From NCBI RefSeq assembly GCF_000372885.1, contig NZ_KB889967.1, positions 186,001 through 250,000 of the forward strand: a stretch of DNA of 64,000 nucleotides. The letters are read 5' to 3'. Numbering within the stretch: the first letter of the stretch is position 1; every line of letters starts with the position of its first letter. The stretch is from Methyloversatilis thermotolerans. Lineage in GTDB: Bacteria > Pseudomonadota > Gammaproteobacteria > Burkholderiales > Rhodocyclaceae. This document shows, one piece after another, positions 1 through 64,000 of the stretch. A program made the translations under genes and the position numbers. Below the pieces are notes generated by a model. The model was not told where the DNA came from. It made no database searches and saw only the letters and a program-made list of their open reading frames with translations.

Positions 1-24
1 AAAACTTACGGCCGAGGAAACCGA

Positions 25-354
25 GTGTCGAATTCACCTGAGCAGGACTTCGATTTTGATGTCTGGAGAGAGCTGGCGCAGTCAGACCCACAGACGTATT
101 TCGCGGAGCGTCAACGCGTGATCGAGCATTTCATCAACACCTGTCCGCCGGAAAAGCAGGCCGTGCTGCGTGATCTGCAGGGGCGCATCGACGCGAGCCG
201 TGCCATGGCCGGTTCGCCCAATCAATCGGTGCGCGAATTGTCACGGATGATGGAGGACTACCTGCTCGCCTTGTCGGAGCGCCTGATGGCCCTGCATCGC
301 GAAACGTCCGCGCTCCAGACCTCGCTGCGACAGGGCTTGCGCGGTTCGTCCTGA
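25..354 (+). CDS. DUF3135 domain protein, 109 aa
   Basis: Small acidic, helix-rich soluble protein of 109 residues without signal peptide or membrane segment. Its make-up (FDFDVWRELAQSDPQ near the start, then ERQRVIEHFI) resembles the DUF3135 family of short uncharacterised proteobacterial proteins. The GTG start at 25 is preceded by a GAGGAA ribosome site at 14-19. It lies 116 bases upstream of flhB on the same strand, so it may be transcribed with it, but nothing in the sequence shows a flagellar role. Family assignment is from memory of the pattern; function unknown. Confidence 0.7.
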   Translation: MSNSPEQDFDFDVWRELAQSDPQTYFAERQRVIEHFINTCPPEKQAVLRDLQGRIDASRAMAGSPNQSVRELSRMMEDYLLALSERLMALHRETSALQTSLRQGLRGSS

Positions 355-470
355 GCGACGCTCTCCCGTTTGCCGGCACAGAAGCCGGCTTGTTGCCGGT
401 CTTTTCCACGGATGCAAGCCGACCCGGCTCTGGCACAGTCCGCTGATCGACATGGACAGGATCGGCGCTC

Positions 471-1610
471 GTGGCAGAAGAGAGCGATCTGGAAAAGACT
501 GAACCTGCGTCACAACGCCGCCTGGACCAGGCGCGCGAAGAGGGGCAGGTCCCCAGTTCGCGCGAACTGGCCACCTTTCTCGTCACCGTGACCGGTGTCG
601 CCGGCATTTACGCACTGGGCGGCTGGATGTGGCCGCGCAGTGCGCAGTTGCTGCGCGATGGACTGACCCTGGATCGGCGCCAGGTCTTCGATCCGTCGGC
701 CATGTTCGACGTGCTGATCGATCGCGCGACGGACGGACTGGTGTTGCTTGCGCCGCTGTTCATTGCACTTATCGTCGCGTCACTGCTGTCCCCTTTCCTG
801 ATGGCGGGCTGGAATTTCGCTCCCAAGGCGCTCGCTCCCAAGTTCTCGAAGCTGAATCCCGCCGCAGGGCTCAAGCGGATGGTGTCGACGACTGCGCTGA
901 TCGAGCTGGGCAAGGGCATAGGCAAGGCCAGTGTGGTGGCTGCCGTGGCGGTGTGGGTGATCATGCGCGATCACGAAAAGCTGTTTGCGCTGTTCGGCAC
1001 CCCCATCGACGTCGCGCTCGGAGCGACCGGCGATCTCGTGCTGATGGCCACGCTCATTCTGGTTGCCGGCATGGCCTTCATCGTGGCCATCGACGTTCCC
1101 TACCAGGTCTGGCACTACCACGACGGACTGAAGATGACCAAGGAGGAGGCCCGTCAGGAATTCAAGGAGCAGGAGGGTGATCCGCAGGTGAAGGGGCGCA
1201 TCCGTCAGCAGCAGCGTGAAATGGCGCGCAGTCGCATGATGGCCAATGTGCCCAAGGCCGATGTCGTGGTGACCAATCCGACTCACTACTCGGTTGCATT
1301 GCGCTATGACGCCGCCCGCGGTGGTGCTCCGCGCGTCATTGCCAAGGGGGCGGGCGAGGTCGCGCTGCGCATCCGCACCCTCGCTGCCGAACACGACGTG
1401 CCGCTGGTCGAGGCGCCGCCTCTGGCTCGTGCGCTGCACAAGCACTGCGAGCTCGAACAGGAAGTGCCGGCCCGCCTGTTCAGGGCGGTGGCCGAAGTGC
1501 TCGCCTATGTCTATCAGCTCAACGAAGCCTTTGCCGCAGGCAGTGAAAAACCGCGCCCGCCGGGGAATCTTCCGGTGCCGGAAGACCTTGATCCCGGTGC
1601 CGACGACTGA
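471..1610 (+). CDS. flhB: Flagellar type III export switch protein FlhB
   Basis: FlhB is the inner-membrane component of the flagellar export gate that switches substrate class from rod/hook to filament proteins. The 379-residue length is normal. A charged N-terminus (EKTEPASQRRLDQAREEG) precedes four hydrophobic segments between about residues 30 and 215. The cytoplasmic domain carries the self-cleavage motif NPTH at residues 269-272, the same place as in enteric FlhB. The start is GTG at 471. flhA, its usual partner, is 2.9 kb downstream, separated by a chemoreceptor gene and a divergent glycine-zipper gene. The extra 20-30 residues after the conserved part are proline-rich and poorly conserved in the family. 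Confidence 0.97.
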   Translation: MAEESDLEKTEPASQRRLDQAREEGQVPSSRELATFLVTVTGVAGIYALGGWMWPRSAQLLRDGLTLDRRQVFDPSAMFDVLIDRATDGLVLLAPLFIALIVASLLSPFLMAGWNFAPKALAPKFSKLNPAAGLKRMVSTTALIELGKGIGKASVVAAVAVWVIMRDHEKLFALFGTPIDVALGATGDLVLMATLILVAGMAFIVAIDVPYQVWHYHDGLKMTKEEARQEFKEQEGDPQVKGRIRQQQREMARSRMMANVPKADVVVTNPTHYSVALRYDAARGGAPRVIAKGAGEVALRIRTLAAEHDVPLVEAPPLARALHKHCELEQEVPARLFRAVAEVLAYVYQLNEAFAAGSEKPRPPGNLPVPEDLDPGADD

Positions 1611-1734
1611 TCGCGCGCGCGCCCCCGGAATGCCGTATCGCCGTTCGCGCGGCTCAAGACCGGCGTCATCGATGCCGTAAAGAAGGTCGTGTTCCAGAAC
1701 CGCTCCATCGATCGCTCACGTCCCGGAGACCGTC

Positions 1735-3366
1735 GTGAAGAATCTGTCCATTTCCGCTCGCCTGGCACTGGGTTTTACCCTCATCACGCTGATTTTCGCG
1801 GCGGTCGCCGTATTCATCGAAATCCAGGCGAACCAGGTGTCGGCAATCGCCCGATTGCTGTCTGAACGCACCCAACCCAAGGTCGAGGTCATCGCCGATC
1901 TGAATGATGCGGTCCAGCGGGTACGCGTCTACACCCGCAGCGCCATCATCGAGACGGAAGAGCAGAAGATGGCCAAGGTGCGCGAGCAACTCGATCATCA
2001 CCTCGGGAACCTTTCGGCCAGCACCGAGCGGCTCGCGCATCTGATCGCACTGCCCGGGGCAGCGCCGGAGGAGGAGAAGCTCTTTGCCGACGTGCGCGAA
2101 CGCCTGGCGCAGTTCTCGTCCATCACAAAGCAGATCGGGGAGCTCGCCTTCGCGAACAGGAACCAGGAGGCGAACGAACTGCTTAACGCAAAACACGGCC
2201 CTGCGGCGATGGCGCTGAACGAGACGACAACGGTGCTCAAGAATCGCATTCGGAGCGACAGTTCCACCGCCTTGAAAGCATTGAATGACGACGCCGATGG
2301 TCTGACCATCGCCGTCATCGTTGCTGCCGCCATGTTCATCGTGGCCAGCGTGCTCATTTCCGTCATGATCACGCGCAGCATCGCTGGTCAGATCGGATCC
2401 ACGCTGCAGGTGGTCAAGCGCATTGCTGCCGGCGACCTGACACAGGACATCCAGCCGGAAGGGCGTAGCGAAATCGCCCTGCTTCAGGCCGAAGTGCAGG
2501 CGATGCAGCGTTATCTGCGCACCATGGTTCACACCATAGGCCAGGCGACTTCGGAGCTCGGGCAGGCGGCCAGCCAGTTGTCGCAGGCGACGCAACAGGT
2601 GCGTTCGTCGTCGGACAGCCAGGCCGGACTTGCCTCGTCGATGGCCGCATCGCTCGAAGAGCTGTCGACCTCGATCAACCATGTCAGCGAGCTCAGCGGC
2701 GAGGCGCGGCAGGTATCGGAGCGGGCAGGCCAGTCGGCGTCGGCGGGTGCAGACGACATCGGGCAGATGGTGGATCAGATCCGCGACGTGACGTCCGGTA
2801 TCGAACAGAGCGCGGAGCGGGCCCAGGCACTGGGCCAGGAGGTATCGCGCATCACCAGCATCGTGCACGTCATCCGCGATGTCGCGGACCAGACCAATCT
2901 GCTTGCGCTCAATGCCGCGATCGAAGCCGCGCGAGCCGGAGAGATGGGACGCGGTTTTGCCGTTGTGGCGGACGAGGTGCGCAAGCTTGCCGAGCAATCG
3001 GCGCGCTCGGCATCGGAAATCACCGATATGGTGGGCCGGATACAGAAGGGTGCAATCGAAGTTTCGGAGCAGATGCAGGGTACGGTCGAACGCGTACGCG
3101 GCGGACTTGCGTCAGCCGAAAATGGTCGCGAACGCGTGCTCGATATCGATCGCAGCTCGCAACAGGTGGTGGGGACGATTTCGGAAGTGTCGGGGGGGCT
3201 GCAGGAACAGGCGACCGCCAGCCAGGAACTTGCCCGCCGCGTCGAGCAGATCGTGCAGATCGTGGAGGAAAACGCCTCCTCCGCCGGCGCGGTGGCCGAT
3301 TCCGCCAGTCAGCTCGCAGGCCTGTCGTCGCGCCTTCAGGATGAAGTGAGCCGTTTCAGGGTCTGA
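1735..3366 (+). CDS. Methyl-accepting chemotaxis protein
   Basis: Chemoreceptor of 543 residues. An N-terminal membrane helix (about 9-29) is followed by a periplasmic four-helix-bundle sensor of about 160 residues, a second membrane helix (about 190-212), a HAMP domain (to about 263) and a long signalling coiled coil. The highly conserved hairpin tip that contacts CheA/CheW is present at about 385-421 ([19 protein letters not shown] and onward). There is no CheR-tethering pentapeptide; the protein ends in FRV just after the coiled coil. GTG start at 1735. The ligand cannot be deduced. It sits between flhB and flhA, 124 bases after flhB, with no che genes in the window. Confidence 0.95.
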
Positions 3367-3367
3367 T

Positions 3368-3395
3368 AAAAAAACGGGCACCACAGGGGTGCCCG
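3368..3395 (-). terminator. Intrinsic terminator of the glycine-zipper gene
   Basis: An 8-bp perfect stem, CGGGCACC (3375-3382) and GGTGCCCG (3388-3395), with a 5-base loop, is flanked on the plus strand by seven A at 3368-3374. Read on the minus strand this is a hairpin followed by seven U, the classic Rho-independent form, 40 bases past the stop of the minus-strand gene at 3435-4220. It starts directly at the stop of the chemoreceptor gene and may slow transcription from that side too, but there is no U run on the plus strand. Confidence 0.85.
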
Positions 3396-3434
3396 AAAGG
3401 GTCCTCAGAGAGAGGAGGAGGAAAAACTGTCCAC

Positions 3435-4220
3435 TCAGCTCGCGGGTACGATGCGCTGTCCTTCGAGCCTTACGCGGTCGCCGGTGCGCCAGGGGGGCTC
3501 GTTGTCGAACGAAACCGTGCGGTAATCACCGTTCTCGAGTCTTACGCCCACTTCCCATCGTGACGCGGTGCGCTGGGTCTTTTCGACCTGGTGACCTGCA
3601 TAGGCCCCGCCCGCAATGCCGATGAGCGTGGCTATTGTCCGACCGCTGCCCTTGCCGACCTGGTTGCCGAGCAGACCGCCAACGACGCCGCCCGCGGCTG
3701 CGCCCAGTCCGCTCGCATCTGCGGCCACCTTGAGTTCCCGCACCGATTCGATCAGCCCGCATTGGGCGCAGACCGGCGCAACAGTGGGCTCGTGCGCGAC
3801 CGGTGGCGGGGCGGGAATCAGGTCTATACCCGAATCGTAGTTCGCTCCGGTGTCCGCCACCTTGACCGTCGTACCCGTGCGTTCACCGACGCGATGTACC
3901 GCATGTCGGGCTTCCACTTTGTGGGTGGCCGGCTTTGAAGCAGCCACTTTGGGTGCGGGCTCTGGGCGCGGGCTGGCCGGCAAGGTCTTTTCCTGTGCAG
4001 CCGGAGGCGCGACGGCTACCTGCGAAGATGGCGCTGGCGATGCATCGACCACCGGCGCCTCCGGCGATGCCGGGGCGGTCTGCGGGATGGCGGTCGGCGA
4101 ACCCAGCCATCCGCTCATCCGGGCAATGCCCACCACGCTGAACAGCGTGACCGATAGTGCGGCTACCCATAGCGCGGGGTGCAGGGAACCGACTGGACGG
4201 GATCGAGCCGGTGCGTTCAT
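3435..4220 (-). CDS. Membrane-anchored glycine-zipper (17-kDa antigen type) protein
   Basis: Envelope protein of 261 residues. One N-terminal hydrophobic segment (about 17-36) is followed by a long Pro/Ala-rich linker (about 40-130), then a CAQCG motif near 150. A glycine zipper follows (GLGAAAGGVVGGLLGNQVG, about residues 170-190, then GIAGGAYAGHQVEK), as in the 17-kDa surface antigen / 2TM glycine-zipper family. The C-terminus (RWEVGVRLENGDYRTVSFD) is the small beta domain these proteins usually carry. Start ATG at 4220 with GGAG eight bases upstream. Divergent from flhA; no flagellar role is known for the family. Likely an outer-membrane-associated structural or stress protein. Confidence 0.8.
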   Translation of the reverse strand: MNAPARSRPVGSLHPALWVAALSVTLFSVVGIARMSGWLGSPTAIPQTAPASPEAPVVDASPAPSSQVAVAPPAAQEKTLPASPRPEPAPKVAASKPATHKVEARHAVHRVGERTGTTVKVADTGANYDSGIDLIPAPPPVAHEPTVAPVCAQCGLIESVRELKVAADASGLGAAAGGVVGGLLGNQVGKGSGRTIATLIGIAGGAYAGHQVEKTQRTASRWEVGVRLENGDYRTVSFDNEPPWRTGDRVRLEGQRIVPAS

Positions 4221-4517
4221 GGTGTCGTCTCCATGTGTTCATGTGTTGATCCACGCCACAAGTAACGCATGCAACGGCGAACGAGGGACAAGGGCTTTGT
4301 AAGGGCGTTTTGCGTCATTGCCGGGGCGACGGTCAGGTGTTGCGCCGCAGGATGGTGGCCATGGGGTGGGTGCGCCGGGCGAACGGAGGCCGCGGTCTGA
4401 CACGGCAGTGCGGTGCGCTCGGGCATCCCCCGCTCGCGGTCCGTTCCGCCCAATAGCCGGGGAAAACCCCTTTTCTTTCTCAGGTCTGATGGACACAGCC
4501 TGCGATGAAATGTGGTC
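4221..4517. other. Divergent intergenic region before flhA
   Basis: This 297-base gap separates the minus-strand glycine-zipper gene from flhA and must hold promoters for both. I looked for sigma-54 (GG-N10-GC) and sigma-28 (TAAA-N15-GCCGATAA) elements and found no convincing match; several GG/GC pairs have a 9-base instead of 10-base spacing. A short GGGG-AAAA-CCCC hairpin followed by TTTTCTTTCT at about 4457-4475 lies just before flhA; its 4-bp stem is too weak to call a terminator. Confidence 0.4.
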
Positions 4518-6626
4518 ATGGCTACCTCTCTGTCACTCCGTCAGATCGTCGGCACCCCGAACATCCGCCAGATGGCCGCGCCGCTGCTCATCGTGCTCAT
4601 CCTGTCGATGATGGTGCTGCCGTTGCCGACCTTCGTGCTGGATGTGTTCTTCACCTTCAACATCGCCATGTCGGTCATGGTGATGCTGGTGGCGCTCTAC
4701 ACCACGCGCGCTCTCGACTTTTCGGTCTTCCCGACCATTCTGCTGGTCACCACGCTGTTGCGCCTTTCGCTGAACGTGGCCTCGACCCGCGTCGTGCTGC
4801 TCGAGGGGCATACCGGCCCGGATGCAGCGGGCAAGGTGATCGAGGCTTTCGGTCACTTCCTGGTCGGGGGCAACTACGCGGTGGGCATCATCGTGTTCGT
4901 CATCCTCACGGTGATCAACTTCGTGGTGGTGACCAAGGGCGCCGGACGCATTGCGGAAGTGGGCGCACGCTTCACCCTGGATGCCATGCCCGGCAAGCAG
5001 ATGGCCATCGATGCAGACCTCAACGCCGGCCTCATCGGTGAGGAGGAGGCGCGTCGTCGGCGCCGCGAGATTGCCGACGAGGCGGACTTCTACGGCTCCA
5101 TGGATGGCGCGTCGAAGTTCGTACGTGGCGACGCGGTCGCCGGCATCCTCATCCTGCTCATCAACATGGTGGGCGGTCTGCTGATCGGTGTCATGGATCA
5201 CGACATGAGCGCGGGTCAGGCCGCCAAGGCCTATGTGATGCTGACCATCGGTGATGGTCTGGTCGCACAGATTCCTGCGCTGGTGATATCCATTGCGGCG
5301 GGTCTGGTGGTGTCGCGCGTCGGCAGCGATGGCGACGTAGGTGGCCAGTTGATCGGCCAGCTCTTCGGCAATCCGCGCGTGCTGGCGATTTCCGCCGGCA
5401 TCATGGGCCTGATGGGCATGATTCCCGGCATGCCCAATTTCGTATTCCTGCTGCTGGCCGCGATCCTCGGCTACTTCGCATGGCGTGGATTCAATGCTGC
5501 GGCTTCCCCGGAAGTGCGCGAGGCGGCGGAAAAGGCGGCTGCGGAGAAGGCCAGTGCGCAGGCGGTGACGCCGCCCGAGCAGCAGGAAGCGGCATGGAGC
5601 GATGTCGTGCCGGTCGATACCCTGGGGCTGGAGGTTGGCTATCGACTCATCCCGCTGGTCGATCGCGGCCAGGACGGTGAACTGTTGAAGCGCATACGCG
5701 GCCTGCGCAAGAAGTTCGCCGCGGAGATCGGCTTCCTGACCACGCCTGTGCACATCCGAGACAACCTTGAACTGAAGCCGAATGGTTACCGCATCACGCT
5801 CAAGGGCGTCGAAGTGGGCAGCGGCGAGGCGTATCCGGGCAGCCTGATGGCGATCAATCCCGGACGCGTGGCCGGTGTGCTTCCCGGTCGCGAAGCCAGG
5901 GATCCGGCGTTCGGACTGCCTGCGGTGTGGATAGAACAGGGCTTGCGCGAGCAGGCTCACGCGCTGGGTTACACCGTGGTCGATGCGTCAACCGTCATCG
6001 CCACCCACCTCAACCACCTCATCCTGACCCATGCGGCGGAGCTCTTCGGACGTCAGGAGGCGCAGGCGCTGCTCGATCACGTCGGACGTGAACAGCCGAA
6101 GCTCATCGAGGATCTGGTTCCGAAGGCACTTCCGCTTGCCGTGGTGCAGCGGGTGCTGCAAAGCCTGCTGGAAGAGGGGGTGGCCATCCGCGACATGCGC
6201 TCCATCATCGAAACCCTCGCCGAACACGCGCCGCGTACCCAGGACCCCATGGAGCTCGCCGCCCGCGTGCGGGTCGCTCTTGGTCGCGCCATCGTGCAGC
6301 AGCTATTCCCGGGCAACAGCGACGTACAGGTCATGGTGCTCGATCCGGGGCTGGAACGCCTGCTCGGTCAGGCGCTGAGCGGTGGCGCCGACGGGTCGGT
6401 CATCGAGCCCGGCCTGGCCGACACGCTTCTCAACGAGGTTGCCCGCAACGCGCAGCGTCAGGAAGAAATGGGGCTGCCTGCAGTGCTGCTCGTTCCCGCC
6501 CAGTTGCGCTGGCTGCTGTCGCGCTTCCTGCGCCGGGCGGTGCCCAGCCTCAAGGTTCTCGCGAATTCCGAAGTTCCTGAAACACGCACCATCAAGGTGA
6601 CCTCTGTCATCGGAGTCAAGTCATGA
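4518..6626 (+). CDS. flhA: Flagellar type III export gate protein FlhA
   Basis: FlhA is the largest export-gate protein: an N-terminal membrane part that couples proton flow to secretion and a C-terminal cytoplasmic ring that docks chaperone-substrate complexes. About 702 residues, as usual. The family signature is clear at about residues 140-170 (RIAEVGARFTLDAMPGKQM, then AIDADLNAG). Eight hydrophobic segments fall before about residue 330 and a soluble domain follows. ATG at 4518 is chosen; an in-frame GTG lies two codons upstream at 4512 and no strong ribosome site discriminates. The 3' end overlaps flhF by four bases (ATGA), so the two are probably translationally coupled. Confidence 0.97.
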   Translation: MATSLSLRQIVGTPNIRQMAAPLLIVLILSMMVLPLPTFVLDVFFTFNIAMSVMVMLVALYTTRALDFSVFPTILLVTTLLRLSLNVASTRVVLLEGHTGPDAAGKVIEAFGHFLVGGNYAVGIIVFVILTVINFVVVTKGAGRIAEVGARFTLDAMPGKQMAIDADLNAGLIGEEEARRRRREIADEADFYGSMDGASKFVRGDAVAGILILLINMVGGLLIGVMDHDMSAGQAAKAYVMLTIGDGLVAQIPALVISIAAGLVVSRVGSDGDVGGQLIGQLFGNPRVLAISAGIMGLMGMIPGMPNFVFLLLAAILGYFAWRGFNAAASPEVREAAEKAAAEKASAQAVTPPEQQEAAWSDVVPVDTLGLEVGYRLIPLVDRGQDGELLKRIRGLRKKFAAEIGFLTTPVHIRDNLELKPNGYRITLKGVEVGSGEAYPGSLMAINPGRVAGVLPGREARDPAFGLPAVWIEQGLREQAHALGYTVVDASTVIATHLNHLILTHAAELFGRQEAQALLDHVGREQPKLIEDLVPKALPLAVVQRVLQSLLEEGVAIRDMRSIIETLAEHAPRTQDPMELAARVRVALGRAIVQQLFPGNSDVQVMVLDPGLERLLGQALSGGADGSVIEPGLADTLLNEVARNAQRQEEMGLPAVLLVPAQLRWLLSRFLRRAVPSLKVLANSEVPETRTIKVTSVIGVKS

Positions 6627-8125
6627 CGCCTCGCAAATATCTTGCCGCCACCGCCCGCGACGCTTTGCGGCGCATCAAGGAGGATCTCGGGTCGGATGCC
6701 ATCGTGTTGTCGAACCGAGCGGTCGAGGGCGGTGTCGAGATTCTGGCGCTGCCGGCCAATGCGCTTGAAACGGTGACGGCATCGACGCTGAAGCCGGCGG
6801 TGCAGCCGCAGTTGCCGCCGGCTGCAGTCGAGCCGCCGCCTGCGCCGCCGATGCGCCCCATGGTTCCGCCTCCTGAAGAGGAGGGCTTCGAAGTCAGTCT
6901 GTCCACCTCCATGGCGGCGCGCCGTCCGGCTCCGACCATCGCGCCGCCACCCGTCGAGGTCAGGGCGCCGCGTCCTTGGCAACCCTACAAGCCGCGCGCG
7001 GCAACACCCAACGAGTTGCGCAACATGGCGCGCGGGCAGAGGCAGCCGGAAGCCGGTCAGTCGATGTCGGCGCATGCGGACCTGACGCACCGCGCCGCGG
7101 AGCCGGAGGTCCGTCGGCCGATGACGGCGCAGCACGCACCCGTGACCGAATCCGCGCCTGCCGACAGTGCCTTGCGTGAGGAACTGAACAGCATCCGCCG
7201 CATGCTCGAGCAGCAACTGGCAGGGTTCGCCTGGGGCGAAATGTCGCGTCAGTCACCGCTGAAGACCACGCTGGCTGCCGAACTGCTGGAATCCGGCTTC
7301 AGCGCGGTCACGACCTATCGCCTGCTCGATCAGATCGGCAGCTCGGACAGTCTGGCGGCCGCGCGCAACGAAGTTCGTGCGCTGATCGGTCGGGAACTGA
7401 TCACGCTGGATTCCGACGCCGACATCATCGACCGCGGTGGCGTCTATGCGCTGGTCGGACCGACCGGCGTCGGCAAGACGACCACGACTGCCAAGCTGGC
7501 TGCGCGCTGCGTGGTCCGCCATGGCGCGGACAAGGTCGCACTGCTCACCACGGACGGCTACCGTATCGGTGCCCACGAACAGTTGCGCATCTACGGCCGC
7601 ATCCTCGGTGTCCCGGTCCACGCGGTGCGCGATGCATCCGATCTGCGCCGCATGCTGGTCGAACTGCGCGACAAGCACATGGTGCTGATCGACACGGTGG
7701 GCATGAGCCAGCGTGACCGGGCGGTGACCGAGCAGATCGCCATGCTCTCGTCCAGTGGCGATGTGCGGCGTCTGCTGCTGCTCAATTCGGTGGCGCGGGC
7801 CGATGCGCTGGACGACGTCGTGCGCGCCTATTCTGCGCCGAATGGCGGTGCCGATCTGGCCGGCACCATCATCAGCAAGGTGGATGAGTCGGTCACGCTG
7901 GGGCCGGTCATCGATGTGCTGATGCGGCATCAGTTGCCGCTCTACTACGTGGCCAACGGTCAGCGCGTGCCGGAAGATCTGCACTTGCCCAATCGCACCT
8001 ATCTGATGCACCGCGCGCTGCGCGCAGCGGATGCGGGATCGTCGCAGCACCTCAGCCCCCAGGATGCCGGTCTGTTGATGTCGGCTTCGCGTCGCGAACA
8101 GCGCAGCGGGGTGAGCCGTGGCTGA
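6623..8125 (+). CDS. flhF: Flagellar SRP-family GTPase FlhF
   Basis: FlhF is a signal-recognition-particle-type GTPase that sets the position (usually the pole) where the flagellum is built. The 500-residue protein has the expected layout: an N-terminal basic region starting MTPRKYLAATARDALRRIK, a Pro-rich linker to about 165, an N domain, then the GTPase. The P-loop GPTGVGKT is at 279-286, TTDGYRIGAHEQL follows, and the DTVG motif starts at D357. It overlaps flhA by four bases and fleN by eight, a coupled flhA-flhF-fleN unit typical of polar flagellates. Confidence 0.96.
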   Translation: MTPRKYLAATARDALRRIKEDLGSDAIVLSNRAVEGGVEILALPANALETVTASTLKPAVQPQLPPAAVEPPPAPPMRPMVPPPEEEGFEVSLSTSMAARRPAPTIAPPPVEVRAPRPWQPYKPRAATPNELRNMARGQRQPEAGQSMSAHADLTHRAAEPEVRRPMTAQHAPVTESAPADSALREELNSIRRMLEQQLAGFAWGEMSRQSPLKTTLAAELLESGFSAVTTYRLLDQIGSSDSLAAARNEVRALIGRELITLDSDADIIDRGGVYALVGPTGVGKTTTTAKLAARCVVRHGADKVALLTTDGYRIGAHEQLRIYGRILGVPVHAVRDASDLRRMLVELRDKHMVLIDTVGMSQRDRAVTEQIAMLSSSGDVRRLLLLNSVARADALDDVVRAYSAPNGGADLAGTIISKVDESVTLGPVIDVLMRHQLPLYYVANGQRVPEDLHLPNRTYLMHRALRAADAGSSQHLSPQDAGLLMSASRREQRSGVSRG

Positions 8126-8996
8126 CTTCATGCACGATCAGGCCTCCGGTCTGCGCGCCATGTTCCGACGCTTCCCGTCGCAACGCCTGGCCTTTGCCGG
8201 CGCGACGCCGGGCGCAGGCGCAACGTCGCTCGCCGTGGCGGCCGCGCTCGAAGCGGCGCGCAGCGGCCTGCGGGTAACCTTGATCGACGAGCACCAGGGG
8301 GCCGGTTCGGCCACCGCGCGGCTCGGTCTCACCTCGCGTGTCGATCTCCTGCAGGCGATCAACCGCGATGTGCCGCTGGCTGCTGTGCGGCGTACCTCGC
8401 AACACGGCATCGCCGTGGTGCCGGCAGCGCGGCTTGCCGTTGCGTCCGGTCAGCTCAACCGGCTGCAGACAGAGGCGCTCGATGAAGCGTTGAGTGAGCT
8501 GTCGCGCGACAGCGAACTGCTGGTGATCGACTGTGCGCCGGACGAAGGCGTGCTTTCAGCGCTGGCGCGGCGCGCCGACCGGCTGGCGGTCGTGACCATG
8601 GCGACCGGCGTAGGCATGACCGCCGCCTACGCGTTGATCAAGCGTCATCTGACCGGTAATGCGCCGGTCGCAACGGCGCGCGTCTGCCCGGTCCACGTTG
8701 GCGTCAGCCGGGTGCGCAGCGAGGTCGACGCGCGTCAGGCGTTTGCCAGTTTGAATGGCGTGGTGTCCGAGCATCTGGGCAGCGCGCTGCACTGGCTCGG
8801 TTGCCTGCCGACTGGATTCCAGCGACCTGCATTCTCGCCGGCCGGTGAGGATGCCCTCAAGATCGGTCGCGATCTTGCCGAAAAGCTCTTCGTGTCCCGC
8901 GAGCCGGAGCATTCCGCGCCAGACCGTATCCAGGACGGCGGCCTGCATCCCGACCCGAATGGTTTCAAAGAAGGAATTCCGGCCCGCGTGGCCTGA
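8118..8996 (+). CDS. fleN: FleN/FlhG, MinD-type flagellar number regulator with degenerate Walker A
   Basis: FleN (FlhG) is a MinD/ParA-family protein that limits flagellar number, stimulates FlhF GTPase activity and, in sigma-54 systems, restrains FleQ. The 292-residue protein keeps the N-terminal DQASGLR motif (residues 7-13), which matches the FlhF-activating helix, and a Walker B-like stretch LLVIDCAPDEG. The deviant Walker A is not intact: residues 28-37 read GATPGAGATS, so both lysines of the canonical xKGGxGK[T/S] are absent (Thr and Ala instead). ATP binding is therefore doubtful. Start GTG at 8118 overlaps flhF by eight bases; an in-frame ATG at 8130 is possible. fliA follows after 31 bases. 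Confidence 0.9.
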   Translation: MADFMHDQASGLRAMFRRFPSQRLAFAGATPGAGATSLAVAAALEAARSGLRVTLIDEHQGAGSATARLGLTSRVDLLQAINRDVPLAAVRRTSQHGIAVVPAARLAVASGQLNRLQTEALDEALSELSRDSELLVIDCAPDEGVLSALARRADRLAVVTMATGVGMTAAYALIKRHLTGNAPVATARVCPVHVGVSRVRSEVDARQAFASLNGVVSEHLGSALHWLGCLPTGFQRPAFSPAGEDALKIGRDLAEKLFVSREPEHSAPDRIQDGGLHPDPNGFKEGIPARVA

Positions 8997-9027
8997 GCGC
9001 TCGACCGCCTGCTTCTGAGGACGAAAC

Positions 9028-9744
9028 ATGTATACCGCATCCGGAACATTGGACCGCGACCAGCTGGCGAAACACTATGCACCTCTGGTCAAGCGCATTG
9101 CCTACCACCTGATGGCCAAGTTGCCGGCCAGCGTTCAGGTCGAAGACATCATCCAGAACGGCATGCTGGGCTTGCTCGACGCGATGAGCCGCTACGAGGA
9201 AGGCCTGGGCGCACAGTTCGAAACCTACGCCGTGCAGCGCATCCGTGGCGCGATGCTGGATGGCTTGCGCGAGAACGATTGGTTGCCGCGCAGTCTGCGG
9301 CGCGACATGCGACGCATCGAAACCGCCATTCACACGCTTGAGCAGAAGAACGGTCGCCAGCCGACCGAGGGCGAACTTGCCGATTCGCTGGGCCTGCCGC
9401 TTGCCGAGTACCAGAAGATGCTGCAGGAGGCGCGGGGCTATCAGCTCGTTTATTTCGAGGACTTCACCGATGGCGACGACGACGACTACCTCGATCGCCA
9501 CAGCGTCGGCACCGAAGATCTGGATCCGCTCGAGCGCCTGCTGGACAAGAACATGCGCGACGTGCTGGTGCGCGCCATCGGCGATCTTCCCGAGCGCGAA
9601 AAGACGGTCATGGGGCTCTACTACGAGGAGGATCTGAACCTGCGCGAGATCGGGGAAATACTCGGCGTGTCCGAGTCGCGAGTATGTCAGCTACACAGTC
9701 AGGCCATCGCTCGTCTGCGCAGCCGCATCGCCAGCCGCGCCTGA
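9028..9744 (+). CDS. fliA: RNA polymerase sigma-28 factor FliA
   Basis: FliA directs RNA polymerase to late flagellar and chemotaxis promoters. At 238 residues the length is standard. Visible parts are region 2 (about 25-95: PLVKRIAYHLMAKLP, then VEDIIQNGMLGLLDAM and QFETYAVQRIRGAMLD), region 3 (LPRSLRRDMRRIE) and region 4 with a helix-turn-helix near the end (LREIGEILGVSESRVCQLHS). The ATG at 9028 has GAGGACG upstream. Its antagonist flgM is encoded 2.8 kb away on the other strand, behind what looks like a FliA-dependent promoter. motC follows after 10 bases. Confidence 0.97.
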   Translation: MYTASGTLDRDQLAKHYAPLVKRIAYHLMAKLPASVQVEDIIQNGMLGLLDAMSRYEEGLGAQFETYAVQRIRGAMLDGLRENDWLPRSLRRDMRRIETAIHTLEQKNGRQPTEGELADSLGLPLAEYQKMLQEARGYQLVYFEDFTDGDDDDYLDRHSVGTEDLDPLERLLDKNMRDVLVRAIGDLPEREKTVMGLYYEEDLNLREIGEILGVSESRVCQLHSQAIARLRSRIASRA

Positions 9745-9754
9745 GCGTCATCCA

Positions 9755-10519
9755 ATGGCGAGCCGCGTGGACAGACTGAGTCTGGTCGGCCTGGCCGTCG
9801 GCCTGGCCGCCATACTGGCGGGGCAGTTGCTGGAGGGCGGAAGCCTGTCCTCGCTGTTCCAGCCGGCCGCTCTGGTGATCGTGCTGGGGGGGACGCTGGG
9901 GGCTACGATGGTGCAGACCCGTTACCCCATCTTCATGCGCGGCATACGGATGCTGCGCTGGGCCTTCCTGTCTCCGCAGCAACGCCCTGACGACATGATC
10001 CGCAGGCTTGTAGCCTGGGCCCAGTTGTCCCGCCGCGAGGGCATTCTGGCGCTCGAGAAGCACGTCGGCAACGAACGCGATCCTTTTTTCCGCAAAGGGG
10101 TGCAGTTGCTGGTCGACGGGGCAGACGCGCAGCGACTGCGCGAGGTGATGGAAGTCGAGATCACCACCTACGAGAACACCATGCGCCAGGCAGCACGCGT
10201 GTGGGATTCCGCCGCCGGCTATGCGCCGACGATAGGCATACTGGGGGCGGTGCTCGGGCTCATTCACGTGATGGAGAACCTGGCCGACCCGACGCGTCTG
10301 GGCGCCGGTATAGCAACTGCCTTCGTCGCCACGATATATGGCGTGGGCAGCGCCAACCTCATTTTCCTGCCGATCGGCCGCAAGCTGCAGATGCATGTCA
10401 CGCAGCTCATCGCGGTGCGTGACATCTTCGTCGACGGCCTGGTCGGCATCGCCAATGGCGACAATCCGCGCATCATCGAAGGCCGCCTGCTCGGCTATGT
10501 TGCCGAGGTGCCGGAGTGA
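9755..10519 (+). CDS. motC: Flagellar motor stator protein, MotA/MotC family
   Basis: Stator A-subunit that forms the ion channel with a MotB-type partner and transmits force to the rotor. The 254 residues contain four predicted membrane helices: two at the N-terminus (about 8-30 and 36-56) and two after a large cytoplasmic loop. The third helix carries YAPTIGILGAVLGLIHVM, the conserved region with the functionally important proline. FliA-adjacent and overlapping motD by four bases (GTGA), as in the pseudomonad motC-motD pair, so the motC symbol is preferred over motA. Whether a second motAB stator exists elsewhere cannot be seen here. Confidence 0.92.
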   Translation: MASRVDRLSLVGLAVGLAAILAGQLLEGGSLSSLFQPAALVIVLGGTLGATMVQTRYPIFMRGIRMLRWAFLSPQQRPDDMIRRLVAWAQLSRREGILALEKHVGNERDPFFRKGVQLLVDGADAQRLREVMEVEITTYENTMRQAARVWDSAAGYAPTIGILGAVLGLIHVMENLADPTRLGAGIATAFVATIYGVGSANLIFLPIGRKLQMHVTQLIAVRDIFVDGLVGIANGDNPRIIEGRLLGYVAEVPE

Positions 10520-11358
10520 GTGCTCCGAGGCGGCGGCGGTACGTGCCGGATTCCGACGAGAATCACGACCGTTGGATGGTGTCCTATGCGGATCTTGTGA
10601 CCTTGCTGTTCGCTTTCTTCGTCGTGATGTACGCGATTTCTCAAGTGAACGAAAGCAAGTACCGGGTGTTGAGTGCGTCGCTGAATACCGCCTTTTCAGC
10701 CAATGACCGGATTCGCCTGATCGAGGTACCTGACGGGGCCGCCCAGGACCAGCGGATGCAGATCGAGCTGGAACAACTGCGCCAGGCACGTGCCGCACAG
10801 AAGGAGCAGGAGAGGCGGGAGCGGGCCGAGCGTGCCTCGACCGAACTGCGCGAGGCCTTGTCTGCTTTGACGCGCGAAGGTCAGGCGACGGTCACCGAAG
10901 GGGCGTTGGGCATCACGGTGGATCTCGATGCGAACTTCCTGTTCGGCAGCGGCGAGGCCTCCTTGCAGCCTGCCGCTCGCGACATCGTTGCGGCGATCGC
11001 CGGGGTGCTGCTTTACACCGACTTTCCGCTGGTGGTCGAAGGTCACACCGACAGCGTTCCGGTATCGGGGCCCCTGCAATCCAACTGGGCACTTTCCGCG
11101 CTGCGTGCAGCGTCCGTCGTCCAGGTGTTCCAGGAGCGCGGCATTCTCCCCGCGCGGCTCACTGCGGCAGGTCTTGCCGATCAGCGGCCGGTTGCCGGCA
11201 ACGATACGGAACAGGGCAGGGCGCGGAATCGGCGCGTGTCCATACGGATCGAAACCTATCCGCAGGACAGGCCTGTCATGCCGCCGGGCGAGCGACCGGA
11301 TGCAGGGCCGGCGGCTATTCCGGACGGAGCCCTGGGCTCCAGCTTCCCAAGGCTTTGA
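10516..11358 (+). CDS. motD: Flagellar motor stator protein MotD (MotB family)
   Basis: Stator B-subunit: one N-terminal membrane helix with the ion-binding aspartate, a periplasmic linker and a peptidoglycan-binding OmpA-like domain. In this 280-residue protein the helix reads WMVSYADLVTLLFAFFVVMY, with D26 the expected ion-carrying residue. A charged coiled-coil-like stretch (about 80-120) follows, then the OmpA domain with EGHTDSVPVSG and NRRVSIRIE. GTG start at 10516 overlaps the motC stop. The C-terminal tail after the OmpA domain is Pro/Gly-rich and unconserved. Confidence 0.94.
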   Translation: MSAPRRRRYVPDSDENHDRWMVSYADLVTLLFAFFVVMYAISQVNESKYRVLSASLNTAFSANDRIRLIEVPDGAAQDQRMQIELEQLRQARAAQKEQERRERAERASTELREALSALTREGQATVTEGALGITVDLDANFLFGSGEASLQPAARDIVAAIAGVLLYTDFPLVVEGHTDSVPVSGPLQSNWALSALRAASVVQVFQERGILPARLTAAGLADQRPVAGNDTEQGRARNRRVSIRIETYPQDRPVMPPGERPDAGPAAIPDGALGSSFPRL

Positions 11359-11374
11359 GCGCGCGTGGCCGACC

Positions 11375-11947
11375 TCAGCGTCCGCCGGGGGGAGGTCCGC
11401 CGCGATCACGACGACCGCGCCCCTCGGCGCTGCCGGGGCCGCTGCCACCGCCATTCGTCGCGAGACCTGAGTAGAGGGCGGGAACGGTCCCCGGCAGCAG
11501 GCGATCCGCGGTCTTGCGCTGGTCGGGATCGAGGCCTTCGTACAGTGCGGAGGCCGCTTCCGCGATATCTTCCATGGCACTCAGCCGGTTGCGCACCACG
11601 TCGACCTTGCGCTGGATCTGCTTGACCGCATCGACACGTGTCACCGGACGCGGATCCATGCGGTACTGGTCGGCCATCAATGCACCGATGGCTTCGCGAT
11701 AGCTTTCCCACAGTACCTGCTGGCGCGCGCTCAACGACAGTCGCTGTTCCACGTCCGAGAGCTGGGCTTGAAGGGCGTCCCGCGGATTCATCGCGGCTGC
11801 GCCGCCGTCCTCCCGCATGTCACCGCCGCCGGCACCGGGCGGTCCGCGCCGTCCTTCGCGCTCGCCGTCGTCCGGAGGCGAGCCGGCACACGCGCCGAGC
11901 AGAACAGTCAGGGAAACGAGGCAGAGACGAGTGCGAACTGATGACAT
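11375..11947 (-). CDS. Spy/CpxP-like (LTXXQ) lipoprotein
   Basis: Putative periplasmic chaperone-like lipoprotein of 190 residues. The N-terminus MSSVRTRLCLVSLTVLLGAC is a lipoprotein signal with lipobox LLGAC. A Gly/Arg/Glu-rich linker (about 25-55) follows. The helical body has two LTXXQ-like elements, RLSLSARQQVLWESY and LYEGLDPDQRKTADRLLP, as in the Spy/CpxP family. The tail is Gly/Arg/Pro-rich. The start at 11947 is chosen because it begins the signal peptide; longer frames upstream are not protein-like. It converges on motD with a 16-base gap. A flagellar role is not established; the family usually responds to envelope stress or metals. Confidence 0.72.
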   Translation of the reverse strand: MSSVRTRLCLVSLTVLLGACAGSPPDDGEREGRRGPPGAGGGDMREDGGAAAMNPRDALQAQLSDVEQRLSLSARQQVLWESYREAIGALMADQYRMDPRPVTRVDAVKQIQRKVDVVRNRLSAMEDIAEAASALYEGLDPDQRKTADRLLPGTVPALYSGLATNGGGSGPGSAEGRGRRDRGGPPPGGR

Positions 11948-12054
11948 GATGTGAAGGCGACATGAAGACCTGCACATCCTGGCGGATGGTGGCAAACGCA
12001 GTATGAGCGTGGGTGAAGGCCGGTTTGCGCCGTGTAAGCGCGTGTTGCGGCGCT

Positions 12055-12549
12055 TCAGGCGCTGCCGAAGGAGCGGCGGCTGGTACGGGTGTGCGCCTGA
12101 CCGTCGGGCCCGTAGGTCGAGGCCTGTTCGGCAGCGGACATGAGCACCGCGAGAGCCTGTTTGCTGGCTTTCATCTGGGCGCGGATGAGCGCCCCGTTGC
12201 GCACATTGGCATCGTGCGCTTCCTGCGCAAGCGTGATCAGGTCGCGAAACGACCTGGCGCACTGTGCCCAGTCCGGACCACTGGCAAACAGCGATTCGAT
12301 CACTTCGCGGCTCGGGCGTATGCCGATGCGGGCGAGCAGGGCCGATCTGGCGTCACCCAGTTGCGCGAGCCGGCCATAGGCCTCGGATTTGCGGGCCGCC
12401 AGTACCGGAAGCGTATCCACGTCGCCCGCCTCCAGCGCCTGTCTCTCCTGCTGGAGGTGGCCGAGGGCGGTACGCAGCATCGAAACTTCCTCGGTCATCA
12501 GTGTGCCGAGGCGGGCGGACACCTGGGAGGCCAGTTCCGGAGACAGCAT
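12055..12549 (-). CDS. flgN: Flagellar export chaperone FlgN
   Basis: FlgN is the cytosolic chaperone for the hook-filament junction proteins FlgK and FlgL, whose genes are in this window. The 164-residue, almost fully alpha-helical protein fits the family (EEVSMLRTALGHLQQERQAL near the start; the C-terminal region NVRNGALIRAQMKASKQAL holds the usual substrate-binding helix). It lies seven bases downstream of flgM on the same strand, the standard flgM-flgN arrangement, so it should share the sigma-28 promoter described upstream of flgM. Confidence 0.88.
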   Translation of the reverse strand: MLSPELASQVSARLGTLMTEEVSMLRTALGHLQQERQALEAGDVDTLPVLAARKSEAYGRLAQLGDARSALLARIGIRPSREVIESLFASGPDWAQCARSFRDLITLAQEAHDANVRNGALIRAQMKASKQALAVLMSAAEQASTYGPDGQAHTRTSRRSFGSA

Positions 12550-12556
12550 GGTTCGA

Positions 12557-12871
12557 TCAGGTGGCCGGCCGCGCGCTCAACATCTGGCGCACGCTTTCGA
12601 TCAGGCTGTCGGCAACACGATCCGCATTCACCTTGAAGCGGCCATCGGCGATCGCCTGCTTGATTTCCTCGACGCGGGCGCTGTCCACCACCGGTACGTT
12701 GGCGATCGTGGATTCCAGTTCGCGCAGTCGCGACGAGGTGCCCGAAATGTCGACCTGCGCGCCGGGCGCCGTCGTGGCGGATGTGGCACTGGTCGAGCTG
12801 CTGCCGTTGGTGCTGCGGGTGGCTGAAGTACCCGTGGTACCCAGCGGTTTTCCAGTTCCGTCGATTTTCAC
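12557..12871 (-). CDS. flgM: Anti-sigma-28 factor FlgM
   Basis: FlgM binds and holds FliA inactive until it is exported through the completed hook-basal body. The 104-residue protein has the family layout: VKIDGTGKPLG at the start, a low-complexity Ser/Thr/Ala linker (about 10-45), then the FliA-binding helices (VDSARVEEIKQAIADGRFKV, followed by NADRVADSLIE). I chose GTG at 12871 because AAAGGG lies six bases upstream and the family starts with MKI; an in-frame ATG at 12886 would add five residues but lacks a ribosome site. It is followed by flgN. Confidence 0.9.
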   Translation of the reverse strand: MKIDGTGKPLGTTGTSATRSTNGSSSTSATSATTAPGAQVDISGTSSRLRELESTIANVPVVDSARVEEIKQAIADGRFKVNADRVADSLIESVRQMLSARPAT

Positions 12872-12902
12872 GATGAACCCTTTCATAAGACGTTCGAACG
12901 GT

Positions 12903-12929
12903 GTAACGACGCACGTCGAGAAAACTTTA
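12903..12929 (-). promoter_or_regulatory. Sigma-28 (FliA) promoter of flgM-flgN
   Basis: On the minus strand TAAAGTTT (12929-12922) is a perfect match to the sigma-28 -35 consensus. An 11-base spacer (12921-12911) precedes GTCGTTAC (12910-12903), which matches five of eight positions of GCCGATAA. Transcription would start near 12896, about 25 bases before the GTG of flgM. This fits the usual feedback in which FliA drives its own inhibitor. Confidence 0.8.
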
Positions 12930-13023
12930 GAACTTTTTGTAGGGAGTCGTCCTACACGGCACTCCACCGCCGACTATACCAACTATCGCCACCAGTACGG
13001 GTGCGCAAGATCACTGCTTCAGT

Positions 13024-13716
13024 TCAGTACACAACCTCGACTATTCCGCCTGCGCGTGCGACGCCGCTGACTACCTGGCCGCCGCCGGTCCTCACCTGCA
13101 CGGTCTGTCCGGGTTGCGCGGCGGCAAGTGCGCGGCCGTCGTGGCTGATCGAGAAGCCCGTACCCCGTGCGAGCAGTTTCACGATCTGTCCCGACTGTAC
13201 CGCCACCGGCGCCTTCAGCCAGTCCGCACGCAAAGGCTGTCCCGCAGCCATTGCGACGTTGACCGACAGGCCAAGCGCCTGCCGTGCGTCAATGATCATA
13301 TTGGGTGGCAGCTCGGTCAGATCGCCGCGCATCGGCGCGATGTCGCCTTCGCCGACCACCTGTCCCCGCCCCAAGGCTCGCGCCGCGACCAGATATTCCC
13401 CTTCCACGCGGACGCGGGCCGGCACGAAGATCGTCCAGCTTGAGCCACTCAGGCATCTCACACCGACGTTTATCCGCCCCCACGCTCGCGCGCCGCTAGG
13501 CAGGAAAGCGTCCATCTGCTTGCATGCGCCCAGCGCAAGTCGCGGGTCGGCCTGCCCGATCTCGATGCTGATCTGTCCCGGCAGGCCGGCGGTCTGTTGA
13601 GCGAGCAACTGTTGAACGGCACTTCGCACGGGGTCCTGCACGTTCTGGCCGACAGCGCTGGCGCTCGCGAACAAGCACAGCATGGAAAGGAACATGGAAA
13701 GGAAAATTCGCAGCAT
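13024..13716 (-). CDS. flgA: Flagellar P-ring assembly chaperone FlgA
   Basis: FlgA is a periplasmic chaperone needed for FlgI to polymerise into the P ring. The 230-residue protein starts with a Sec signal (MLRIFLSMFLSMLCLFASAS, residues 1-20) and has the C-terminal SAF-like domain (PMRGDLTELPPNMI, then PLRADWLKAPVAVQSGQIV). The ATG at 13716 is preferred over one three codons upstream because AGGAG (minus strand, ending at 13726) is nine bases from it but directly abuts the earlier one. It is divergent from flgB and upstream of flgM on the same strand; the gap to flgM contains the separate sigma-28 promoter. Confidence 0.93.
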   Translation of the reverse strand: MLRIFLSMFLSMLCLFASASAVGQNVQDPVRSAVQQLLAQQTAGLPGQISIEIGQADPRLALGACKQMDAFLPSGARAWGRINVGVRCLSGSSWTIFVPARVRVEGEYLVAARALGRGQVVGEGDIAPMRGDLTELPPNMIIDARQALGLSVNVAMAAGQPLRADWLKAPVAVQSGQIVKLLARGTGFSISHDGRALAAAQPGQTVQVRTGGGQVVSGVARAGGIVEVVY

Positions 13717-13758
13717 CGTGATCATCTCCTGATGGATGACTGATTCGAACACGTGCTG

Positions 13759-13774
13759 TGCACGAAGCATGCCC
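13759..13774 (-). promoter_or_regulatory. Candidate sigma-54 promoter for flgA
   Basis: On the minus strand GGGCATG-CTTC-GTGCA has GG (13773-13772) and GC (13761-13760) separated by exactly 10 bases. It matches five of seven and four of five positions of TGGCACG-N4-TTGCA. The predicted start is near 13748, leaving a leader of about 30 bases that includes the AGGAG ribosome site of flgA. The match is moderate. Confidence 0.4.
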
Positions 13775-13970
13775 GGATAAGAGAGGAATAAGCCGTGCAC
13801 TTCTCGGCCGCCTTCTTCGGTGCCATCGCCCGTGAACCGTACCGTGTTCGCGCCGACGTTTGCCCTGGCCCGCCCGTGCTCGATGCGGCAAGCCTTGCCG
13901 GCAATACCCGTCATCCCGGCGGAAAGACGGGGTGCTAGCGGCGCTTTTTTGCCGATCGAGGGGCGGGAGT

Positions 13971-13985
13971 GCCACTTAAAGTGGC
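13971..13985. repeat. Perfect inverted repeat upstream of flgB
   Basis: GCCACTT (13971-13977), one central A, AAGTGGC (13979-13985): a 7-bp perfect palindrome. It ends at the base before the sigma-54-like element of flgB. The size and symmetry suit a dimeric DNA-binding protein; alternatively it is a small hairpin. No T run follows, so it is not a terminator. Confidence 0.6.
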
Positions 13986-14001
13986 TGGCACGATCGCTGC
14001 A
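13986..14001 (+). promoter_or_regulatory. Sigma-54-like element overlapping the flgB leader
   Basis: TGGCACG-ATCG-CTGCA has GG (13987-13988) and GC (13999-14000) exactly 10 bases apart and only one mismatch to TGGCACG-N4-TTGCW. However, transcription would start near 14012, four bases before the flgB ATG and after the GGGAGGG ribosome site (14004-14010), so a transcript from here would lose that site. It may be a real promoter giving a near-leaderless mRNA, a binding site with another role, or chance. Confidence 0.4.
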
Positions 14002-14015
14002 ATGGGAGGGACATC

Positions 14016-14429
14016 ATGCCGACCACACCTCTTGACCGACTGCTCAACCTGCCCCAGACCGCGCTGGGTGTGCGCGCTGCACGCCAGCAGACGCTGGCAT
14101 CGAATATCGCCAACGCGGATACGCCGCACTACAAGGCCCGCGACATGGATTTCAAGGCGGCGCTCCAGACGGCGCTGGGCGGGGGGCTTTCCGGCGGCCC
14201 GGTGGAACTGGCACTCACGTCGAACCGGCACATCGGCGCGAAGGGCGGCAATGCGATGGACAAGACGCTGCTGTACCGCACCGAAACGCAATCAAGTGTC
14301 GATGGCAACACGGTGGACCTCGATGTCGAGCGTGCGGCATTCGCGGAGAACTCGGTGCATTACGAGGCGCTGATCAACTTCATCAATGGCCGTCTGCGCA
14401 CCATGCAGCAGGCGATACAGGGCCAGTAG
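14016..14429 (+). CDS. flgB: Flagellar proximal rod protein FlgB
   Basis: FlgB forms part of the proximal rod. The 137-residue length is normal. The N-terminal signature [20 protein letters not shown] matches FlgB, and the C-terminus has the [15 protein letters not shown] helix typical of rod proteins. GGGAGGG lies five bases before the ATG. First gene of the flgBCDEFGHIJ operon. Confidence 0.96.
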
Positions 14430-14448
14430 GCGACAGGAGGACAGAGCA

Positions 14449-14868
14449 ATGCCCACGACAGGAAACATGTTCAATGTGTTCGGCATCGCAGGCTCGGCGC
14501 TGACCGCGCAGTCGGTGCGACTGAACACCACCTCCAGCAACCTTGCCAACGCCGACTCTGTGGTGACGGCAAATGGCCAGCCCTACCGTGCAAAGCAAGT
14601 GGTGTTCGAGATGAAACCTCTTGCCGAGGGCGGCGACGCAAATGGTGTGCGCGTCACCCAGATCGTCGAGAGCGCAGCGCCGATGCGGACCACCTTTGAT
14701 CCCAACAATCCGGCCGCCGACGCCGATGGCTATGTACAGATGCCCAACGTCAATGTGGTCGAGGAAATGGTGAACATGATTTCCGCATCCCGTTCCTACC
14801 AGAACAATGCGGAAATGATGAATACCGCCAAACAACTGATGCTCAAGACCCTGTCCATCGGACAGTAA
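14449..14868 (+). CDS. flgC: Flagellar proximal rod protein FlgC
   Basis: Rod protein of 139 residues. It begins [20 protein letters not shown] with the SSNLANADS motif of the rod/hook family, and ends with the conserved [20 protein letters not shown] followed by a helix. The ATG at 14449 has AGGAGG nine bases upstream; the frame extends further 5' but that part is not conserved. It lies 19 bases after flgB and 10 before flgD. Confidence 0.96.
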
Positions 14869-14878
14869 GGAGATAGCC

Positions 14879-15553
14879 ATGGCCGTCAGCAGCACTTCCA
14901 GCAGCAGCAACATATACAGCTCGCTCAACAGCACGAGTACAACCAAGGAGACATCCGAGCTGGAAGAGGCACAGAACCGCTTCCTCACCCTGCTGACCAC
15001 CCAGCTCAAGCTGCAGGATCCCTTGAATCCCATGGATAACGCGCAGGTGACGTCCCAGCTTGCCCAGATCAGCACGGTCGATGGCATCACCAAGCTCAAC
15101 GAAACTCTCGAGAAACTGATGTCCAGCACCAGTGACAGCCAGCATCTGCAGGCTGCCGCACTGGTGGGCCACGCGGTGCTGGTCGAAGGCTCTGATCTGA
15201 GGCTTGTCGAAGGTCAGTCCATGGGCGGGATCGAGCTCGCGAGCGACGCCGACAGCGTGGTCGTCACCATCAAGGGTGCAAACGGCGTCGTGGTGCGGGA
15301 GCTGTCGCTGGGCGATCAGGAAGCGGGCATCGTCGAATTTGCCTGGGACGGCAAGGACGCATCTGGCACGGCGGTTGCTCAGGATGGTTCGTACTCGTTT
15401 TCCGTCAAGGCTGTGCAAAGCAACAAGACCGTGGTCGCAACACCTCTTGAACTGACCGTGGTCAACAGCATCGAGCGCAGCAACGGAACGACGAAACTGG
15501 ATGTGGGCCAGAAGGATCTGGTTTCGCTGAACGACATCAAGCAGATCTACTGA
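14879..15553 (+). CDS. flgD: Flagellar hook cap protein FlgD
   Basis: FlgD is the scaffold that caps the growing hook and is needed for FlgE polymerisation. At 224 residues it has a Ser/Thr-rich start, then the conserved N-terminal part (ETSELEEAQNRFLTLLTTQL, KLQDPLNPMDNAQVTSQLAQ), a beta domain and a FlgD Ig-like region (IVEFAWDGKDASGTAVAQDG). AAGGAG precedes the ATG at 14879. It sits between flgC and flgE. Confidence 0.96.
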   Translation: MAVSSTSSSSNIYSSLNSTSTTKETSELEEAQNRFLTLLTTQLKLQDPLNPMDNAQVTSQLAQISTVDGITKLNETLEKLMSSTSDSQHLQAAALVGHAVLVEGSDLRLVEGQSMGGIELASDADSVVVTIKGANGVVVRELSLGDQEAGIVEFAWDGKDASGTAVAQDGSYSFSVKAVQSNKTVVATPLELTVVNSIERSNGTTKLDVGQKDLVSLNDIKQIY

Positions 15554-15567
15554 TCGGGAGTTGAATC

Positions 15568-16788
15568 ATGGCTTTTCAGCAGGGTTTGTCGGGACTGAAC
15601 ATCGCGTCCAAGGCGCTGGATGCGATCAGCAACAACGTGGCCAACTCGACCACCGTCGGCTTCAAGCAGTCGCAGGCACTGTTTGCCGACATCTACGCGA
15701 CGACGCTTGGAGGCGGAACGCAGGCCCAGATCGGTATCGGTGCCCGCATCAATGGCGTTGCCCAGCAGTTCTCGCAGGGCAACATCACGGTGACCGACAA
15801 CCCTCTGGATATGGCCATCAATGGCGAAGGTTTCTTCCGGGTGACCAACAACGGCGAGGTGCTGTACTCACGCAACGGCCAGTTCAACGTCGACAAGGAC
15901 GGCTACATCGTCAACGCTTCCGGCTATCGCGTTACCGGCTATGGCACCGATGCCAATGACAACATCGTCATTACCGCTCCGATTGATCTTCAGGTTGGCG
16001 ACGCCCTGATGAGTGCGGATCCGAAGGTGACCAGCGAGGCCGCTATCTCGGTTACCTTAGATTCTCGTCTGACGCCGCCGACCACGACACCATTCTCGAC
16101 CACCGATACATCCAGCTTCTCGTACTCGACTTCGCTGACAACCTACGATTCGCTGGGCAATCCTCATGTGCTCGGCATGTACTTTGTCAAGACTGCTACC
16201 GCCAACCAGTGGGAGCTCTACACCACGCTCGATGGAGGTGCCGCGGCCGGTCCGACCAACGTCACCTTCACGTCGTCCGGCGCTTTGAGCATGGTCCCGA
16301 GCACGGTCGCCCAGTCCTTCCCGATCACCACCGGTGCGGTGTCGCCGCTCGCTTTCACGCTCGATCTCGCGAACTCGAAGCAGTTCGGAGCCGCATTCAG
16401 TGTCGACGCAGTATCGCAGGACGGCTACACGTCCGGTCGCCTGTCCGGCCTGACTGTGTCCCCCGAGGGCATCGTTCAGGGCCGCTATACGAACGGACAG
16501 TCGCGCAATCTCGGTCAGGTCGTGCTGGCCACCTTCCAGAATCCCGACGGCATGGTTCAGCTCGGCAGCAACGCGTGGGCGGAAACCTCGTTCTCCGGTC
16601 CGCCCGCTGTCGGCACGCCGGGCACCGGTTCGCGCGGCGGGTTGCAGCCGGGCGCGGTCGAGGACTCGAATGTGGATCTGACCGCCGAGCTGGTGGACAT
16701 GATCACGCAGCAGCGCGCATACCAGGCTAACGCACAGTCGATCAAGACCCAGGACCAGATCCTGCAGACGCTGGTGAATCTGCGCTGA
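15568..16788 (+). CDS. flgE: Flagellar hook protein FlgE
   Basis: FlgE polymerises into the hook, the universal joint between rod and filament. The 406-residue protein has the N-terminal coiled-coil segment (LSGLNIASKALDAISNNVAN), the region around NPLDMAINGEGFFRV, a central surface domain, and the C-terminal conserved segment (EDSNVDLTAELVDMITQQRA, YQANAQSIKTQDQILQTL). GGGAG precedes the ATG. Co-directional with flgD (14-base gap) and flgF. Confidence 0.97.
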   Translation: MAFQQGLSGLNIASKALDAISNNVANSTTVGFKQSQALFADIYATTLGGGTQAQIGIGARINGVAQQFSQGNITVTDNPLDMAINGEGFFRVTNNGEVLYSRNGQFNVDKDGYIVNASGYRVTGYGTDANDNIVITAPIDLQVGDALMSADPKVTSEAAISVTLDSRLTPPTTTPFSTTDTSSFSYSTSLTTYDSLGNPHVLGMYFVKTATANQWELYTTLDGGAAAGPTNVTFTSSGALSMVPSTVAQSFPITTGAVSPLAFTLDLANSKQFGAAFSVDAVSQDGYTSGRLSGLTVSPEGIVQGRYTNGQSRNLGQVVLATFQNPDGMVQLGSNAWAETSFSGPPAVGTPGTGSRGGLQPGAVEDSNVDLTAELVDMITQQRAYQANAQSIKTQDQILQTLVNLR

Positions 16789-16807
16789 CGCGCGCTGAGG
16801 AAAAGCC

Positions 16808-17548
16808 ATGGATCGCGTGATCTATACCGCCATGACCGGGGCCAAGTGGACGATGGAACGCCAGGCGTCCGTCGCCCACAATCTGGCCAATGCATCGACC
16901 ACCGGTTATCGCGCCGAGGAGCACAGATTGCGTGCGGTGCAGGTCCAGACCGAGGCATTTCCTTCGCGCGCATTCGTCGTCGACGCAAGTGTGCGCAATG
17001 ACTTCACTCCTGGGCCCTTGCAGCAGACCGGGCGGCCGTTCGACATGGCGATACAGGGCAAGGGCTGGTTTGCGCTGGCCATGCCGGATGGCAGCGAGGC
17101 CTACACGCGCAACGGCCATTTCGGCATCAGTCCCACCGGGATTCTGCAAAATCACGAAGGCATCCCGGTGCAGGGCGAGAACGGTCCCATCACCATTCCG
17201 CCGGACACGGAAATCACGATAGGTTCCGATGGCACCGTCTCGACCGTGCAGCGGACCGGCGGGGTCAACCAGGTCAATCCTGTCGGGCGGATCAAACTCG
17301 TGGATCCCGCTGAGAACACCATGAAGCGAGGTGACGACGGGTACTTCCGGCTTGCAGCCGGGGGCCAGTCGCCGGTGGCACAGAACGTGCGGGTCGCGGG
17401 TGGCTACCTGGAAGGCAGCAACGTGAATGTGGTGGATCAGGTGGTGGCGATGATTTCCCTGTCGCGCCAGTTCGAGATGCAGACGCGCGTGCTCACCACT
17501 GCAGAGCGCAACGATCAGACAGCTTCGCAGCTGCTGACCAACCGATAA
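16808..17548 (+). CDS. flgF: Flagellar proximal rod protein FlgF
   Basis: Rod protein of 246 residues. It begins [20 protein letters not shown] with the [18 protein letters not shown] segment. The central domain includes [17 protein letters not shown], and the C-terminus has the [20 protein letters not shown] segment. Length and order (between flgE and flgG) identify it as FlgF rather than FlgG. It follows flgE after 19 bases. Confidence 0.96.
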
Positions 17549-17562
17549 CCGGAGTAGACGCA

Positions 17563-18345
17563 ATGATCCGTTCGCTGTGGATTGCCCGCACCGGCATGGA
17601 TGCACACCAGACCAATCTGGATGTCATCACGAACAACCTCGCCAACGTCAGTACCAACGGCTTCAAGCGCGCTCGGGCGGTGTTCGAGGACATGCTCTAT
17701 CAGACGCTGCGTCAGCCGGGTGCGCAGAATACCCAGCAGAACGTCATTCCTTCGGGCCTGCAGATCGGCACCGGCGTGCGTCCGGTCGCGACCGAGCGCA
17801 TCCACACCCAGGGCAATATCCAGCAGACCGGCGGCACGCTGGACATTGCAGTACAGGGCGAGGGCTTTTTCCAGATACAGATGCCGGATGGCACTCTGGC
17901 CTATACGCGTGATGGCGCCTTCCAGAAGGACGCTCAGGGCGTCGTGGTCACTGCCAGCGGCTTTCCTCTGCAGCCCGCAATCACCATTCCGCAGGACGCG
18001 GTGTCGGTCACCATAGGACGCGACGGTGTGGTGAGCGTTCTGCAGGCGGGACAGACCGCGCCGACCCAGATCGGCCAGATCCAGCTGGCCACCTTCGTCA
18101 ATACTGGCGGCCTGCAGAGCATGGGCGAGAATCTTTTCGTCGAGACGGCGTCAAGCGGTGTTGCCACGCCGAATGTGCCGGGTACCAATGGTGCCGGTCT
18201 GCTCAACCAGGGCTTTGTCGAGACGTCGAACGTGAACGTGGTCGAGGAACTGGTGGCCATGATCCAGACCCAGCGCGCCTACGAGATCAATTCGCGCGCC
18301 ATCCAGACGTCCGACCAGATGCTGGGTCGCCTGACCCAACTGTAG
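17563..18345 (+). CDS. flgG: Flagellar distal rod protein FlgG
   Basis: Distal rod protein; 260 residues is the standard FlgG length. It shows [20 protein letters not shown], then [20 protein letters not shown], the FlgG-specific [10 protein letters not shown] region, and the C-terminal [35 protein letters not shown]. It lies 14 bases after flgF and 31 before flgH. Confidence 0.97.
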
Positions 18346-18376
18346 TAAGCGGACGAGCCGCCCGGAGGTCCGACAC

Positions 18377-19075
18377 ATGAATACACAACAGATCCGATTT
18401 GCCGCCCGCTGCGCAGGATTTGCCACTGTGCTGCTGATGGCGGCACTGCTTGCCGGTTGCGTCACGACCACGCCGCCGACCGCGGTGCACCAACCGATGA
18501 CCGTCCGGCCGGAGGCGCGTCCTCAGTATCAGACCAATGCCGGCGCGATCTACCAGCCCGGGGCGGTGCGTCCGCTGTTCGAGGACAGGCGTGCGCGCAT
18601 GGTGGGCGACACCTTGGTCATCAATATTTCCGAACGCACGCAGGCGGCGAAGAAGGCGTCCAGTTCGGCCGACCGTACTCAGGAAGTGGACACCACCGTA
18701 TCGCGCATCGCCGGCCTGCCGCTGAAGAGCATGCAAGGTTCAACGCTGCAGGCCGAAGGTTCGAACGTGTTCGCCGGCAAGGGCGCTTCATCGGCGGACA
18801 ACAACTTCACCGGCACCATCACCACCACCGTGATCGAGGTGCTGCCGAACGGGAATCTGCTGGTGTCGGGCGAGAAGAAGGTCGCGATCAACCAGGGCGA
18901 CGAGTTCATCCGGTTTTCCGGCGTCGTGAACCCCACCCAGATCACCGCATCCAACACGGTGCAGTCGACCCAGGTCGCGGATGCGCGTATCGAGTACCGG
19001 GCCAGCGGTTATATCGACGAGGCGCAGGTGATGGGCTGGCTCGGTCGCTTCTTCCTGAATTTCCTGCCGCTTTGA
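18377..19075 (+). CDS. flgH: Flagellar L-ring lipoprotein FlgH
   Basis: FlgH forms the L ring in the outer membrane. The 232-residue precursor has a basic start, a hydrophobic stretch and the lipobox LLAGC (Cys at residue 28), consistent with lipidation. Conserved FlgH parts are [40 protein letters not shown] and, near the end, [20 protein letters not shown] with the terminal [13 protein letters not shown]. Its neighbour flgI encodes the P ring. Confidence 0.97.
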
Positions 19076-19187
19076 TGTTGCGTTGTATCCGGGGAGGAGG
19101 ACTTTTCCACCCTTATTCCGGATATGGATCGCCGCATCGCGAGCGTATAAACGAAGCGTTGACCTGCGCCCTGGAAGGCGGAAAGAC

Positions 19188-20285
19188 ATGAAGCGCATCC
19201 TCTCCATACTGTTGCCCGCCCTGTTACTGGCTACGCCGGTATGGGCAGAGCGGATCAAGGATCTCGCGACCCTGGCGGGCGTGCGCAACAACCAGTTGGT
19301 GGGCTATGGCCTGGTCGTCGGCCTGGATGGCTCCGGTGACCAGACCACGCAGACACCCTTCACCGTGCAGAGCGTGATCAATATGCTCGGCAATATGGGC
19401 GTCACCCTTCCGCCGGGCCAGAACCTGCAGTTGAAGAACGTCGCGGCGGTGATGGTGACGGCAAATCTTCCGGCATTCGCACGCCCGGGACAGGCGATCG
19501 ACGTTACCGTTTCGTCCATGGGCAACGCCAAGAGTCTGCGCGGCGGTACGCTCGTCATGACGCCGCTCAAGGGCGCGGATGGCCAGGTCTATGGCGTCGC
19601 TCAGGGCAATGTGGTGGTGGGGGGCGCCGGTGCTTCGGCCGGAGGTTCATCGGTCACGATCAATCATCTGTCGGTCGGTCGAATTGCCGGCGGCGCGACG
19701 GTAGAGCGCGAGGTGCCCACTGTCATCGGCGAGAGCGGTGTCCTGCATCTGGAAACCCACACCTCGGACTACGGCACGACACAGCGCATGGTCGACGCGA
19801 TCAATGCCGGCATGGGACCGGGTACGGCATCGGCGGTGGATGCCCGGCGCATCGAGTTGCGCGCGCCGACCGACCCGAATCTGCGCGTAGCTTTCATGAG
19901 CCGGCTCGAAAATCTCGACGTTACGCCGGCGCAGCAGGCCGCCAAGGTGATCGTGAATTCGCGCACCGGTTCGGTGGTGATGAATCAGGCCGTGACCCTG
20001 GATACCTGTGCTGTGGCCCATGGCAATCTGTCGGTGACGGTCAGTTCGGAACCGGTCATCAGTCAGCCGCCTCCCTTGTCCGGTGGTCAGACCGCGGTGG
20101 CGGCGCGCAACCAGATCGACGTGAAGCAGGAAGGCGGCGCGCTGCTGAACGTGCCAAAGGGGGCCAGCCTGGCCGACGTGGTGAAGGCATTGAACGCGCT
20201 GGGCGCCAATCCGCAGGATCTCATCATCATCCTGCAGGCCATGAAGGCGGCGGGCGCGCTGCGCGCCGAACTGGAAATCATCTGA
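19188..20285 (+). CDS. flgI: Flagellar P-ring protein FlgI
   Basis: FlgI forms the periplasmic P ring around the rod. The mature part starts after a Sec signal ([20 protein letters not shown], cleavage before ERIKD). Conserved stretches follow: [37 protein letters not shown] and, near the end, [20 protein letters not shown]. The 365-residue length is typical. The ATG at 19188 is chosen because it begins the signal peptide; the frame is open 105 bases further 5' without protein character. FlgA, its assembly chaperone, is encoded divergently upstream of flgB. Confidence 0.97.
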
Positions 20286-20286
20286 C

Positions 20287-21255
20287 GTGGAAAACAGCGC
20301 GCTCACCGCTCTGGCGTCGGATGTGAAGGGCCTGGACGCGCTGCGCCGCGCCGCGCGCGACAATTCGCCCGAGGCACTGAAGGAGGCGGCAAAGCAGTTC
20401 GAGGCCATGTTCCTGCAGGTGGTGATCAAGTCCATGCGCGAGGCATCGTCCTTTGGCGGTGAGGATCTGTTCGGCGGCCAGGAAGGCAAGATGTACCAGG
20501 ACATGCTGGACAAGCAGTGGGCCCAGGTGATCGCCGAAGGAGGCGGCACAGGTCTGTCCAGGGTGCTCGAACGCCAGTTGTCGGCCAACGCACGCAGTGC
20601 CGACACCACGTTCACGCCGGAACTCAAGCCCTTGTCGGACGTACCCGTGTTCCAGGGCGCGAGCCGCTGGCCGGCGGCAGACTCTGCCGGCAAGCGGCAG
20701 TCTCTGCAGTCCTCCGCTTCCGGCATTGCCGATCTCGATGCCGCGCTGTCCGCGATATCGCCGTCGCCGGGGCGAGATGTGCCCGAGTATGCGCGGGCCT
20801 TCGTCGAGCGGGTATGGCCGGCTGCCGTGTCGGCCAGTCGCGAAACCGGCATTCCGGCGCGCTTCCTGGTGGCGCAGGCCGCGCTGGAGACCGGCTGGGG
20901 CCGCTCCGAACTGACCGCAGCGGACGGTACGCCCAGCCGCAATCTTTTCAACATCAAGACCGGCGGAAACTGGTCAGGTGGCAGCGTGACGGTCGCGGCG
21001 AGCGAGTATATCGACGGTCGTTGGGTGAAACAGACCGATGCCTTCCGCAGCTATGGCTCGTACGAAGAGAGCTTCGCCGATTATGCGCGGCTGCTGAAGA
21101 GCCAGCCGCGCTATCAGGGTGTGCTCGGAACGCAGGATGCGGGAAGCTTCGCCCGCGGACTGCAGCAGGCCGGCTATGCCACCGATCCCGCCTATGCGGA
21201 CAAGCTCCAGCGCATCATCAACGGCCCCATGCTGCGGGCTGCCCTGTCAGGGTGA
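20287..21255 (+). CDS. flgJ: FlgJ: rod-capping protein fused to peptidoglycan glucosaminidase
   Basis: The bifunctional FlgJ of beta/gamma-proteobacteria: the N-terminal half caps the rod during assembly, the C-terminal half cuts peptidoglycan so the rod can pass. The 322-residue protein shows EAAKQFEAMFLQVVIKSMRE (about 35-55) in the rod-binding half, a Ser/Ala linker (about 135-165) and the glucosaminidase domain, with FLVAQAALETGWGRSEL holding the probable catalytic glutamate and NLFNIKTGGNWSG. Start GTG at 20287, one base after the flgI stop. Its 3' end overlaps the convergent minus-strand gene by nine bases. Confidence 0.95.
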   Translation: MENSALTALASDVKGLDALRRAARDNSPEALKEAAKQFEAMFLQVVIKSMREASSFGGEDLFGGQEGKMYQDMLDKQWAQVIAEGGGTGLSRVLERQLSANARSADTTFTPELKPLSDVPVFQGASRWPAADSAGKRQSLQSSASGIADLDAALSAISPSPGRDVPEYARAFVERVWPAAVSASRETGIPARFLVAQAALETGWGRSELTAADGTPSRNLFNIKTGGNWSGGSVTVAASEYIDGRWVKQTDAFRSYGSYEESFADYARLLKSQPRYQGVLGTQDAGSFARGLQQAGYATDPAYADKLQRIINGPMLRAALSG

Positions 21256-21765
21256 TTGTCTGCGGTCATCGGGCAACAGTTCGAGAAAGCGTGCGCGGAT
21301 GGCGCGCGCCTGCGCATGTGCGCCGGCGTCGCGCAGCACCTGCTCGCAAAGAGCCAGGGCGCGCAGCAGGCTTGTTTCGTCCGTGGCCTGCCGCAGCGCG
21401 GGAAGCAGAGTGTCGGTGCGCCCGCGCAGCGCGCGTTCCATGCTTTCCAGCAGGTAGAGGCGCGCAAGCGCGACCGACCGGCGTGAAGGACCGGGCGTCG
21501 GCCGATCAATATCCAGCAGGCCGTTGTTGAGCAACGCCGCCAAGGCCGCGCGCACCGTCTCGTCCTTGTCGCGGGGATAGCCCAGACCGGCAGACAGGGC
21601 GGCAATATCCTGCCGCCCGTCGGCCAGGATGAGCAGGCGACGCTCAAGGACACTCAGGCCGAGTCGCCTGTTCGCAATTTCAGTTCGTCCGGCCTCGGTC
21701 TTGAAAGGGCGCGCGGATGCGGAAAATGTCTGGACTATCGGTTCGGACGGGCTGCGGGAGGACAT
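21247..21765 (-). CDS. Uncharacterised small protein with winged-helix-like N-terminus
   Basis: A 172-residue soluble protein I cannot assign to a named family. After an unstructured 30-residue start, residues about 33-90 (LGLSVLERRLLILADGRQDI, then AALSAGLGY and VRAALAALLNNGLLDI) have the rhythm of a winged helix seen in several poorly characterised proteobacterial proteins. The rest is alpha-helical, possibly TPR-like (ARLYLLESMERALRG, LLRALALCEQVLRDAGAHAQ). It is encoded on the strand opposite the flagellar operon, between flgJ and flgK, overlapping the flgJ end by nine bases. It may be a regulator or adaptor; that is inference from fold impression and position. Confidence 0.6.
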   Translation of the reverse strand: MSSRSPSEPIVQTFSASARPFKTEAGRTEIANRRLGLSVLERRLLILADGRQDIAALSAGLGYPRDKDETVRAALAALLNNGLLDIDRPTPGPSRRSVALARLYLLESMERALRGRTDTLLPALRQATDETSLLRALALCEQVLRDAGAHAQARAIRARFLELLPDDRRQSP

Positions 21766-21810
21766 CCGCCGGAACCCTATCAGCGCAATGTGACGCGAGC
21801 GCTACGCGTA

Positions 21811-21826
21811 TGGCACGGCTTTCGCT
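21811..21826 (+). promoter_or_regulatory. Candidate sigma-54 promoter of flgK-flgL
   Basis: TGGCACG-GCTT-TCGCT: GG at 21812-21813 and GC at 21824-21825 are exactly 10 bases apart, and the sequence fits TGGCACG-N4-TTGCW with one mismatch. Transcription would start near 21837, leaving a 28-base leader before the flgK ATG at 21865. No TAAA-type sigma-28 element is visible here. Confidence 0.65.
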
Positions 21827-21864
21827 TTTAGCCTCTCAACAGCATAGCTGGCGAGAACGCTTCC

Positions 21865-23811
21865 ATGGGTGCCCAACTTTTCAATATCGGTCTGACCGGC
21901 CTGAACGTGGCTCAGGCTGCGCTCGTGACCACCGGCCACAACATCACCAACGCATCGACTGCCGGATATACCCGGCAGCAGGTGATCATCGGTACGAATG
22001 ACGCACAGTATTCCGGCGTCGGCTATTTCGGACAGGGTGCGCGGGTCGAAACGGTCCGGCGCATCTACAGTGAATTCATGAATGCGCAGGTACTCGAGGC
22101 GCAGACCCAGGTGTCGGAGTACACGGTCTATGCCGACCGGATCGGCGCGCTTGACGATCTGCTGGCCGATTCGGACGCGGGCATGTCTTCGGCCATGACC
22201 GCATTCTTCGATGCGGTACAGAGCCTGTCCTCGTCGCCGACCTCGCTCGCTTCCCGTCAGGCCGTGATTTCGGCCGCTCAGGCGATGACCGCGCGCTTCA
22301 ATGCGCTTGACCAGCAGATCGAGCAGATCCGCAGCGGCCTGAACAGCGAGATTTCCGGTGCGGTCGACCAGATCAATCAATTGTCGACGCAGATTGCGAA
22401 GCTCAACGAGCAGATATCGGTCGCGCAATCGATTTCCGGCCCCAACCGCCTGGCCAACGACATGCTGGACGCGCGCGACCGGCTGATCGGCGAACTCAAC
22501 GACATTGTGCGCGTCACGAAGCTCGAACAGAGTGACGGCTCGATCAATATCTTCATTGGCAACGGCCAGCCGCTGGTGGTGGGGGCCAGTTCGTTCTCGC
22601 TTGCGGCCGAACCTTCGATCGAAGATCCCAGCCGGATGGAGGTGACCTACACAGCGCCGGGCGGCGCCGTACTGAGGCTGCAGGAAAGCACGCTGACCGG
22701 CGGTACGCTGGGCGGTCTGCTTGCCTTCCGCCGCGAGACGCTTGACGAGGCGCAGAACGCACTCGGTCGCGTGGCGATCGGGCTGGCGGAGCAGTTCAAC
22801 GACCAGCATGCACTCGGGCAGGACCTCAATGGCGCCCTGGGTACGCAGTTCTTCGGTTCGATCTCGGGTACGGCGCTTGCCGCAAGCACCAACGACACCG
22901 TCGCCAATGCGGCTGTCAACGTGACGATCACCGATTCGTCGCAACTGACCACCAGCGACTACCGTCTGAGTTTCGACGGTACGAACTACACCCTGGTGCG
23001 ACTTTCCGACAACCAGAGCTGGACGGCCGCGACGCTGGGCGGACTGCCGCCGGCCGGCAGTCCGCAGGGTTTCTCGCTCGACTCCGGTGCGACGACCCTG
23101 GCAGCCGGCGACAGCTTCCTCATCCAGCCCACGCGCAAGGGCGCGTCGAGCATACAGACGGTGCTGACCGATCCGCGCATGATCGCGGTTGCCCAGCCGA
23201 TCTCGACTTCGACGCCGCTGACCAACACCGGTACCGGCGCGATTTCGGCCGGTACCGTCACTTCCACCACCGGCCTGCCGCTGGGCGGTCCGATCACGCT
23301 TACCTTCGACGCAGCCACCAATACCTTTGTCGTGACCGGCGGTCCGGGCGGCACGCTGGCTTATGACCCCAGCACCGAGTCGGCCGGCAAGTCCTTCACC
23401 TTCGCGGGTCAGGGCGGCTTCACCTTCGAGCTGTCCGGGGTGCCGCGCAATGGCGACACCTTCACGATACAAGCCAATGCAAGTGGCAGCGGCGACAACC
23501 GGAACATACTCGCGCTGGCTTCGCTGCAGAGCGATACCGCCACCATGGCCAATGGCACGACCGGATTCCAGGGCGCTTATGCGCAGATGGTTTCTGCCGT
23601 AGGTTCCAAGGCACGCGAGGTGAATGCCAACCTCGATGCACAGACGGTGGTGCTGGAGCGCGTGACCGAATCGCAGCAGTCGCTGTCCGGCGTCAATCTC
23701 GACGAAGAGGCGGCAAACCTGCTGCGCTATCAACAGGCCTACCTGGCCTGCGGCCGCATGATAGACATCGCCAGCAAGCTGTTCGATACCGTGCTGCAGC
23801 TCGGTAACTGA
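21865..23811 (+). CDS. flgK: Hook-filament junction protein FlgK (HAP1)
   Basis: FlgK joins hook and filament and is exported with the chaperone FlgN. The 648-residue protein has conserved ends: FNIGLTGLNVAQAALVTTGH, NITNASTAGYTRQQVIIGTN at the start, and GVNLDEEAANLLRYQQAYLA at the C-terminus followed by an amphipathic helix. The centre (about 300-560) is a Thr/Gly/Ala-rich variable surface domain, larger than in enteric FlgK (about 550 residues). It is separated from flgJ by a minus-strand gene and has its own candidate promoter. flgL follows after 11 bases. Confidence 0.96.
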   Translation: MGAQLFNIGLTGLNVAQAALVTTGHNITNASTAGYTRQQVIIGTNDAQYSGVGYFGQGARVETVRRIYSEFMNAQVLEAQTQVSEYTVYADRIGALDDLLADSDAGMSSAMTAFFDAVQSLSSSPTSLASRQAVISAAQAMTARFNALDQQIEQIRSGLNSEISGAVDQINQLSTQIAKLNEQISVAQSISGPNRLANDMLDARDRLIGELNDIVRVTKLEQSDGSINIFIGNGQPLVVGASSFSLAAEPSIEDPSRMEVTYTAPGGAVLRLQESTLTGGTLGGLLAFRRETLDEAQNALGRVAIGLAEQFNDQHALGQDLNGALGTQFFGSISGTALAASTNDTVANAAVNVTITDSSQLTTSDYRLSFDGTNYTLVRLSDNQSWTAATLGGLPPAGSPQGFSLDSGATTLAAGDSFLIQPTRKGASSIQTVLTDPRMIAVAQPISTSTPLTNTGTGAISAGTVTSTTGLPLGGPITLTFDAATNTFVVTGGPGGTLAYDPSTESAGKSFTFAGQGGFTFELSGVPRNGDTFTIQANASGSGDNRNILALASLQSDTATMANGTTGFQGAYAQMVSAVGSKAREVNANLDAQTVVLERVTESQQSLSGVNLDEEAANLLRYQQAYLACGRMIDIASKLFDTVLQLGN

Positions 23812-23822
23812 GGAGAGGACTG

Positions 23823-25115
23823 ATGCGCATATCGACCAACACTGTCTATGCGGCCGGCACTTCCGGCCTGCTGCGCCAGAGCTCGGATCTGTTCCGGCTG
23901 CAGCAACAGCTGTCCACTGGCCGGCGCGTGCTTGCGCCGTCGGATGATCCGGTCGCGTCGTCGCGCGCACTCGAGATCGAACAATCCCAGGCGATCAACA
24001 CGCAGTACGGAGTGAATCGCCGAGATGCCAGCAGTGCGCTGGGGTTTGCCGAGGCTCAGTTGACCACGGCGGGCGACATTCTTGCCGCCGCGCGGGAGCG
24101 CATCGTGCAGGCTGGCAATGCGCCATTGTCGGACGCGGACCGCAAGGCAGTGGCCAATGATCTGCGGGCCATGTATTCGGAAATGATGGGCATCGCGAAT
24201 TCGCGGGATGCCTTCGGCGACTATCTGTTCTCGGGCTACAAGAGCACCACGCAACCGTTCTCCGGATCGGTCGAGGCCGGGGCGAGCTATTTCGGCGACG
24301 ACGGCCAGCGCATGTCGCGCATCGGCTCAAACCGCGAAATCCCGATCAGCGACCCGGGCAGCGACATCTTCATGCGCGTGCCCGAGGGCAACGGCCGCTT
24401 CACCCTCACGCCCAATGCCGCCAACACGGGCACGGCGGTGATCGATGCGGGGCGCGTGGACGATGTGTCGACCTGGCTGGATCCGGCCAATTCCGGCAAC
24501 TTCGAAGTGGTGTTCGCCTATGACAGTGCGACCAAGACCACCACCTACGACATCATCGACAACGGCAGTGGCAATTCCCTGCTGACCGGCGCCGCGCCGG
24601 GCGCCGCGCCCTATCCGCGTACCTGGGTGGAAGGTGAGCCGATCAAGCTGGTGTCCCAGGGCGCCGAACCCGCGTTCGACTTCGGCGTGAGCTTCGAGGT
24701 AACCGGCGCGCCGGCCACCGGCGACCGCATCGCCCTTCAGGCGTCGCAATCGCAAAGCGTGTTCGATACGCTGGGCGACATCATCCTCGCGCTCGAGCAG
24801 ACTGGCACCGATACGCCGGCCGACAGCGCGAAACTGCAGAATGCGGTGGTGTCCGCGCTGACCAATATCGACCAGGCACAGGAAACCCTGCTCACCGCCC
24901 GTTCGCGCATAGGCTCGCGCGGTGCCGAGATCGATGCGCTCAACTCGCTCGGCGAGCAGGTCGATATCCATTACGAGTCGACGCTGTCAGACCTGCGCGA
25001 CCTCAACTACACGCAGGCCATCAGCCAGCTCACGCAGCAACTGAGCTATTTCGAAGCCGCGCAGCAGTCCTTCATGAAAGTGTCCGGGCTGTCGCTGTTC
25101 AATTACCTGAGCTGA
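23823..25115 (+). CDS. flgL: Hook-filament junction protein FlgL (HAP3)
   Basis: FlgL is the second junction protein, between FlgK and flagellin. The N-terminus MRISTNTVYAAGTSGLLRQS and QQLSTGRRVLAPSDDPVASS are flagellin-like and characteristic. The C-terminus (LTARSRIGSRGAEIDALNSL, then DLRDLNYTQAISQLTQQLSY) matches the flagellin/FlgL D0-D1 helix. At 430 residues it is longer than enteric FlgL (about 317), the extra length being in the variable middle (about 160-300). GAGGAGAGG-like purine-rich sequence precedes the ATG. Confidence 0.95.
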   Translation: MRISTNTVYAAGTSGLLRQSSDLFRLQQQLSTGRRVLAPSDDPVASSRALEIEQSQAINTQYGVNRRDASSALGFAEAQLTTAGDILAAARERIVQAGNAPLSDADRKAVANDLRAMYSEMMGIANSRDAFGDYLFSGYKSTTQPFSGSVEAGASYFGDDGQRMSRIGSNREIPISDPGSDIFMRVPEGNGRFTLTPNAANTGTAVIDAGRVDDVSTWLDPANSGNFEVVFAYDSATKTTTYDIIDNGSGNSLLTGAAPGAAPYPRTWVEGEPIKLVSQGAEPAFDFGVSFEVTGAPATGDRIALQASQSQSVFDTLGDIILALEQTGTDTPADSAKLQNAVVSALTNIDQAQETLLTARSRIGSRGAEIDALNSLGEQVDIHYESTLSDLRDLNYTQAISQLTQQLSYFEAAQQSFMKVSGLSLFNYLS

Positions 25116-25120
25116 ACGCC

Positions 25121-25573
25121 ATGAAGGCTGGAACGTCATTGATGCTGATCGCGGCCGGCACGCTGGCGGCCTGCTCATCGCTCGACCGCACGCTGCCCAG
25201 TTCGGGCAGCGTCATCCCCGACACCCGGCTCAAACTCACGCCGGGCTATACGACGTCGGTCGAGAAGCTGATCTATTTTGCCGGTGCCGCTTACCTCGCC
25301 TACATCGTGCTGGATCCGATGGCGCCGAACTGGAGCATCGAGGAGGCGCAACTGTCCGACGACACGTATTACCTCGGTCTGAAGAAGATGCGCACCCGGG
25401 CCGGCGGCGAGGGCGAGGCTCGCATGGTGTTCCGCCGCCGTGCCGAACAGCTTGCGCGCGCCGGCGGATATGCCGGATACGACATCGTCAGCTACAACGA
25501 GGGCATACAGTCGGAGCTGGTTGCGCAGCGGGTCGGTGAGGGGGTCATCCAGCTCAGGCACGGCACGCGCTGA
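25121..25573 (+). CDS. Uncharacterised lipoprotein
   Basis: A 150-residue precursor with a lipoprotein signal: LMLIAAGTLAACSS contains the lipobox LAAC with Cys at residue 18. The remainder has a short hydrophobic stretch (VEKLIYFAGAAYLAYIVLD) and a basic, Arg-rich second half ([33 protein letters not shown]). I do not recognise a family beyond lipoprotein. It starts five bases after the flgL stop on the same strand and is probably co-transcribed; a flagellar role is unproven. Confidence 0.75.
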   Translation: MKAGTSLMLIAAGTLAACSSLDRTLPSSGSVIPDTRLKLTPGYTTSVEKLIYFAGAAYLAYIVLDPMAPNWSIEEAQLSDDTYYLGLKKMRTRAGGEGEARMVFRRRAEQLARAGGYAGYDIVSYNEGIQSELVAQRVGEGVIQLRHGTR

Positions 25574-25611
25574 GCGCCGGATGAGGCGGCTGCTGCGGTA
25601 CACTCGCGCCG

Positions 25612-26769
25612 ATGCCGCTTCCCTACTGGCGACTGTCCGCCTACTACTTTTTCTATTTCGCCTTCGTCGGCGCTTTTTCGCCTTACTTCGGGCTCTACCT
25701 TTCATCGATCGGCTTTACCGCCGCCGATATCGGCATCGTGATGTCGCTGATGCAGGTGATGCGCATCGTCGCGCCGGGCATGTGGGGTTGGCTGGCCGAC
25801 CGCATCGGCGCACGTACGCCCATCATCCGCTGGGCGGGTGCGGCAAGCCTTGCCGGCTTCCTCATCTTCTTTGCCACCGCCCAGTTCTGGGGGGTGTTCG
25901 TCGCGATGGCGCTCATGTCCTTCTTCTGGAGCGCCTCCTTGCCGCTGGTGGAGGCGCTGACCCTCGAACACCTGAAGTCGCGTGTCGCCCGCTACGGCGC
26001 GATCCGCGTATGGGGCTCGATAGGATTCATCGTCGCCGTGCTGCTTCTCGGGGAAATGCTTGACCGGACCGGCCTGCGCGGCGTGCTGTGGGGCTGCAGC
26101 ACCGTGCTGGCGGGCATCTGCCTGTTCGCCTTCAGCCTGCCGGAGGCGCCGCGCCACGCCGAACGTCCGCCTGCCACGCAGTCGCTGCGCGACATCCTGC
26201 GCCGACGACCGGTGGCCGGTCTGTTCGGCGCCGCCTTCTTCATGAGCTGCGCGCATGGCGCGCTGTACGTGTTCTATTCCATCCATCTCGACGCCAACGG
26301 CTACAGCAAGAGCGCCATCGGCGGCCTGTGGACGCTGGGCGTGGTGGCGGAAATCGGCGTCTTTCTGTGGATGCCGGCCCTGATGCGGCGCTTCTCGCTG
26401 CGCGTCATGCTGCTGGCGGCCCTGATCGCTGCGGTGCTGCGTTTTGCCATGATAGGCTGGCTGGTCGAGTCCCTTTTCTGGCTTCTGGCCGCGCAAGTGC
26501 TGCACGGACTCACTTTCGGCGCTTTCCACGCCAGTTCGGTCGGCGCACTGAACCAGTGGTTCGATGCCCGCCAGCAGGGTCGGGCGCAGGCGCTGTACGG
26601 CAGCGTGTCCTTCGGCGCCGGAGGCATGGTGGGCGGGTTGCTCAGCGGCTGGATGTGGGCGCCACTGGGCGGCGCCTGGGCCTACACCCTCAGTTCGCTG
26701 TTCGCGCTGGCGGGCTGCCTGCTGCTGGCGTGCATGTGGCCGGCCTCGGAACGCGTTGCTGCCGGCTGA
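25612..26769 (+). CDS. MFS transporter, HcaT/MFS_1-like
   Basis: Twelve-helix inner-membrane permease of 385 residues. The start MPLPYWRLSAYYFFYFAFVG and the loop WLADRIGARTPIIRWAG (MFS loop 2-3 motif) place it in the major facilitator superfamily; the tone is that of the HcaT/LacY-like MFS_1 subgroup. The substrate cannot be read from the sequence. It precedes leuC by 56 bases, but a good -10 box in that gap suggests leuC has its own promoter. Confidence 0.88.
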   Translation: MPLPYWRLSAYYFFYFAFVGAFSPYFGLYLSSIGFTAADIGIVMSLMQVMRIVAPGMWGWLADRIGARTPIIRWAGAASLAGFLIFFATAQFWGVFVAMALMSFFWSASLPLVEALTLEHLKSRVARYGAIRVWGSIGFIVAVLLLGEMLDRTGLRGVLWGCSTVLAGICLFAFSLPEAPRHAERPPATQSLRDILRRRPVAGLFGAAFFMSCAHGALYVFYSIHLDANGYSKSAIGGLWTLGVVAEIGVFLWMPALMRRFSLRVMLLAALIAAVLRFAMIGWLVESLFWLLAAQVLHGLTFGAFHASSVGALNQWFDARQQGRAQALYGSVSFGAGGMVGGLLSGWMWAPLGGAWAYTLSSLFALAGCLLLACMWPASERVAAG

Positions 26770-26786
26770 ATGCTGCGCTGCACGGT

Positions 26787-26792
26787 TATAAT
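26787..26792 (+). promoter_or_regulatory. Possible -10 box of the leuCDB promoter
   Basis: A perfect TATAAT lies 34 bases before the leuC ATG in an otherwise GC-rich gap. No TTGACA-like -35 is found at 16-18 bases upstream (GGCTGA there), so the promoter would be weak or activator-dependent. Confidence 0.35.
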
Positions 26793-26825
26793 CACCGGTT
26801 TCGCTGATCAGCCGGAATCGTTGCA

Positions 26826-28232
26826 ATGGCGCAGACGCTTTACGACAAGCTGTGGTCCAGTCATGTGGTGCATACCGAGGAAGACGGTACGGCACTGCTC
26901 TACATTGATCGCCATCTCGTCCACGAGGTGACCAGCCCGCAAGCCTTCGAAGGCCTGCGTCTGGCGAATCGCACGCCCTGGCGCGTCGATTCAATCGTCG
27001 CCACGGCCGACCACAATGTGCCGACCGACCGCGCCGAACAGGGCATTGCCGACCCCACCTCGCGTGCCCAGGTCGAAGCGCTGGATGCCAATATCCGCGC
27101 ATTCGGCGCGCTGGCCTATTTCCCGTTCCGCGACAAGCGCCAGGGCATCGTGCACGTGATCGGTCCGGAGAACGGGGCTACGCTGCCCGGCATGACCGTC
27201 GTGTGCGGCGACTCGCACACCTCCACCCACGGCGCTTTCGGCTGTCTGGCGCATGGCATAGGCACCTCCGAGGTCGAGCACGTGATGGCCACGCAGTGCC
27301 TGCTGCAGAAAAAGTCGAAGTCCATGCTCATCCGGGTCGAGGGCGAACTGGGCAAGGGCGTGAGTGCCAAGGACATCGCTCTTTATTTCATCGGCGTCAT
27401 CGGCACCGCCGGCGGTACCGGCTACGCGATCGAATTCGGCGGCTCGGCCATCCGCGGCCTGTCGATGGAAGGCCGCATGACCCTGTGCAATATGGCGATC
27501 GAGGGCGGCGCGCGCGCCGGCATGGTGGCGGTGGACGACACCACGATCGACTACCTGCGCGGGCGTCCGTTCTCGCCGCGCGGCGATCAGTGGGACCGCG
27601 CGGTCGCGTACTGGCGCACGCTGAGATCCGACGACGGTGCGCAGTTCGACCGTGTGGTCGATATCGACGCGCGCGCCATCCTGCCGCAGGTGACCTGGGG
27701 TACTTCGCCGGAAATGGTGACCGATGTGCGTGGCCAGGTGCCGGCGCCCGAGGATTTCGCCGATCCGGTCAAGCGCGAAGGCGTGGCCCGTGCGCTGCAG
27801 TACATGGGGCTTGCACCGCGTACGCCGATAGACCAGATCCGCATCGACAAGGTGTTCATCGGCTCCTGTACCAATTCCCGCATCGAAGATCTGCGCGCCG
27901 CCGCGCGCGTGGTCGAGGGGCGCCGTGTCGCGGACAACGTGAAGCTGGCGCTGGTCGTGCCGGGTTCCGGCCTGGTCAAGGCTCAGGCCGAGGCCGAGGG
28001 ACTGGACCGCGTGTTCAAGGCGGCCGGCTTCGAGTGGCGCGAGCCGGGCTGCTCGATGTGCCTGGCGATGAATGCCGACCGGCTGGAGCCGGGCGAGCGC
28101 TGCGCCTCGACCTCCAACCGCAATTTCGAAGGTCGTCAGGGTGCCGGCGGACGCACCCATCTGGTCAGTCCGCAGATGGCGGCGGCGGCGGCGATTGCCG
28201 GTCGCTTCGCCGATGTGCGTGAAGTCGTCTGA
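26826..28232 (+). CDS. leuC: 3-isopropylmalate dehydratase large subunit LeuC
   Basis: LeuC with LeuD isomerises 2-isopropylmalate to 3-isopropylmalate in leucine synthesis, using a 4Fe-4S cluster. The 468-residue length and start ([20 protein letters not shown]) are canonical. Cluster cysteines are visible in [19 protein letters not shown] and [11 protein letters not shown]. The [20 protein letters not shown] motif is intact. leuD and leuB follow, with a small lipoprotein gene in between. Confidence 0.98.
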
Positions 28233-28250
28233 AAGAGCGTCTGAGTGAGG

Positions 28251-28379
28251 ATGAAGATGAAGCTGATTGCCGTGATCCTGGGTGCGATGACGCTGATGCT
28301 GGCCGGCTGCAATACGGTCGAAGGCATCGGCAAGGACATCAAGAAGGGTGGCGAAGCCATCGAGAAGTCCGCAAAGTAG
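28251..28379 (+). CDS. Entericidin-like small lipoprotein, 42 aa
   Basis: A 42-residue frame lies between leuC and leuD. It starts [20 protein letters not shown], a lipoprotein signal with lipobox LAGC, followed by [20 protein letters not shown], the amphipathic tail typical of entericidin A/B family proteins (TxxGxGxDIxxxGxxIxxxA). An alternative in-frame ATG is at 28257. GAGTGAGG precedes it. In enterics, entericidins form an antidote/toxin pair; here a single copy sits within the leu operon, so its role may differ. Confidence 0.85.
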
Positions 28380-28399
28380 GCGGCAAAGCGAGGACAGCC

Positions 28400-29038
28400 A
28401 TGAAAGCATTCACCGTAATGGATGGTCTGGTCGCACCGCTGGACCGCGCCAACGTCGATACCGACGCCATCATTCCGAAGCAGTACCTCAAGTCGATCAA
28501 GCGTTCGGGCTTCGGGCCGACGCTGTTCGACGAATGGCGCTATCTCGATGTCGGCGAGCCCGGGCAGGACCATTCGAAACGTCCGCTCAACCCCGATTTC
28601 GTGCTCAACCAGCCGCGTTTTCAGGGTGCCAGCATCCTGCTGGTACGCGAGAACTTCGGTTGCGGCTCGTCGCGCGAGCATGCGCCGTGGGCGATCGAGG
28701 ACTACGGCTTCCGCGCCCTCATCGGCACCACCTTCGCCGACATTTTCTACAGCAATTGCTTCAAGAATGGCCTGTTGCCGATACGCCTGCCGGAAAAGGA
28801 GGTCGAACAGCTCTTCCTGCAGTGCGCCGGCACGCCCGGCTATTCGCTGCACATCGATCTGGACCGGCAGGTCGTGCTGCGGCCGGACGGCCACAGCATC
28901 GGTTTCGACGTCGATCCCTTCCGCAAATACTGTCTGATCAACGGTTTCGACGATATCGGCCTGACTTTGCGCCACGCCGACAAGATCCGCGAGTTCGAGG
29001 CGCGTCGTCGCATCGAACAGCCCTGGCTTTTTGCCTGA
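28400..29038 (+). CDS. leuD: 3-isopropylmalate dehydratase small subunit LeuD
   Basis: Small (swivel-domain) partner of LeuC; 212 residues. It carries the characteristic [20 protein letters not shown] near the start and [20 protein letters not shown], the substrate-contact loop. AGGACAG precedes the ATG at 28400. It lies 20 bases after the entericidin-like gene and 23 before leuB. Confidence 0.98.
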
Positions 29039-29061
29039 CCACGTCACTCCTGGAGTCATCC

Positions 29062-30135
29062 GTGAAAGTCTGTGTTCTCGCCGGCGACGGCATCGGACCC
29101 GAAATCACCGCCGAGGCCCTGCGCGTGCTGGAAGCACTGCGCGGCGACGGTCTCGACATCGAATTCGAGCATGCATTGATCGGCGGCTGCGCGGTCGATG
29201 CGACTGGCGATCCCTATCCCGAGGCGACCTCGAAGCTCGCGCGCGAAGCCGACGCCATCCTGCTTGGCGCGGTCGGCGGTCCGAAGTGGGACGCGCTGCC
29301 ACGCGAACAGCGCCCCGAGCGGGGTCTGCTGCGCATCCGTTCCGAACTGGGGGTGTTCGCGAATCTGCGCCCGGCCATCCTGTATCCGGAACTGGCCAAT
29401 GCCTCTTCGCTGAAGCCGGAAGTCGTGTCCGGACTGGACATCCTCATCGTGCGCGAACTGACCGGCGACATCTACTTCGGTCAGCCGCGCGGCATCGAGG
29501 TGCGCGACACGCAGTGGGGTGAGCAGCGCGTGGGCTGGAACACCATGATCTACGCTGAAGAGGAAATCCGTCGCATCGGGCGGGTCGCCTTCGAAGCCGC
29601 CCGCAAGCGTTCGAAGAAGCTGTGCTCGGTCGACAAGATGAATGTACTGGAGTGCACCCAGCTCTGGCGCGAGGTGATCAGCGACATGGCGGCAGACTAT
29701 CCCGATGTCGAACTGAGCCACATGCTGGTGGACAACGCGGCGATGCAACTGGTGAAGGCGCCCAAGCAGTTCGATGTGGTGGTGACCGGCAATATGTTCG
29801 GCGACATCCTGTCGGACGAGGCGTCCATGCTTACCGGGTCGATCGGCATGCTGCCCTCCGCTTCGCTGGACGCGGACAACAAGGGGCTGTACGAACCCAG
29901 CCATGGCTCCGCGCCGGACATCGCGGGCCAGGGTGTGGCCAATCCGCTGGCCACCATCCTGTCAGCGGCCATGATGCTGCGCTACAGCTTCGGCGACGAA
30001 GGTGCGGCGCTGCGTGTCGAGAATGCTGTGCGCAAGGTGCTGGCCCAGGGCTACCGCACCGGCGACATCTTCGAACCGGGCACGACCCGGGTCGGAACCA
30101 GGCAGATGGGCGACGCGGTACTCGCGGCGCTGTAA
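29062..30135 (+). CDS. leuB: 3-isopropylmalate dehydrogenase LeuB
   Basis: NAD-dependent oxidative decarboxylation of 3-isopropylmalate, the third step of the leucine branch. The 357-residue protein begins [20 protein letters not shown] and shows [22 protein letters not shown], the catalytic VDKMNVLE region and, for NAD binding, [23 protein letters not shown] start at 29062 with TGGAG upstream; the frame is open much further 5' over leuD but that is out-of-frame shadow. Confidence 0.98.
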
Positions 30136-30156
30136 GTGACGGTCAAGGAAACGGCT

Positions 30157-31272
30157 ATGTTGAAGCTCGGTATGGTGGGTTGGCGCGGCATGGTGGGCTC
30201 GGTGCTCATGCAGCGCATGCGCGAGGAAAACGACTTTTCGCTGGTGGAACCGGTGTTCTTCACCACCTCCAGCATCGGTGCCGCAGGTCCGGACGTGGGG
30301 CAGGGCAGTGCGCCGCTGCTGGATGCGTCTGACGTCGCGCAGCTCGCGAAGATGGATGCCATCATCACCTGCCAGGGCGGCGACTACACCAACGAGGTGT
30401 ACCCGAAGCTGCGCGCCGCCGGCTGGAAGGGCTACTGGATCGATGCCGCGTCCGCGCTGCGCATGAAGGACGACGCCCTCATCATTCTCGACCCGGTCAA
30501 CCTCGACGTGATCAAGGACGGCCTGACGCGCGGCGTGAAGGACTACATCGGTGGCAACTGCACGGTGAGCCTCATGCTGATGGGCGTCGGCGCGCTGTTC
30601 TCCGCAGGTCTGGTCGAATGGATGAGCGCCATGACCTATCAGGCGGCATCCGGCGCGGGCGCGCAGAACATGCGCGAGCTGCTGAGCCAGATGGGCACGC
30701 TGCACGAGGCGGCGGAACCCATGCTGAAGGACAGCGCCTCGGCCATTCTCGATATCGATCGTGCGGTCACCGCAAGCCTGCGCGATGCCGCTTTCCCTAA
30801 GTCGCACTTCGGGGTGCCGCTGGCCGGTTCGCTCATCCCGTACATCGACAAGGAACTGGATAGCGGCCAGAGCAAGGAAGAGTGGAAGGGGCAGGCGGAA
30901 ACCAACAAGATACTGGGCCACTCCGGCGCCGACCTGGTGCCCATCGACGGCATCTGCGTGCGCGTCGGTGCCATGCGCTGCCATTCGCAGGCGCTCACCA
31001 TCAAGTTGAAGCGCGATGTGCCGTTGGACGAGATCGAAAGCATGATCCGCGAAGCCAATGCCTGGGTGAAGTTCGTGCCCAACCATCGCGAGGACAGCAT
31101 GCGCGACCTGACGCCGGCGGCGGTCAGCGGTTCGCTGACCATTCCGGTCGGTCGCGTACGCAAGCTCAACATGGGTCCGGAGTTCCTCGCGGCCTTCACC
31201 TGCGGCGACCAACTGCTGTGGGGTGCCGCCGAACCGCTACGCCGCATGCTGCGCATCCTGGTCGAGCGCTGA
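30157..31272 (+). CDS. asd: Aspartate-semialdehyde dehydrogenase
   Basis: Reduces aspartyl phosphate to aspartate semialdehyde, the branch point to lysine/diaminopimelate, methionine and threonine. 371 residues of the gram-negative type: [18 protein letters not shown] binds NADP, and the catalytic cysteine is C135 in [12 protein letters not shown]. The conserved [20 protein letters not shown] region is also present. The ATG at 30157 has AAGGAA upstream; a GTG seven codons earlier is less likely. It follows leuB after 21 bases. Confidence 0.98.
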
Positions 31273-31352
31273 GTGCCGTCAGCGACATATCGCCTTCGTC
31301 ATGGGGGGTGTGTCGTAACAGACAGTTTCGCAAACTTAAGCGACGGTTGAGC

Positions 31353-31381
31353 TTGCAGGGCTAAGACCATGATGTTATTTT
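31353..31381 (+). promoter_or_regulatory. Weak candidate promoter of fimV
   Basis: In the 142-base asd-fimV gap, TTGCAG (31353-31358) and TATTTT (31376-31381) are 17 bases apart, followed by the fimV GTG 34 bases later. Matches to the sigma-70 boxes are three of six and four of six, so this is tentative. Confidence 0.3.
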
Positions 31382-31414
31382 GAGAATCGGGTTTTAGCGC
31401 GCGAGGAAAACGCG

Positions 31415-34249
31415 GTGCGTCATAGCGATAAAAAACATTCAATCCGCCTGCTGACTGCACTGCTGTCGGCACTGCCGCTGTCGGCCGGCGCAGCCGGCCT
31501 GGGCAAGCTCACCGTTCAGTCCGCCATCGGCCAGCCTCTGCGGGCCGAAGTCGAGTTGTCCGCCTCGCCGGACGAACTGTCTTCGATGTCCGCCAAACTG
31601 GCGTCCCCCAATGCCTTCAAGCAGGCCGGCGTCGAGTTCGCATCCAGCCTCGCTGGCGTGCGCATCAGCGTGGACAAGCGTGGCGCCCGCCCGGTGCTCG
31701 TGGTGACCAGCGACCGCGTGGTGAACGAACCCTATCTCGACATGCTGATCGAGTTGAGCTGGTCGTCCGGTCGCCTGGTCCGCGAGTACACCTTCCTGCT
31801 CGATCCGGTCGATATGCCGCGTCCGGCCCCGGTCGAGCCGGTCGCCGTGCCCGGCGGCGAGGCACCGCGCGCGGCCGCGCGTGCGCCGTCGGCCGCTCCG
31901 GCGGCCTCCCGTCCGGCATCGTCCGACGGTGTCTATGAAGTGCGCCGCGGCGACACGCTGCGCAAGATCGCCAGCGAACATGCGGTCGATGGCGTCAGCC
32001 TGGACCAGATGCTGGTTGCGCTGGTGCGTCAGAATCCCGAAGCGTTCGAGAATGGCAACATGAACCGGATGCGTGCCGGTCGCATCCTCACCCTGCCCGA
32101 TGCGGCAGCCGCGGAATCGGTGTCGCCGCAGGAGGCGCGCCGCATCGTCGCGGCACAGACCGCCGATTTCAATGCCTATCGCGCCCGCCTTGCGGGCGCG
32201 GCCACCGAATCCTCGTCGGACGAAGGGGCTTCCCGCAGCTCGGGCGGTCGTATCGAGACGCGCGTGGAGGACAAAGCGCCGGCCGCTCCCTCCGGTGATC
32301 AGGTCAAGGTGTCGAAGTCGGCTGCCGCGAGCGACGGGCGCATCAGCGCGCTGGAAGAGGAAGTGGTTGCCAAGGACAGGGCGTTGAAGGAGGCCAACAA
32401 CCGGCTGGCCGAGCTGGAGAAGAATGTTCGCGATCTGCAGAAGCTGGTCGAACTGAAGAATTCGCAGATGGCGGAGGCGCAGCAGAAGGCTGCTCCGCCG
32501 CCGGTCGCTGTTCCGGCACCCGCACCCGCACCCGCCGCGCAGGCTGCCGACGAGAAGCCGGCCGCAAAATCGGAGGACAAGCCGGTTCCAGACCTGATTG
32601 CGATGGCGGATGACAAGGAGGCGCCCAAACCGCCGGCCGAAGAGCCCAAGGTCGAACCGCCCCCACCGCCTGTGGACGTTGCACCGCCGCCTGCGGACGT
32701 CGCGCCGCCGCCGCCGGCAGCGTCCGATGTGGAGCCGGAGGCGGCCGAAGAGGCTGCGAGCCCGCTCAGCGATCCGCTGACGCTGGCCGGTCTGGGCGCA
32801 ATCGCGCTCCTGCTGCTGGGCTATCTTGGCTATCGCCGCAAGAAGTCGGCGCCGGCAGCGCAGGACATCGCACCGCCATCGACAACCTCGGGAATGGGTA
32901 GCGAACCGGTGGTATCGACCTCGGTCATCGGTGCCACGGGCGGCGGGCAGAGCGTGGATACCAGCGCCAGTTCCATCCAGACCGACTTCAGCCAGTCCTC
33001 ACTGTCTTCCATCGATGCCGATGAAGGTGTGGATCCGGTTGCCGAGGCGGACGTGTACATGGCTTACGGACGTGACGCGCAGGCCGAGGAAATCCTGCTC
33101 GAAGCGCTCAAGAACGAGCCCGGACGCCATGCCATCCATCTGAAGCTGCTCGAGATCTATGCGCAGCGCAAGGCGACGAAGCCGTTCGAATCGCTGGCGG
33201 GCGAACTGTACGCCCACACCGGTGGCAAGGGGGCAGATTGGGAGAAGGCCGCACAGCTCGGGCGCGCGCTCGATCCGTCGAACCCGCTCTATGGCGGTGC
33301 GCAGGCCGAGCCGGAGCCGTCGTCCTCCGATCTCGCGGCGGCGACTGCGGCGACCGTCGTGGTTTCCGGGGCGGACAAGCTGCGCGATACATGGACCTTG
33401 CCGGGAGATATCGGACAACTGGTCAGTGGGGATGCGCCGGAAGAGAACCAGAGCACCGTCACGCTGCAGCCGGACGAAGTGCCTGATGTGTCGGTTGCAG
33501 CCGCGGAATCCCCGTCCAGCCTGGACTTCGACCTTGATCTGCCCGCGGCCGGCGAGCCGGCGCAGGTGCCTTCTGTCGGTGCCGCCACCACGCTGACCAA
33601 GCCGGGCGAGGAATCGGAAGGTGATTCCTCGCTGGATTTCGATCTCGGACTGGATTTCACGTCGGACAAGCCGGCTGCCGAGAACGTCAGTACGGTCGTG
33701 CTCGAGAAGAATGTGGCGGATACCGCGGAAGGCATGGCGACGCAGGACGACGCACCCGCCTTCGATCTGGATCTGTCCCTGCCTGCGGACGAGCCGGCGC
33801 AGGATGCCAACGCGGTGGTCGACCTCGAACGTACCGACGTCGGAAACCTGATCGACTTCAACTTCGATGCGACCGATGCCCCGGCTGCGGCGCCGCCGTC
33901 CGACCCCGTGATTGACCTCTCCGACATCAATCTCGATCTTGGCACCGATCCTTCCACGCTGGCGACCGACGTCGTCGGCGATGTGGGCAAGGCGCTGGAT
34001 ACGCCATCGGATATCGAGGAGCTCCCTCCTTCGGCGGTGTCCACGGTGATCAATCCCGAGGACATGCTGGGAGGCGAAGAGCCGCCCCAGACCGCGGCGG
34101 AAGAGGCGGAAACCAAGCTGGAACTTGCGCGCGCCTATGAGGAAATGGGTGACAAGGAAGGCGCGCGCGAACTGCTGCAGGAGGTCATCCGGGAAGGTAC
34201 GCCCGAGCAGCAGGGCGCAGCCAACGACATGCTGTCCCGTCTGGTCTAG
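31415..34249 (+). CDS. fimV: FimV, peptidoglycan-binding polar hub protein
   Basis: FimV-type inner-membrane protein that organises the cell pole and type IV pilus/twitching functions. The 944-residue protein has a signal peptide (to about residue 27: LLTALLSALPLSAGAAGLGK), the conserved FimV N-terminal domain, a LysM domain (about 172-225, YEVRRGDTLRKIASEHAV), a coiled coil (about 308-355) and a Pro/Ala-rich linker. One membrane helix follows (about 455-475, LTLAGLGAIALLLLGYLGYR), then a long acidic cytoplasmic region and the C-terminal TPR-like FimV domain (LELARAYEEMGDKEGARELL). GTG start at 31415. The cytoplasmic part contains repeated FDLDL-type acidic modules. Confidence 0.94.
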   Translation: MRHSDKKHSIRLLTALLSALPLSAGAAGLGKLTVQSAIGQPLRAEVELSASPDELSSMSAKLASPNAFKQAGVEFASSLAGVRISVDKRGARPVLVVTSDRVVNEPYLDMLIELSWSSGRLVREYTFLLDPVDMPRPAPVEPVAVPGGEAPRAAARAPSAAPAASRPASSDGVYEVRRGDTLRKIASEHAVDGVSLDQMLVALVRQNPEAFENGNMNRMRAGRILTLPDAAAAESVSPQEARRIVAAQTADFNAYRARLAGAATESSSDEGASRSSGGRIETRVEDKAPAAPSGDQVKVSKSAAASDGRISALEEEVVAKDRALKEANNRLAELEKNVRDLQKLVELKNSQMAEAQQKAAPPPVAVPAPAPAPAAQAADEKPAAKSEDKPVPDLIAMADDKEAPKPPAEEPKVEPPPPPVDVAPPPADVAPPPPAASDVEPEAAEEAASPLSDPLTLAGLGAIALLLLGYLGYRRKKSAPAAQDIAPPSTTSGMGSEPVVSTSVIGATGGGQSVDTSASSIQTDFSQSSLSSIDADEGVDPVAEADVYMAYGRDAQAEEILLEALKNEPGRHAIHLKLLEIYAQRKATKPFESLAGELYAHTGGKGADWEKAAQLGRALDPSNPLYGGAQAEPEPSSSDLAAATAATVVVSGADKLRDTWTLPGDIGQLVSGDAPEENQSTVTLQPDEVPDVSVAAAESPSSLDFDLDLPAAGEPAQVPSVGAATTLTKPGEESEGDSSLDFDLGLDFTSDKPAAENVSTVVLEKNVADTAEGMATQDDAPAFDLDLSLPADEPAQDANAVVDLERTDVGNLIDFNFDATDAPAAAPPSDPVIDLSDINLDLGTDPSTLATDVVGDVGKALDTPSDIEELPPSAVSTVINPEDMLGGEEPPQTAAEEAETKLELARAYEEMGDKEGARELLQEVIREGTPEQQGAANDMLSRLV

Positions 34250-34317
34250 GCCGTTTGTGCCCGGGGCCCAGCGGGCGCGGAGGCTGCAGTCCGCTGCTGC
34301 GGGCAACCGGGATCGGC

Positions 34318-34342
34318 AAAGCCGGCGCGAGCCGGCTTTTTC
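34318..34342 (+). terminator. Intrinsic terminator after fimV
   Basis: AAAGCCGGC (34318-34326), loop GCGA, GCCGGCTTTTT (34331-34341): a 9-bp stem when A-U pairs are included, followed by TTTTTCGTTTT. It lies 70 bases past the fimV stop and separates fimV from the next operon. Confidence 0.9.
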
Positions 34343-34396
34343 GTTTTCGCACACCGGCCGTAACACGGGATTGGTTTCAACACGGGGGCGACAGTC

Positions 34397-35011
34397 TTGA
34401 TTCAGCTGCATCCGGCGACCTGGATCGCCCTCTGGTTGTGCTGGCTGGGTGCCGGGCAAGGGGGAGGATGGGTTGCCCAGGGCGCATGGGCCGGCGTCAG
34501 CCTTCTGCTTGCGTTCCCCCTGGCCGGAAAGCGTGTTCTGCGGCTGCTGCGCAGGCTGCGCTGGCTGTTCGTGGCCATCGTGATCACCCTGGGCTGGGGC
34601 ACGCCGGGTCGTCTGCTGGTACCCGATCTGTCCATGGGCCCGACGCTTGAGGGGATGCGAGAGGCCGGGCGCGCCTCGCTGCATCTTGCCGCCATGGCTG
34701 CCTGCGTCGCCGTGCTGATGCAGGCCATGCCCCTGCCGCGCCTCGCCGGCGGTCTGCATCGCCTGCTCAATCCACTGGGCGACGTGGCGCCCGGGCCCGA
34801 CAGTTTTGCACTGCGCCTGCAACTGGTGCTCGCGGAGATCGAGACCGCACCGCACCGTCGCGGCTGGCGGGAGTGGCTGGGCCCGGCGCAGGCGGGCGAC
34901 GCCCCACCGGTGCGCGTGGAACACTGTCCTCCCTTGCGCAGGGCGGATCATCTTGTGCTGTGCTGCGGGCTGTTCGCGCTCGTGGTCTGGATCGGGCTGC
35001 GTGCGGCATGA
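34397..35011 (+). CDS. Membrane protein, CbiQ/EcfT-like
   Basis: A 204-residue hydrophobic protein with about four to five membrane helices (starting MIQLHPATWIALWLCWLGAG; further segments near 29-45, 55-72, 90-112 and at the C-terminus LVLCCGLFALVVWIGLRAA). Its location between fimV and truA and its general pattern recall small proteins annotated as CbiQ-type ECF transporter T components in related bacteria, but I see no ATPase or substrate-binding partner nearby. TTG start at 34397. It overlaps truA by four bases (ATGA), so it is probably co-translated with it. Function open. Confidence 0.6.
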   Translation: MIQLHPATWIALWLCWLGAGQGGGWVAQGAWAGVSLLLAFPLAGKRVLRLLRRLRWLFVAIVITLGWGTPGRLLVPDLSMGPTLEGMREAGRASLHLAAMAACVAVLMQAMPLPRLAGGLHRLLNPLGDVAPGPDSFALRLQLVLAEIETAPHRRGWREWLGPAQAGDAPPVRVEHCPPLRRADHLVLCCGLFALVVWIGLRAA

Positions 35012-35829
35012 CGACTTCTTCCATGAGCGAGTTGCGCAGGGTCGCCCTTGCCGTGGAGTACAACGGATCGACCTTCCGTGGCTGGCAGTCGCAGGCCGGT
35101 GGAGGCACGGTACAGGATGTACTCGAGCAGGCGCTGACCGGCATTGCGGCGCATCCGGTGCGCGTGCAGGCATCGGGACGCACGGATACCGGTGTGCATG
35201 CCACCACGCAGATCGTGCATTTCGATACCTCTGCGCGACGGACGGACAGCGCCTGGGTACGCGGATGCAATGCGTTGCTGCCGCCGGGCGTAGCGGTGCG
35301 CTGGGCCTGTCCGGTGGCGGCGGAATTCAATGCGCGGTTCTCGGCGCGCTCGCGCAGCTATCGCTACGTGCTGTACAACCATCCGGTCCGGCCCGCGCTC
35401 GCGGCCGGACTGACCGGATGGTTTCATCGGCCGCTTGATGTGGCGGAAATGTCCCGCGCGGCCAGCGTGCTCGTGGGCGAGCACGATTTCTCGGCCTTCC
35501 GTTCTTCCGAATGCCAGGCGAAAAGTCCGGTGCGTGTCATGCACAGTCTCTCGCTGTATCGTTCGGGCGACTGGATCACCGTCGATCTGTGCGCGAACGC
35601 TTTCCTGCACCACATGGTCAGGAATATTGTCGGCGCGCTGGTCGATGTAGGCTGCGGTCGGCAGCCGACCGACTGGCTCGAGCATCTGCTGCAGGCAGGG
35701 GACCGCCGCCTCGCCTCGCCCACTTTTTCGCCGGCCGGCCTCTACCTGGTCGGCGTGGGCTACGATGCGGCATGGGGGCTGCCGGAAGACGGTCTTTACA
35801 AGTTGCCGCCGGTTGGCCCACGTGAGTGA
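35008..35829 (+). CDS. truA: tRNA pseudouridine(38-40) synthase TruA
   Basis: Modifies uridines 38-40 of the tRNA anticodon arm. The 273-residue protein contains the family core: ALAVEYNGSTFRGWQSQ at the start and the catalytic aspartate D60 in ASGRTDTGVHATTQ. The C-terminal HHMVRNIVGALVDVG is typical. Start ATG at 35008 overlaps the previous stop; an ATG five codons later (35023) is an alternative. trpF follows, as in many beta- and gamma-proteobacteria. Confidence 0.97.
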   Translation: MTTSSMSELRRVALAVEYNGSTFRGWQSQAGGGTVQDVLEQALTGIAAHPVRVQASGRTDTGVHATTQIVHFDTSARRTDSAWVRGCNALLPPGVAVRWACPVAAEFNARFSARSRSYRYVLYNHPVRPALAAGLTGWFHRPLDVAEMSRAASVLVGEHDFSAFRSSECQAKSPVRVMHSLSLYRSGDWITVDLCANAFLHHMVRNIVGALVDVGCGRQPTDWLEHLLQAGDRRLASPTFSPAGLYLVGVGYDAAWGLPEDGLYKLPPVGPRE

Positions 35830-35843
35830 AGGATGGAGTTCAG

Positions 35844-36479
35844 GTGCGCAGAACCCGAATCAAGATATGCGGCTTCACCCGTGACGCCGATCTCGATGCA
35901 GCGCTGGCTCTCGGTGTGGATGCCGTGGGTTTCGTGCTGTATCCGCCGAGCCCGCGCGCGGTGACACCGGAACGTGCGGCCGAACTCGCGTGTCGCGTGC
36001 CGCCCTTCGTCACGCGGGTCGGTCTGTTCGTCAACGAGGACGCCGAAATCGTTGCACGCAGCGCCCGCGAGGCGTCGCTCGACCTGCTGCAGTTCCATGG
36101 CGACGAGAGCCCGGAGTACTGCGAACGCTTCGGTCTCCCCTGGATCAAAGCGGTCCGGGTGAGGCCGGAAACGGATTTGCTAGAATGCGCGTCTCGTTTC
36201 CGCTCGGCGCGGGCACTGTTGCTCGACGCGTGGTCGGAAGCCTGGGGCGGATCCGGCAGACAATTCGACTGGAACCTGATTCCGGCTTCGCTGCCGCTGC
36301 CGGTCATCCTGTCCGGCGGCCTGTCGCCGGACAATGTGGCCGATGCCATCGCGCGCATCCGACCGGTGGCGGTCGATGTGAGCAGCGGAGTCGAATCGGC
36401 CAAGGGCATCAAGGACGCAGCCAGGGTGGCCGCGTTCATCCAAGGAGTGGAGCATGGGGAAGCAAGATCTGCCGGCTGA
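35844..36479 (+). CDS. trpF: Phosphoribosylanthranilate isomerase TrpF
   Basis: Amadori rearrangement step of tryptophan synthesis. About 211 residues; [20 protein letters not shown] contains the catalytic general-base cysteine in KICG, and the phosphate loops are at [16 protein letters not shown] and [16 protein letters not shown] chose GTG at 35844 because GGAG lies six bases upstream and conservation begins there; a GTG at 35826 would add six residues and overlap truA. The 3' end overlaps trpB by 26 bases. Confidence 0.95.
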
Positions 36480-37686
36480 CGTTGCGAAGTCCAGTTACAA
36501 CTATCCGGATGCGCTCGGACATTTCGGCCCGTATGGCGGCACTTTCGTCGCGGAAACCCTGATTGCCGCGCTGGACGAGCTGCGTGCCGCCTACGAAAGC
36601 CTGAAGGACGATCCCGCCTTCCGTGCCGAATATGAATATGAACTGAAGCACTACGTCGGCCGTCCCAGCCCGGTCTATCACGCGAAGCGCCTGTCCGAGC
36701 ACTGCGGCGGCGCGCAGATCTACCTCAAGCGGGAAGACCTCAACCACACCGGCGCGCACAAGATCAACAATGTGATCGGTCAGGCCATGGTGGCCAAGCA
36801 CATGGGCAAGCCGCGAGTGATCGCGGAAACCGGTGCCGGCCAGCATGGCGTCGCATCGGCCACCATTGCCGCCCGGCTCGGCATGGAATGCGTGGTGTAC
36901 ATGGGCAGTGAGGACGTGAAGCGACAGGCCGCCAACGTCTATCGCATGAAGTTGCTGGGTGCCACCGTGGTGCCGGTCGAATGCGGCTCCAAGACCTTGA
37001 AGGATGCGCTGAACGAAGCGATGCGCGACTGGGTGACGAATGTCGCCAACACCTTCTACATCATCGGTACCGTGGCCGGTCCGCATCCCTATCCGATGAT
37101 GGTGCGCGATTTCCAGAAGATCATCGGCGAAGAGTGCCTGTGGCAGATGCCGGAAATGATCCAGCGTCAGCCCGATGCGGTGATCGCCTGCGTCGGTGGC
37201 GGCTCCAACGCGATGGGCATTTTCTATCCCTACATTCCTTATCCGAATGTGCGCCTGATCGGCGTCGAAGCCGGCGGCCACGGACTGGCCACTGGCATGC
37301 ATTCGGCCTCGCTCACCGCCGGCCGTCCGGGCGTGCTGCACGGCAACCGCACCTATCTGCTGCAGGACGAGAACGGCCAGATCATCGAAACGCATTCGGT
37401 ATCGGCCGGTCTGGACTATCCCGGCGTGGGTCCGGAACACGCCTGGCTGAAGGATTCAGGCCGCGCCGAATACGTGGCCATCAATGACGACGAAGCGCTC
37501 GCGGCCTTCCATCGCATGTGCCGCACGGAAGGCATCATTCCGGCGCTCGAGTCGTCGCATGCCGTGGCCTATGCGATGAAGCTGGCGGCCACCATGCCGA
37601 AGGACGCGGCCATCCTGGTGAACCTGTCCGGTCGTGGTGACAAGGACATGCACACCGTCGCCGAGAAATCCGGCATCAAGTTCTGA
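36454..37686 (+). CDS. trpB: Tryptophan synthase beta subunit TrpB
   Basis: PLP enzyme that joins indole with serine. The 410-residue protein begins with a ten-residue extension, then the usual [20 protein letters not shown]. The PLP lysine is K103 in HTGAHKINN. The phosphate-binding [10 protein letters not shown] and the terminal [13 protein letters not shown] are intact. Start ATG at 36454 within the end of trpF; GGAGTGGAGC precedes it. trpA follows after 63 bases. Confidence 0.98.
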
Positions 37687-37749
37687 CGCAGTCCCACCAA
37701 CCTGTTGCCGGTCGGGACGCGCGAGCGGTCCGGCCGGCGGTTTTCATCC

Positions 37750-38562
37750 ATGTCCCGAATCGCTTCCGTCCTGTCTTCCCTCGAATCGTCCGGCCGCAAG
37801 GCCCTGATACCGTTCGTCACCGCAGGCGATCCCGATCCTTCGCTCACTGTGCCGCTGATGCATGCGCTGGTCGAGGCGGGTGCCGACATCATCGAACTGG
37901 GCGTGCCGTTTTCCGATCCGATGGCCGATGGCCCGACCATACAGCGTTCGTCCGAGCGCGCACTGGCCAGGAAGGTATCGCTGCGCAGCGTCATTGCTGC
38001 GGTGTCGGAGTTCCGTCGCAGCAATACCGGAACCCCGGTGGTCCTGATGGGCTATGCCAACCCGATCGAGGCAATGGGCGTCGATGCCTTCGCCGACGCG
38101 GCATCCGCAGCCGGTACGGATGGCGTACTGGTGGTCGACTATCCGCCGGAAGAATCGCACGACTTCGCTGCACGGGTGCGTAGCGCGGGCATGGACGTCA
38201 TTTTCCTGATCGCGCCCACCTCGACCGAAACGCGTATCCGTGCCGTCGGCGAGATCGGCAGCGGCTACATCTACTATGTGTCGCTCAAGGGCGTGACCGG
38301 CGCCGGACACCTCGACGTGAGCGAGGTGGCGCGCCGGATTCCGGATATTCGCAAGGCGGTCGGCCTGCCGGTTGGCGTCGGTTTCGGCATACGGGATGGG
38401 GCATCGGCGCGCGCGCTGTCCGCGGTCGCCGACGGCGTGGTGATCGGCAGCCGCATCATCGAAGAAATAGAGAACAGTCCGCAGGATGAGGTGCTGGCTC
38501 GCGTCAAGGCGCTGGTCGGCGGCATCCGTCAGGCGATGGACAGCAGGGAGGCCTCGACATGA
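37750..38562 (+). CDS. trpA: Tryptophan synthase alpha subunit TrpA
   Basis: Cleaves indole-3-glycerol phosphate to indole, which is channelled to TrpB. 270 residues; catalytic E49 ([11 protein letters not shown]) and D60 ([11 protein letters not shown]) are in their standard positions. The phosphate loop is at [13 protein letters not shown]. The ATG at 37750 matches the family start ([11 protein letters not shown]). The stop overlaps the accD start by four bases (ATGA). Confidence 0.98.
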
Positions 38563-39428
38563 GCTGGTTGCAGAAACTTCTTCCGCCCAAGATCAACCGC
38601 AGCGAGGCGGCCGGGCGCAAATCGGTGCCGGAAGGCCTGTGGTCCAAATGTCCCGCCTGCGAAGCGGTGCTCTACACGGCCGACCTCGCGGCCAATCAGA
38701 ATGTGTGCCCGAAGTGCAATCACCATTCACGCATGCGTGCGCGTGCGCGGCTCGATGGCCTGCTGGACCGCGAGGGTCGGTTCGAGATCGGCAACGAAGT
38801 CATGCCGGTCGATCCCTTGAAGTTCCGCGACAGCAAGCGTTACGCCGACCGCCTGAATGCGGCGGCCGATGACACGGGCGAGGGCGATGCACTGGTCGTG
38901 ATGCAGGGTGCGATCAAGACGGTACCGGTGGTGGTGGCCTGTTTCGAATTCGAATTCCTTGGCGGATCCATGGGCTCGGTGGTCGGCGAGCGCTTCGTGC
39001 GCGGCGTGCGGCTGGCCGTGGAGCAGCGCCTGCCCTTCGTGTGCATCGCCGCCAGCGGCGGTGCGCGCATGCAGGAGGGCCTGTTTTCACTGATGCAGAT
39101 GGCCAAGACCACCGCCGCGCTGACCCAGCTTTCGGCGCACAAGCTGCCCTTCATTTCAGTGCTCACGGATCCCACCATGGGCGGCGTATCCGCCAGTTTC
39201 GCCTTCATGGGCGATGTCGTGATCGCCGAACCGGGGGCGCTCATCGGTTTTGCCGGCCCGCGCGTGATTGAACAGACCGTGCGCGAGAAGCTGCCGGAGG
39301 GCTTCCAGCGCGCCGAGTTCCTGCTCGAGAAAGGAGCTGTGGACATGATCGTCGACCGCCGTGAAATGCCGGAGCGCATCGCCGGCCTGCTGGCCGCGCT
39401 GCAGCGCATGCCTGCGCTGGCAAGCTGA
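38559..39428 (+). CDS. accD: Acetyl-CoA carboxylase carboxyltransferase beta subunit AccD
   Basis: Beta subunit of the carboxyltransferase that forms malonyl-CoA. The 289-residue protein has the N-terminal zinc ribbon with C31, C34, C50 and C53, then the crotonase-like domain ([60 protein letters not shown]). It overlaps trpA by four bases, a link between tryptophan and fatty acid genes seen across beta/gamma-proteobacteria. Confidence 0.98.
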
Positions 39429-39483
39429 GCGCGCTTGACCTAATATCCGCGTCCCCGCCCATTACCAGGCCTCAACAGCCACC

Positions 39484-40800
39484 ATGTATTCGACGCTGCC
39501 CGAGTGGCTGAGCCATCTCGAAAGCCTCCATCCGAAGGCCATACAGCTTGGGCTGGACCGCGTGCTGAGCGTCAAGCAGGCACTTGGCGTGGTTCAGAAG
39601 GTGCCGCTGTTCATCGTCGGCGGCACCAATGGCAAAGGGTCGACCTGTGCCATGCTGGAGCGCATCCTGCGCTGCGCCGGCTATCGCGTCGGCACCTATA
39701 CGTCGCCGCATCTGCTGTCCTACAACGAACGCGTGCGCATCAATGGCGAACCGGCCAGCGATGAAGCCCTCTGCGCCGGGTTTTCCGAAGTGGAGCAGGC
39801 ACGGGGCGATACCGCGCTGACCTATTTCGAGTTCGGCACCCTGGGCGCCTGGCAGGTGTTCGAACGTGCCAATCTGGATGTGATCGTGATGGAGGTCGGC
39901 CTGGGCGGACGGCTCGATGCCGTGAATGCGTTCGACGCCGATTGCGCCATCATCACCAGTGTCGACCTTGATCACATGGAGTATCTCGGCGATACGCGCG
40001 AACTGATCGGCCGCGAGAAGGCGGGCATCTTCCGTGCGGGCCGACCGGCCATCGTCGGTGATCCGGTACCGCCGCAGACAGTCATCGATTACGCGTTGTC
40101 CATCGGCGCCGAACTGAAGATTTCCGGTCGCGATTTCGGCTTTGCCGGCGACCGTCAGCAATGGGGCTACTGGCGCCGTGAGGACGACCGCCTGGTCAAA
40201 CGGGGGGGGCTCGCCTATCCGGCGCTGCGCGGCGCCAACCAGCTGCTCAATGCGTCGGCCGTCATGACCGCGCTCGACACGCTGTCGGATCGCATCCCGG
40301 TATCGCTCGGCGACATCCGGCTGGGGCTTGCGACGGTCGAGCTGCCCGGCCGCTTCCAGGTGATGCCGGGCCGACCGGCCGTCATTTTCGATGTCGCGCA
40401 CAACCCCCATGCCGCATCGGTTCTCAACGAGAACCTGTCCAGCATGGGCTTCTTTCCGGAAACCTGGGCGGTCATGGGCATGTTGCGCGACAAGGACATC
40501 GCTGGCGTGCTGCAGCGGCTGAAGGGGCGGGTGGATCACTGGATGCTGTGCGATCTCGGCGGGCCGCGCGGTACTGCGGCAAGCGATATCGCGGCGATGA
40601 TCGCCGAGTCCGGCATTCCGGGAAGCGTGGCCTGTCATGCCAGTCCGGTCGACGCCTGGCGTGCGACCCGGGCGCGTGCCGGGGCGGATGATAGAATCGT
40701 CGTGTTCGGATCATTCCTGACGGTTGCCGAAGTGATGGCCGATTATTCACGCACACCGCGTACCGTCGAGGGCGACGCGACCCCGCCCGCCCAGGGTTGA
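39484..40800 (+). CDS. folC: Bifunctional dihydrofolate/folylpolyglutamate synthase FolC
   Basis: Mur-ligase-family enzyme that adds glycine-linked glutamate to (dihydro)pteroate and folates. The 438-residue protein has the ATP-binding FIVGGTNGKGSTCAMLERIL, the metal/substrate motifs YTSPHLLSYNERVRING and VGLGGRLDAVNAFDAD. The C-terminal domain includes FDVAHNPHAA. It lies between accD (55-base gap) and dedD. Confidence 0.97.
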   Translation: MYSTLPEWLSHLESLHPKAIQLGLDRVLSVKQALGVVQKVPLFIVGGTNGKGSTCAMLERILRCAGYRVGTYTSPHLLSYNERVRINGEPASDEALCAGFSEVEQARGDTALTYFEFGTLGAWQVFERANLDVIVMEVGLGGRLDAVNAFDADCAIITSVDLDHMEYLGDTRELIGREKAGIFRAGRPAIVGDPVPPQTVIDYALSIGAELKISGRDFGFAGDRQQWGYWRREDDRLVKRGGLAYPALRGANQLLNASAVMTALDTLSDRIPVSLGDIRLGLATVELPGRFQVMPGRPAVIFDVAHNPHAASVLNENLSSMGFFPETWAVMGMLRDKDIAGVLQRLKGRVDHWMLCDLGGPRGTAASDIAAMIAESGIPGSVACHASPVDAWRATRARAGADDRIVVFGSFLTVAEVMADYSRTPRTVEGDATPPAQG

Positions 40801-40824
40801 TCCATCCGCAGGATTTCCGCCGCC

Positions 40825-41619
40825 TTGGCTTCAACCGATTCCGATCTGCAGACCGACCTTCGCAAGCGGGCGCGACGCCGCCTGCTTGGTGCGATCGCCC
40901 TGGCGCTGACTGCGGCCATCGTTCTGCCCGTCGTGATGGATCACGAACCGCGTCCTCCCGCGCAGGACATTTCGGTACGCATTCCACCACGCGAGTCCCT
41001 GCCGCCACTGGCGTCGCCCGCCCGCGTGGAACCGGACGAACCCGACGAACCGGCACTGCTGCCGCCGCCCGATTCCGAACCGGCGAGCGGTTCGCGTGCC
41101 GTGTCGCCCTCTCCCGGCGCGGATGGCGTGAAGCAGGTTCCGCCAGCGCCCGTGGCACCGCGATCCGAACCGGTGAAGCCGGATGGGGCCAGGACCGATG
41201 GGGCCAGGACCGATTCCGTCCGCCCGGCGCCGGGCAAAGCGGATCCCGCCCGCAGCGAAGCGGCCAGACCGGCGGCCGTCGCCAGACCGGATAACGCGAA
41301 GCCAGGCGCGGCGCGGCCCGAAACGCCCAGACCCGCCGCGAACGGCGCTGAAGCGGCGCGTGCCACCGCGGCACTCGAAGACCGGAGCAGCTTTGCGCTG
41401 CAACTTGGCGTGTTCAGTGATGCAGCCAATGTCGCCAAACTGCGCGCGCGCGCAAAGGATCTTGGTTATTCGAGCTTCACCGAAGAGGTCAAGCTGGCCG
41501 ATGGACAGTCGCGCACGCGAGTGAAGGTCGGGCCTTTCCCGAATCGCGCGGCGGCCGAAGCCGCCCAGCGCAAGCTGGAAGCGGCTGGCCTGCGTTCCAT
41601 GCTGTCGCCCCGGCCATGA
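40825..41619 (+). CDS. dedD: SPOR-domain cell division protein DedD
   Basis: Septal-ring protein that binds denuded peptidoglycan through a C-terminal SPOR domain. The 264-residue protein has one membrane helix (about 18-38, RRLLGAIALALTAAIVLPVV) and a long Pro/Ala/Arg-rich linker (about 45-185) with short tandem repeats. The SPOR domain (about 190-264) includes SFALQLGVFSDAANVAKLRA and RVKVGPFPNRAAAEAAQRKL. TTG start at 40825, chosen since the conserved basic stretch before the helix follows directly. The stop overlaps cvpA by four bases. Confidence 0.92.
   Translation: MASTDSDLQTDLRKRARRRLLGAIALALTAAIVLPVVMDHEPRPPAQDISVRIPPRESLPPLASPARVEPDEPDEPALLPPPDSEPASGSRAVSPSPGADGVKQVPPAPVAPRSEPVKPDGARTDGARTDSVRPAPGKADPARSEAARPAAVARPDNAKPGAARPETPRPAANGAEAARATAALEDRSSFALQLGVFSDAANVAKLRARAKDLGYSSFTEEVKLADGQSRTRVKVGPFPNRAAAEAAQRKLEAAGLRSMLSPRP
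41182..41211. repeat. Two tandem 15-base units in dedD
   Basis: GATGGGGCCAGGACC occurs twice in direct tandem (41182-41196 and 41197-41211), encoding DGART twice in the disordered linker of DedD. The unit is a multiple of three, so copy change keeps the frame. Partial further copies (ARTDSVRPA) follow. Confidence 0.9.
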
Positions 41620-42110
41620 CGGTTCTGGACTACCTGCTGATCGCCATCATCCTGCTATCGACGGTGGTCGGCATCGCGCGTGGCCTGGTCAGCGAGGTGA
41701 TCGCCCTGGCCGCCTGGATACTGGCCTTCATTGTTGCCCGGCAGTTCGGGGGGCATGCGGCGATGCTGCTCACCGGCTTCATGACCGACCCCGGCCTTCT
41801 TGCAATCGCCGGTTTCGCCCTGACCTTCATCCTTGTGCTTTTCCTGTGCGGTGTGCTGCGCTGGCTCATGAGATCGCTCATCCAGGCCACCGGACTGGAC
41901 ATTCCCGACCGCGTGCTCGGAGGACTTTTCGGTCTTGCGCGCGCCGGACTTATACTGATGCTCTTCGTGGTCGGAGCGGCCCATACTCCTGCGCCGGAAC
42001 AGGCGTGGTGGAAGGCGTCCGCGCTCACCCCTCCGCTGGAAACGGCCGCCCTGGCGATCAAGCCCTGGCTGCCGGACACGGTGGCGAAAAAGATTCGTTT
42101 TAAGGCCTGA
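41616..42110 (+). CDS. cvpA: CvpA family membrane protein
   Basis: Inner-membrane protein of 164 residues with four predicted helices, beginning [20 protein letters not shown] and containing [20 protein letters not shown]. Its place directly before purF is the classic cvpA-purF arrangement. In enterics CvpA is linked to colicin V production and bile salt tolerance; its exact biochemical role is not settled. Overlaps dedD by four bases. Confidence 0.95.
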
Positions 42111-42115
42111 CCATC

Positions 42116-43645
42116 ATGTGCGGAATCCTCGGCGTCGTTGCCACCTCTCCCGTCAACCAGCTTCTGTACGACGGATTGCTCGTGCTGCAGCACCGCGGGC
42201 AGGATGCCGCGGGCATTGCCACTGCGCAGGGACAGAAGTTCCACATGCACAAGGGGTCGGGCCTGGTACGCGATGCCTTCCGCACGCGCAACATGCGCAA
42301 TCTGCAGGGCAACTGGGGCATCGCGCATGTGCGCTACCCGACGGCGGGATCCGCCTACAACGCCGCCGAGGCGCAGCCCTTCTACGTGAATTCGCCGTTC
42401 GGCATCATGCTCGCGCACAACGGCAACCTGACCAATTCGGATGAACTGAAGTCCGACATGTTCCGCACCGATCTGCGGCACATCAACACCACCAGCGATT
42501 CCGAAGTGCTGCTGAACGTGCTGGCGCATGAAATGATGCAGTCGCTGCGCGAGCGCCCGACCTTCGATCACGAAACCGTGTTCCGCGCGGTGGCCGGTGT
42601 GCATAGGCGCTGTCGCGGCGCCTATGCGGTGGTGGCCATGATTGCGGGCTTCGGGCTGCTCGCGTTTCGCGATCCGTACGGCATCCGACCGCTGGTGATC
42701 GGCAGCCACGAGACGGCCAATGGTACGGAATGGCTGGTGGCGTCCGAAAGTGTGGCGCTCGATACCCTGGGTTTCAAGCTGATGCGCGACATCGCGCCGG
42801 GCGAAGCGGTGCTGATTTCGCCGGAAGGCGATGTCCGTTCGCAACAGTGCGCCGACAGTCCGACCTATGCGCCCTGCCTGTTCGAATACGTCTATCTGGC
42901 GCGTCCCGATTCGCTGATGGATGGCGTGTCGGTATACGAATCCCGCGTCAAGATGGGCGAGTTCCTGGCGCAGAAGATCCTGCGCGACCACGCCGACCTG
43001 AAGATCGACGCGGTCATCCCCATCCCGGATTCCAGCCGTCCTTCGGCAATGGAACTGGCCCGCGTGCTGGACGTGCCGTATCGCGAAGGTTTCGTGAAGA
43101 ACCGCTACATCGGTCGCACCTTCATCATGCCCGGCCAGGCGGTACGCAGGAAATCGGTACGTCAGAAGCTGAATGCGATATCGCAGGAGTTCAAGGGCAA
43201 GGCGGTGCTGCTGGTGGACGATTCCATCGTGCGCGGCACCACCAGCCAGGAAATCGTCGCCATGGCGCGCGAAGCGGGGGCGACCCGGGTGTATTTCGCG
43301 TCGGCGGCCCCTCCGGTGCGTTATGCCAATGTATATGGCATCGACATGCCGACGCGGGACGAACTGATCGCAGCCAATCGCAGCGACGAGGAAATCCGGC
43401 TTGCCATCGGTGCCGATGCGCTGATCTACCAGTCGCTCGACATGCTCAAGGCATCGGTCACCGCCTGCAATCCGTCGATCGAGAGCTTCGAAACCTCGTG
43501 TTTCGATGGCTGCTACATCACCGGCGACGTGACGGCGGCCTATCTCGACGGCGTGGAAAGCCAGCGCAAGGGCGCGCCCAAGATGTCGGACGAGGAAGGC
43601 GGGCAGCTCGACCTGAATCTGATCGCCAGCGAGGAGAACGCTTGA
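42116..43645 (+). CDS. purF: Amidophosphoribosyltransferase PurF
   Basis: First committed step of purine synthesis: transfers glutamine amide nitrogen to PRPP. The 509-residue protein starts [11 protein letters not shown], so the catalytic N-terminal cysteine is exposed after Met removal. The glutaminase part shows HVRYPTAGS and LAHNGNLTN; the PRPP-binding motif is [18 protein letters not shown]. It lies five bases after cvpA and is followed by a strong terminator. Confidence 0.98.
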
Positions 43646-43784
43646 CCGCGCGGGCGCCACAGCGCTAAGGTTGCAGATACGCGCCGATTTGATCCAGCTT
43701 GCGGGCGCGCGGACCTGGCGGCACCCGCTGCCGTCTGGTCCGGACAAATACGGCTAAAGCGGCGAAACGACAGCATCTTGCGGA

Positions 43785-43819
43785 AACCCGTTTTGCCTCC
43801 GAGGCGGAACGGGTTTTTT
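43785..43819 (+). terminator. Intrinsic terminator after purF
   Basis: A long stem (AACCCGTTTTGCCTC at 43785-43799 against GAGGCGGAACGGGTT at 43801-43815, with two G-U pairs) is followed by TTTT and TCGTTT. It lies about 140 bases past the purF stop and 70 before metZ. A typical Rho-independent terminator closing the truA-purF series. Confidence 0.9.
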
Positions 43820-43888
43820 CGTTTGCGCCTCACGCTTTCCTGAATCGTTTCCGCATCGGCGGCCTGCGGGCCGATGGAGCCTTCCAGC

Positions 43889-45085
43889 ATGAGCAGTTCA
43901 GCACGCACACCTTTCGATCCTTCCGCCTACGAAACGGAAACGCTGGCGGTACGCGCCGGCATAGAGCGCAGCCAGTTCGGTGAACATGGCGAGGCGCTGT
44001 TCCTGACCTCCAGCTTCGTGTTCGACTCGGCCGCCGAGGCGGCGGCGCGCTTTTCCGGCCAGTCGCCCGGCAATGTCTATGCGCGTTTCACCAACCCCAC
44101 CGTCACCATGCTGCAGGACAGGCTGGCCGCACTCGAGGGGGCGGAGGCCTGCATCGCCACCAGTTCCGGCATGTCGGCCATCCTGTCCACGCTGATGGCG
44201 CTGCTCAGGAGCGGCGACCACATCATCGCCTCGCGCGGCATCTTCGGTTCGACCCAGCAATTGTTCTCGACCTATTTCGAGAAGTTCGGCGTCAGCACCA
44301 CGCTGGTCGAGGCGACCAATATCCAGGCCTATCGCGATGCGGTGCAAGCGAACACGCGGCTGTTCTTCATCGAGACGCCGTCCAATCCGCTGACCGAAGT
44401 GATCGATATCGCTGCGGTGGCCGAGGTGGCCCATGCGGCGGGTGCGCTGCTCGCGGTCGACAACTGCTTCTGTTCGCCTGCGCTGCAGAAGCCGATCGAA
44501 CTGGGGGCCGACATCGTGATCCACTCGGCGACCAAATACCTCGACGGCCAGGGCCGCGTGCTGGGCGGCGCGGTGTGCGGCCGCAAGGCGGAAATGGACG
44601 AGGTGCTGCGCTTCCTGCGCACGGCCGGGCCTACGCTGTCGCCATTCAATGCGTGGATCATCCTGAAAGGGCTGGAAACGCTGTCCATCCGCATGCAGGC
44701 CCAGTCCGCCAATGCGCTGGAACTGGCACGCTGGCTGGAAGCGCAGTCCTGGGTGGCGCGCGTCTACTACCCCGGCCTGCCGTCGCATCCGCAGCACGAC
44801 ATCGCGATGCGCCAGCAGAAAAGCGGTGCCGCCGTGGTCGCCTTCGAGGTGAAGGGTGGCCGGGACGAAGCCTGGCGTCTGATCGACGCCACCCGCATGC
44901 TGTCCATCACGGCCAACCTGGGCGATACCAAGACCACCATCACGCATCCGGCCACCACCACGCACGGCCGGATATCGCAGGAGGCGCGCGATGCGTCCGG
45001 TATCCGCGACAGCCTCATCCGTCTCGCGGTCGGGCTGGAATCGGTGGAGGACATGAAGCGCGATCTCGCCCGGTGGAGGGCGTGA
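43889..45085 (+). CDS. metZ: O-succinylhomoserine sulfhydrylase MetZ
   Basis: PLP enzyme that makes homocysteine directly from O-succinylhomoserine and sulfide. About 398 residues; the PLP lysine is in VIHSATKYLDGQGRVLGG, and the N-terminal YETETLAVRAGIERSQFGEH plus ARFTNPTVTMLQDRLAALEG are typical of the MetZ subgroup next to purF. The ATG at 43889 has GGAG nine bases upstream; an ATG five codons earlier is possible. It supplies homocysteine for metE, also in this window. Confidence 0.94.
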   Translation: MSSSARTPFDPSAYETETLAVRAGIERSQFGEHGEALFLTSSFVFDSAAEAAARFSGQSPGNVYARFTNPTVTMLQDRLAALEGAEACIATSSGMSAILSTLMALLRSGDHIIASRGIFGSTQQLFSTYFEKFGVSTTLVEATNIQAYRDAVQANTRLFFIETPSNPLTEVIDIAAVAEVAHAAGALLAVDNCFCSPALQKPIELGADIVIHSATKYLDGQGRVLGGAVCGRKAEMDEVLRFLRTAGPTLSPFNAWIILKGLETLSIRMQAQSANALELARWLEAQSWVARVYYPGLPSHPQHDIAMRQQKSGAAVVAFEVKGGRDEAWRLIDATRMLSITANLGDTKTTITHPATTTHGRISQEARDASGIRDSLIRLAVGLESVEDMKRDLARWRA

Positions 45086-45114
45086 TGCCGACCCGGCCCA
45101 CCGCCCGACGCCTG

Positions 45115-45140
45115 GCGCCCTGCTGCCCGCAGCAGGGTGC
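45115..45140. repeat. Strong hairpin between metZ and ispD
   Basis: CCCTGCTG (45118-45125), loop CCCG, CAGCAGGG (45130-45137): 8 perfect pairs, extendable to 11 with one G-U. No T run follows on either strand, so it is not a standard terminator. It lies 30 bases past the metZ stop and 53 before ispD; it may protect the mRNA 3' end or act in Rho-type termination. Confidence 0.6.
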
Positions 45141-45192
45141 GGGCGGGCAGCGGCACACGGCGGCCGTGCGTGTGCGCGGAAGCTGAGCCGCC

Positions 45193-45888
45193 ATGCCCCG
45201 TCACATCGCCCTGGTCCCGGCGGCGGGTAGCGGCAGTCGCTTTGGTGCGCAGATGCCCAAGCAGTATCTGCCGCTCGCCGGCCGGCCGCTCATCCATCAT
45301 GCGCTGGCCACGCTGTGTGCGCATCCGCGCATCGACCGCGTGGTGGTGGTGCTCGCGCCGGAAGACCTCTACTGGTCCGGGCATGACTGGTCCGCGCTCG
45401 GCTCCAGGCTCATGCCGGTGCATTGCGGTGGCGCCAGCCGGGCCGCCTCGGTGCGCAATGGCTTGTGGGAAATCGCCGGCTGGGCGCGGCCCGATGACTG
45501 GGTACTGGTGCATGACGCGGCGCGCCCCTGTCTGTCCGCCGGCATGCTCGACGCCCTGATCGATGCGCTGGATAACGATGACACCGGCGGTCTGCTGGCA
45601 CAGCGGGTTGCCGACACACTCAAGCGCGCTGACGCGGCCGACCGGGTCGAGGCCACCGTCCCGCGCGACGGCATGTGGCAGGCGCAGACGCCGCAGATGT
45701 TCCGGCTGGCGCTGCTGGCGGACGCGCTCGACCGTTGCCCGGACGTGACCGACGAAGCTTCGGCGATCGAGGCCCTGGGTCTGAAGCCCCGACTGGTCGC
45801 CGCGGACGCCGCCAACCTCAAGGTGACCTGGCCGGAGGACATGCAACTGGCCGAACTGATACTGCGTACACGGGAGAACCGGACATGA
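45193..45888 (+). CDS. ispD: 2-C-methyl-D-erythritol 4-phosphate cytidylyltransferase IspD
   Basis: Third step of the MEP isoprenoid pathway, forming CDP-methylerythritol. The 231-residue protein begins [20 protein letters not shown] and [18 protein letters not shown], the nucleotidyltransferase signature. It also has [12 protein letters not shown] and a C-terminal [11 protein letters not shown]. Overlaps ispF by four bases (ATGA). Confidence 0.97.
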
Positions 45889-46376
45889 CGGCAGGGCCTT
45901 TCCGCATCGGCCAGGGTTTCGACGTGCATAAGCTGGTCGAGGGCCGCCGCTGCATCATCGGCGGCGTCGACATTCCGCACGACAAGGGTCTGCTCGGCCA
46001 TTCGGACGCCGACGTGCTGTTGCACGCCATTACCGATGCACTGCTGGGTGCGGCCGGTCTGGGCGATATCGGCCGTCTGTTTCCGGACACCGATGCCGCC
46101 TATGCCGGCGCGGACAGCCGCGTGCTGCTGCGCGAAGCCGTGCATCGCGTCCGTGCCGCCGGCTGGCGCATCGGCAACATCGATGCGACGGTCATCTGCG
46201 AGCGGCCGAAAATCACGCCGCACGCGGCGCAGATGGTGGCGCACATCGCAGCCGATTGCCAGGTCGAACCGGGCGCCGTGAACGTGAAGGGAAAGACCTC
46301 GGAAAAGCTCGGATACACCGGTCGTGGCGAAGGCATCGCCGCGCAGGCAGTGGCGCTGCTGTACGCAGCGGACTGA
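45885..46376 (+). CDS. ispF: 2-C-methyl-D-erythritol 2,4-cyclodiphosphate synthase IspF
   Basis: Fifth step of the MEP pathway. 163 residues; the metal and substrate residues lie in [14 protein letters not shown] and [20 protein letters not shown], with a C-terminal [19 protein letters not shown]. The ATG at 45885 is inside the ispD stop overlap; the frame is open further 5' within ispD but conservation starts here. Last plus-strand gene before the envelope block. Confidence 0.97.
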
Positions 46377-46457
46377 ACCTGCGCTCCGCGCCCTGCCTCC
46401 GGCCGGGTGTGACGATGCGCAGCCTCGGGCACCTTGCGCCGGGGCCGCACTGACCCC

Positions 46458-47120
46458 TCAGCGCAGGTCCGGGGGTGGCGCCGCGGGCACCACGCGCCAG
46501 CCTTCGCTGCAACTGTTCACATACGGGTAGTACTTGCGCGCCGACGCGCAGTAGTACCAACTGCCGCCGGCGTGGGTGGCGGGCGCTGCCGAGCCGGAAG
46601 GCGACGCCGCTGCAGGCGGCGGGGGCGGGTAGCTTGCTGACGGTGCAACCGTACTCGCCGCCTGCTGCTGCATCGTGCGGCGCGAGAACTGGCCGTAGGC
46701 CGGCACCTGCTGGCCCTTGGCATACATGCACTGGACGTAGGCATTGTCGTAGCGGCGTTGCGCCGACAGTCCGGTGTCCTGCGCGGCACCGGTGCCGATG
46801 GCGCTGCCCATGAGCAGACCTGTGCCGGCACCCACACCGGCGCCCTGATGCCCGCCGATCAATGCGCCGGCCGCGGCACCGACCACGGTGCCCACTGCGG
46901 CGCTGCGTACGCCGGCATCGGTCGATGCCGCGGCCGCGTCCCGGCCGCCGGTCTGCGCGCGCGCATAGTCACGGCACTCGGCATCGTCGTAACGGAATTG
47001 TTCGAAGCTCTTGCCACTGCCCGGCAAGGCCATCACGCTCGGGCCACCTGGTGCGCTGGCGCAGCCCGCCAGCACGAGCAGCGGCAGCGTCATCAGTGCG
47101 GCGGTGCGAATGCGGTTCAT
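46458..47120 (-). CDS. Glycine-zipper lipoprotein with C-terminal YYPYV motif
   Basis: A 220-residue lipoprotein precursor: MNRIRTAALMTLPLLVLAGC gives the lipobox LAGC. A region with FEQFRYDDAECRDYARAQTG precedes a glycine zipper (GTVVGAAAGALIGGHQGAGV, GAGTGLLMGSAIGTG). YDNAYVQCMYAKGQQVP and a Pro/Ala/Ser linker follow. The protein ends with WYYCASARKYYPYVNSC and SEGW. The same terminal pattern (WYxC-x(5)-YYPYV-x2-C-x-EGW) closes the neighbouring gene product. Start ATG 47120 with GGAG-like AAGGAG upstream. Probably anchored in the outer membrane; function unknown. Confidence 0.75.
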   Translation of the reverse strand: MNRIRTAALMTLPLLVLAGCASAPGGPSVMALPGSGKSFEQFRYDDAECRDYARAQTGGRDAAAASTDAGVRSAAVGTVVGAAAGALIGGHQGAGVGAGTGLLMGSAIGTGAAQDTGLSAQRRYDNAYVQCMYAKGQQVPAYGQFSRRTMQQQAASTVAPSASYPPPPPAAASPSGSAAPATHAGGSWYYCASARKYYPYVNSCSEGWRVVPAAPPPDLR

Positions 47121-47133
47121 GATCGACTCCTTG

Positions 47134-47547
47134 TCAGCGCGGCGGTTGTGCCGCCACGGTCTGCCAGCCCTCCGGGCAGGCCCGTACATACGGGTAATAG
47201 CCATTGGACGACGGGCAGAAGTACCAGACATTGTTTGAGGGCGACACCGCGGGTGCCGGCGCACTGGCCACCGGCTCGCGTTCCACGTACACCGGCGGCG
47301 AACGTTCGATCACCACCTGCGGCGGCACATAGGCCGGTGCATACACCACCGGCGGCGGATAGTAATAGCGCGGCGGGCCGTACCAGGGGCCGTAGCCCGG
47401 TCCATAGCCGGGGCCGATCAGCACGCCGAATCCGATGTCGACATGCGGACGGCCGTGCCAGTGACCGGGATCCGCCCATGCGCCGCCGCTGGCCAGCAGA
47501 CCGAGGCCGGTCGCCAGCAGGAGCGCGCGTGTTCTGTACTTGTTCAT
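47134..47547 (-). CDS. Exported protein with C-terminal YYPYV motif
   Basis: A 137-residue secreted protein. A Sec signal (MNKYRTRALLLATGLGLLAS, ending about GGAWA) is followed by a His/Gly/Tyr/Pro-rich middle (GHWHGRPHVDIGFGVLIGPG and YGPPRYYYPPPVVYAP). The C-terminus is WYFCPSSNGYYPYVRAC, PEGWQTV. The last 30 residues match those of the downstream lipoprotein, pointing to a shared module with two cysteines. AAGGCAC-type upstream sequence; 13 bases separate it from the next gene, so the two are likely one transcript. No known function. Confidence 0.7.
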   Translation of the reverse strand: MNKYRTRALLLATGLGLLASGGAWADPGHWHGRPHVDIGFGVLIGPGYGPGYGPWYGPPRYYYPPPVVYAPAYVPPQVVIERSPPVYVEREPVASAPAPAVSPSNNVWYFCPSSNGYYPYVRACPEGWQTVAAQPPR

Positions 47548-47772
47548 GAGGTGCCTTTCCGTACCGCGAAAGCCGCCGGTACACAGGCGATCATGGTGCG
47601 CCGCTGTCAATCGGCAGTAACGCAGGCGTATCCGGGTGTTGCAGCGCGGCGCCGCGTCGTCGTCCGGGCGCTCGACCGCCGGCACGGGCCGATCACCCGC
47701 GCATGCGGCCAGATCCACCGCGCGGCGTGCCAAGCGGCGGCGCGGCGGGCCCCCGGGCCGCGCCTGCTTCCG

Positions 47773-48801
47773 TCAGCCGGCGCGCAGCGCTTCGCCGAGC
47801 TGGAACACCGACATGGCGTAGAAATAGGACCGGTTGTAGCGGGTGATGGCGTAGAAATTGCGGAACCCGAGCCAGTATTCGGTCGGTGCGTCCGGCGTGA
47901 CCAGATCGACCAGCGTGGCCGGTTTGGCGATCAAGGCCTCTTCGCGCAGCGGCCGGGCTCCGGCGGCGGCGGCCGTCGCCGCGTCGATCGACGGCTCGAC
48001 ACCGGCGGCCACCAGTGGCGCGGCCGCGCTGTCGTCGATCAGGATGCGCTGCGCCACCGGCTGTCCCGCCTCCCAGCCGTGGGCGCTCAGATAGGCGGCC
48101 ACGCTGCCGATCGCATCCACCGGACTGTCGATCAGATCGCTGCGCCCGTCGCCATCGAAATCGACCGCGAAACGGCGCCAGCTGCTCGGCAGGAACTGCG
48201 GATAGCCGAGCGCGCCGGCGTAGGAGCCGCGAAAGTCGCCGGCACTGCGTCCCAGATCGCGCGCCAGCATGAACAGCTCCCCCAGTTCGCGCCGGAACAG
48301 TTCGGCGCGCGGCGGCCAGGTGAAGGCCAGTGTGGACAGTGCGTCCAGCAGCTCGAAATCGCCGGTGTGCCGGCCGTAGAGCGTTTCCACGCCGATGATG
48401 GCGGCGACGATTTCGCGCGGCACGCCGTACTGCGCTTCCGCCCGCTCGAAGGCCGATGCCCAGGCGGACAGGAAGTCCAGGCCGGCCCGGATGCGCACCG
48501 GCTCGACGAAGCGGCTGCGATAACGCGCCCACGATTTCACCGCCGGGCTGGAGGGCGGGCGGATGAGCTGTATCACCCTGGGCTGCAGCCGCACGTCGGT
48601 GAACTGCGCCAGCAAAGTGCCTTCGTCAAAACCCTGGGCGGCCGCGAGTTCGGCACAGAAGGCACGCACGTCGTCGCGCTCCGAGAACCGCTCGGGCGTC
48701 GAGCGCACGCGCGCCGGCAGCGCCGGCGACAGCAGCAGCGCGCCGGCAGCGATCAGGGCGCGGCGCCGCGAGGAAGAGGGGGGGATGATGGTATCGGTCA
48801 T
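47773..48801 (-). CDS. mltB: Lytic murein transglycosylase MltB
   Basis: Cuts peptidoglycan glycan strands, leaving 1,6-anhydromuramic acid. The 342-residue precursor has a twin-arginine-like or Sec signal (SSSRRRALIAAGALLLSPAL). The catalytic glutamate is E139 in AAIIGVETLYGRHTGDF. The conserved SYAGALGYPQFLPSSWRRFA, DFDGDGRSDL and YNRSYFYAMSVFQLGEAL are present. No lipobox cysteine, so it may be soluble in the periplasm. The start ATG at 48801 overlaps the tgpA stop by four bases, linking it to the moxR-DUF58-tgpA operon. Confidence 0.94.
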   Translation of the reverse strand: MTDTIIPPSSSRRRALIAAGALLLSPALPARVRSTPERFSERDDVRAFCAELAAAQGFDEGTLLAQFTDVRLQPRVIQLIRPPSSPAVKSWARYRSRFVEPVRIRAGLDFLSAWASAFERAEAQYGVPREIVAAIIGVETLYGRHTGDFELLDALSTLAFTWPPRAELFRRELGELFMLARDLGRSAGDFRGSYAGALGYPQFLPSSWRRFAVDFDGDGRSDLIDSPVDAIGSVAAYLSAHGWEAGQPVAQRILIDDSAAAPLVAAGVEPSIDAATAAAAGARPLREEALIAKPATLVDLVTPDAPTEYWLGFRNFYAITRYNRSYFYAMSVFQLGEALRAG

Positions 48802-50783
48802 GTTCGTGTTCGATGTCGGCGCAAGCTTGCGGTCAGCGTCCTGATGTCGCGGGCAGCCGTGGCGGCATCGGCACCACCATAGCGTGCCGCCGCATACAGT
48901 GTAGCCGCAGCGTCCGCGATGCCGGCCAGTTCCGGGCGCTGGCGCGCGACGCGCGCGGCGTAATCGAGCGGCCCTTCCCAGTCCTCGCGTGGCAGTCCCG
49001 TGCGGGCCATCCGTTTGCCGAAGGTCCGCCATGCGCGCGCCAGAGGGTCTTCCCGCCGCTGCCGGCGCAGTGCCCACAGCGTGAGCACGATCGCAAACGC
49101 GGCGCACAGCGATGCCATCCATGCGGTGAGGGTCTGCCAGTCCGGCTGCTGCATGCCCATTCGCGCCAGCAGTTCACGCTGCTTCTGTTGGTCGTACGAC
49201 AGTACCCATTGGTTCCACGCATTGTTCGCGGCGTCGAGGCGGTGGCGCAGCGCGCGCAGCCAGCCCGCATCGAGGCGTGCCGCGAAGGGGACCGGCTCCG
49301 ACGAGGGCAGGGCGGCCAGGCCGCGTTCCACCCGCTCCGGCAGTATGGCGGCCGTGGGATCAACGCGTCGCCAGCCTTCTTCGGCCAGCCACACTTCGGC
49401 CCAGGCGTGCGCCTCGGACTGACGTACCACGATGAAATTGTCGACCGGATTGAGCTCACCGCCGAGATAGCCGGTCACCACGCGCGCCGGCACGCCGGCC
49501 GCCCGCATCAGGAACACGAAGGCGCCGGCATAGTGTTCGCAGAAGCCGCGACGCGTTTCGAACATGAACTGGTCCACCGCGTCGCTGCCCAGCAGCGGCG
49601 GCGTCAGGGTATAGACATAGGGTTCGCGCCGGAACAGGTGCAACGCGGCGGCCACCACCTCCGCGTCGCTGTCAGCCTGATCGCGCAGCGACTGTGCCAG
49701 CGCACGCGCACGTGGATTGCCGGACGCCGGCAACTGGCGCGCCGCCTTCAGCCAGCCTGACCATTCGTCGCGGCCGGGACGGGCCGAGGTGACCGATTCG
49801 AAGCGGTCGCGTCGCCGGTCGCGCACGACGTCGCGCCGCACGACCTGCCAGTCGTCGGTGATGCGTGCGTCCGCCGGCAGCGCGGCCACGCTTTCCAGCG
49901 CGAACAACCAGGGCTTGCCATGCGGCTCCAGGGTGATTTCATAGGCGGTCCGAGTGCCTTCGAGCGACCCTGGCAGGGCGCGTCCCACCTGGCGCGCGCT
50001 CGCGCCCTGGCGCCACACGCGCCCGTCGAAATCGGTGAGCACCGGCCCGCGCCAGTAGAGCTCGCGCCGCGCCGGCAGCGCGCCATCGAAGCGCGCGCGG
50101 AAGGCGATCTCGCCGGACAGGCTGAGCTGCGATATCGAACCCGGCTCCATGCTATCCGACAGACCGGAACGTGCACCGTGCGCATCCACCGGCAGTCCCC
50201 ACAGCGGTCCGGGCACGCGCGGGAACAGCACGAACAGCACCAGCATGAAGGGGGTGGCCTGCAGCAGCATGAAGGCGGATCGCCGCAGCAGCGCACCCAC
50301 TGCCGCCGGTGGGCCGGTGAGCGCGATCAGCGCGGCGGTGATGACCACCATGGAGCCGAACAGCAGCACCGCGATGGCGGGTTCCTGCGAATCGAGAAAG
50401 GCGGCCAGCAGCATGAAATAGCCGAGCAGCACGACGGTGTGGCCGTCGCGCACGCTGCGCAGTTCGTGCAGCTTGAGCACCAGCAGCAGCGTCAGCAGCG
50501 CCACACCGGGTTCGCGTCCGAACAGACGGCCGAAGCTCAGCGCCACGCCGGCGCAGCAGGCGATCACGACCAGTATCTTCACTGCGCGGCTGGCACCGGG
50601 CCAGCCGAGATGCCACTGCGCAAGACGCCAGATGAACAGCAGCAGCGCGACCGCATCGAGCCAGGGTGGCAGGTATTCCGCGTGCGGTGCGAGTGCGCAT
50701 GCCGCGACCGCCATCAACCATGCCACGCGTGCGCGGCCGAGCGCTTCGTCCTTCGTTGCGCGCGGGCGCAGCAGCTGCATCAT
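48798..50783 (-). CDS. tgpA: TgpA-family membrane transglutaminase-like protein
   Basis: A 661-residue membrane protein of the DUF3488/transglutaminase (TgpA) family. Several N-terminal membrane helices (to about residue 185, e.g. LDAVALLLFIWRLAQWHL, LHELRSVRDGHTVVLLGYFM) precede a periplasmic domain with the papain-like triad: Cys in TRRGFCEHYAGAF, His in SEAHAWAEVWL, Asp in WRRVDPTAA. One more helix (about 555-580) and a cytoplasmic tail follow. In Pseudomonas aeruginosa the homologue is essential, substrate unknown. Overlaps both neighbours by four bases. Confidence 0.92.
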   Translation of the reverse strand: MMQLLRPRATKDEALGRARVAWLMAVAACALAPHAEYLPPWLDAVALLLFIWRLAQWHLGWPGASRAVKILVVIACCAGVALSFGRLFGREPGVALLTLLLVLKLHELRSVRDGHTVVLLGYFMLLAAFLDSQEPAIAVLLFGSMVVITAALIALTGPPAAVGALLRRSAFMLLQATPFMLVLFVLFPRVPGPLWGLPVDAHGARSGLSDSMEPGSISQLSLSGEIAFRARFDGALPARRELYWRGPVLTDFDGRVWRQGASARQVGRALPGSLEGTRTAYEITLEPHGKPWLFALESVAALPADARITDDWQVVRRDVVRDRRRDRFESVTSARPGRDEWSGWLKAARQLPASGNPRARALAQSLRDQADSDAEVVAAALHLFRREPYVYTLTPPLLGSDAVDQFMFETRRGFCEHYAGAFVFLMRAAGVPARVVTGYLGGELNPVDNFIVVRQSEAHAWAEVWLAEEGWRRVDPTAAILPERVERGLAALPSSEPVPFAARLDAGWLRALRHRLDAANNAWNQWVLSYDQQKQRELLARMGMQQPDWQTLTAWMASLCAAFAIVLTLWALRRQRREDPLARAWRTFGKRMARTGLPREDWEGPLDYAARVARQRPELAGIADAAATLYAAARYGGADAATAARDIRTLTASLRRHRTRT

Positions 50784-51733
50784 GACGGCAGACCGTACAG
50801 CGCGAGGCGGCGCAGCGCCTCGTCGCGCTGGGCGGGGCCGGCGGCCGGTGCCAGCCCCTGACCCGGCAGCGCGAGCCCGTACTGCAGACCGGCCACGTCG
50901 GCATCAAGCACCCAGCCGGTGAGCCGGGCGATGCGCTGTTCCGGCGCAAGATCGGCCGGCAGGCGCTCGAAATCCAGCCACAATTCGCCGCCGCCGCGGC
51001 CTTCGAACTGTTTGGTCAGCAGCGGCGCATCGGGCGCGCGCGCCCAGGCCTTCCACGCGACATGGCGCGGCGAGTCGGCGGCGCGATGGTCGCGCAGCCC
51101 GAAGAACTCGTCCAGCCCGTCGCCACCCGCCCGGTCGCCCACAAGCCCGGCGTCGGCCGGCGGCAGCGCCGGACGACGCACCTCCGGCGACGGCCACACC
51201 AGACAGCGCCGTCGCGGCTGCGCATAAGACCAGGCGCGTATCAGTCCGAGCGGATAGCGGGTTTCCAGGCGCACCCGGCCGGGCGCGAGCCAGCCACGCC
51301 GTTGAGTCGGCAGCAGCAGTTCAGCGGTGCGCCTTTCGCCCGGCGCGATATCCACCATCACCGGCGGCGCGCCAGGCATGCTCAGCATGATGGCGGCGCG
51401 CGGCCGCGACTCCGGATTGCCCAGTGCGATCACGATGCGCGCCGGCTGGCCGGCGAACACCGGCTGCGGAGGCAATTCGTCCAGTTCCAGCGCGAGCAGG
51501 TTGCGGAAGGTGTGCAGCAGCGCCACCTGACCCAGGCCGGCCAGCATGAACACCAGCGCGAATCCCAGACTCAGCGAATAGTTGATCGCGGTGAGCAGCA
51601 TGGCGACCAGCGCGCAGCCCCATACCAGGCCGACCGCGGTCGGCAGTACGAAGATGCGGCGCCGGTCCAGCGTCAGCGGCAGCTCGGGCGGGCCGCCGAG
51701 CGAAGCCAGCCAGCGGCGGAGGGCTTCGCGCAT
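50780..51733 (-). CDS. DUF58 domain protein
   Basis: A 317-residue protein with two N-terminal membrane helices (about 30-70: VGLVWGCALVAMLLTAINYS, LGFALVFMLAGLGQVALLH) and a DUF58/von-Willebrand-A-like soluble domain. The characteristic DUF58 segment is GDGLDEFFGLRDHRAADSPR then HVAWKAWAR. DUF58 proteins partner with MoxR ATPases, whose gene is directly upstream (one-base overlap), and with TgpA, four-base overlap downstream. The start ATG at 51733 is chosen since the upstream extension lacks protein character. Confidence 0.9.
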   Translation of the reverse strand: MREALRRWLASLGGPPELPLTLDRRRIFVLPTAVGLVWGCALVAMLLTAINYSLSLGFALVFMLAGLGQVALLHTFRNLLALELDELPPQPVFAGQPARIVIALGNPESRPRAAIMLSMPGAPPVMVDIAPGERRTAELLLPTQRRGWLAPGRVRLETRYPLGLIRAWSYAQPRRRCLVWPSPEVRRPALPPADAGLVGDRAGGDGLDEFFGLRDHRAADSPRHVAWKAWARAPDAPLLTKQFEGRGGGELWLDFERLPADLAPEQRIARLTGWVLDADVAGLQYGLALPGQGLAPAAGPAQRDEALRRLALYGLPS

Positions 51734-52647
51734 CAGTGCGGCAGCGGCACGGCCTGAATCAGCGCGCGTGCGGCGTCTTCGGCGGGGGCCGGTTCGAGCA
51801 GCGGCAGACGGTGCAGCGCAACCGCCGGCAGCACACTCTGGATGTCTTCCGGCAGCACATGGGCGCGCCCCGCGATCAGTGCATGGGCCCGCGCCGCAGC
51901 CAGCAGTGCGAGACCGGCGCGCGGGCTCAGCCCGAGCCGGTAGTGGCCGCTGCTGCGCGTGTGGATGATCAGCGCCTGCACGTAGTCGATCAGTGCATCG
52001 GCCACATGCAATGACGCAGCCTGCTGCCTCCACCGCGTCAGCAGCGCCGCGTCGGCCACCGGCGCCAGATCGGCCAGCAGGCTGCGGCGGTCGCGACCGG
52101 TCAGCAAGGCGCGTTCGGCGGCCGGGTCGGGATAGCCCATGGTGATGCGCATGGTGAAGCGGTCGAGCTGGGATTCGGGCAGCGGGAAGGTGCCGATCTG
52201 GCTTGCCGGATTCTGCGTCGCGATGACGAAAAACGGCTCGGGCAGGGCACGCGTTTCGCCGTCGACGCTCACCTGGTGTTCCTCCATCGCCTCCAGCAGC
52301 GCACTCTGGGTGCGCGGCGTGGCGCGGTTCACCTCGTCTGCCAGCAGTACCTGGGTGAATACCGGGCCGGGGTGGAAGCGGAAGCCGCCGGTGTCGCGCT
52401 CGAACACGGATACGCCCAGAATGTCCGCCGGCAGCAGATCGCTGGTGAACTGCACGCGCCGGAAATCCAGTCCGAACAGTCGGGCCATCACGTGCGCCAG
52501 CGTGGTCTTGCCGGTGCCGGGTACATCCTCGATCAGAAGGTGGCCGCCGGCGATCATGCAGGCGAGCGCAAGTTCGAGTCGGTCGCGCTTGCCGAGGATG
52601 AGGGCGGACGCCGCGTCGACCAGGCCGCGGGGTGTGGATGGGATCAT
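51733..52647 (-). CDS. MoxR-family AAA+ ATPase
   Basis: AAA+ ATPase of 304 residues of the MoxR/RavA type, thought to act as a chaperone-like activator for partner proteins with VWA/DUF58 domains. Walker A is IEDVPGTGKTTLAHV (K47), Walker B is VLLADEVNRATPRTQSALLE, and sensor 1 is FFVIATQNPASQIGTFPLPE. First gene of moxR-DUF58-tgpA-mltB; all four overlap by one to four bases. Divergent from the deacetylase gene, with 143 bases between. Confidence 0.93.
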   Translation of the reverse strand: MIPSTPRGLVDAASALILGKRDRLELALACMIAGGHLLIEDVPGTGKTTLAHVMARLFGLDFRRVQFTSDLLPADILGVSVFERDTGGFRFHPGPVFTQVLLADEVNRATPRTQSALLEAMEEHQVSVDGETRALPEPFFVIATQNPASQIGTFPLPESQLDRFTMRITMGYPDPAAERALLTGRDRRSLLADLAPVADAALLTRWRQQAASLHVADALIDYVQALIIHTRSSGHYRLGLSPRAGLALLAAARAHALIAGRAHVLPEDIQSVLPAVALHRLPLLEPAPAEDAARALIQAVPLPH

Positions 52648-52790
52648 GTCTTGAGCTGGGTTAAGGTGTAGCGGGATAATCGGCGCGATAGTGACAATCT
52701 GGAATCGTGATCACAAGCAGCGGATGGCGGACAACGAGCAGTTCCGGCATACCGGGCGGACCGGACAGCAGGGAGAGAGGAGACCATGCG

Positions 52791-53714
52791 GTGACAACCG
52801 CATACATAACACACCGCGACTGCGCGCTGCACGACATGGGCCCGCATCACCCCGAGTGCCCGCAACGGCTCGCCGCGATACAGGACAGGCTGATCGCCAG
52901 CGGGCTGGACGCCTATCTGTCCCACCACGACGCACCGGTGGCGGATATCGACATGCTGTCGCGCGCCCATTCGCCGGAGTACCTGCGACAGATTTTCGAT
53001 TCGGTGCCGGGTTCCGGCATCGTGCATCTCGACCCGGATACCGCGATGTGCCCCAATTCGCTGCGTGCCGCGTTGCGCGCGGCCGGCGCTGGCGTGCACG
53101 CCACCGATCTGGTGATGGCGGGCGCGGTCAGCAGCGCATTCTGTGCCGTGCGCCCGCCCGGACATCATGCGGAGTACGCCCGCGCGATGGGCTTCTGCTT
53201 CTTCAACAACGTGGTGGTTGCAGCGCGTCACGCGCTGGAGAAGCACGGGCTGGAGCGCGTGGCCATCATTGATTTCGATGTGCATCACGGAAATGGCACC
53301 GAGAACATCGTCGCCCACGACAGCCGTATCCTGATGGTCAGCATTTTCCAGCACCCCTTCTATCCATACAGCGGTGCCGAGCCACTGGCCGACAATCTGT
53401 GCAATGTGCCGCTGCCGGCCGGCACCCGCGGCGAGGGCTTCCGCGAGGTGGTCAGTTCGCGCTGGCTGCCTCGGCTGGAGGCTTTTGCGCCGCAGATGCT
53501 GTTCATTTCAGCCGGCTTCGACGCCCACTACGAGGACGACATGGCGTCTCTGGGACTGGTCGAAGCCGACTATGCCTGGGTGAGCCAGGAGCTGATGAAG
53601 ATCGCGCACCGCCACGCCAAAGGGCGGGTCGTGTCCATGCTGGAAGGCGGCTACGCCCTGTCGGCCCTGGGTCGCAGCGCGGTCGAGCACATCCGCGCGC
53701 TGGCCGAACTTTGA
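52791..53714 (+). CDS. Histone deacetylase family protein
   Basis: Zinc-dependent deacetylase (class II/HdaH-acetylpolyamine amidohydrolase type), 307 residues. It shows THRDCALHDMGPHHPECPQR at the start, the catalytic pair H125-H126 in RPPGHHAEYARAMGFCFFNN, and the zinc ligands in DFDVHHGNGT (D161, H165 region). LFISAGFDAHYEDDMA and EGGYALSAL complete the fold. GTG start at 52791 with GAGAGGAGA about seven bases upstream; an out-of-frame ATGCGGTGA immediately before it overlaps the start. Substrate unknown: acetylated lysine, polyamine or small molecule. A good promoter for dapA lies after its stop. Confidence 0.93.
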   Translation: MTTAYITHRDCALHDMGPHHPECPQRLAAIQDRLIASGLDAYLSHHDAPVADIDMLSRAHSPEYLRQIFDSVPGSGIVHLDPDTAMCPNSLRAALRAAGAGVHATDLVMAGAVSSAFCAVRPPGHHAEYARAMGFCFFNNVVVAARHALEKHGLERVAIIDFDVHHGNGTENIVAHDSRILMVSIFQHPFYPYSGAEPLADNLCNVPLPAGTRGEGFREVVSSRWLPRLEAFAPQMLFISAGFDAHYEDDMASLGLVEADYAWVSQELMKIAHRHAKGRVVSMLEGGYALSALGRSAVEHIRALAEL

Positions 53715-53765
53715 CGCGTTGCCGGCCGGTATCGCTTCATTACACCTCTTAACATCGCATGGCTG

Positions 53766-53794
53766 TTGGGCGGATGGTGACGCTCCGGTAGAAT
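53766..53794 (+). promoter_or_regulatory. Sigma-70-type promoter of dapA
   Basis: TTGGGC (53766-53771), a 17-base spacer and TAGAAT (53789-53794). The -10 matches five of six positions and the -35 starts TTG. Transcription would begin near 53801, about 28 bases before the dapA ATG. Confidence 0.55.
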
Positions 53795-53828
53795 CCCGGG
53801 TTTCCCAGCCGAAGCCCCTGTTTCATTC

Positions 53829-54707
53829 ATGATTACCGGATCGCTCGTCGCCATCGTCACCCCCATGCACGAGGATGGCTGTCTTGACCTTGCCAGCCTG
53901 CGTCGCCTGATCGATTTCCACATTGCCGAAGGCACCGACGGCATCGTCATCGTCGGCACCACCGGTGAATCGCCCACCGTCGATTACGACGAGCACTGCG
54001 AACTGATCAAGGTGACGGTCGAGCACAGTGCCGGGCGCATTCCGGTGATCGCCGGTACCGGTGCCAATTCCACGCGAGAGGCGATCGAACTGGCGCGCTT
54101 TGCGAAGTCGGTCGGTGTCGATGCCTGCCTGTCGGTCGTGCCCTACTACAACAAGCCGACGCAGGAGGGGCTTTATCGCCACTTCCGCGCCCAGGCCGAG
54201 GCGGTCGACGTGCCCTTCATCCTGTACAACGTACCGGGTCGAACCGTGGCCGATCTGGCCAACGACACGACGATACGGCTGTCGGAAATCCCCAATATCG
54301 TCGGCATCAAGGACGCCACCGGCAATCTCGACCGGGCTGGTGAACTGGTGAATCGCGCGCCCGAAGGTTTCGCGCTGTACAGCGGCGATGACGCGTCTAC
54401 GGCCGCCTTCATCCTGATGGGCGGCCATGGATCGATTTCGGTCACGGCCAATGTGGCACCGCGGCTGATGCACGAAATGAATGCTGCCGCGCTGGCCGCC
54501 GACGCGGTCAAGGCGCGCGCCATCAACGCCCGGCTGACCGGTCTGCACCGTCAGCTCTTCTGTGAAGCCAATCCCATCCCGGTGAAGTGGGCGGTGAACC
54601 AGATGGGCCTCTGTGGCCCGACGCTGCGTCTGCCGCTGACCGAACTGGCAGCGCAATACCATGAGCAGGTCCGTGCCGCGATGAAGCAGGCCGGCGTGCT
54701 CGCCTGA
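53829..54707 (+). CDS. dapA: 4-hydroxy-tetrahydrodipicolinate synthase DapA
   Basis: Condenses pyruvate with aspartate semialdehyde at the start of the lysine/diaminopimelate branch, using the product of asd. The 292-residue protein has the Schiff-base lysine K161 in [12 protein letters not shown]133 in ILYNVPGRT, and the GTTGESPT substrate loop at 43-50. bamC follows after 22 bases, the conserved dapA-bamC (nlpB/dapX) pair. Confidence 0.98.
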
Positions 54708-54729
54708 ACGCCCCTTGGTGCACGTCCCG

Positions 54730-55890
54730 ATGAATCTGCCGAAGTTGTCCGCGCTGTGCGTGGTACTGGTGAGCATGCTGACCGGCTGCTCGATGTTCGA
54801 CCGGGTGATGGAATCCGGCAAGGTCGATTACAAGGCGCAGGCCAAGCGCGCGCCGCGCCTTGACCTGCCGCCGGATCTCACGCTCCCGACGCAGAGCGAT
54901 CGCTACGCGGTGCCCGATTCGGGAGGGCGCGGTTCGGCCACCGCCTCGGCCTACAACGCCGACCGTGCTGCGGGCAATACGACGGTCAGCCCGCAGCAGG
55001 CCGGTGTGCTGCCCAAGGTGGACAACATGCGCATCGAGCGATCCGGCTCACAGCGCTGGCTGGTGGTCAACGCGACGCCTGACCAGTTGTGGCCGCAGGT
55101 GCGCGAATTCTGGCAGGAAACCGGCTTCCTGATCGACGTCGAACAGCCCGACGCCGGCGTCATGGAAACAGACTGGAACGAGAACCGCGCCAAGCTGCCC
55201 GATGACATCATCCGCAACACCATAGGCCGGCTGATCGATACGCTGTACTCGACGCCGGAGCGCGACAAGTACCGCACCCGGCTCGAGCCGGGTGCCGAGC
55301 CGGGCACCACCGAGATCTACATCAGCCATCGCGGGGTGGTCGAGGTATATGTGAACGAGCGCGGCGACAGCACCATGTGGCAGCCGCGTCCGCCCGATCC
55401 CGAACTGGAGGCGGAAATGCTGCGTCGCCTGATGGTCCGTCTGGGCGCCGACAACGAACGCGCCAAGGCGCAGGTGGCCGCGTCCGCCCAGCCGGCGGCA
55501 GAACGGGCGCGTCTGGTGTCGGCCGACAAGGGCAGTTCACTGCAGGTCGCCGAAGGCTTCGACCGCGCATGGCGACGCGTCGGTCTGGCGCTTGACCGGG
55601 TCGGCTTCACGGTCGAAGACCGCGACCGCTCGCAGGGCGTCTATTTCGTGCGCTATGTCGATCCCGAAGTCGACGCCACCGGCAAGAAGGACGGCGGCAT
55701 CATATCCAAGCTGCTGTTCTTCCTGCCTGACGACAAGCCGGATCCCAAGGCCGGACAGAACCAGTACCGCGTGCTGGTCAAGGGCCAGGACAAGCAGAGC
55801 ACGGTGCAGGTGCTGACGCGCGAAGGCGGCCAGGACGACAGCAAGACGGCGAAGCGCATCCTGACGCTGCTGTACGAACAGTTGCGCTGA
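54730..55890 (+). CDS. bamC: Outer membrane assembly lipoprotein BamC
   Basis: Lipoprotein of the beta-barrel assembly (BAM) complex, formerly NlpB/DapX. The 386-residue precursor has the lipobox MLTGC (Cys about residue 20), an extended N-terminal region that binds BamD (PRLDLPPDLTLPTQSDRYAV) and two helix-grip domains (about 100-210, NMRIERSGSQRWLVVNATPD; and about 270-385, SLQVAEGFDRAWRRVGLALD). ATG at 54730 is chosen at the signal peptide; an upstream GTG at 54715 is less likely. Confidence 0.94.
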   Translation: MNLPKLSALCVVLVSMLTGCSMFDRVMESGKVDYKAQAKRAPRLDLPPDLTLPTQSDRYAVPDSGGRGSATASAYNADRAAGNTTVSPQQAGVLPKVDNMRIERSGSQRWLVVNATPDQLWPQVREFWQETGFLIDVEQPDAGVMETDWNENRAKLPDDIIRNTIGRLIDTLYSTPERDKYRTRLEPGAEPGTTEIYISHRGVVEVYVNERGDSTMWQPRPPDPELEAEMLRRLMVRLGADNERAKAQVAASAQPAAERARLVSADKGSSLQVAEGFDRAWRRVGLALDRVGFTVEDRDRSQGVYFVRYVDPEVDATGKKDGGIISKLLFFLPDDKPDPKAGQNQYRVLVKGQDKQSTVQVLTREGGQDDSKTAKRILTLLYEQLR

Positions 55891-55947
55891 GCATGACCGC
55901 GGCGCGGGGCATTTGCCGCTCCGCGCGGGTGCCGCAGCGTCCCCGGG

Positions 55948-56742
55948 TCAGCCGTGTGCGCGGCCGTCCGGCATCCGCGTGCCGTGAGCCGACCGATCGG
56001 CCAGGCTCACCACACTCCCGACGACGACGATGGCCGGGCTGCCCAGCCCCTGAGCCTGCACCTGTTGCGGCAGGTCGGCCAGCGTCGCGATGACCGAACG
56101 CTGATCCGCGCGCGTGCCGTTCTGTATCGCGCAGGCCGGCGTATCCGGCGCCAGGCCGCCCGCCCGCAGCGCGGCGCAGATGTGCGCAAGGCGACGCATG
56201 CCCATGTAGATCACCAGCGTGTTGCCGGTACGCGCCAGCGCCGTCCAGTCCGGTTCGCGTGCGCTTCCGCCGTCCTCGCGCGCGTGGCCGGTGACCAGTG
56301 TCACGCCGCAGGCGTGATCGCGATGGGTGAGCGGAATGCCCAGCGTGGCGGGGACCGCGACGCCGGATGACATGCCGCCGATCACTTCGTGGGCGACGCC
56401 AGCGCCGCGCAGCGCTTCGACTTCCTCGCCGCCACGCCCGAACACGAAGGGATTGCCGCCCTTTACCCGTCCGACCACGCGCCCGTGACGGGCATACCTC
56501 ACCATCAATCGCTCGATGAAGGCTTGCGGCGTGCTGCGGCAACCGCCGCGCTTCCCCACCCGCACGATGCGTGCATCGGCGCGCGCGTGGGCCAGTATCG
56601 CCGGATCGACCAGGTCGTCGACCAGCAGCACGTCGCAGGCGCCGAGCGCCCGCACCGCCTTCAGTGTCAGCAGTTCCGGATCACCCGGCCCGGCGCCGAT
56701 CAGATAGACCTTGCCGCCCGCTCTGCAATCAAGTGTGTTCAT
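55948..56742 (-). CDS. cobA: Uroporphyrinogen-III C-methyltransferase CobA (SUMT)
   Basis: Methylates uroporphyrinogen III twice to precorrin-2, for siroheme (and cobalamin). About 264 residues of the stand-alone single-domain type; GKVYLIGAGPGDPELLTLKA is the SAM-site start. The usual RLKGGDPFVFGRGGEE reads GRVKGGNPFVFGRGGEE here, with Asn in place of Asp, and the loop normally PGxTSA reads GGMSSG. The C-terminal LGIPLTHRDHACGVTLVTGH resembles the forms found with nitrate/nitrite assimilation genes. The start is ATG 56742; an ATG three codons earlier (56751) is an alternative. Divergent from the TetR gene. Confidence 0.9.
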   Translation of the reverse strand: MNTLDCRAGGKVYLIGAGPGDPELLTLKAVRALGACDVLLVDDLVDPAILAHARADARIVRVGKRGGCRSTPQAFIERLMVRYARHGRVVGRVKGGNPFVFGRGGEEVEALRGAGVAHEVIGGMSSGVAVPATLGIPLTHRDHACGVTLVTGHAREDGGSAREPDWTALARTGNTLVIYMGMRRLAHICAALRAGGLAPDTPACAIQNGTRADQRSVIATLADLPQQVQAQGLGSPAIVVVGSVVSLADRSAHGTRMPDGRAHG

Positions 56743-56935
56743 GGTGGGCATTCTGCAAGACCGATGCCAGCCATGGATCCGCGGCTTCGGGGGCACGGAA
56801 TCCGGCTCCTGCAAGCCATCCCGGGACGGAGTGCCGAGTCCTCCTGCGCGATTCCGGCGACCGTGAATGTGCGCGATTGCACCGTGCTGGTGCGTAAGCT
56901 TGCCGTATGCGCGCGGTGCTACAGTGGGCCGTGTG

Positions 56936-57667
56936 TCCGTGCCCCCGACGCCTGCCGTGTCCGAACCGCTCACCAGGAATGATCCGACCGCACGCCCTCG
57001 CAGCCGTGGCGATGCGCGCGCGCGCATCTTTTCGGCCGCCGGGAGACTGTTTGCCGAACAGGGTTTTTCCGCCACTTCGATGCGCATGATCGCGGCCGAG
57101 GCCGATGTGCCGCTGGCCTCGATCAACTATCACTTCGGCTCCAAGCGCGAACTGATGGAAGCGGTCTATCGTCATGTATTCGGCGGGCCGGAATTCGGTC
57201 CGTCCTATCTCGACAGACTGGACCGCGAAGTGGCGGCCAGTGGCCAGCCGCTGCCGCTGGAGCGCGTCGTCGACACCCTGATCGAGTCGGTGTGCCGGCT
57301 CGCCCGTCGCGAAAGTCTTGCCGGGCCGGTGTTCCGTCGATTGATCGGTCGAGCCTGTTTCGAGTCCGATGTGGACACTCTGCCGCCGGCCTTCGCGCGC
57401 ACCATGGACTGGTATCTGCGCGCCCTGCAGCGGGCGCTGCCGGACACGCCCGAAAACGAACTTCGTTGCCGCCTGCATTTTTCTGTGGGCGTGATCGCCT
57501 ATCTGCTGGCCGGTCGCGACGTGATGCATCTGCTCGACCATTGCCAGCCGTGTGCCGCCGATGGAGAGTCGCTGTTGCGGGTGCTGACGCCCTTTGTCGT
57601 CGCCGGCTTCCGGGCGCCGCCCGCACAGTCCGTGTCGCCCAGCTCCGGCCGGGAGCAGGCATGCTGA
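56936..57667 (+). CDS. TetR-family transcriptional regulator
   Basis: Repressor-type regulator of about 243 residues. The N-terminal DNA-binding domain is clear (about 27-75: ARARIFSAAGRLFAEQGFSA, TSMRMIAAEADVPLASINYH, FGSKRELMEAVYRHVF). The C-terminal ligand domain (to about 220) is TetR_C-like, with LRCRLHFSVGVIAYLLAGRD. The true start is uncertain: GTG 56936 is proposed, and the frame is open to 56867. It overlaps the next gene by seven bases, so the two should be coupled; it could control that gene, cobA, or itself. Ligand unknown. Confidence 0.82.
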   Translation, partial: SVPPTPAVSEPLTRNDPTARPRSRGDARARIFSAAGRLFAEQGFSATSMRMIAAEADVPLASINYHFGSKRELMEAVYRHVFGGPEFGPSYLDRLDREVAASGQPLPLERVVDTLIESVCRLARRESLAGPVFRRLIGRACFESDVDTLPPAFARTMDWYLRALQRALPDTPENELRCRLHFSVGVIAYLLAGRDVMHLLDHCQPCAADGESLLRVLTPFVVAGFRAPPAQSVSPSSGREQAC

Positions 57668-58527
57668 GCGTGCTGGCCTGGAGCACGACCTTCGCGGTAC
57701 TCGTGCTGGTCGCCCTGCTTCTGATCGATCTGCAACCGGTGAAGAAGCGGGCACCTCTGAACCAGGCACAGCAGGCGCTGCTCGACGGCGAGCGCCTGCA
57801 TCGCCTGCTGCATGCCCTTCAGCAGCACCGCGGCATGAGTGTCGCCTGCCTGGCCGGAGACGAAGGTTTCGTCCCCGGGACGAGAGAAAGGCGGCGACTG
57901 GTCGAACTTCTGCTCAGCGAGCTGGAACAGCAGATCGGGTCGCAGATTGTCTGGTGCGCGAGCGAGGAGCTGGCGCAGACCAGGACGCAGTGGCGTGAGC
58001 TGTGTCTTTTGCTGGACGCGCAGCCCGCCGCGCTGGGCGTTGATGAGACGATCAATCGTCACAGCCTTCTTGTAGCCCGTGTTCTGGGCTGGAAGTCCGC
58101 GCTGGCGCGCCGCTGCATTGCGCCGGTGATCGGTGAAGAACTGCAGCCGCTGCTCAGGACCTGGTCGGATACCCTGCCGGCGCTGACCGAGGTGCTCGGG
58201 CAGGCGAGGGCGGTCGGCAGTGCCGTGGCCGTGCGTGGCGTGTGTTCCACCCCCGAGCGCATGCGGCTGGTCGCATTGTCCACCCGCGCCGAGGCGCTGA
58301 TGCAGCAGGCCATCATGGATGTACCGCGCCTGCCGGGCGCATTGCCCGCTACCGAAAGAGTGGTGGGGCTGCTCGGTCTGTTGCGTGGCGATGCAGCCAT
58401 GGGCACGCAGTTCGCCCCGGGGGCGGAGGCCTACTTCGATGAAGCGACCGGCGCCATCGATGCGGTCTATGCATGGATGAAGGTGTGCGAGGACACGCTG
58501 CGCCACGCGATGTCCGGCACGCCCTGA
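57661..58527 (+). CDS. Membrane-anchored protein with NIT-like segment
   Basis: A 288-residue protein with one N-terminal membrane helix (MLSVLAWSTTFAVLVLVALL, LIDLQ) and a helical body. The stretch RLLHALQQHRGMSVACLAGD resembles the start of nitrate/nitrite-sensing (NIT) domains (ALQ-x2-RG pattern), and the later helices (STRAEALMQQAIMD and onward) are compatible with a sensory helical bundle. There is no output domain (no HAMP, kinase or MA part), so if it senses a ligand it must pass the signal to another protein. Encoded with the TetR gene (seven-base overlap). NIT assignment is tentative. Confidence 0.6.
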   Translation: MLSVLAWSTTFAVLVLVALLLIDLQPVKKRAPLNQAQQALLDGERLHRLLHALQQHRGMSVACLAGDEGFVPGTRERRRLVELLLSELEQQIGSQIVWCASEELAQTRTQWRELCLLLDAQPAALGVDETINRHSLLVARVLGWKSALARRCIAPVIGEELQPLLRTWSDTLPALTEVLGQARAVGSAVAVRGVCSTPERMRLVALSTRAEALMQQAIMDVPRLPGALPATERVVGLLGLLRGDAAMGTQFAPGAEAYFDEATGAIDAVYAWMKVCEDTLRHAMSGTP

Positions 58528-58571
58528 GCGCTCTTTCCCGACCGCGCCGGCGCGCACAGCGCTCACGCCGT

Positions 58572-60926
58572 TCAGGCCATCCCGGCGACGTGCGGCCGGA
58601 TGCGCGCGCGCAGTCGCCGGGCCGCCTCCACCATGTTTTCCAGAGCGGCATGCACTTCCGGCCAGCCGCGCGTCTTCAGGCCGCAGTCCGGATTCACCCA
58701 CAGCCGGTCGGCAGGGATGACGGCAGCCGCCTTGTCCATCAGCCGCGCCATGTCGTCGACCGACGGCACGCGTGGTGAATGGATGTCATAGACACCTGGA
58801 CCGATTTCGTTCGGATAGGCGAAGTGGCCGAAGCCCTGCAGCAGTTCCATGTCGGAGCGGCTGGTTTCTATCGTGATCACGTCGGCGTCCATGGCGGCGA
58901 TGTCCGGCAGGATGTCGTTGAATTCCGAATAGCACATATGGGTGTGGATCTGCGTATCGTCGCGCACGCCGCTGGCAGCGATGCGGAAGGCGCGCGTGGC
59001 CCACTGCAGGTATGCGTGCCACGCGGCGTGGCGCAGCGGCAGACCTTCGCGGATGGCCGGTTCATCGATCTGGATGACGGCGATGCCGGCCCGCTCAAGA
59101 TCCACCACCTCGTCGCGTATCGCCAGCGCGATCTGCAGCGCGGTGGTCGAGCGCGGCTGGTCGTCGCGCACGAAGGACCATTGCAGGAGGGTGACCGGAC
59201 CGGTGAGCATGCCCTTCATCGGCCGGTCGGTCAGGCCCTGGGCGTAGCGGGTCCAGTCCACCGTCATCGGCGCCGGCCGTGACACGTCGCCGAACAGCAC
59301 CGGCGGCTTGACGCAGCGCGAACCGTAGGACTGCACCCAGCCGTTGGCGGTGAATGCGAACCCCGAAAGCTGTTCGCCGAAATACTCCACCATGTCGTTG
59401 CGTTCCGCTTCGCCGTGCACCAGCACGTCCAGCCCCAGCCGCTCCTGCACGCGCACCACCTGCTCGATCTCGCTGCGCATCCGCGCGCGATAGGCTTCGG
59501 CATCGAGCTCGCCGCGCTTGTATGCGGCGCGCGCGGCGCGGATTTCGCGCGTCTGCGGGAAGGATCCGATGGTGGTGGTCGGGAAAGCGGGCAGATTCAG
59601 CCGTGCGCGCTGCCGGATCTGACGGTGGAAGAAGGCCGAACGGCGTTCGTCGGCGTCGGCCGGCAGCGCTTCGATGCGCGCCGCCACTTCGCGGTTGCGC
59701 ACGCGCGGGCTGGCCGCTCTCGCCGCCAGCGCCTGGCGCGCCTCGTCCAGTTCGAAGCGCACCGCATCGTCGCCTTCGGACAGCGCGCATTTCAGGATGT
59801 GCAGCTCAGTCAGCTTTTCGCGTGCGCCGGCCAGCCAGGATGCGAGTTCGGCATCGAGTGCAGCGTCGGCGGACAGCGACATCGGCACATGCAGCAGCGA
59901 GCACGACGCCGACACCCACAGATCCTGGCGCTGCTGGAGCGCAGGCCGCAGCAGCGCCAGCGCGCGGTCGAGGTCGGCGCGCCAGATGTTGCGGCCATCG
60001 ATGATGCCGAGCGACAGGGTGCGGTGCGGCGGCAGCCGGTCCAGCACTTCGGCCACTTCATGCGCTGCGCGCACCGCGTCGATATGCAGGCCGGACACCG
60101 GCAGCGCGCAGGCCAGCTTGAGATTGTCCTCCAGCGGCGAAAAATAGCTGGCGAGCAGTATCGATACACCGCAATGTTCGAACTGCCGGTAGGCGTGTTC
60201 GAAGCCGCGACGCCAGTTGTCCGGCAGATCCAGCCCGAGCACCGGTTCATCCATCTGCACCCAGCGCACGCCGGCTTCGTGCAGCCGGTTCAGCAGCACC
60301 TGGTAGGCGGGCAGCAGCGCGTCGAGCAGGGCCAGCCGGTCGAAGCCGGCCTCGGTGGACTTGCCCAGCCACAGGAAGCTGAGCGGACCGATGAGCACCA
60401 CCTTGGGAGTATGGCCCAGCGCCACAGCTTCGGCGACTTCCGACAGCAGCCGCGCCGATTCGAGGCGGAAGCGGGTGTCGCGCGCGAACTCGGGTACCAG
60501 GTAGTGGTAGTTCGTATCGAACCACTTGGTCATTTCCAGCGCCGGCTGGCCGCCAGCGGCGCCCGCCGCTCCGCCGTGGTCCACGCGATGCGGCGGGCAG
60601 CAGGCCGCCGCCCCGGCGGCGACGCCCCGGGCCATGGCGAAGCCGCGCACCAGATCCGGCTGGCTGGCGGTGAAGGCGAAGCGCGCCGGTTCGCAACCGA
60701 ACATCAGGATGTGGTTCAGCACCTGGTCGTAGAAGGCGAAGTCGCCGACAGTGACGAAATCCAGTCCGCTGTCGTGCTGCAGTTTCCAGTGCTGGCGGCG
60801 CAGTTCGCGACCGCAGGTCTCCAGCGCCTCCAGCGTCGACTCGCCGCGCCAGTAGCGCTCCAGCGCCGCTTTCAGTTCGCGTTGCTGGCCGATGCGCGGG
60901 AAACCGAGAACATGAGTTCGAATCAT
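58572..60926 (-). CDS. metE: Cobalamin-independent methionine synthase MetE
   Basis: Transfers the methyl group of 5-methyltetrahydropteroyltri-glutamate to homocysteine without B12, with a zinc ion. About 784 residues, near the usual 750-760 plus an insertion. The C-terminal catalytic domain shows [20 protein letters not shown], the zinc ligands in [10 protein letters not shown] and the late [17 protein letters not shown] Gly/Ala-rich insert with CCPPH lies before [17 protein letters not shown] (about residues 101-131). ATG 60926 is preferred since CAAGG lies seven bases upstream; ATG 60932 is too close to it. Divergent from metR. Confidence 0.96.
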
Positions 60927-60950
60927 GATCAATGCCTTGCTCTATGAATT

Positions 60951-60964
60951 GAACTTGTATGTTC
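60951..60964. repeat. GAAC-N6-GTTC inverted repeat before metE
   Basis: GAAC (60951-60954) and GTTC (60961-60964), six bases apart, lie 25 bases upstream of the metE start in the metE/metR intergenic region. It is shorter than the MetR box at 61009-61025 and could be a second weaker operator half; alone it would not be distinctive. Confidence 0.35.
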
Positions 60965-61008
60965 GGCATTCAGGCTTCACAATTCAAACGAAAGTTTTTC
61001 CGGATTTG

Positions 61009-61025
61009 CATGAACCAAATTCATG
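61009..61025. promoter_or_regulatory. MetR operator in the metE/metR gap
   Basis: CATGAA-CCAAA-TTCATG, a perfect 6-bp inverted repeat with a 5-base centre, contains the MetR consensus TGAA-N5-TTCA exactly. It lies between the divergent metE and metR genes and ends one base before the proposed metR ATG at 61027, a position suited to activation of metE and repression of metR. Confidence 0.8.
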
Positions 61026-61026
61026 A

Positions 61027-61968
61027 ATGGCAGACCTCATGTCCCACTCTCCGCTTGAACTGCGCCATCTGCGCACGCTGCACGCGCTGCGCGACAGCGG
61101 CAGTCTGTCGCGCGCGGCGCAACTGCTCAATCTGACGCAGTCCGCGCTGTCGCATCAGATGAAGGGGCTGGAGGATCACTACGGCGGCGCGCTGTTCGAA
61201 CGCAAGTCCTCGCCGCTCGCCTTCACCGCCGCCGGCCAGCGCCTGCTCGAACTGGCCGACGCACTGTTGCCGCTGGTGGCCCATGCCGAGCGCGACGTCG
61301 CGCGCCGGGTGCAGGGGGCGGCCGGCAGCCTGCGCATCGCGGTCGAATGCCATACCTGCTTCGACTGGCTCATGCCGGCCATGGATGCGTTGCGCGCCGC
61401 CTGGCCGGAAGTGGAGCTGGACATCGTGTCGGGTTTCCACGCCGATCCGGTCGGCCTGCTGCATCAGGACCGCGCCGACCTGGCCATCGTGTCGGAAGCG
61501 ACCGAGGGCGAGAACGGCGTGAGCTTCGAGCCGCTGTTTGCGTTCGAAATCGTCGCCGTGCTGCCGCTCGGTCACGCCCTGCTCGCACGCCCCTGGCTGG
61601 CCGCCGCCGACTTCGCCGGGCACACGCTGATCACCTATCCGGTGCCGGACGACATGCTCGATCTGGTGCGTCGCGTGCTGCGCCCGGCCGGCATCGCGCC
61701 GGCCCGCCGCACCACCGAACTGACGGTAGCCATGCTGCAACTGGTGGCGAGTGGCCGCGGTCTGGCAGCTCTGCCGCTGTGGGCGGTCAAGAGCTATCTG
61801 GATCGCGGCTATGTCGCCAGCCAGCGCATCGGTGAGCAGGGACTGACCGGCGAACTGTTCGCGGCCGTGCCGGACAGGCTGGCCGGGCGGCCCTATGTCG
61901 CGGAATTTCTGCGTCTCATGCGCGAGACTTCGCTGCTGCAGTTGTCGGGCGTGCGCCGCATAGTGTGA
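61027..61968 (+). CDS. metR: LysR-type regulator MetR
   Basis: MetR activates metE in response to homocysteine. The 313-residue LysR-type protein has the N-terminal winged helix (LRHLRTLHALRDSGSLSRAA, QLLNLTQSALSHQMKGLEDH) and an effector domain with IAVECHTCFDWLMPAMDALR, the hallmark of MetR. Divergent from metE with the operator in between. Start uncertain: ATG 61027 is adjacent to the operator, ATG 61042 gives a five-residue shorter protein with a length closer to enteric MetR; neither has a clear ribosome site. Confidence 0.93.
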   Translation: MADLMSHSPLELRHLRTLHALRDSGSLSRAAQLLNLTQSALSHQMKGLEDHYGGALFERKSSPLAFTAAGQRLLELADALLPLVAHAERDVARRVQGAAGSLRIAVECHTCFDWLMPAMDALRAAWPEVELDIVSGFHADPVGLLHQDRADLAIVSEATEGENGVSFEPLFAFEIVAVLPLGHALLARPWLAAADFAGHTLITYPVPDDMLDLVRRVLRPAGIAPARRTTELTVAMLQLVASGRGLAALPLWAVKSYLDRGYVASQRIGEQGLTGELFAAVPDRLAGRPYVAEFLRLMRETSLLQLSGVRRIV

Positions 61969-62053
61969 GGGGCGGCGACGCTACAATCCGCGCCATGCCG
62001 GACGCGTCGCCGCGCACGGCCAGAACGACAACGCAAGGACACGTGCCCGACCC

Positions 62054-62653
62054 ATGCATTTCCTGATAGTGGATGATCACGCGCTGTTCCGCGAAGGGCT
62101 GCGCGCCATGCTGCAAAGTCTGGATCCGGCGCTGGCGGTGACCGAAGCCGACAGTTGCGAAGCCGGCCTCGCGCTGGACGAATCCAGCGATTTCGATCTC
62201 ATCCTGCTCGATCACACATTGCCCGGCATGAATGGCGTACGCGGCGTGCGCGCGTTCCGCCAGCGCTATCCGACCAGTCCGGTGCTGCTGGTGTCGGCCA
62301 GCTATGCCCCGGCGCTGATCGACGACGCACTGACGGCGGGGGCGCGCGGCTTCATTCCCAAGTCGGTGAGCTTCGCCGTCATGCGCGACGCCATCGAACA
62401 GGCTCTGTTGCGCCAGGTGGTGCTCGCCCCGTCCGTCAACGGTCAGAGCGCCCAGCCTCCGGTTGTCCTTACCCCGCGCCAGATGGACGTGCTGCAACTC
62501 ATGCGCGGCGGCCTGACCAACAAGCAGATCGCGCAGGCGCTGGGCAGCAGCGAGTACACCGTGCGTTCGCATGTGTCGGCCATCCTGCAGACGCTGGGCG
62601 TGGATACCCGCACCGCTGCGGTCACCGCCGCCCGCGACAAGGGCCTGATATGA
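62054..62653 (+). CDS. LuxR-type (NarL/FixJ) response regulator
   Basis: Two-component response regulator of 199 residues. The receiver domain (1-120) has the acidic pocket in MHFLIVDDHALFREGLRAML and the phospho-aspartate in DLILLDHTLPGMNGVRG. The C-terminal HTH (about 137-197) reads LTPRQMDVLQLMRGGLTNKQ, IAQALGSSEYTVRSHVSAIL. Its stop overlaps the start of the histidine kinase gene by four bases (ATGA), so the pair should be one system; the input signal is unknown. Confidence 0.92.
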   Translation: MHFLIVDDHALFREGLRAMLQSLDPALAVTEADSCEAGLALDESSDFDLILLDHTLPGMNGVRGVRAFRQRYPTSPVLLVSASYAPALIDDALTAGARGFIPKSVSFAVMRDAIEQALLRQVVLAPSVNGQSAQPPVVLTPRQMDVLQLMRGGLTNKQIAQALGSSEYTVRSHVSAILQTLGVDTRTAAVTAARDKGLI

Positions 62654-64000
62654 GGATGCGGGCATCCGCCGTCCCGGATGCCCGGCTGCTCGCCGAGCAG
62701 GTCGACCTGCTGTACCGGCATGCGCCGTCGATCTACGCCGGCAACGCCTTCGCCGCGACCGGGCTGGCCATCATGCTGTGGTCCTCGGTCGATCAGGCGC
62801 GGCTGCTGGGCTGGCTGACCGCGCTGGCGCTGCTCACGCTGCTGCGCGCGCTGCTGGTGGCGGCGCGGCGCCGTCGACCGGATGCCTGTGACAGCCTGCG
62901 CTGGGCACACCTGTTCGCGACAGGTGCTGCCGCGTCCGGCTGTCTGTGGGGCCTCATGGGCTGGATGTTCTCCGCGCCCGAACCGTTGCAGATGGCGTCG
63001 ACCGGCATCGTGCTGGCCGGCCTGGTGTCGGCGTCGGTGTCCTCGCTGTCGGTGCATTACCCCGCTTACGCGGTGTTCGCGCTGCCCGCCATCCTGCCCA
63101 TCGTCGCGCGCTGCCTGCAGTCGGCTGACGGCTTCATGCGTGGCTTCGCGCTGATAGCGACCGGCTTCCTCGTCATCTGTCTCATTTTCGCCTGGCTCAA
63201 CAACCGTTCGATACGCGCCGCCATCCTGCTGCGCTTCGAAAACCTCGACCTGCTGCGCGAGGTGTCGGCGCAGCGCGAACAGGCGACCGCCGCGCGCGAA
63301 CAGGCGGAACAGGCGAACCTCGCGAAAACCCGCTTCCTGGCCGCCGCCAGCCATGATTTGCGCCAGCCGCTGCAATCGCTGTCGCTGTTCATCGATGCAC
63401 AGGCGCAGGATGCCGACGCGGATCGCATGCACGCGATCAACCGCCGCATGCGCGAGGCGGCCGACGCCATGGGCAAATTGCTGGACGAACTGCTGGATTA
63501 CGCGCGCATCGAGAGCGGTTCGCTGACGCCGACCCTCGCACCGCTTGCATTGCAGGCCTCGTTCGACCGGCTGGCGCGCGAGTTCCAGCCGATTGCCGAA
63601 GCGGCCGGCCTGCGGCTGCGCTTCCGTCCGACGCGCTGCTGGGTGCATACCGATCAGGCCCTGTTCGAACAGATACTGCGCAATCTGGTCGGCAATGCGC
63701 TGCGCTACACCGGGCAGGGCGGCGTCATGGTGGCTTGCCGGCGCCGCGGCGGGCGCTTGCGGGTCGAGGTGCGCGACAGCGGGGTGGGCATTCCGGCTGA
63801 CCGGCTGGACGATGTGTTCAGGGAGTTCTACCAGCTCGGTAATCCGGAACGCGACCGCCGCAAGGGACTGGGCCTCGGGCTGTCCATCGTCGATGGCCTG
63901 GCGCGTGCGCTCGATCACCCGGTCAGCGTGCGCTCGCAGCCGGGGCGCGGTTCGGTGTTTGCGCTCAGTATGCCGCCGGCGCAGGCCCAGGCCAGCGCAG
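62650..64000 (+). CDS. Membrane sensor histidine kinase (cut by window end)
   Basis: The open frame runs from ATG 62650 to the window end (450 codons, no stop). About six membrane helices fill residues 35-195 (e.g. AGNAFAATGLAIMLWSS, LIATGFLVICLIFAWL), so the sensor part is integral to the membrane. A coiled coil (REQATAAREQAEQANLAKTR) leads to the H-box FLAAASHDLRQPLQSL, then NLVGNALRY (N box), DSGVGIPADRLDDVF (G1) and GLGLGLSIVDGLA (G2). A receiver domain may follow outside the window, as is common for this type. Partner of the LuxR-type regulator just upstream. Confidence 0.92.
   Translation, partial: MRMRASAVPDARLLAEQVDLLYRHAPSIYAGNAFAATGLAIMLWSSVDQARLLGWLTALALLTLLRALLVAARRRRPDACDSLRWAHLFATGAAASGCLWGLMGWMFSAPEPLQMASTGIVLAGLVSASVSSLSVHYPAYAVFALPAILPIVARCLQSADGFMRGFALIATGFLVICLIFAWLNNRSIRAAILLRFENLDLLREVSAQREQATAAREQAEQANLAKTRFLAAASHDLRQPLQSLSLFIDAQAQDADADRMHAINRRMREAADAMGKLLDELLDYARIESGSLTPTLAPLALQASFDRLAREFQPIAEAAGLRLRFRPTRCWVHTDQALFEQILRNLVGNALRYTGQGGVMVACRRRGGRLRVEVRDSGVGIPADRLDDVFREFYQLGNPERDRRKGLGLGLSIVDGLARALDHPVSVRSQPGRGSVFALSMPPAQAQASA

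Follow-up and report, generated by a model that had tools for sequence, protein, structure and literature searches.

The FlhG of Methyloversatilis thermotolerans, a putative pseudo-ATPase with a conserved FlhF activator helix

The flhFG locus

The window analysed here is a stretch of 64,000 nucleotides of Methyloversatilis thermotolerans (contig NZ_KB889967.1, positions 186,001 to 250,000), whose features are collected in Table 1. The flhG gene lies directly downstream of flhF, with an overlap of 8 bases, and fliA comes next. A preliminary description of this DNA had named the open reading frame FlhG, and the assignment is borne out by its placement between flhF and fliA, by its FleN and FlhG sequence relatives and by its MinD-like predicted fold. 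Among sequences of solved structures, the closest ones in a sequence search were FleN (E 4e-16) and FlhG (E 1.2e-9); the Pfam and NCBIfam matches were weak and below the cut-offs. The product is FlhG by descent and, judged by its sequence, is no ATPase of the MinD/ParA kind. A search of the genome for a further FlhG with intact motifs found none and returned, at E <= 1, only ParA and two weak, unrelated-looking matches. The ParA of the same genome (L002) carries a normal KGGVGKT. A search of named plasmid records gave one match only, Pseudomonas fleN. The usual flhBAFG run is broken up in the window, where flhB is separated from flhA by a chemoreceptor gene and a divergent glycine-zipper gene.

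Table 1 Features of the flhFG region in the window
Feature	Position	Strand	Remarks
Chemoreceptor gene	1735-3366	+	
Glycine-zipper gene	3435-4220	-	
flhA, upstream in the same gene run	4512..6626	+	
flhF, SRP-type GTPase partner	6623..8125	+	500 aa
flhG, putative pseudo-ATPase form	8118..8996	+	292 aa, GTG start, stop included
DQASGLR, residues 7-13, FlhF activator helix	8136..8156	+	Sequence; helix 8-16 in the model
Vestigial P-loop without its two lysines, GATPGAGATS, residues 28-37	8199..8228	+	Sequence; dN/dS 0.369 (10 codons)
Switch I remnant DEHQG, residues 57-61	8286..8300	+	Alignment; His59 in place of the second Asp of DxD
Switch II remnant DCAPD, residues 138-142	8529..8543	+	D(T/S)AAG in other gammaproteobacteria
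Conserved patch TAAYALIK, T168-K175	8619..8642	+	Tyr171 and Lys175 kept, mini-FlhGs included
fliA, downstream neighbour	9028..9744	+	

The N-terminal DQASGLR reported in the preliminary description was recovered in the translation of the gene, and its Gln8 is presumably the catalytic residue. D7, Q8, A9, L12 and R13 are invariant in the 111 rows of our alignment of Burkholderiales FlhGs (alignment A1). The replacement of both Walker A lysines, also reported before, was seen in the translation as well as in the alignment columns, where the lysine positions hold Thr30 and Ala35. The deviant Walker A xKGGxGK[T/S] of MinD/ParA-type ATPases is hence missing from the window FlhG. Two further changes have to be added to the earlier account, namely the loss of the second, catalytic Asp of DxD, replaced by His59, and that of the D-T-A-A-G of switch II, which reads DCAPD. 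The protein has four lysines only, at positions 175, 248, 256 and 284, and an alternative pocket lysine, which the preliminary description had named as an objection to the loss, was ruled out because residues 1-174 are lysine-free. Lys175 is not a replacement either, as its counterpart is found in 59 of 59 normal FlhGs. Seven relatives with 72-77% identity likewise have neither lysine (two of them, L005 and L218, seem to be of one species). As these relatives and most of the order share the loss, it does not result from chance or a sequencing slip.

Survey of FlhG beside flhF

The survey was anchored on FlhF (TIGR03499), the downstream gene being read as FlhG, because selection by FlhG sequence was to be avoided; the first 70 loci of the window's family came from an FlhG search, and the remaining FlhF-positive genomes of that family were added later. 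The order sample comprised 120 genomes, 83 of them above the FlhF cut-off, and the class sample 149 genomes, with 74 above it. In the family sample of 101 genomes, FlhF was found in 88 at E 1e-35 and was above the cut-off in 87. FlhF was found in 60 of the 150 genomes of the phylum sample at E 1e-40, 10 of the 60 not being fetched in that sample. The class-sample FlhGs are the 70 read out of 71 fetched, of 72 (G352, at a contig end, was left out). Alignment A1 keeps 111 of 156 possible rows, after removal of 13 very divergent ones and of 32 by hand. In eroded rows the lost P-loop could be aligned only approximately, and pattern counts are therefore given alongside the alignment columns. Trees were computed with FastTree (208 FlhF rows) or in quick IQ-TREE runs (f195), and contain many weak or long branches.

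Loss of the ATPase motifs in Burkholderiales

Of the 165 Burkholderiales FlhGs read beside flhF, 163 carry DQAxxLR, none carries KGGxGK[ST] and one carries K[GA]GxGK[ST]. In the window's family (87 of 88 read, G065 being left out at a contig end) the counts are 87 for DQAxxLR, 0 for K[GA]GxGK[ST] and 12 for GxxxxGK[ST]; in the rest of the order (78 of 79 read) they are 76, 1 (L144) and 15. The alignment and tree mapping proposed in the preliminary description thus have the lysine loss running through Burkholderiales, with the Walker motif kept in 69 of 70 other Gammaproteobacteria of the class sample; the exception, L210, has a cut frame. The phylum sample added 48 new loci, and the Walker motif was present in 41 of 41 readable non-Burkholderiales FlhGs, two genomes of these 41 being shared with the class sample. 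The other new loci were two Burkholderiales and five without FlhG by profile, three of which, from the gammaproteobacterial family f195, carry a P-loop-free FlhG.

Four pocket features, i.e. the signature lysine, the P-loop lysine, the second Asp of DxD and the AxG of switch II, were then counted by alignment column, leaving out L210 and a mini-FlhG (L177). All four are present in 59 of 59 other gammaproteobacterial FlhGs and occur together in 0 of 148 Burkholderiales FlhGs, among which the signature lysine was found in 4, the P-loop lysine in 35, the second Asp in 4 and AxG in 15. None of the four is kept in 103 of the 148, one in 33, two in 11 and three in a single protein, L144, which keeps both lysines. 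The P-loop lysine position holds an arginine in 43 of the 148, and the aspartates of the old switches are often kept (Asp57 in 137, Asp138 in 102). The C-terminal FF pair is found in 58 of 59 other gammaproteobacterial FlhGs and in 0 of 148 from Burkholderiales in the same columns, in a tail that is poorly aligned and of low confidence in the model.

In the tree of 208 FlhF rows, Burkholderiales form one side of a branch with a support of 90. The P-loop lysine shows at least 14 changes on this tree, and DQAxxLR at least 15. The distribution suggests that the signature lysine was lost early and the P-loop lysine repeatedly later; the direction is read as loss because the canonical state is found outside the order. 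FlhF keeps the looser G1 pattern in 208 of 208 rows, including 149 of 149 from Burkholderiales, where TKxD is present in 149 and DTxG in 148 rows; the stricter GPTGxGKTTT occurs in 140 of 147 Burkholderiales and in 30 of 59 other rows.

The exceptions within the order are genome G193, without FlhG beside flhF, and L165 and L180, without a strict DQAxxLR. Outside Burkholderiales, strict DQAxxLR was read in 39 of the 70 class-sample FlhGs and the relaxed QAxx[LMI] in 44; among the 31 without the strict form, L193, L195, L196 and L198, for example, keep KGGxGK[ST], a combination published for Pseudomonas FleN. The FlhGs of genera g15 and g39 (L229, L230, L231 and L232) have DQAxTLR and no recognisable Tyr/Lys patch and, on their sequences, are another decay route.

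Predicted fold of the window FlhG

The AlphaFold2 model, built on the 111 aligned Burkholderiales FlhGs, has a pLDDT of 85.1 and a pTM of 0.82. It presents a helix at residues 8-16 followed by a MinD-like alpha/beta fold, and is mostly of low confidence beyond about residue 260. The first Foldseek matches were FlhG (4rz3, E 8.9e-15, and 4rz2) and FleN (5j1j). With VIA, FleN 5j1j gave a Z of 24.7 (rmsd 2.7, 235 residues) and FlhG 4rz3 a Z of 24.2. The structure prediction called for in the preliminary description therefore supports an intact fold, while the pocket itself was judged from sequence, where the lysines are absent. The predicted MinD-like fold is thus retained while the pocket residues disappear from the sequence.

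FlhG forms without a P-loop

In one genome of the window's family (G019), a frame of 133 residues between flhF and fliA fuses the helix directly to the last part of FlhG. The genus g19 of this family matched in 18 of 19 genomes (G376 being without a match), with 17 mini-FlhGs (85-111 residues from the Asp onwards) and a single full-length protein without a P-loop (G371, L263). Compared with this full-length L263, the minis miss one block of about 136 residues, which holds the P-loop, switch I and switch II. Minis were found in two genomes of genus g23 too (L236, L237). In 20 minis, D, Q, A, G, L, R and R are invariant, as is the Tyr/Lys patch. Their start codons are uncertain, some having only TTG upstream of the helix. 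The model of a mini (pLDDT 76.3, pTM 0.60) consists of a helix and a beta-alpha-beta-alpha-beta arrangement, and each of its ten best fold matches is a FleN or an FlhG, with eight at E <= 0.001. A C-terminal DSVL tail is common to many minis (L223, L225-L228, L237, L256, L257 and L264), is also present in the full-length relative L263, and could possibly be a docking tail.

A second P-loop-free form was found in f195, which we guess to be perhaps Halomonadaceae, and, in the window's family, in a single genome (G048, L345). The frame of its FlhF spans 727-780 residues and includes a C-terminal extension, and the gene that follows starts with DQA(A/S/Q)GLR and has no P-loop. In f195, 23 of 51 genomes match, with DQAxxLR in 23 of 23 and a P-loop in 0 of 23; of the 28 others, only G419 was examined further, and it holds a more diverged copy found by motif only (L342). 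The Asp codon is located 11-43 bases past the flhF stop in 22 of the 23 loci, the remaining one holding no FlhF. The Tyr/Lys patch is kept in part, LK or LR replacing IK. As the three f195 FlhFs tested nest within Burkholderiales (starred 96-100, quick IQ-TREE), the FlhF/FlhG system probably moved into f195 by transfer. The f195 genomes are an exception to the rule of the Walker motif outside the order.

Long FlhF frames of 727-879 residues with C-terminal extensions were seen in L289, L290 and L308 (f195), L233 (G048), L162 and L167, and the extensions of f195 and G048 are alike. The FlhF of G193 (L167/L344) has 879 residues, no FlhG was found beside its flhF, and the stretch past flhF shows proline-rich repeats (GPTAPRPHGPTAP-like) in several frames. 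The gammaproteobacterial family f199 (L279, L281) has a very long-branched FlhF and no FlhG in the fetched stretch.

Selection on flhG

The dN/dS ratios were obtained by simple counting on eight Methyloversatilis-type flhG genes, two of which look like one species, and short regions are noisy. The ratio is 0.195 overall, 0.086 for residues 7-16, 0.369 for residues 28-37, 0.121 for residues 156-232 and 0.422 for the tail. FlhF of six of the eight genomes gave 0.159, and 16 minis gave 0.27. Selection on flhG is purifying and, therefore, this is not a dying gene.

FleQ and FlhDC

FleQ was not convincingly detected in the order. No PF06490 match was found in the window genome (G000) at E 1e-5, and the matches in 10 of 120 order genomes are all marginal (27.8-31.8 bits); in the class sample, 53 of 149 genomes match at 42 bits or more, up to 104.3. 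FleQ loss alone is insufficient in general as a cause, because Bacillus, which is not known to have FleQ, keeps the ATPase. FlhC was found in 43 of the 120 order genomes, the window genome included. FlhDC as the cause of the lysine loss was rejected: the P-loop lysine is kept in 9 of 31 genomes with strong FlhC and in 14 of 47 without, the latter group including 4 genomes with weak FlhC matches, so that FlhC presence does not predict the loss (Fisher p = 1.0).

Discussion

The reading that we favour, with a probability of about three in four, is that the window FlhG is an orthologue turned pseudo-ATPase, which would activate the FlhF GTPase without ATP through its N-terminal helix. The glutamine of DQAxxLR would complete the catalytic site of the homodimeric FlhF GTPase and so bring about GTP hydrolysis. 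The MinD-like body would no longer bind or hydrolyse ATP and, because of this, would not form the ATP-locked dimer; apparently devoid of the usual C-terminal FF membrane motif, as far as the poorly aligned tail allows, it would be at most a carrier with a docking surface around Tyr171 and Lys175, and FlhF activation would proceed without ATP. The ATP switch may have served partners since lost, FleQ being the obvious one, and would have been released with the disappearance of FleQ from the lineage, FlhF activation being retained.

The preliminary description had already proposed an ATP-independent FlhF activator. The comparison argues well for it, since the helix is near-invariant, the ATPase elements decay and P-loop-free forms exist; what has to be revised is its scope, as this is not one odd protein but the rule in Burkholderiales. 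Its other suggestion, that the number of flagella is controlled in a different manner, is more tentative: FleQ, as the usual ATP-dependent partner, was not convincingly detected in the order, but FlhC does not tell which lineages gave up the P-loop lysine. The proposal agrees with Bacillus subtilis, where Gln8 of DQAxxLR stimulates FlhF, the Q8A variant closely resembles the flhG deletion and no effect was discerned for the hydrolysis-dead D65A variant; according to the authors of that study, the central role of FlhG is thus to stimulate FlhF (PMC12327844). Direct transfer from D65A is weakened, as this variant stops hydrolysis but still binds ATP and as the ATP-binding variant K36A loses GpsB binding (PMC12327844), so that ATP binding does matter in B. 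subtilis. In Burkholderia cenocepacia, 80% of the cells lack flagella after flhF deletion (PMC4905959), and FlhF is therefore of importance in Burkholderiales. No flhG mutant from this order was found in the articles consulted, and the literature searches, which covered freely accessible papers, gave no prior report of an ATPase-less FlhG.

Some Burkholderiales FlhGs may still bind nucleotide, as the P-loop lysine is kept in about a quarter of them and both lysines in L144, and the old pocket may have some residual use, given how often Asp57 and Asp138 are retained. A cryptic nucleotide protein, in whose pocket ATP or another nucleotide is bound despite the missing lysines and for which binding rather than hydrolysis matters, would also fit these two aspartates, the arginine often found at the P-loop lysine position and the alpha/beta fold predicted intact. 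We nevertheless regard it as unlikely, considering that the first 174 residues of the window FlhG hold no lysine, that the loop shows free variation in its sequence and its length and has a higher dN/dS than the remainder of the core, and that whole genera manage without the domain. More doubtful still is a scaffold whose main job is to dock another partner, a C-ring protein or a landmark, on the Tyr171/Lys175 patch, with FlhF activation secondary: the near-invariance of T168, Y171 and K175 in alignment A1, the invariant Y and K of the minis, the low dN/dS of residues 156-232 and the Geobacillus FlhG surface that binds FliY and GpsB (PMC12327844) speak for it, but the most conserved stretch is the helix, and the f195 form keeps the patch only partly. 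Such a role may be true alongside the activation of FlhF.

That the gene is simply decaying under relaxed selection was rejected and seems to us scarcely credible. The faster evolution of the P-loop and the C-terminal tail, and the wide variation of FlhG in length and sequence, would be expected of it; against this stand the purifying selection, with an overall ratio near that of FlhF and constraint on the minis too, and the near-universal presence of FlhG beside flhF (in 78 of the 79 genomes of the order that are not from the family and in 87 of the 88 that are, the 88th ending at a contig edge).

The pseudo-ATPase that we propose can be set beside known systems. A review presents FlhG as a MinD-like ATPase that helps to set flagellar number and place through membrane binding and an ATP-dependent dimer, and covers this dimer, the membrane tail and FlrA/FleQ inhibition; a word search of its text gave neither "lysine" nor "degenerate", and "Walker" in the references only (PMC12826062). 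FlhG/YlxH of Bacillus and Geobacillus (4rz2, 4rz3) has the same N-terminal DQAxxLR helix, gene position after flhF and MinD-like fold (PMC12826062), but differs in being an ATPase that dimerises in dependence on ATP and has a membrane tail (PMC12327844), lysines, catalytic Asp and switch II all being changed in the window FlhG. Pseudomonas FleN (5j1j, 8p53) comes closest in sequence among the solved relatives and ranks among the best fold matches; it is the mirror image, as it keeps the ATPase, binds FleQ and lacks DQAXXLR (PMC12713375). With the MinD/ParA deviant Walker A ATPases, the window FlhG shares the predicted fold, and differs from them in having neither xKGGxGK[T/S] nor DxD, with profile matches weak and below cut-off. 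A precedent for an NTPase fold that became an interaction module after Walker A loss is the BcsE N-terminal domain, a divergent RecA-like ATPase, although it is RecA-like rather than MinD-like and belongs to another pathway (PMC7439463).

It seems probable to us that FlhG consists of two separable modules that have been dissected both ways, FleN keeping the ATPase and the Burkholderiales type the activator, with FlhF GTPase activation as the irreducible part. If so, the activator-only route would reach a mini-FlhG of about 100 residues and, as a second form devoid of the P-loop, the one that would have entered f195 together with FlhF. The ATP cycle may be dispensable for the core job of FlhG, since the ATP parts are lost, the helix is kept and one genus has shrunk the protein to that size. 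What appears new, in this comparison of sequences, is the natural separation of the two modules, the window FlhG being an ordinary example of an order-wide state. To name Burkholderiales FlhG an ATPase or a FleN antiactivator would be misleading. The minis are ready-made minimal constructs, and the role of the ATP cycle, if FlhF activation alone suffices, becomes a testable question, as a large bacterial order apparently uses FlhG without it.
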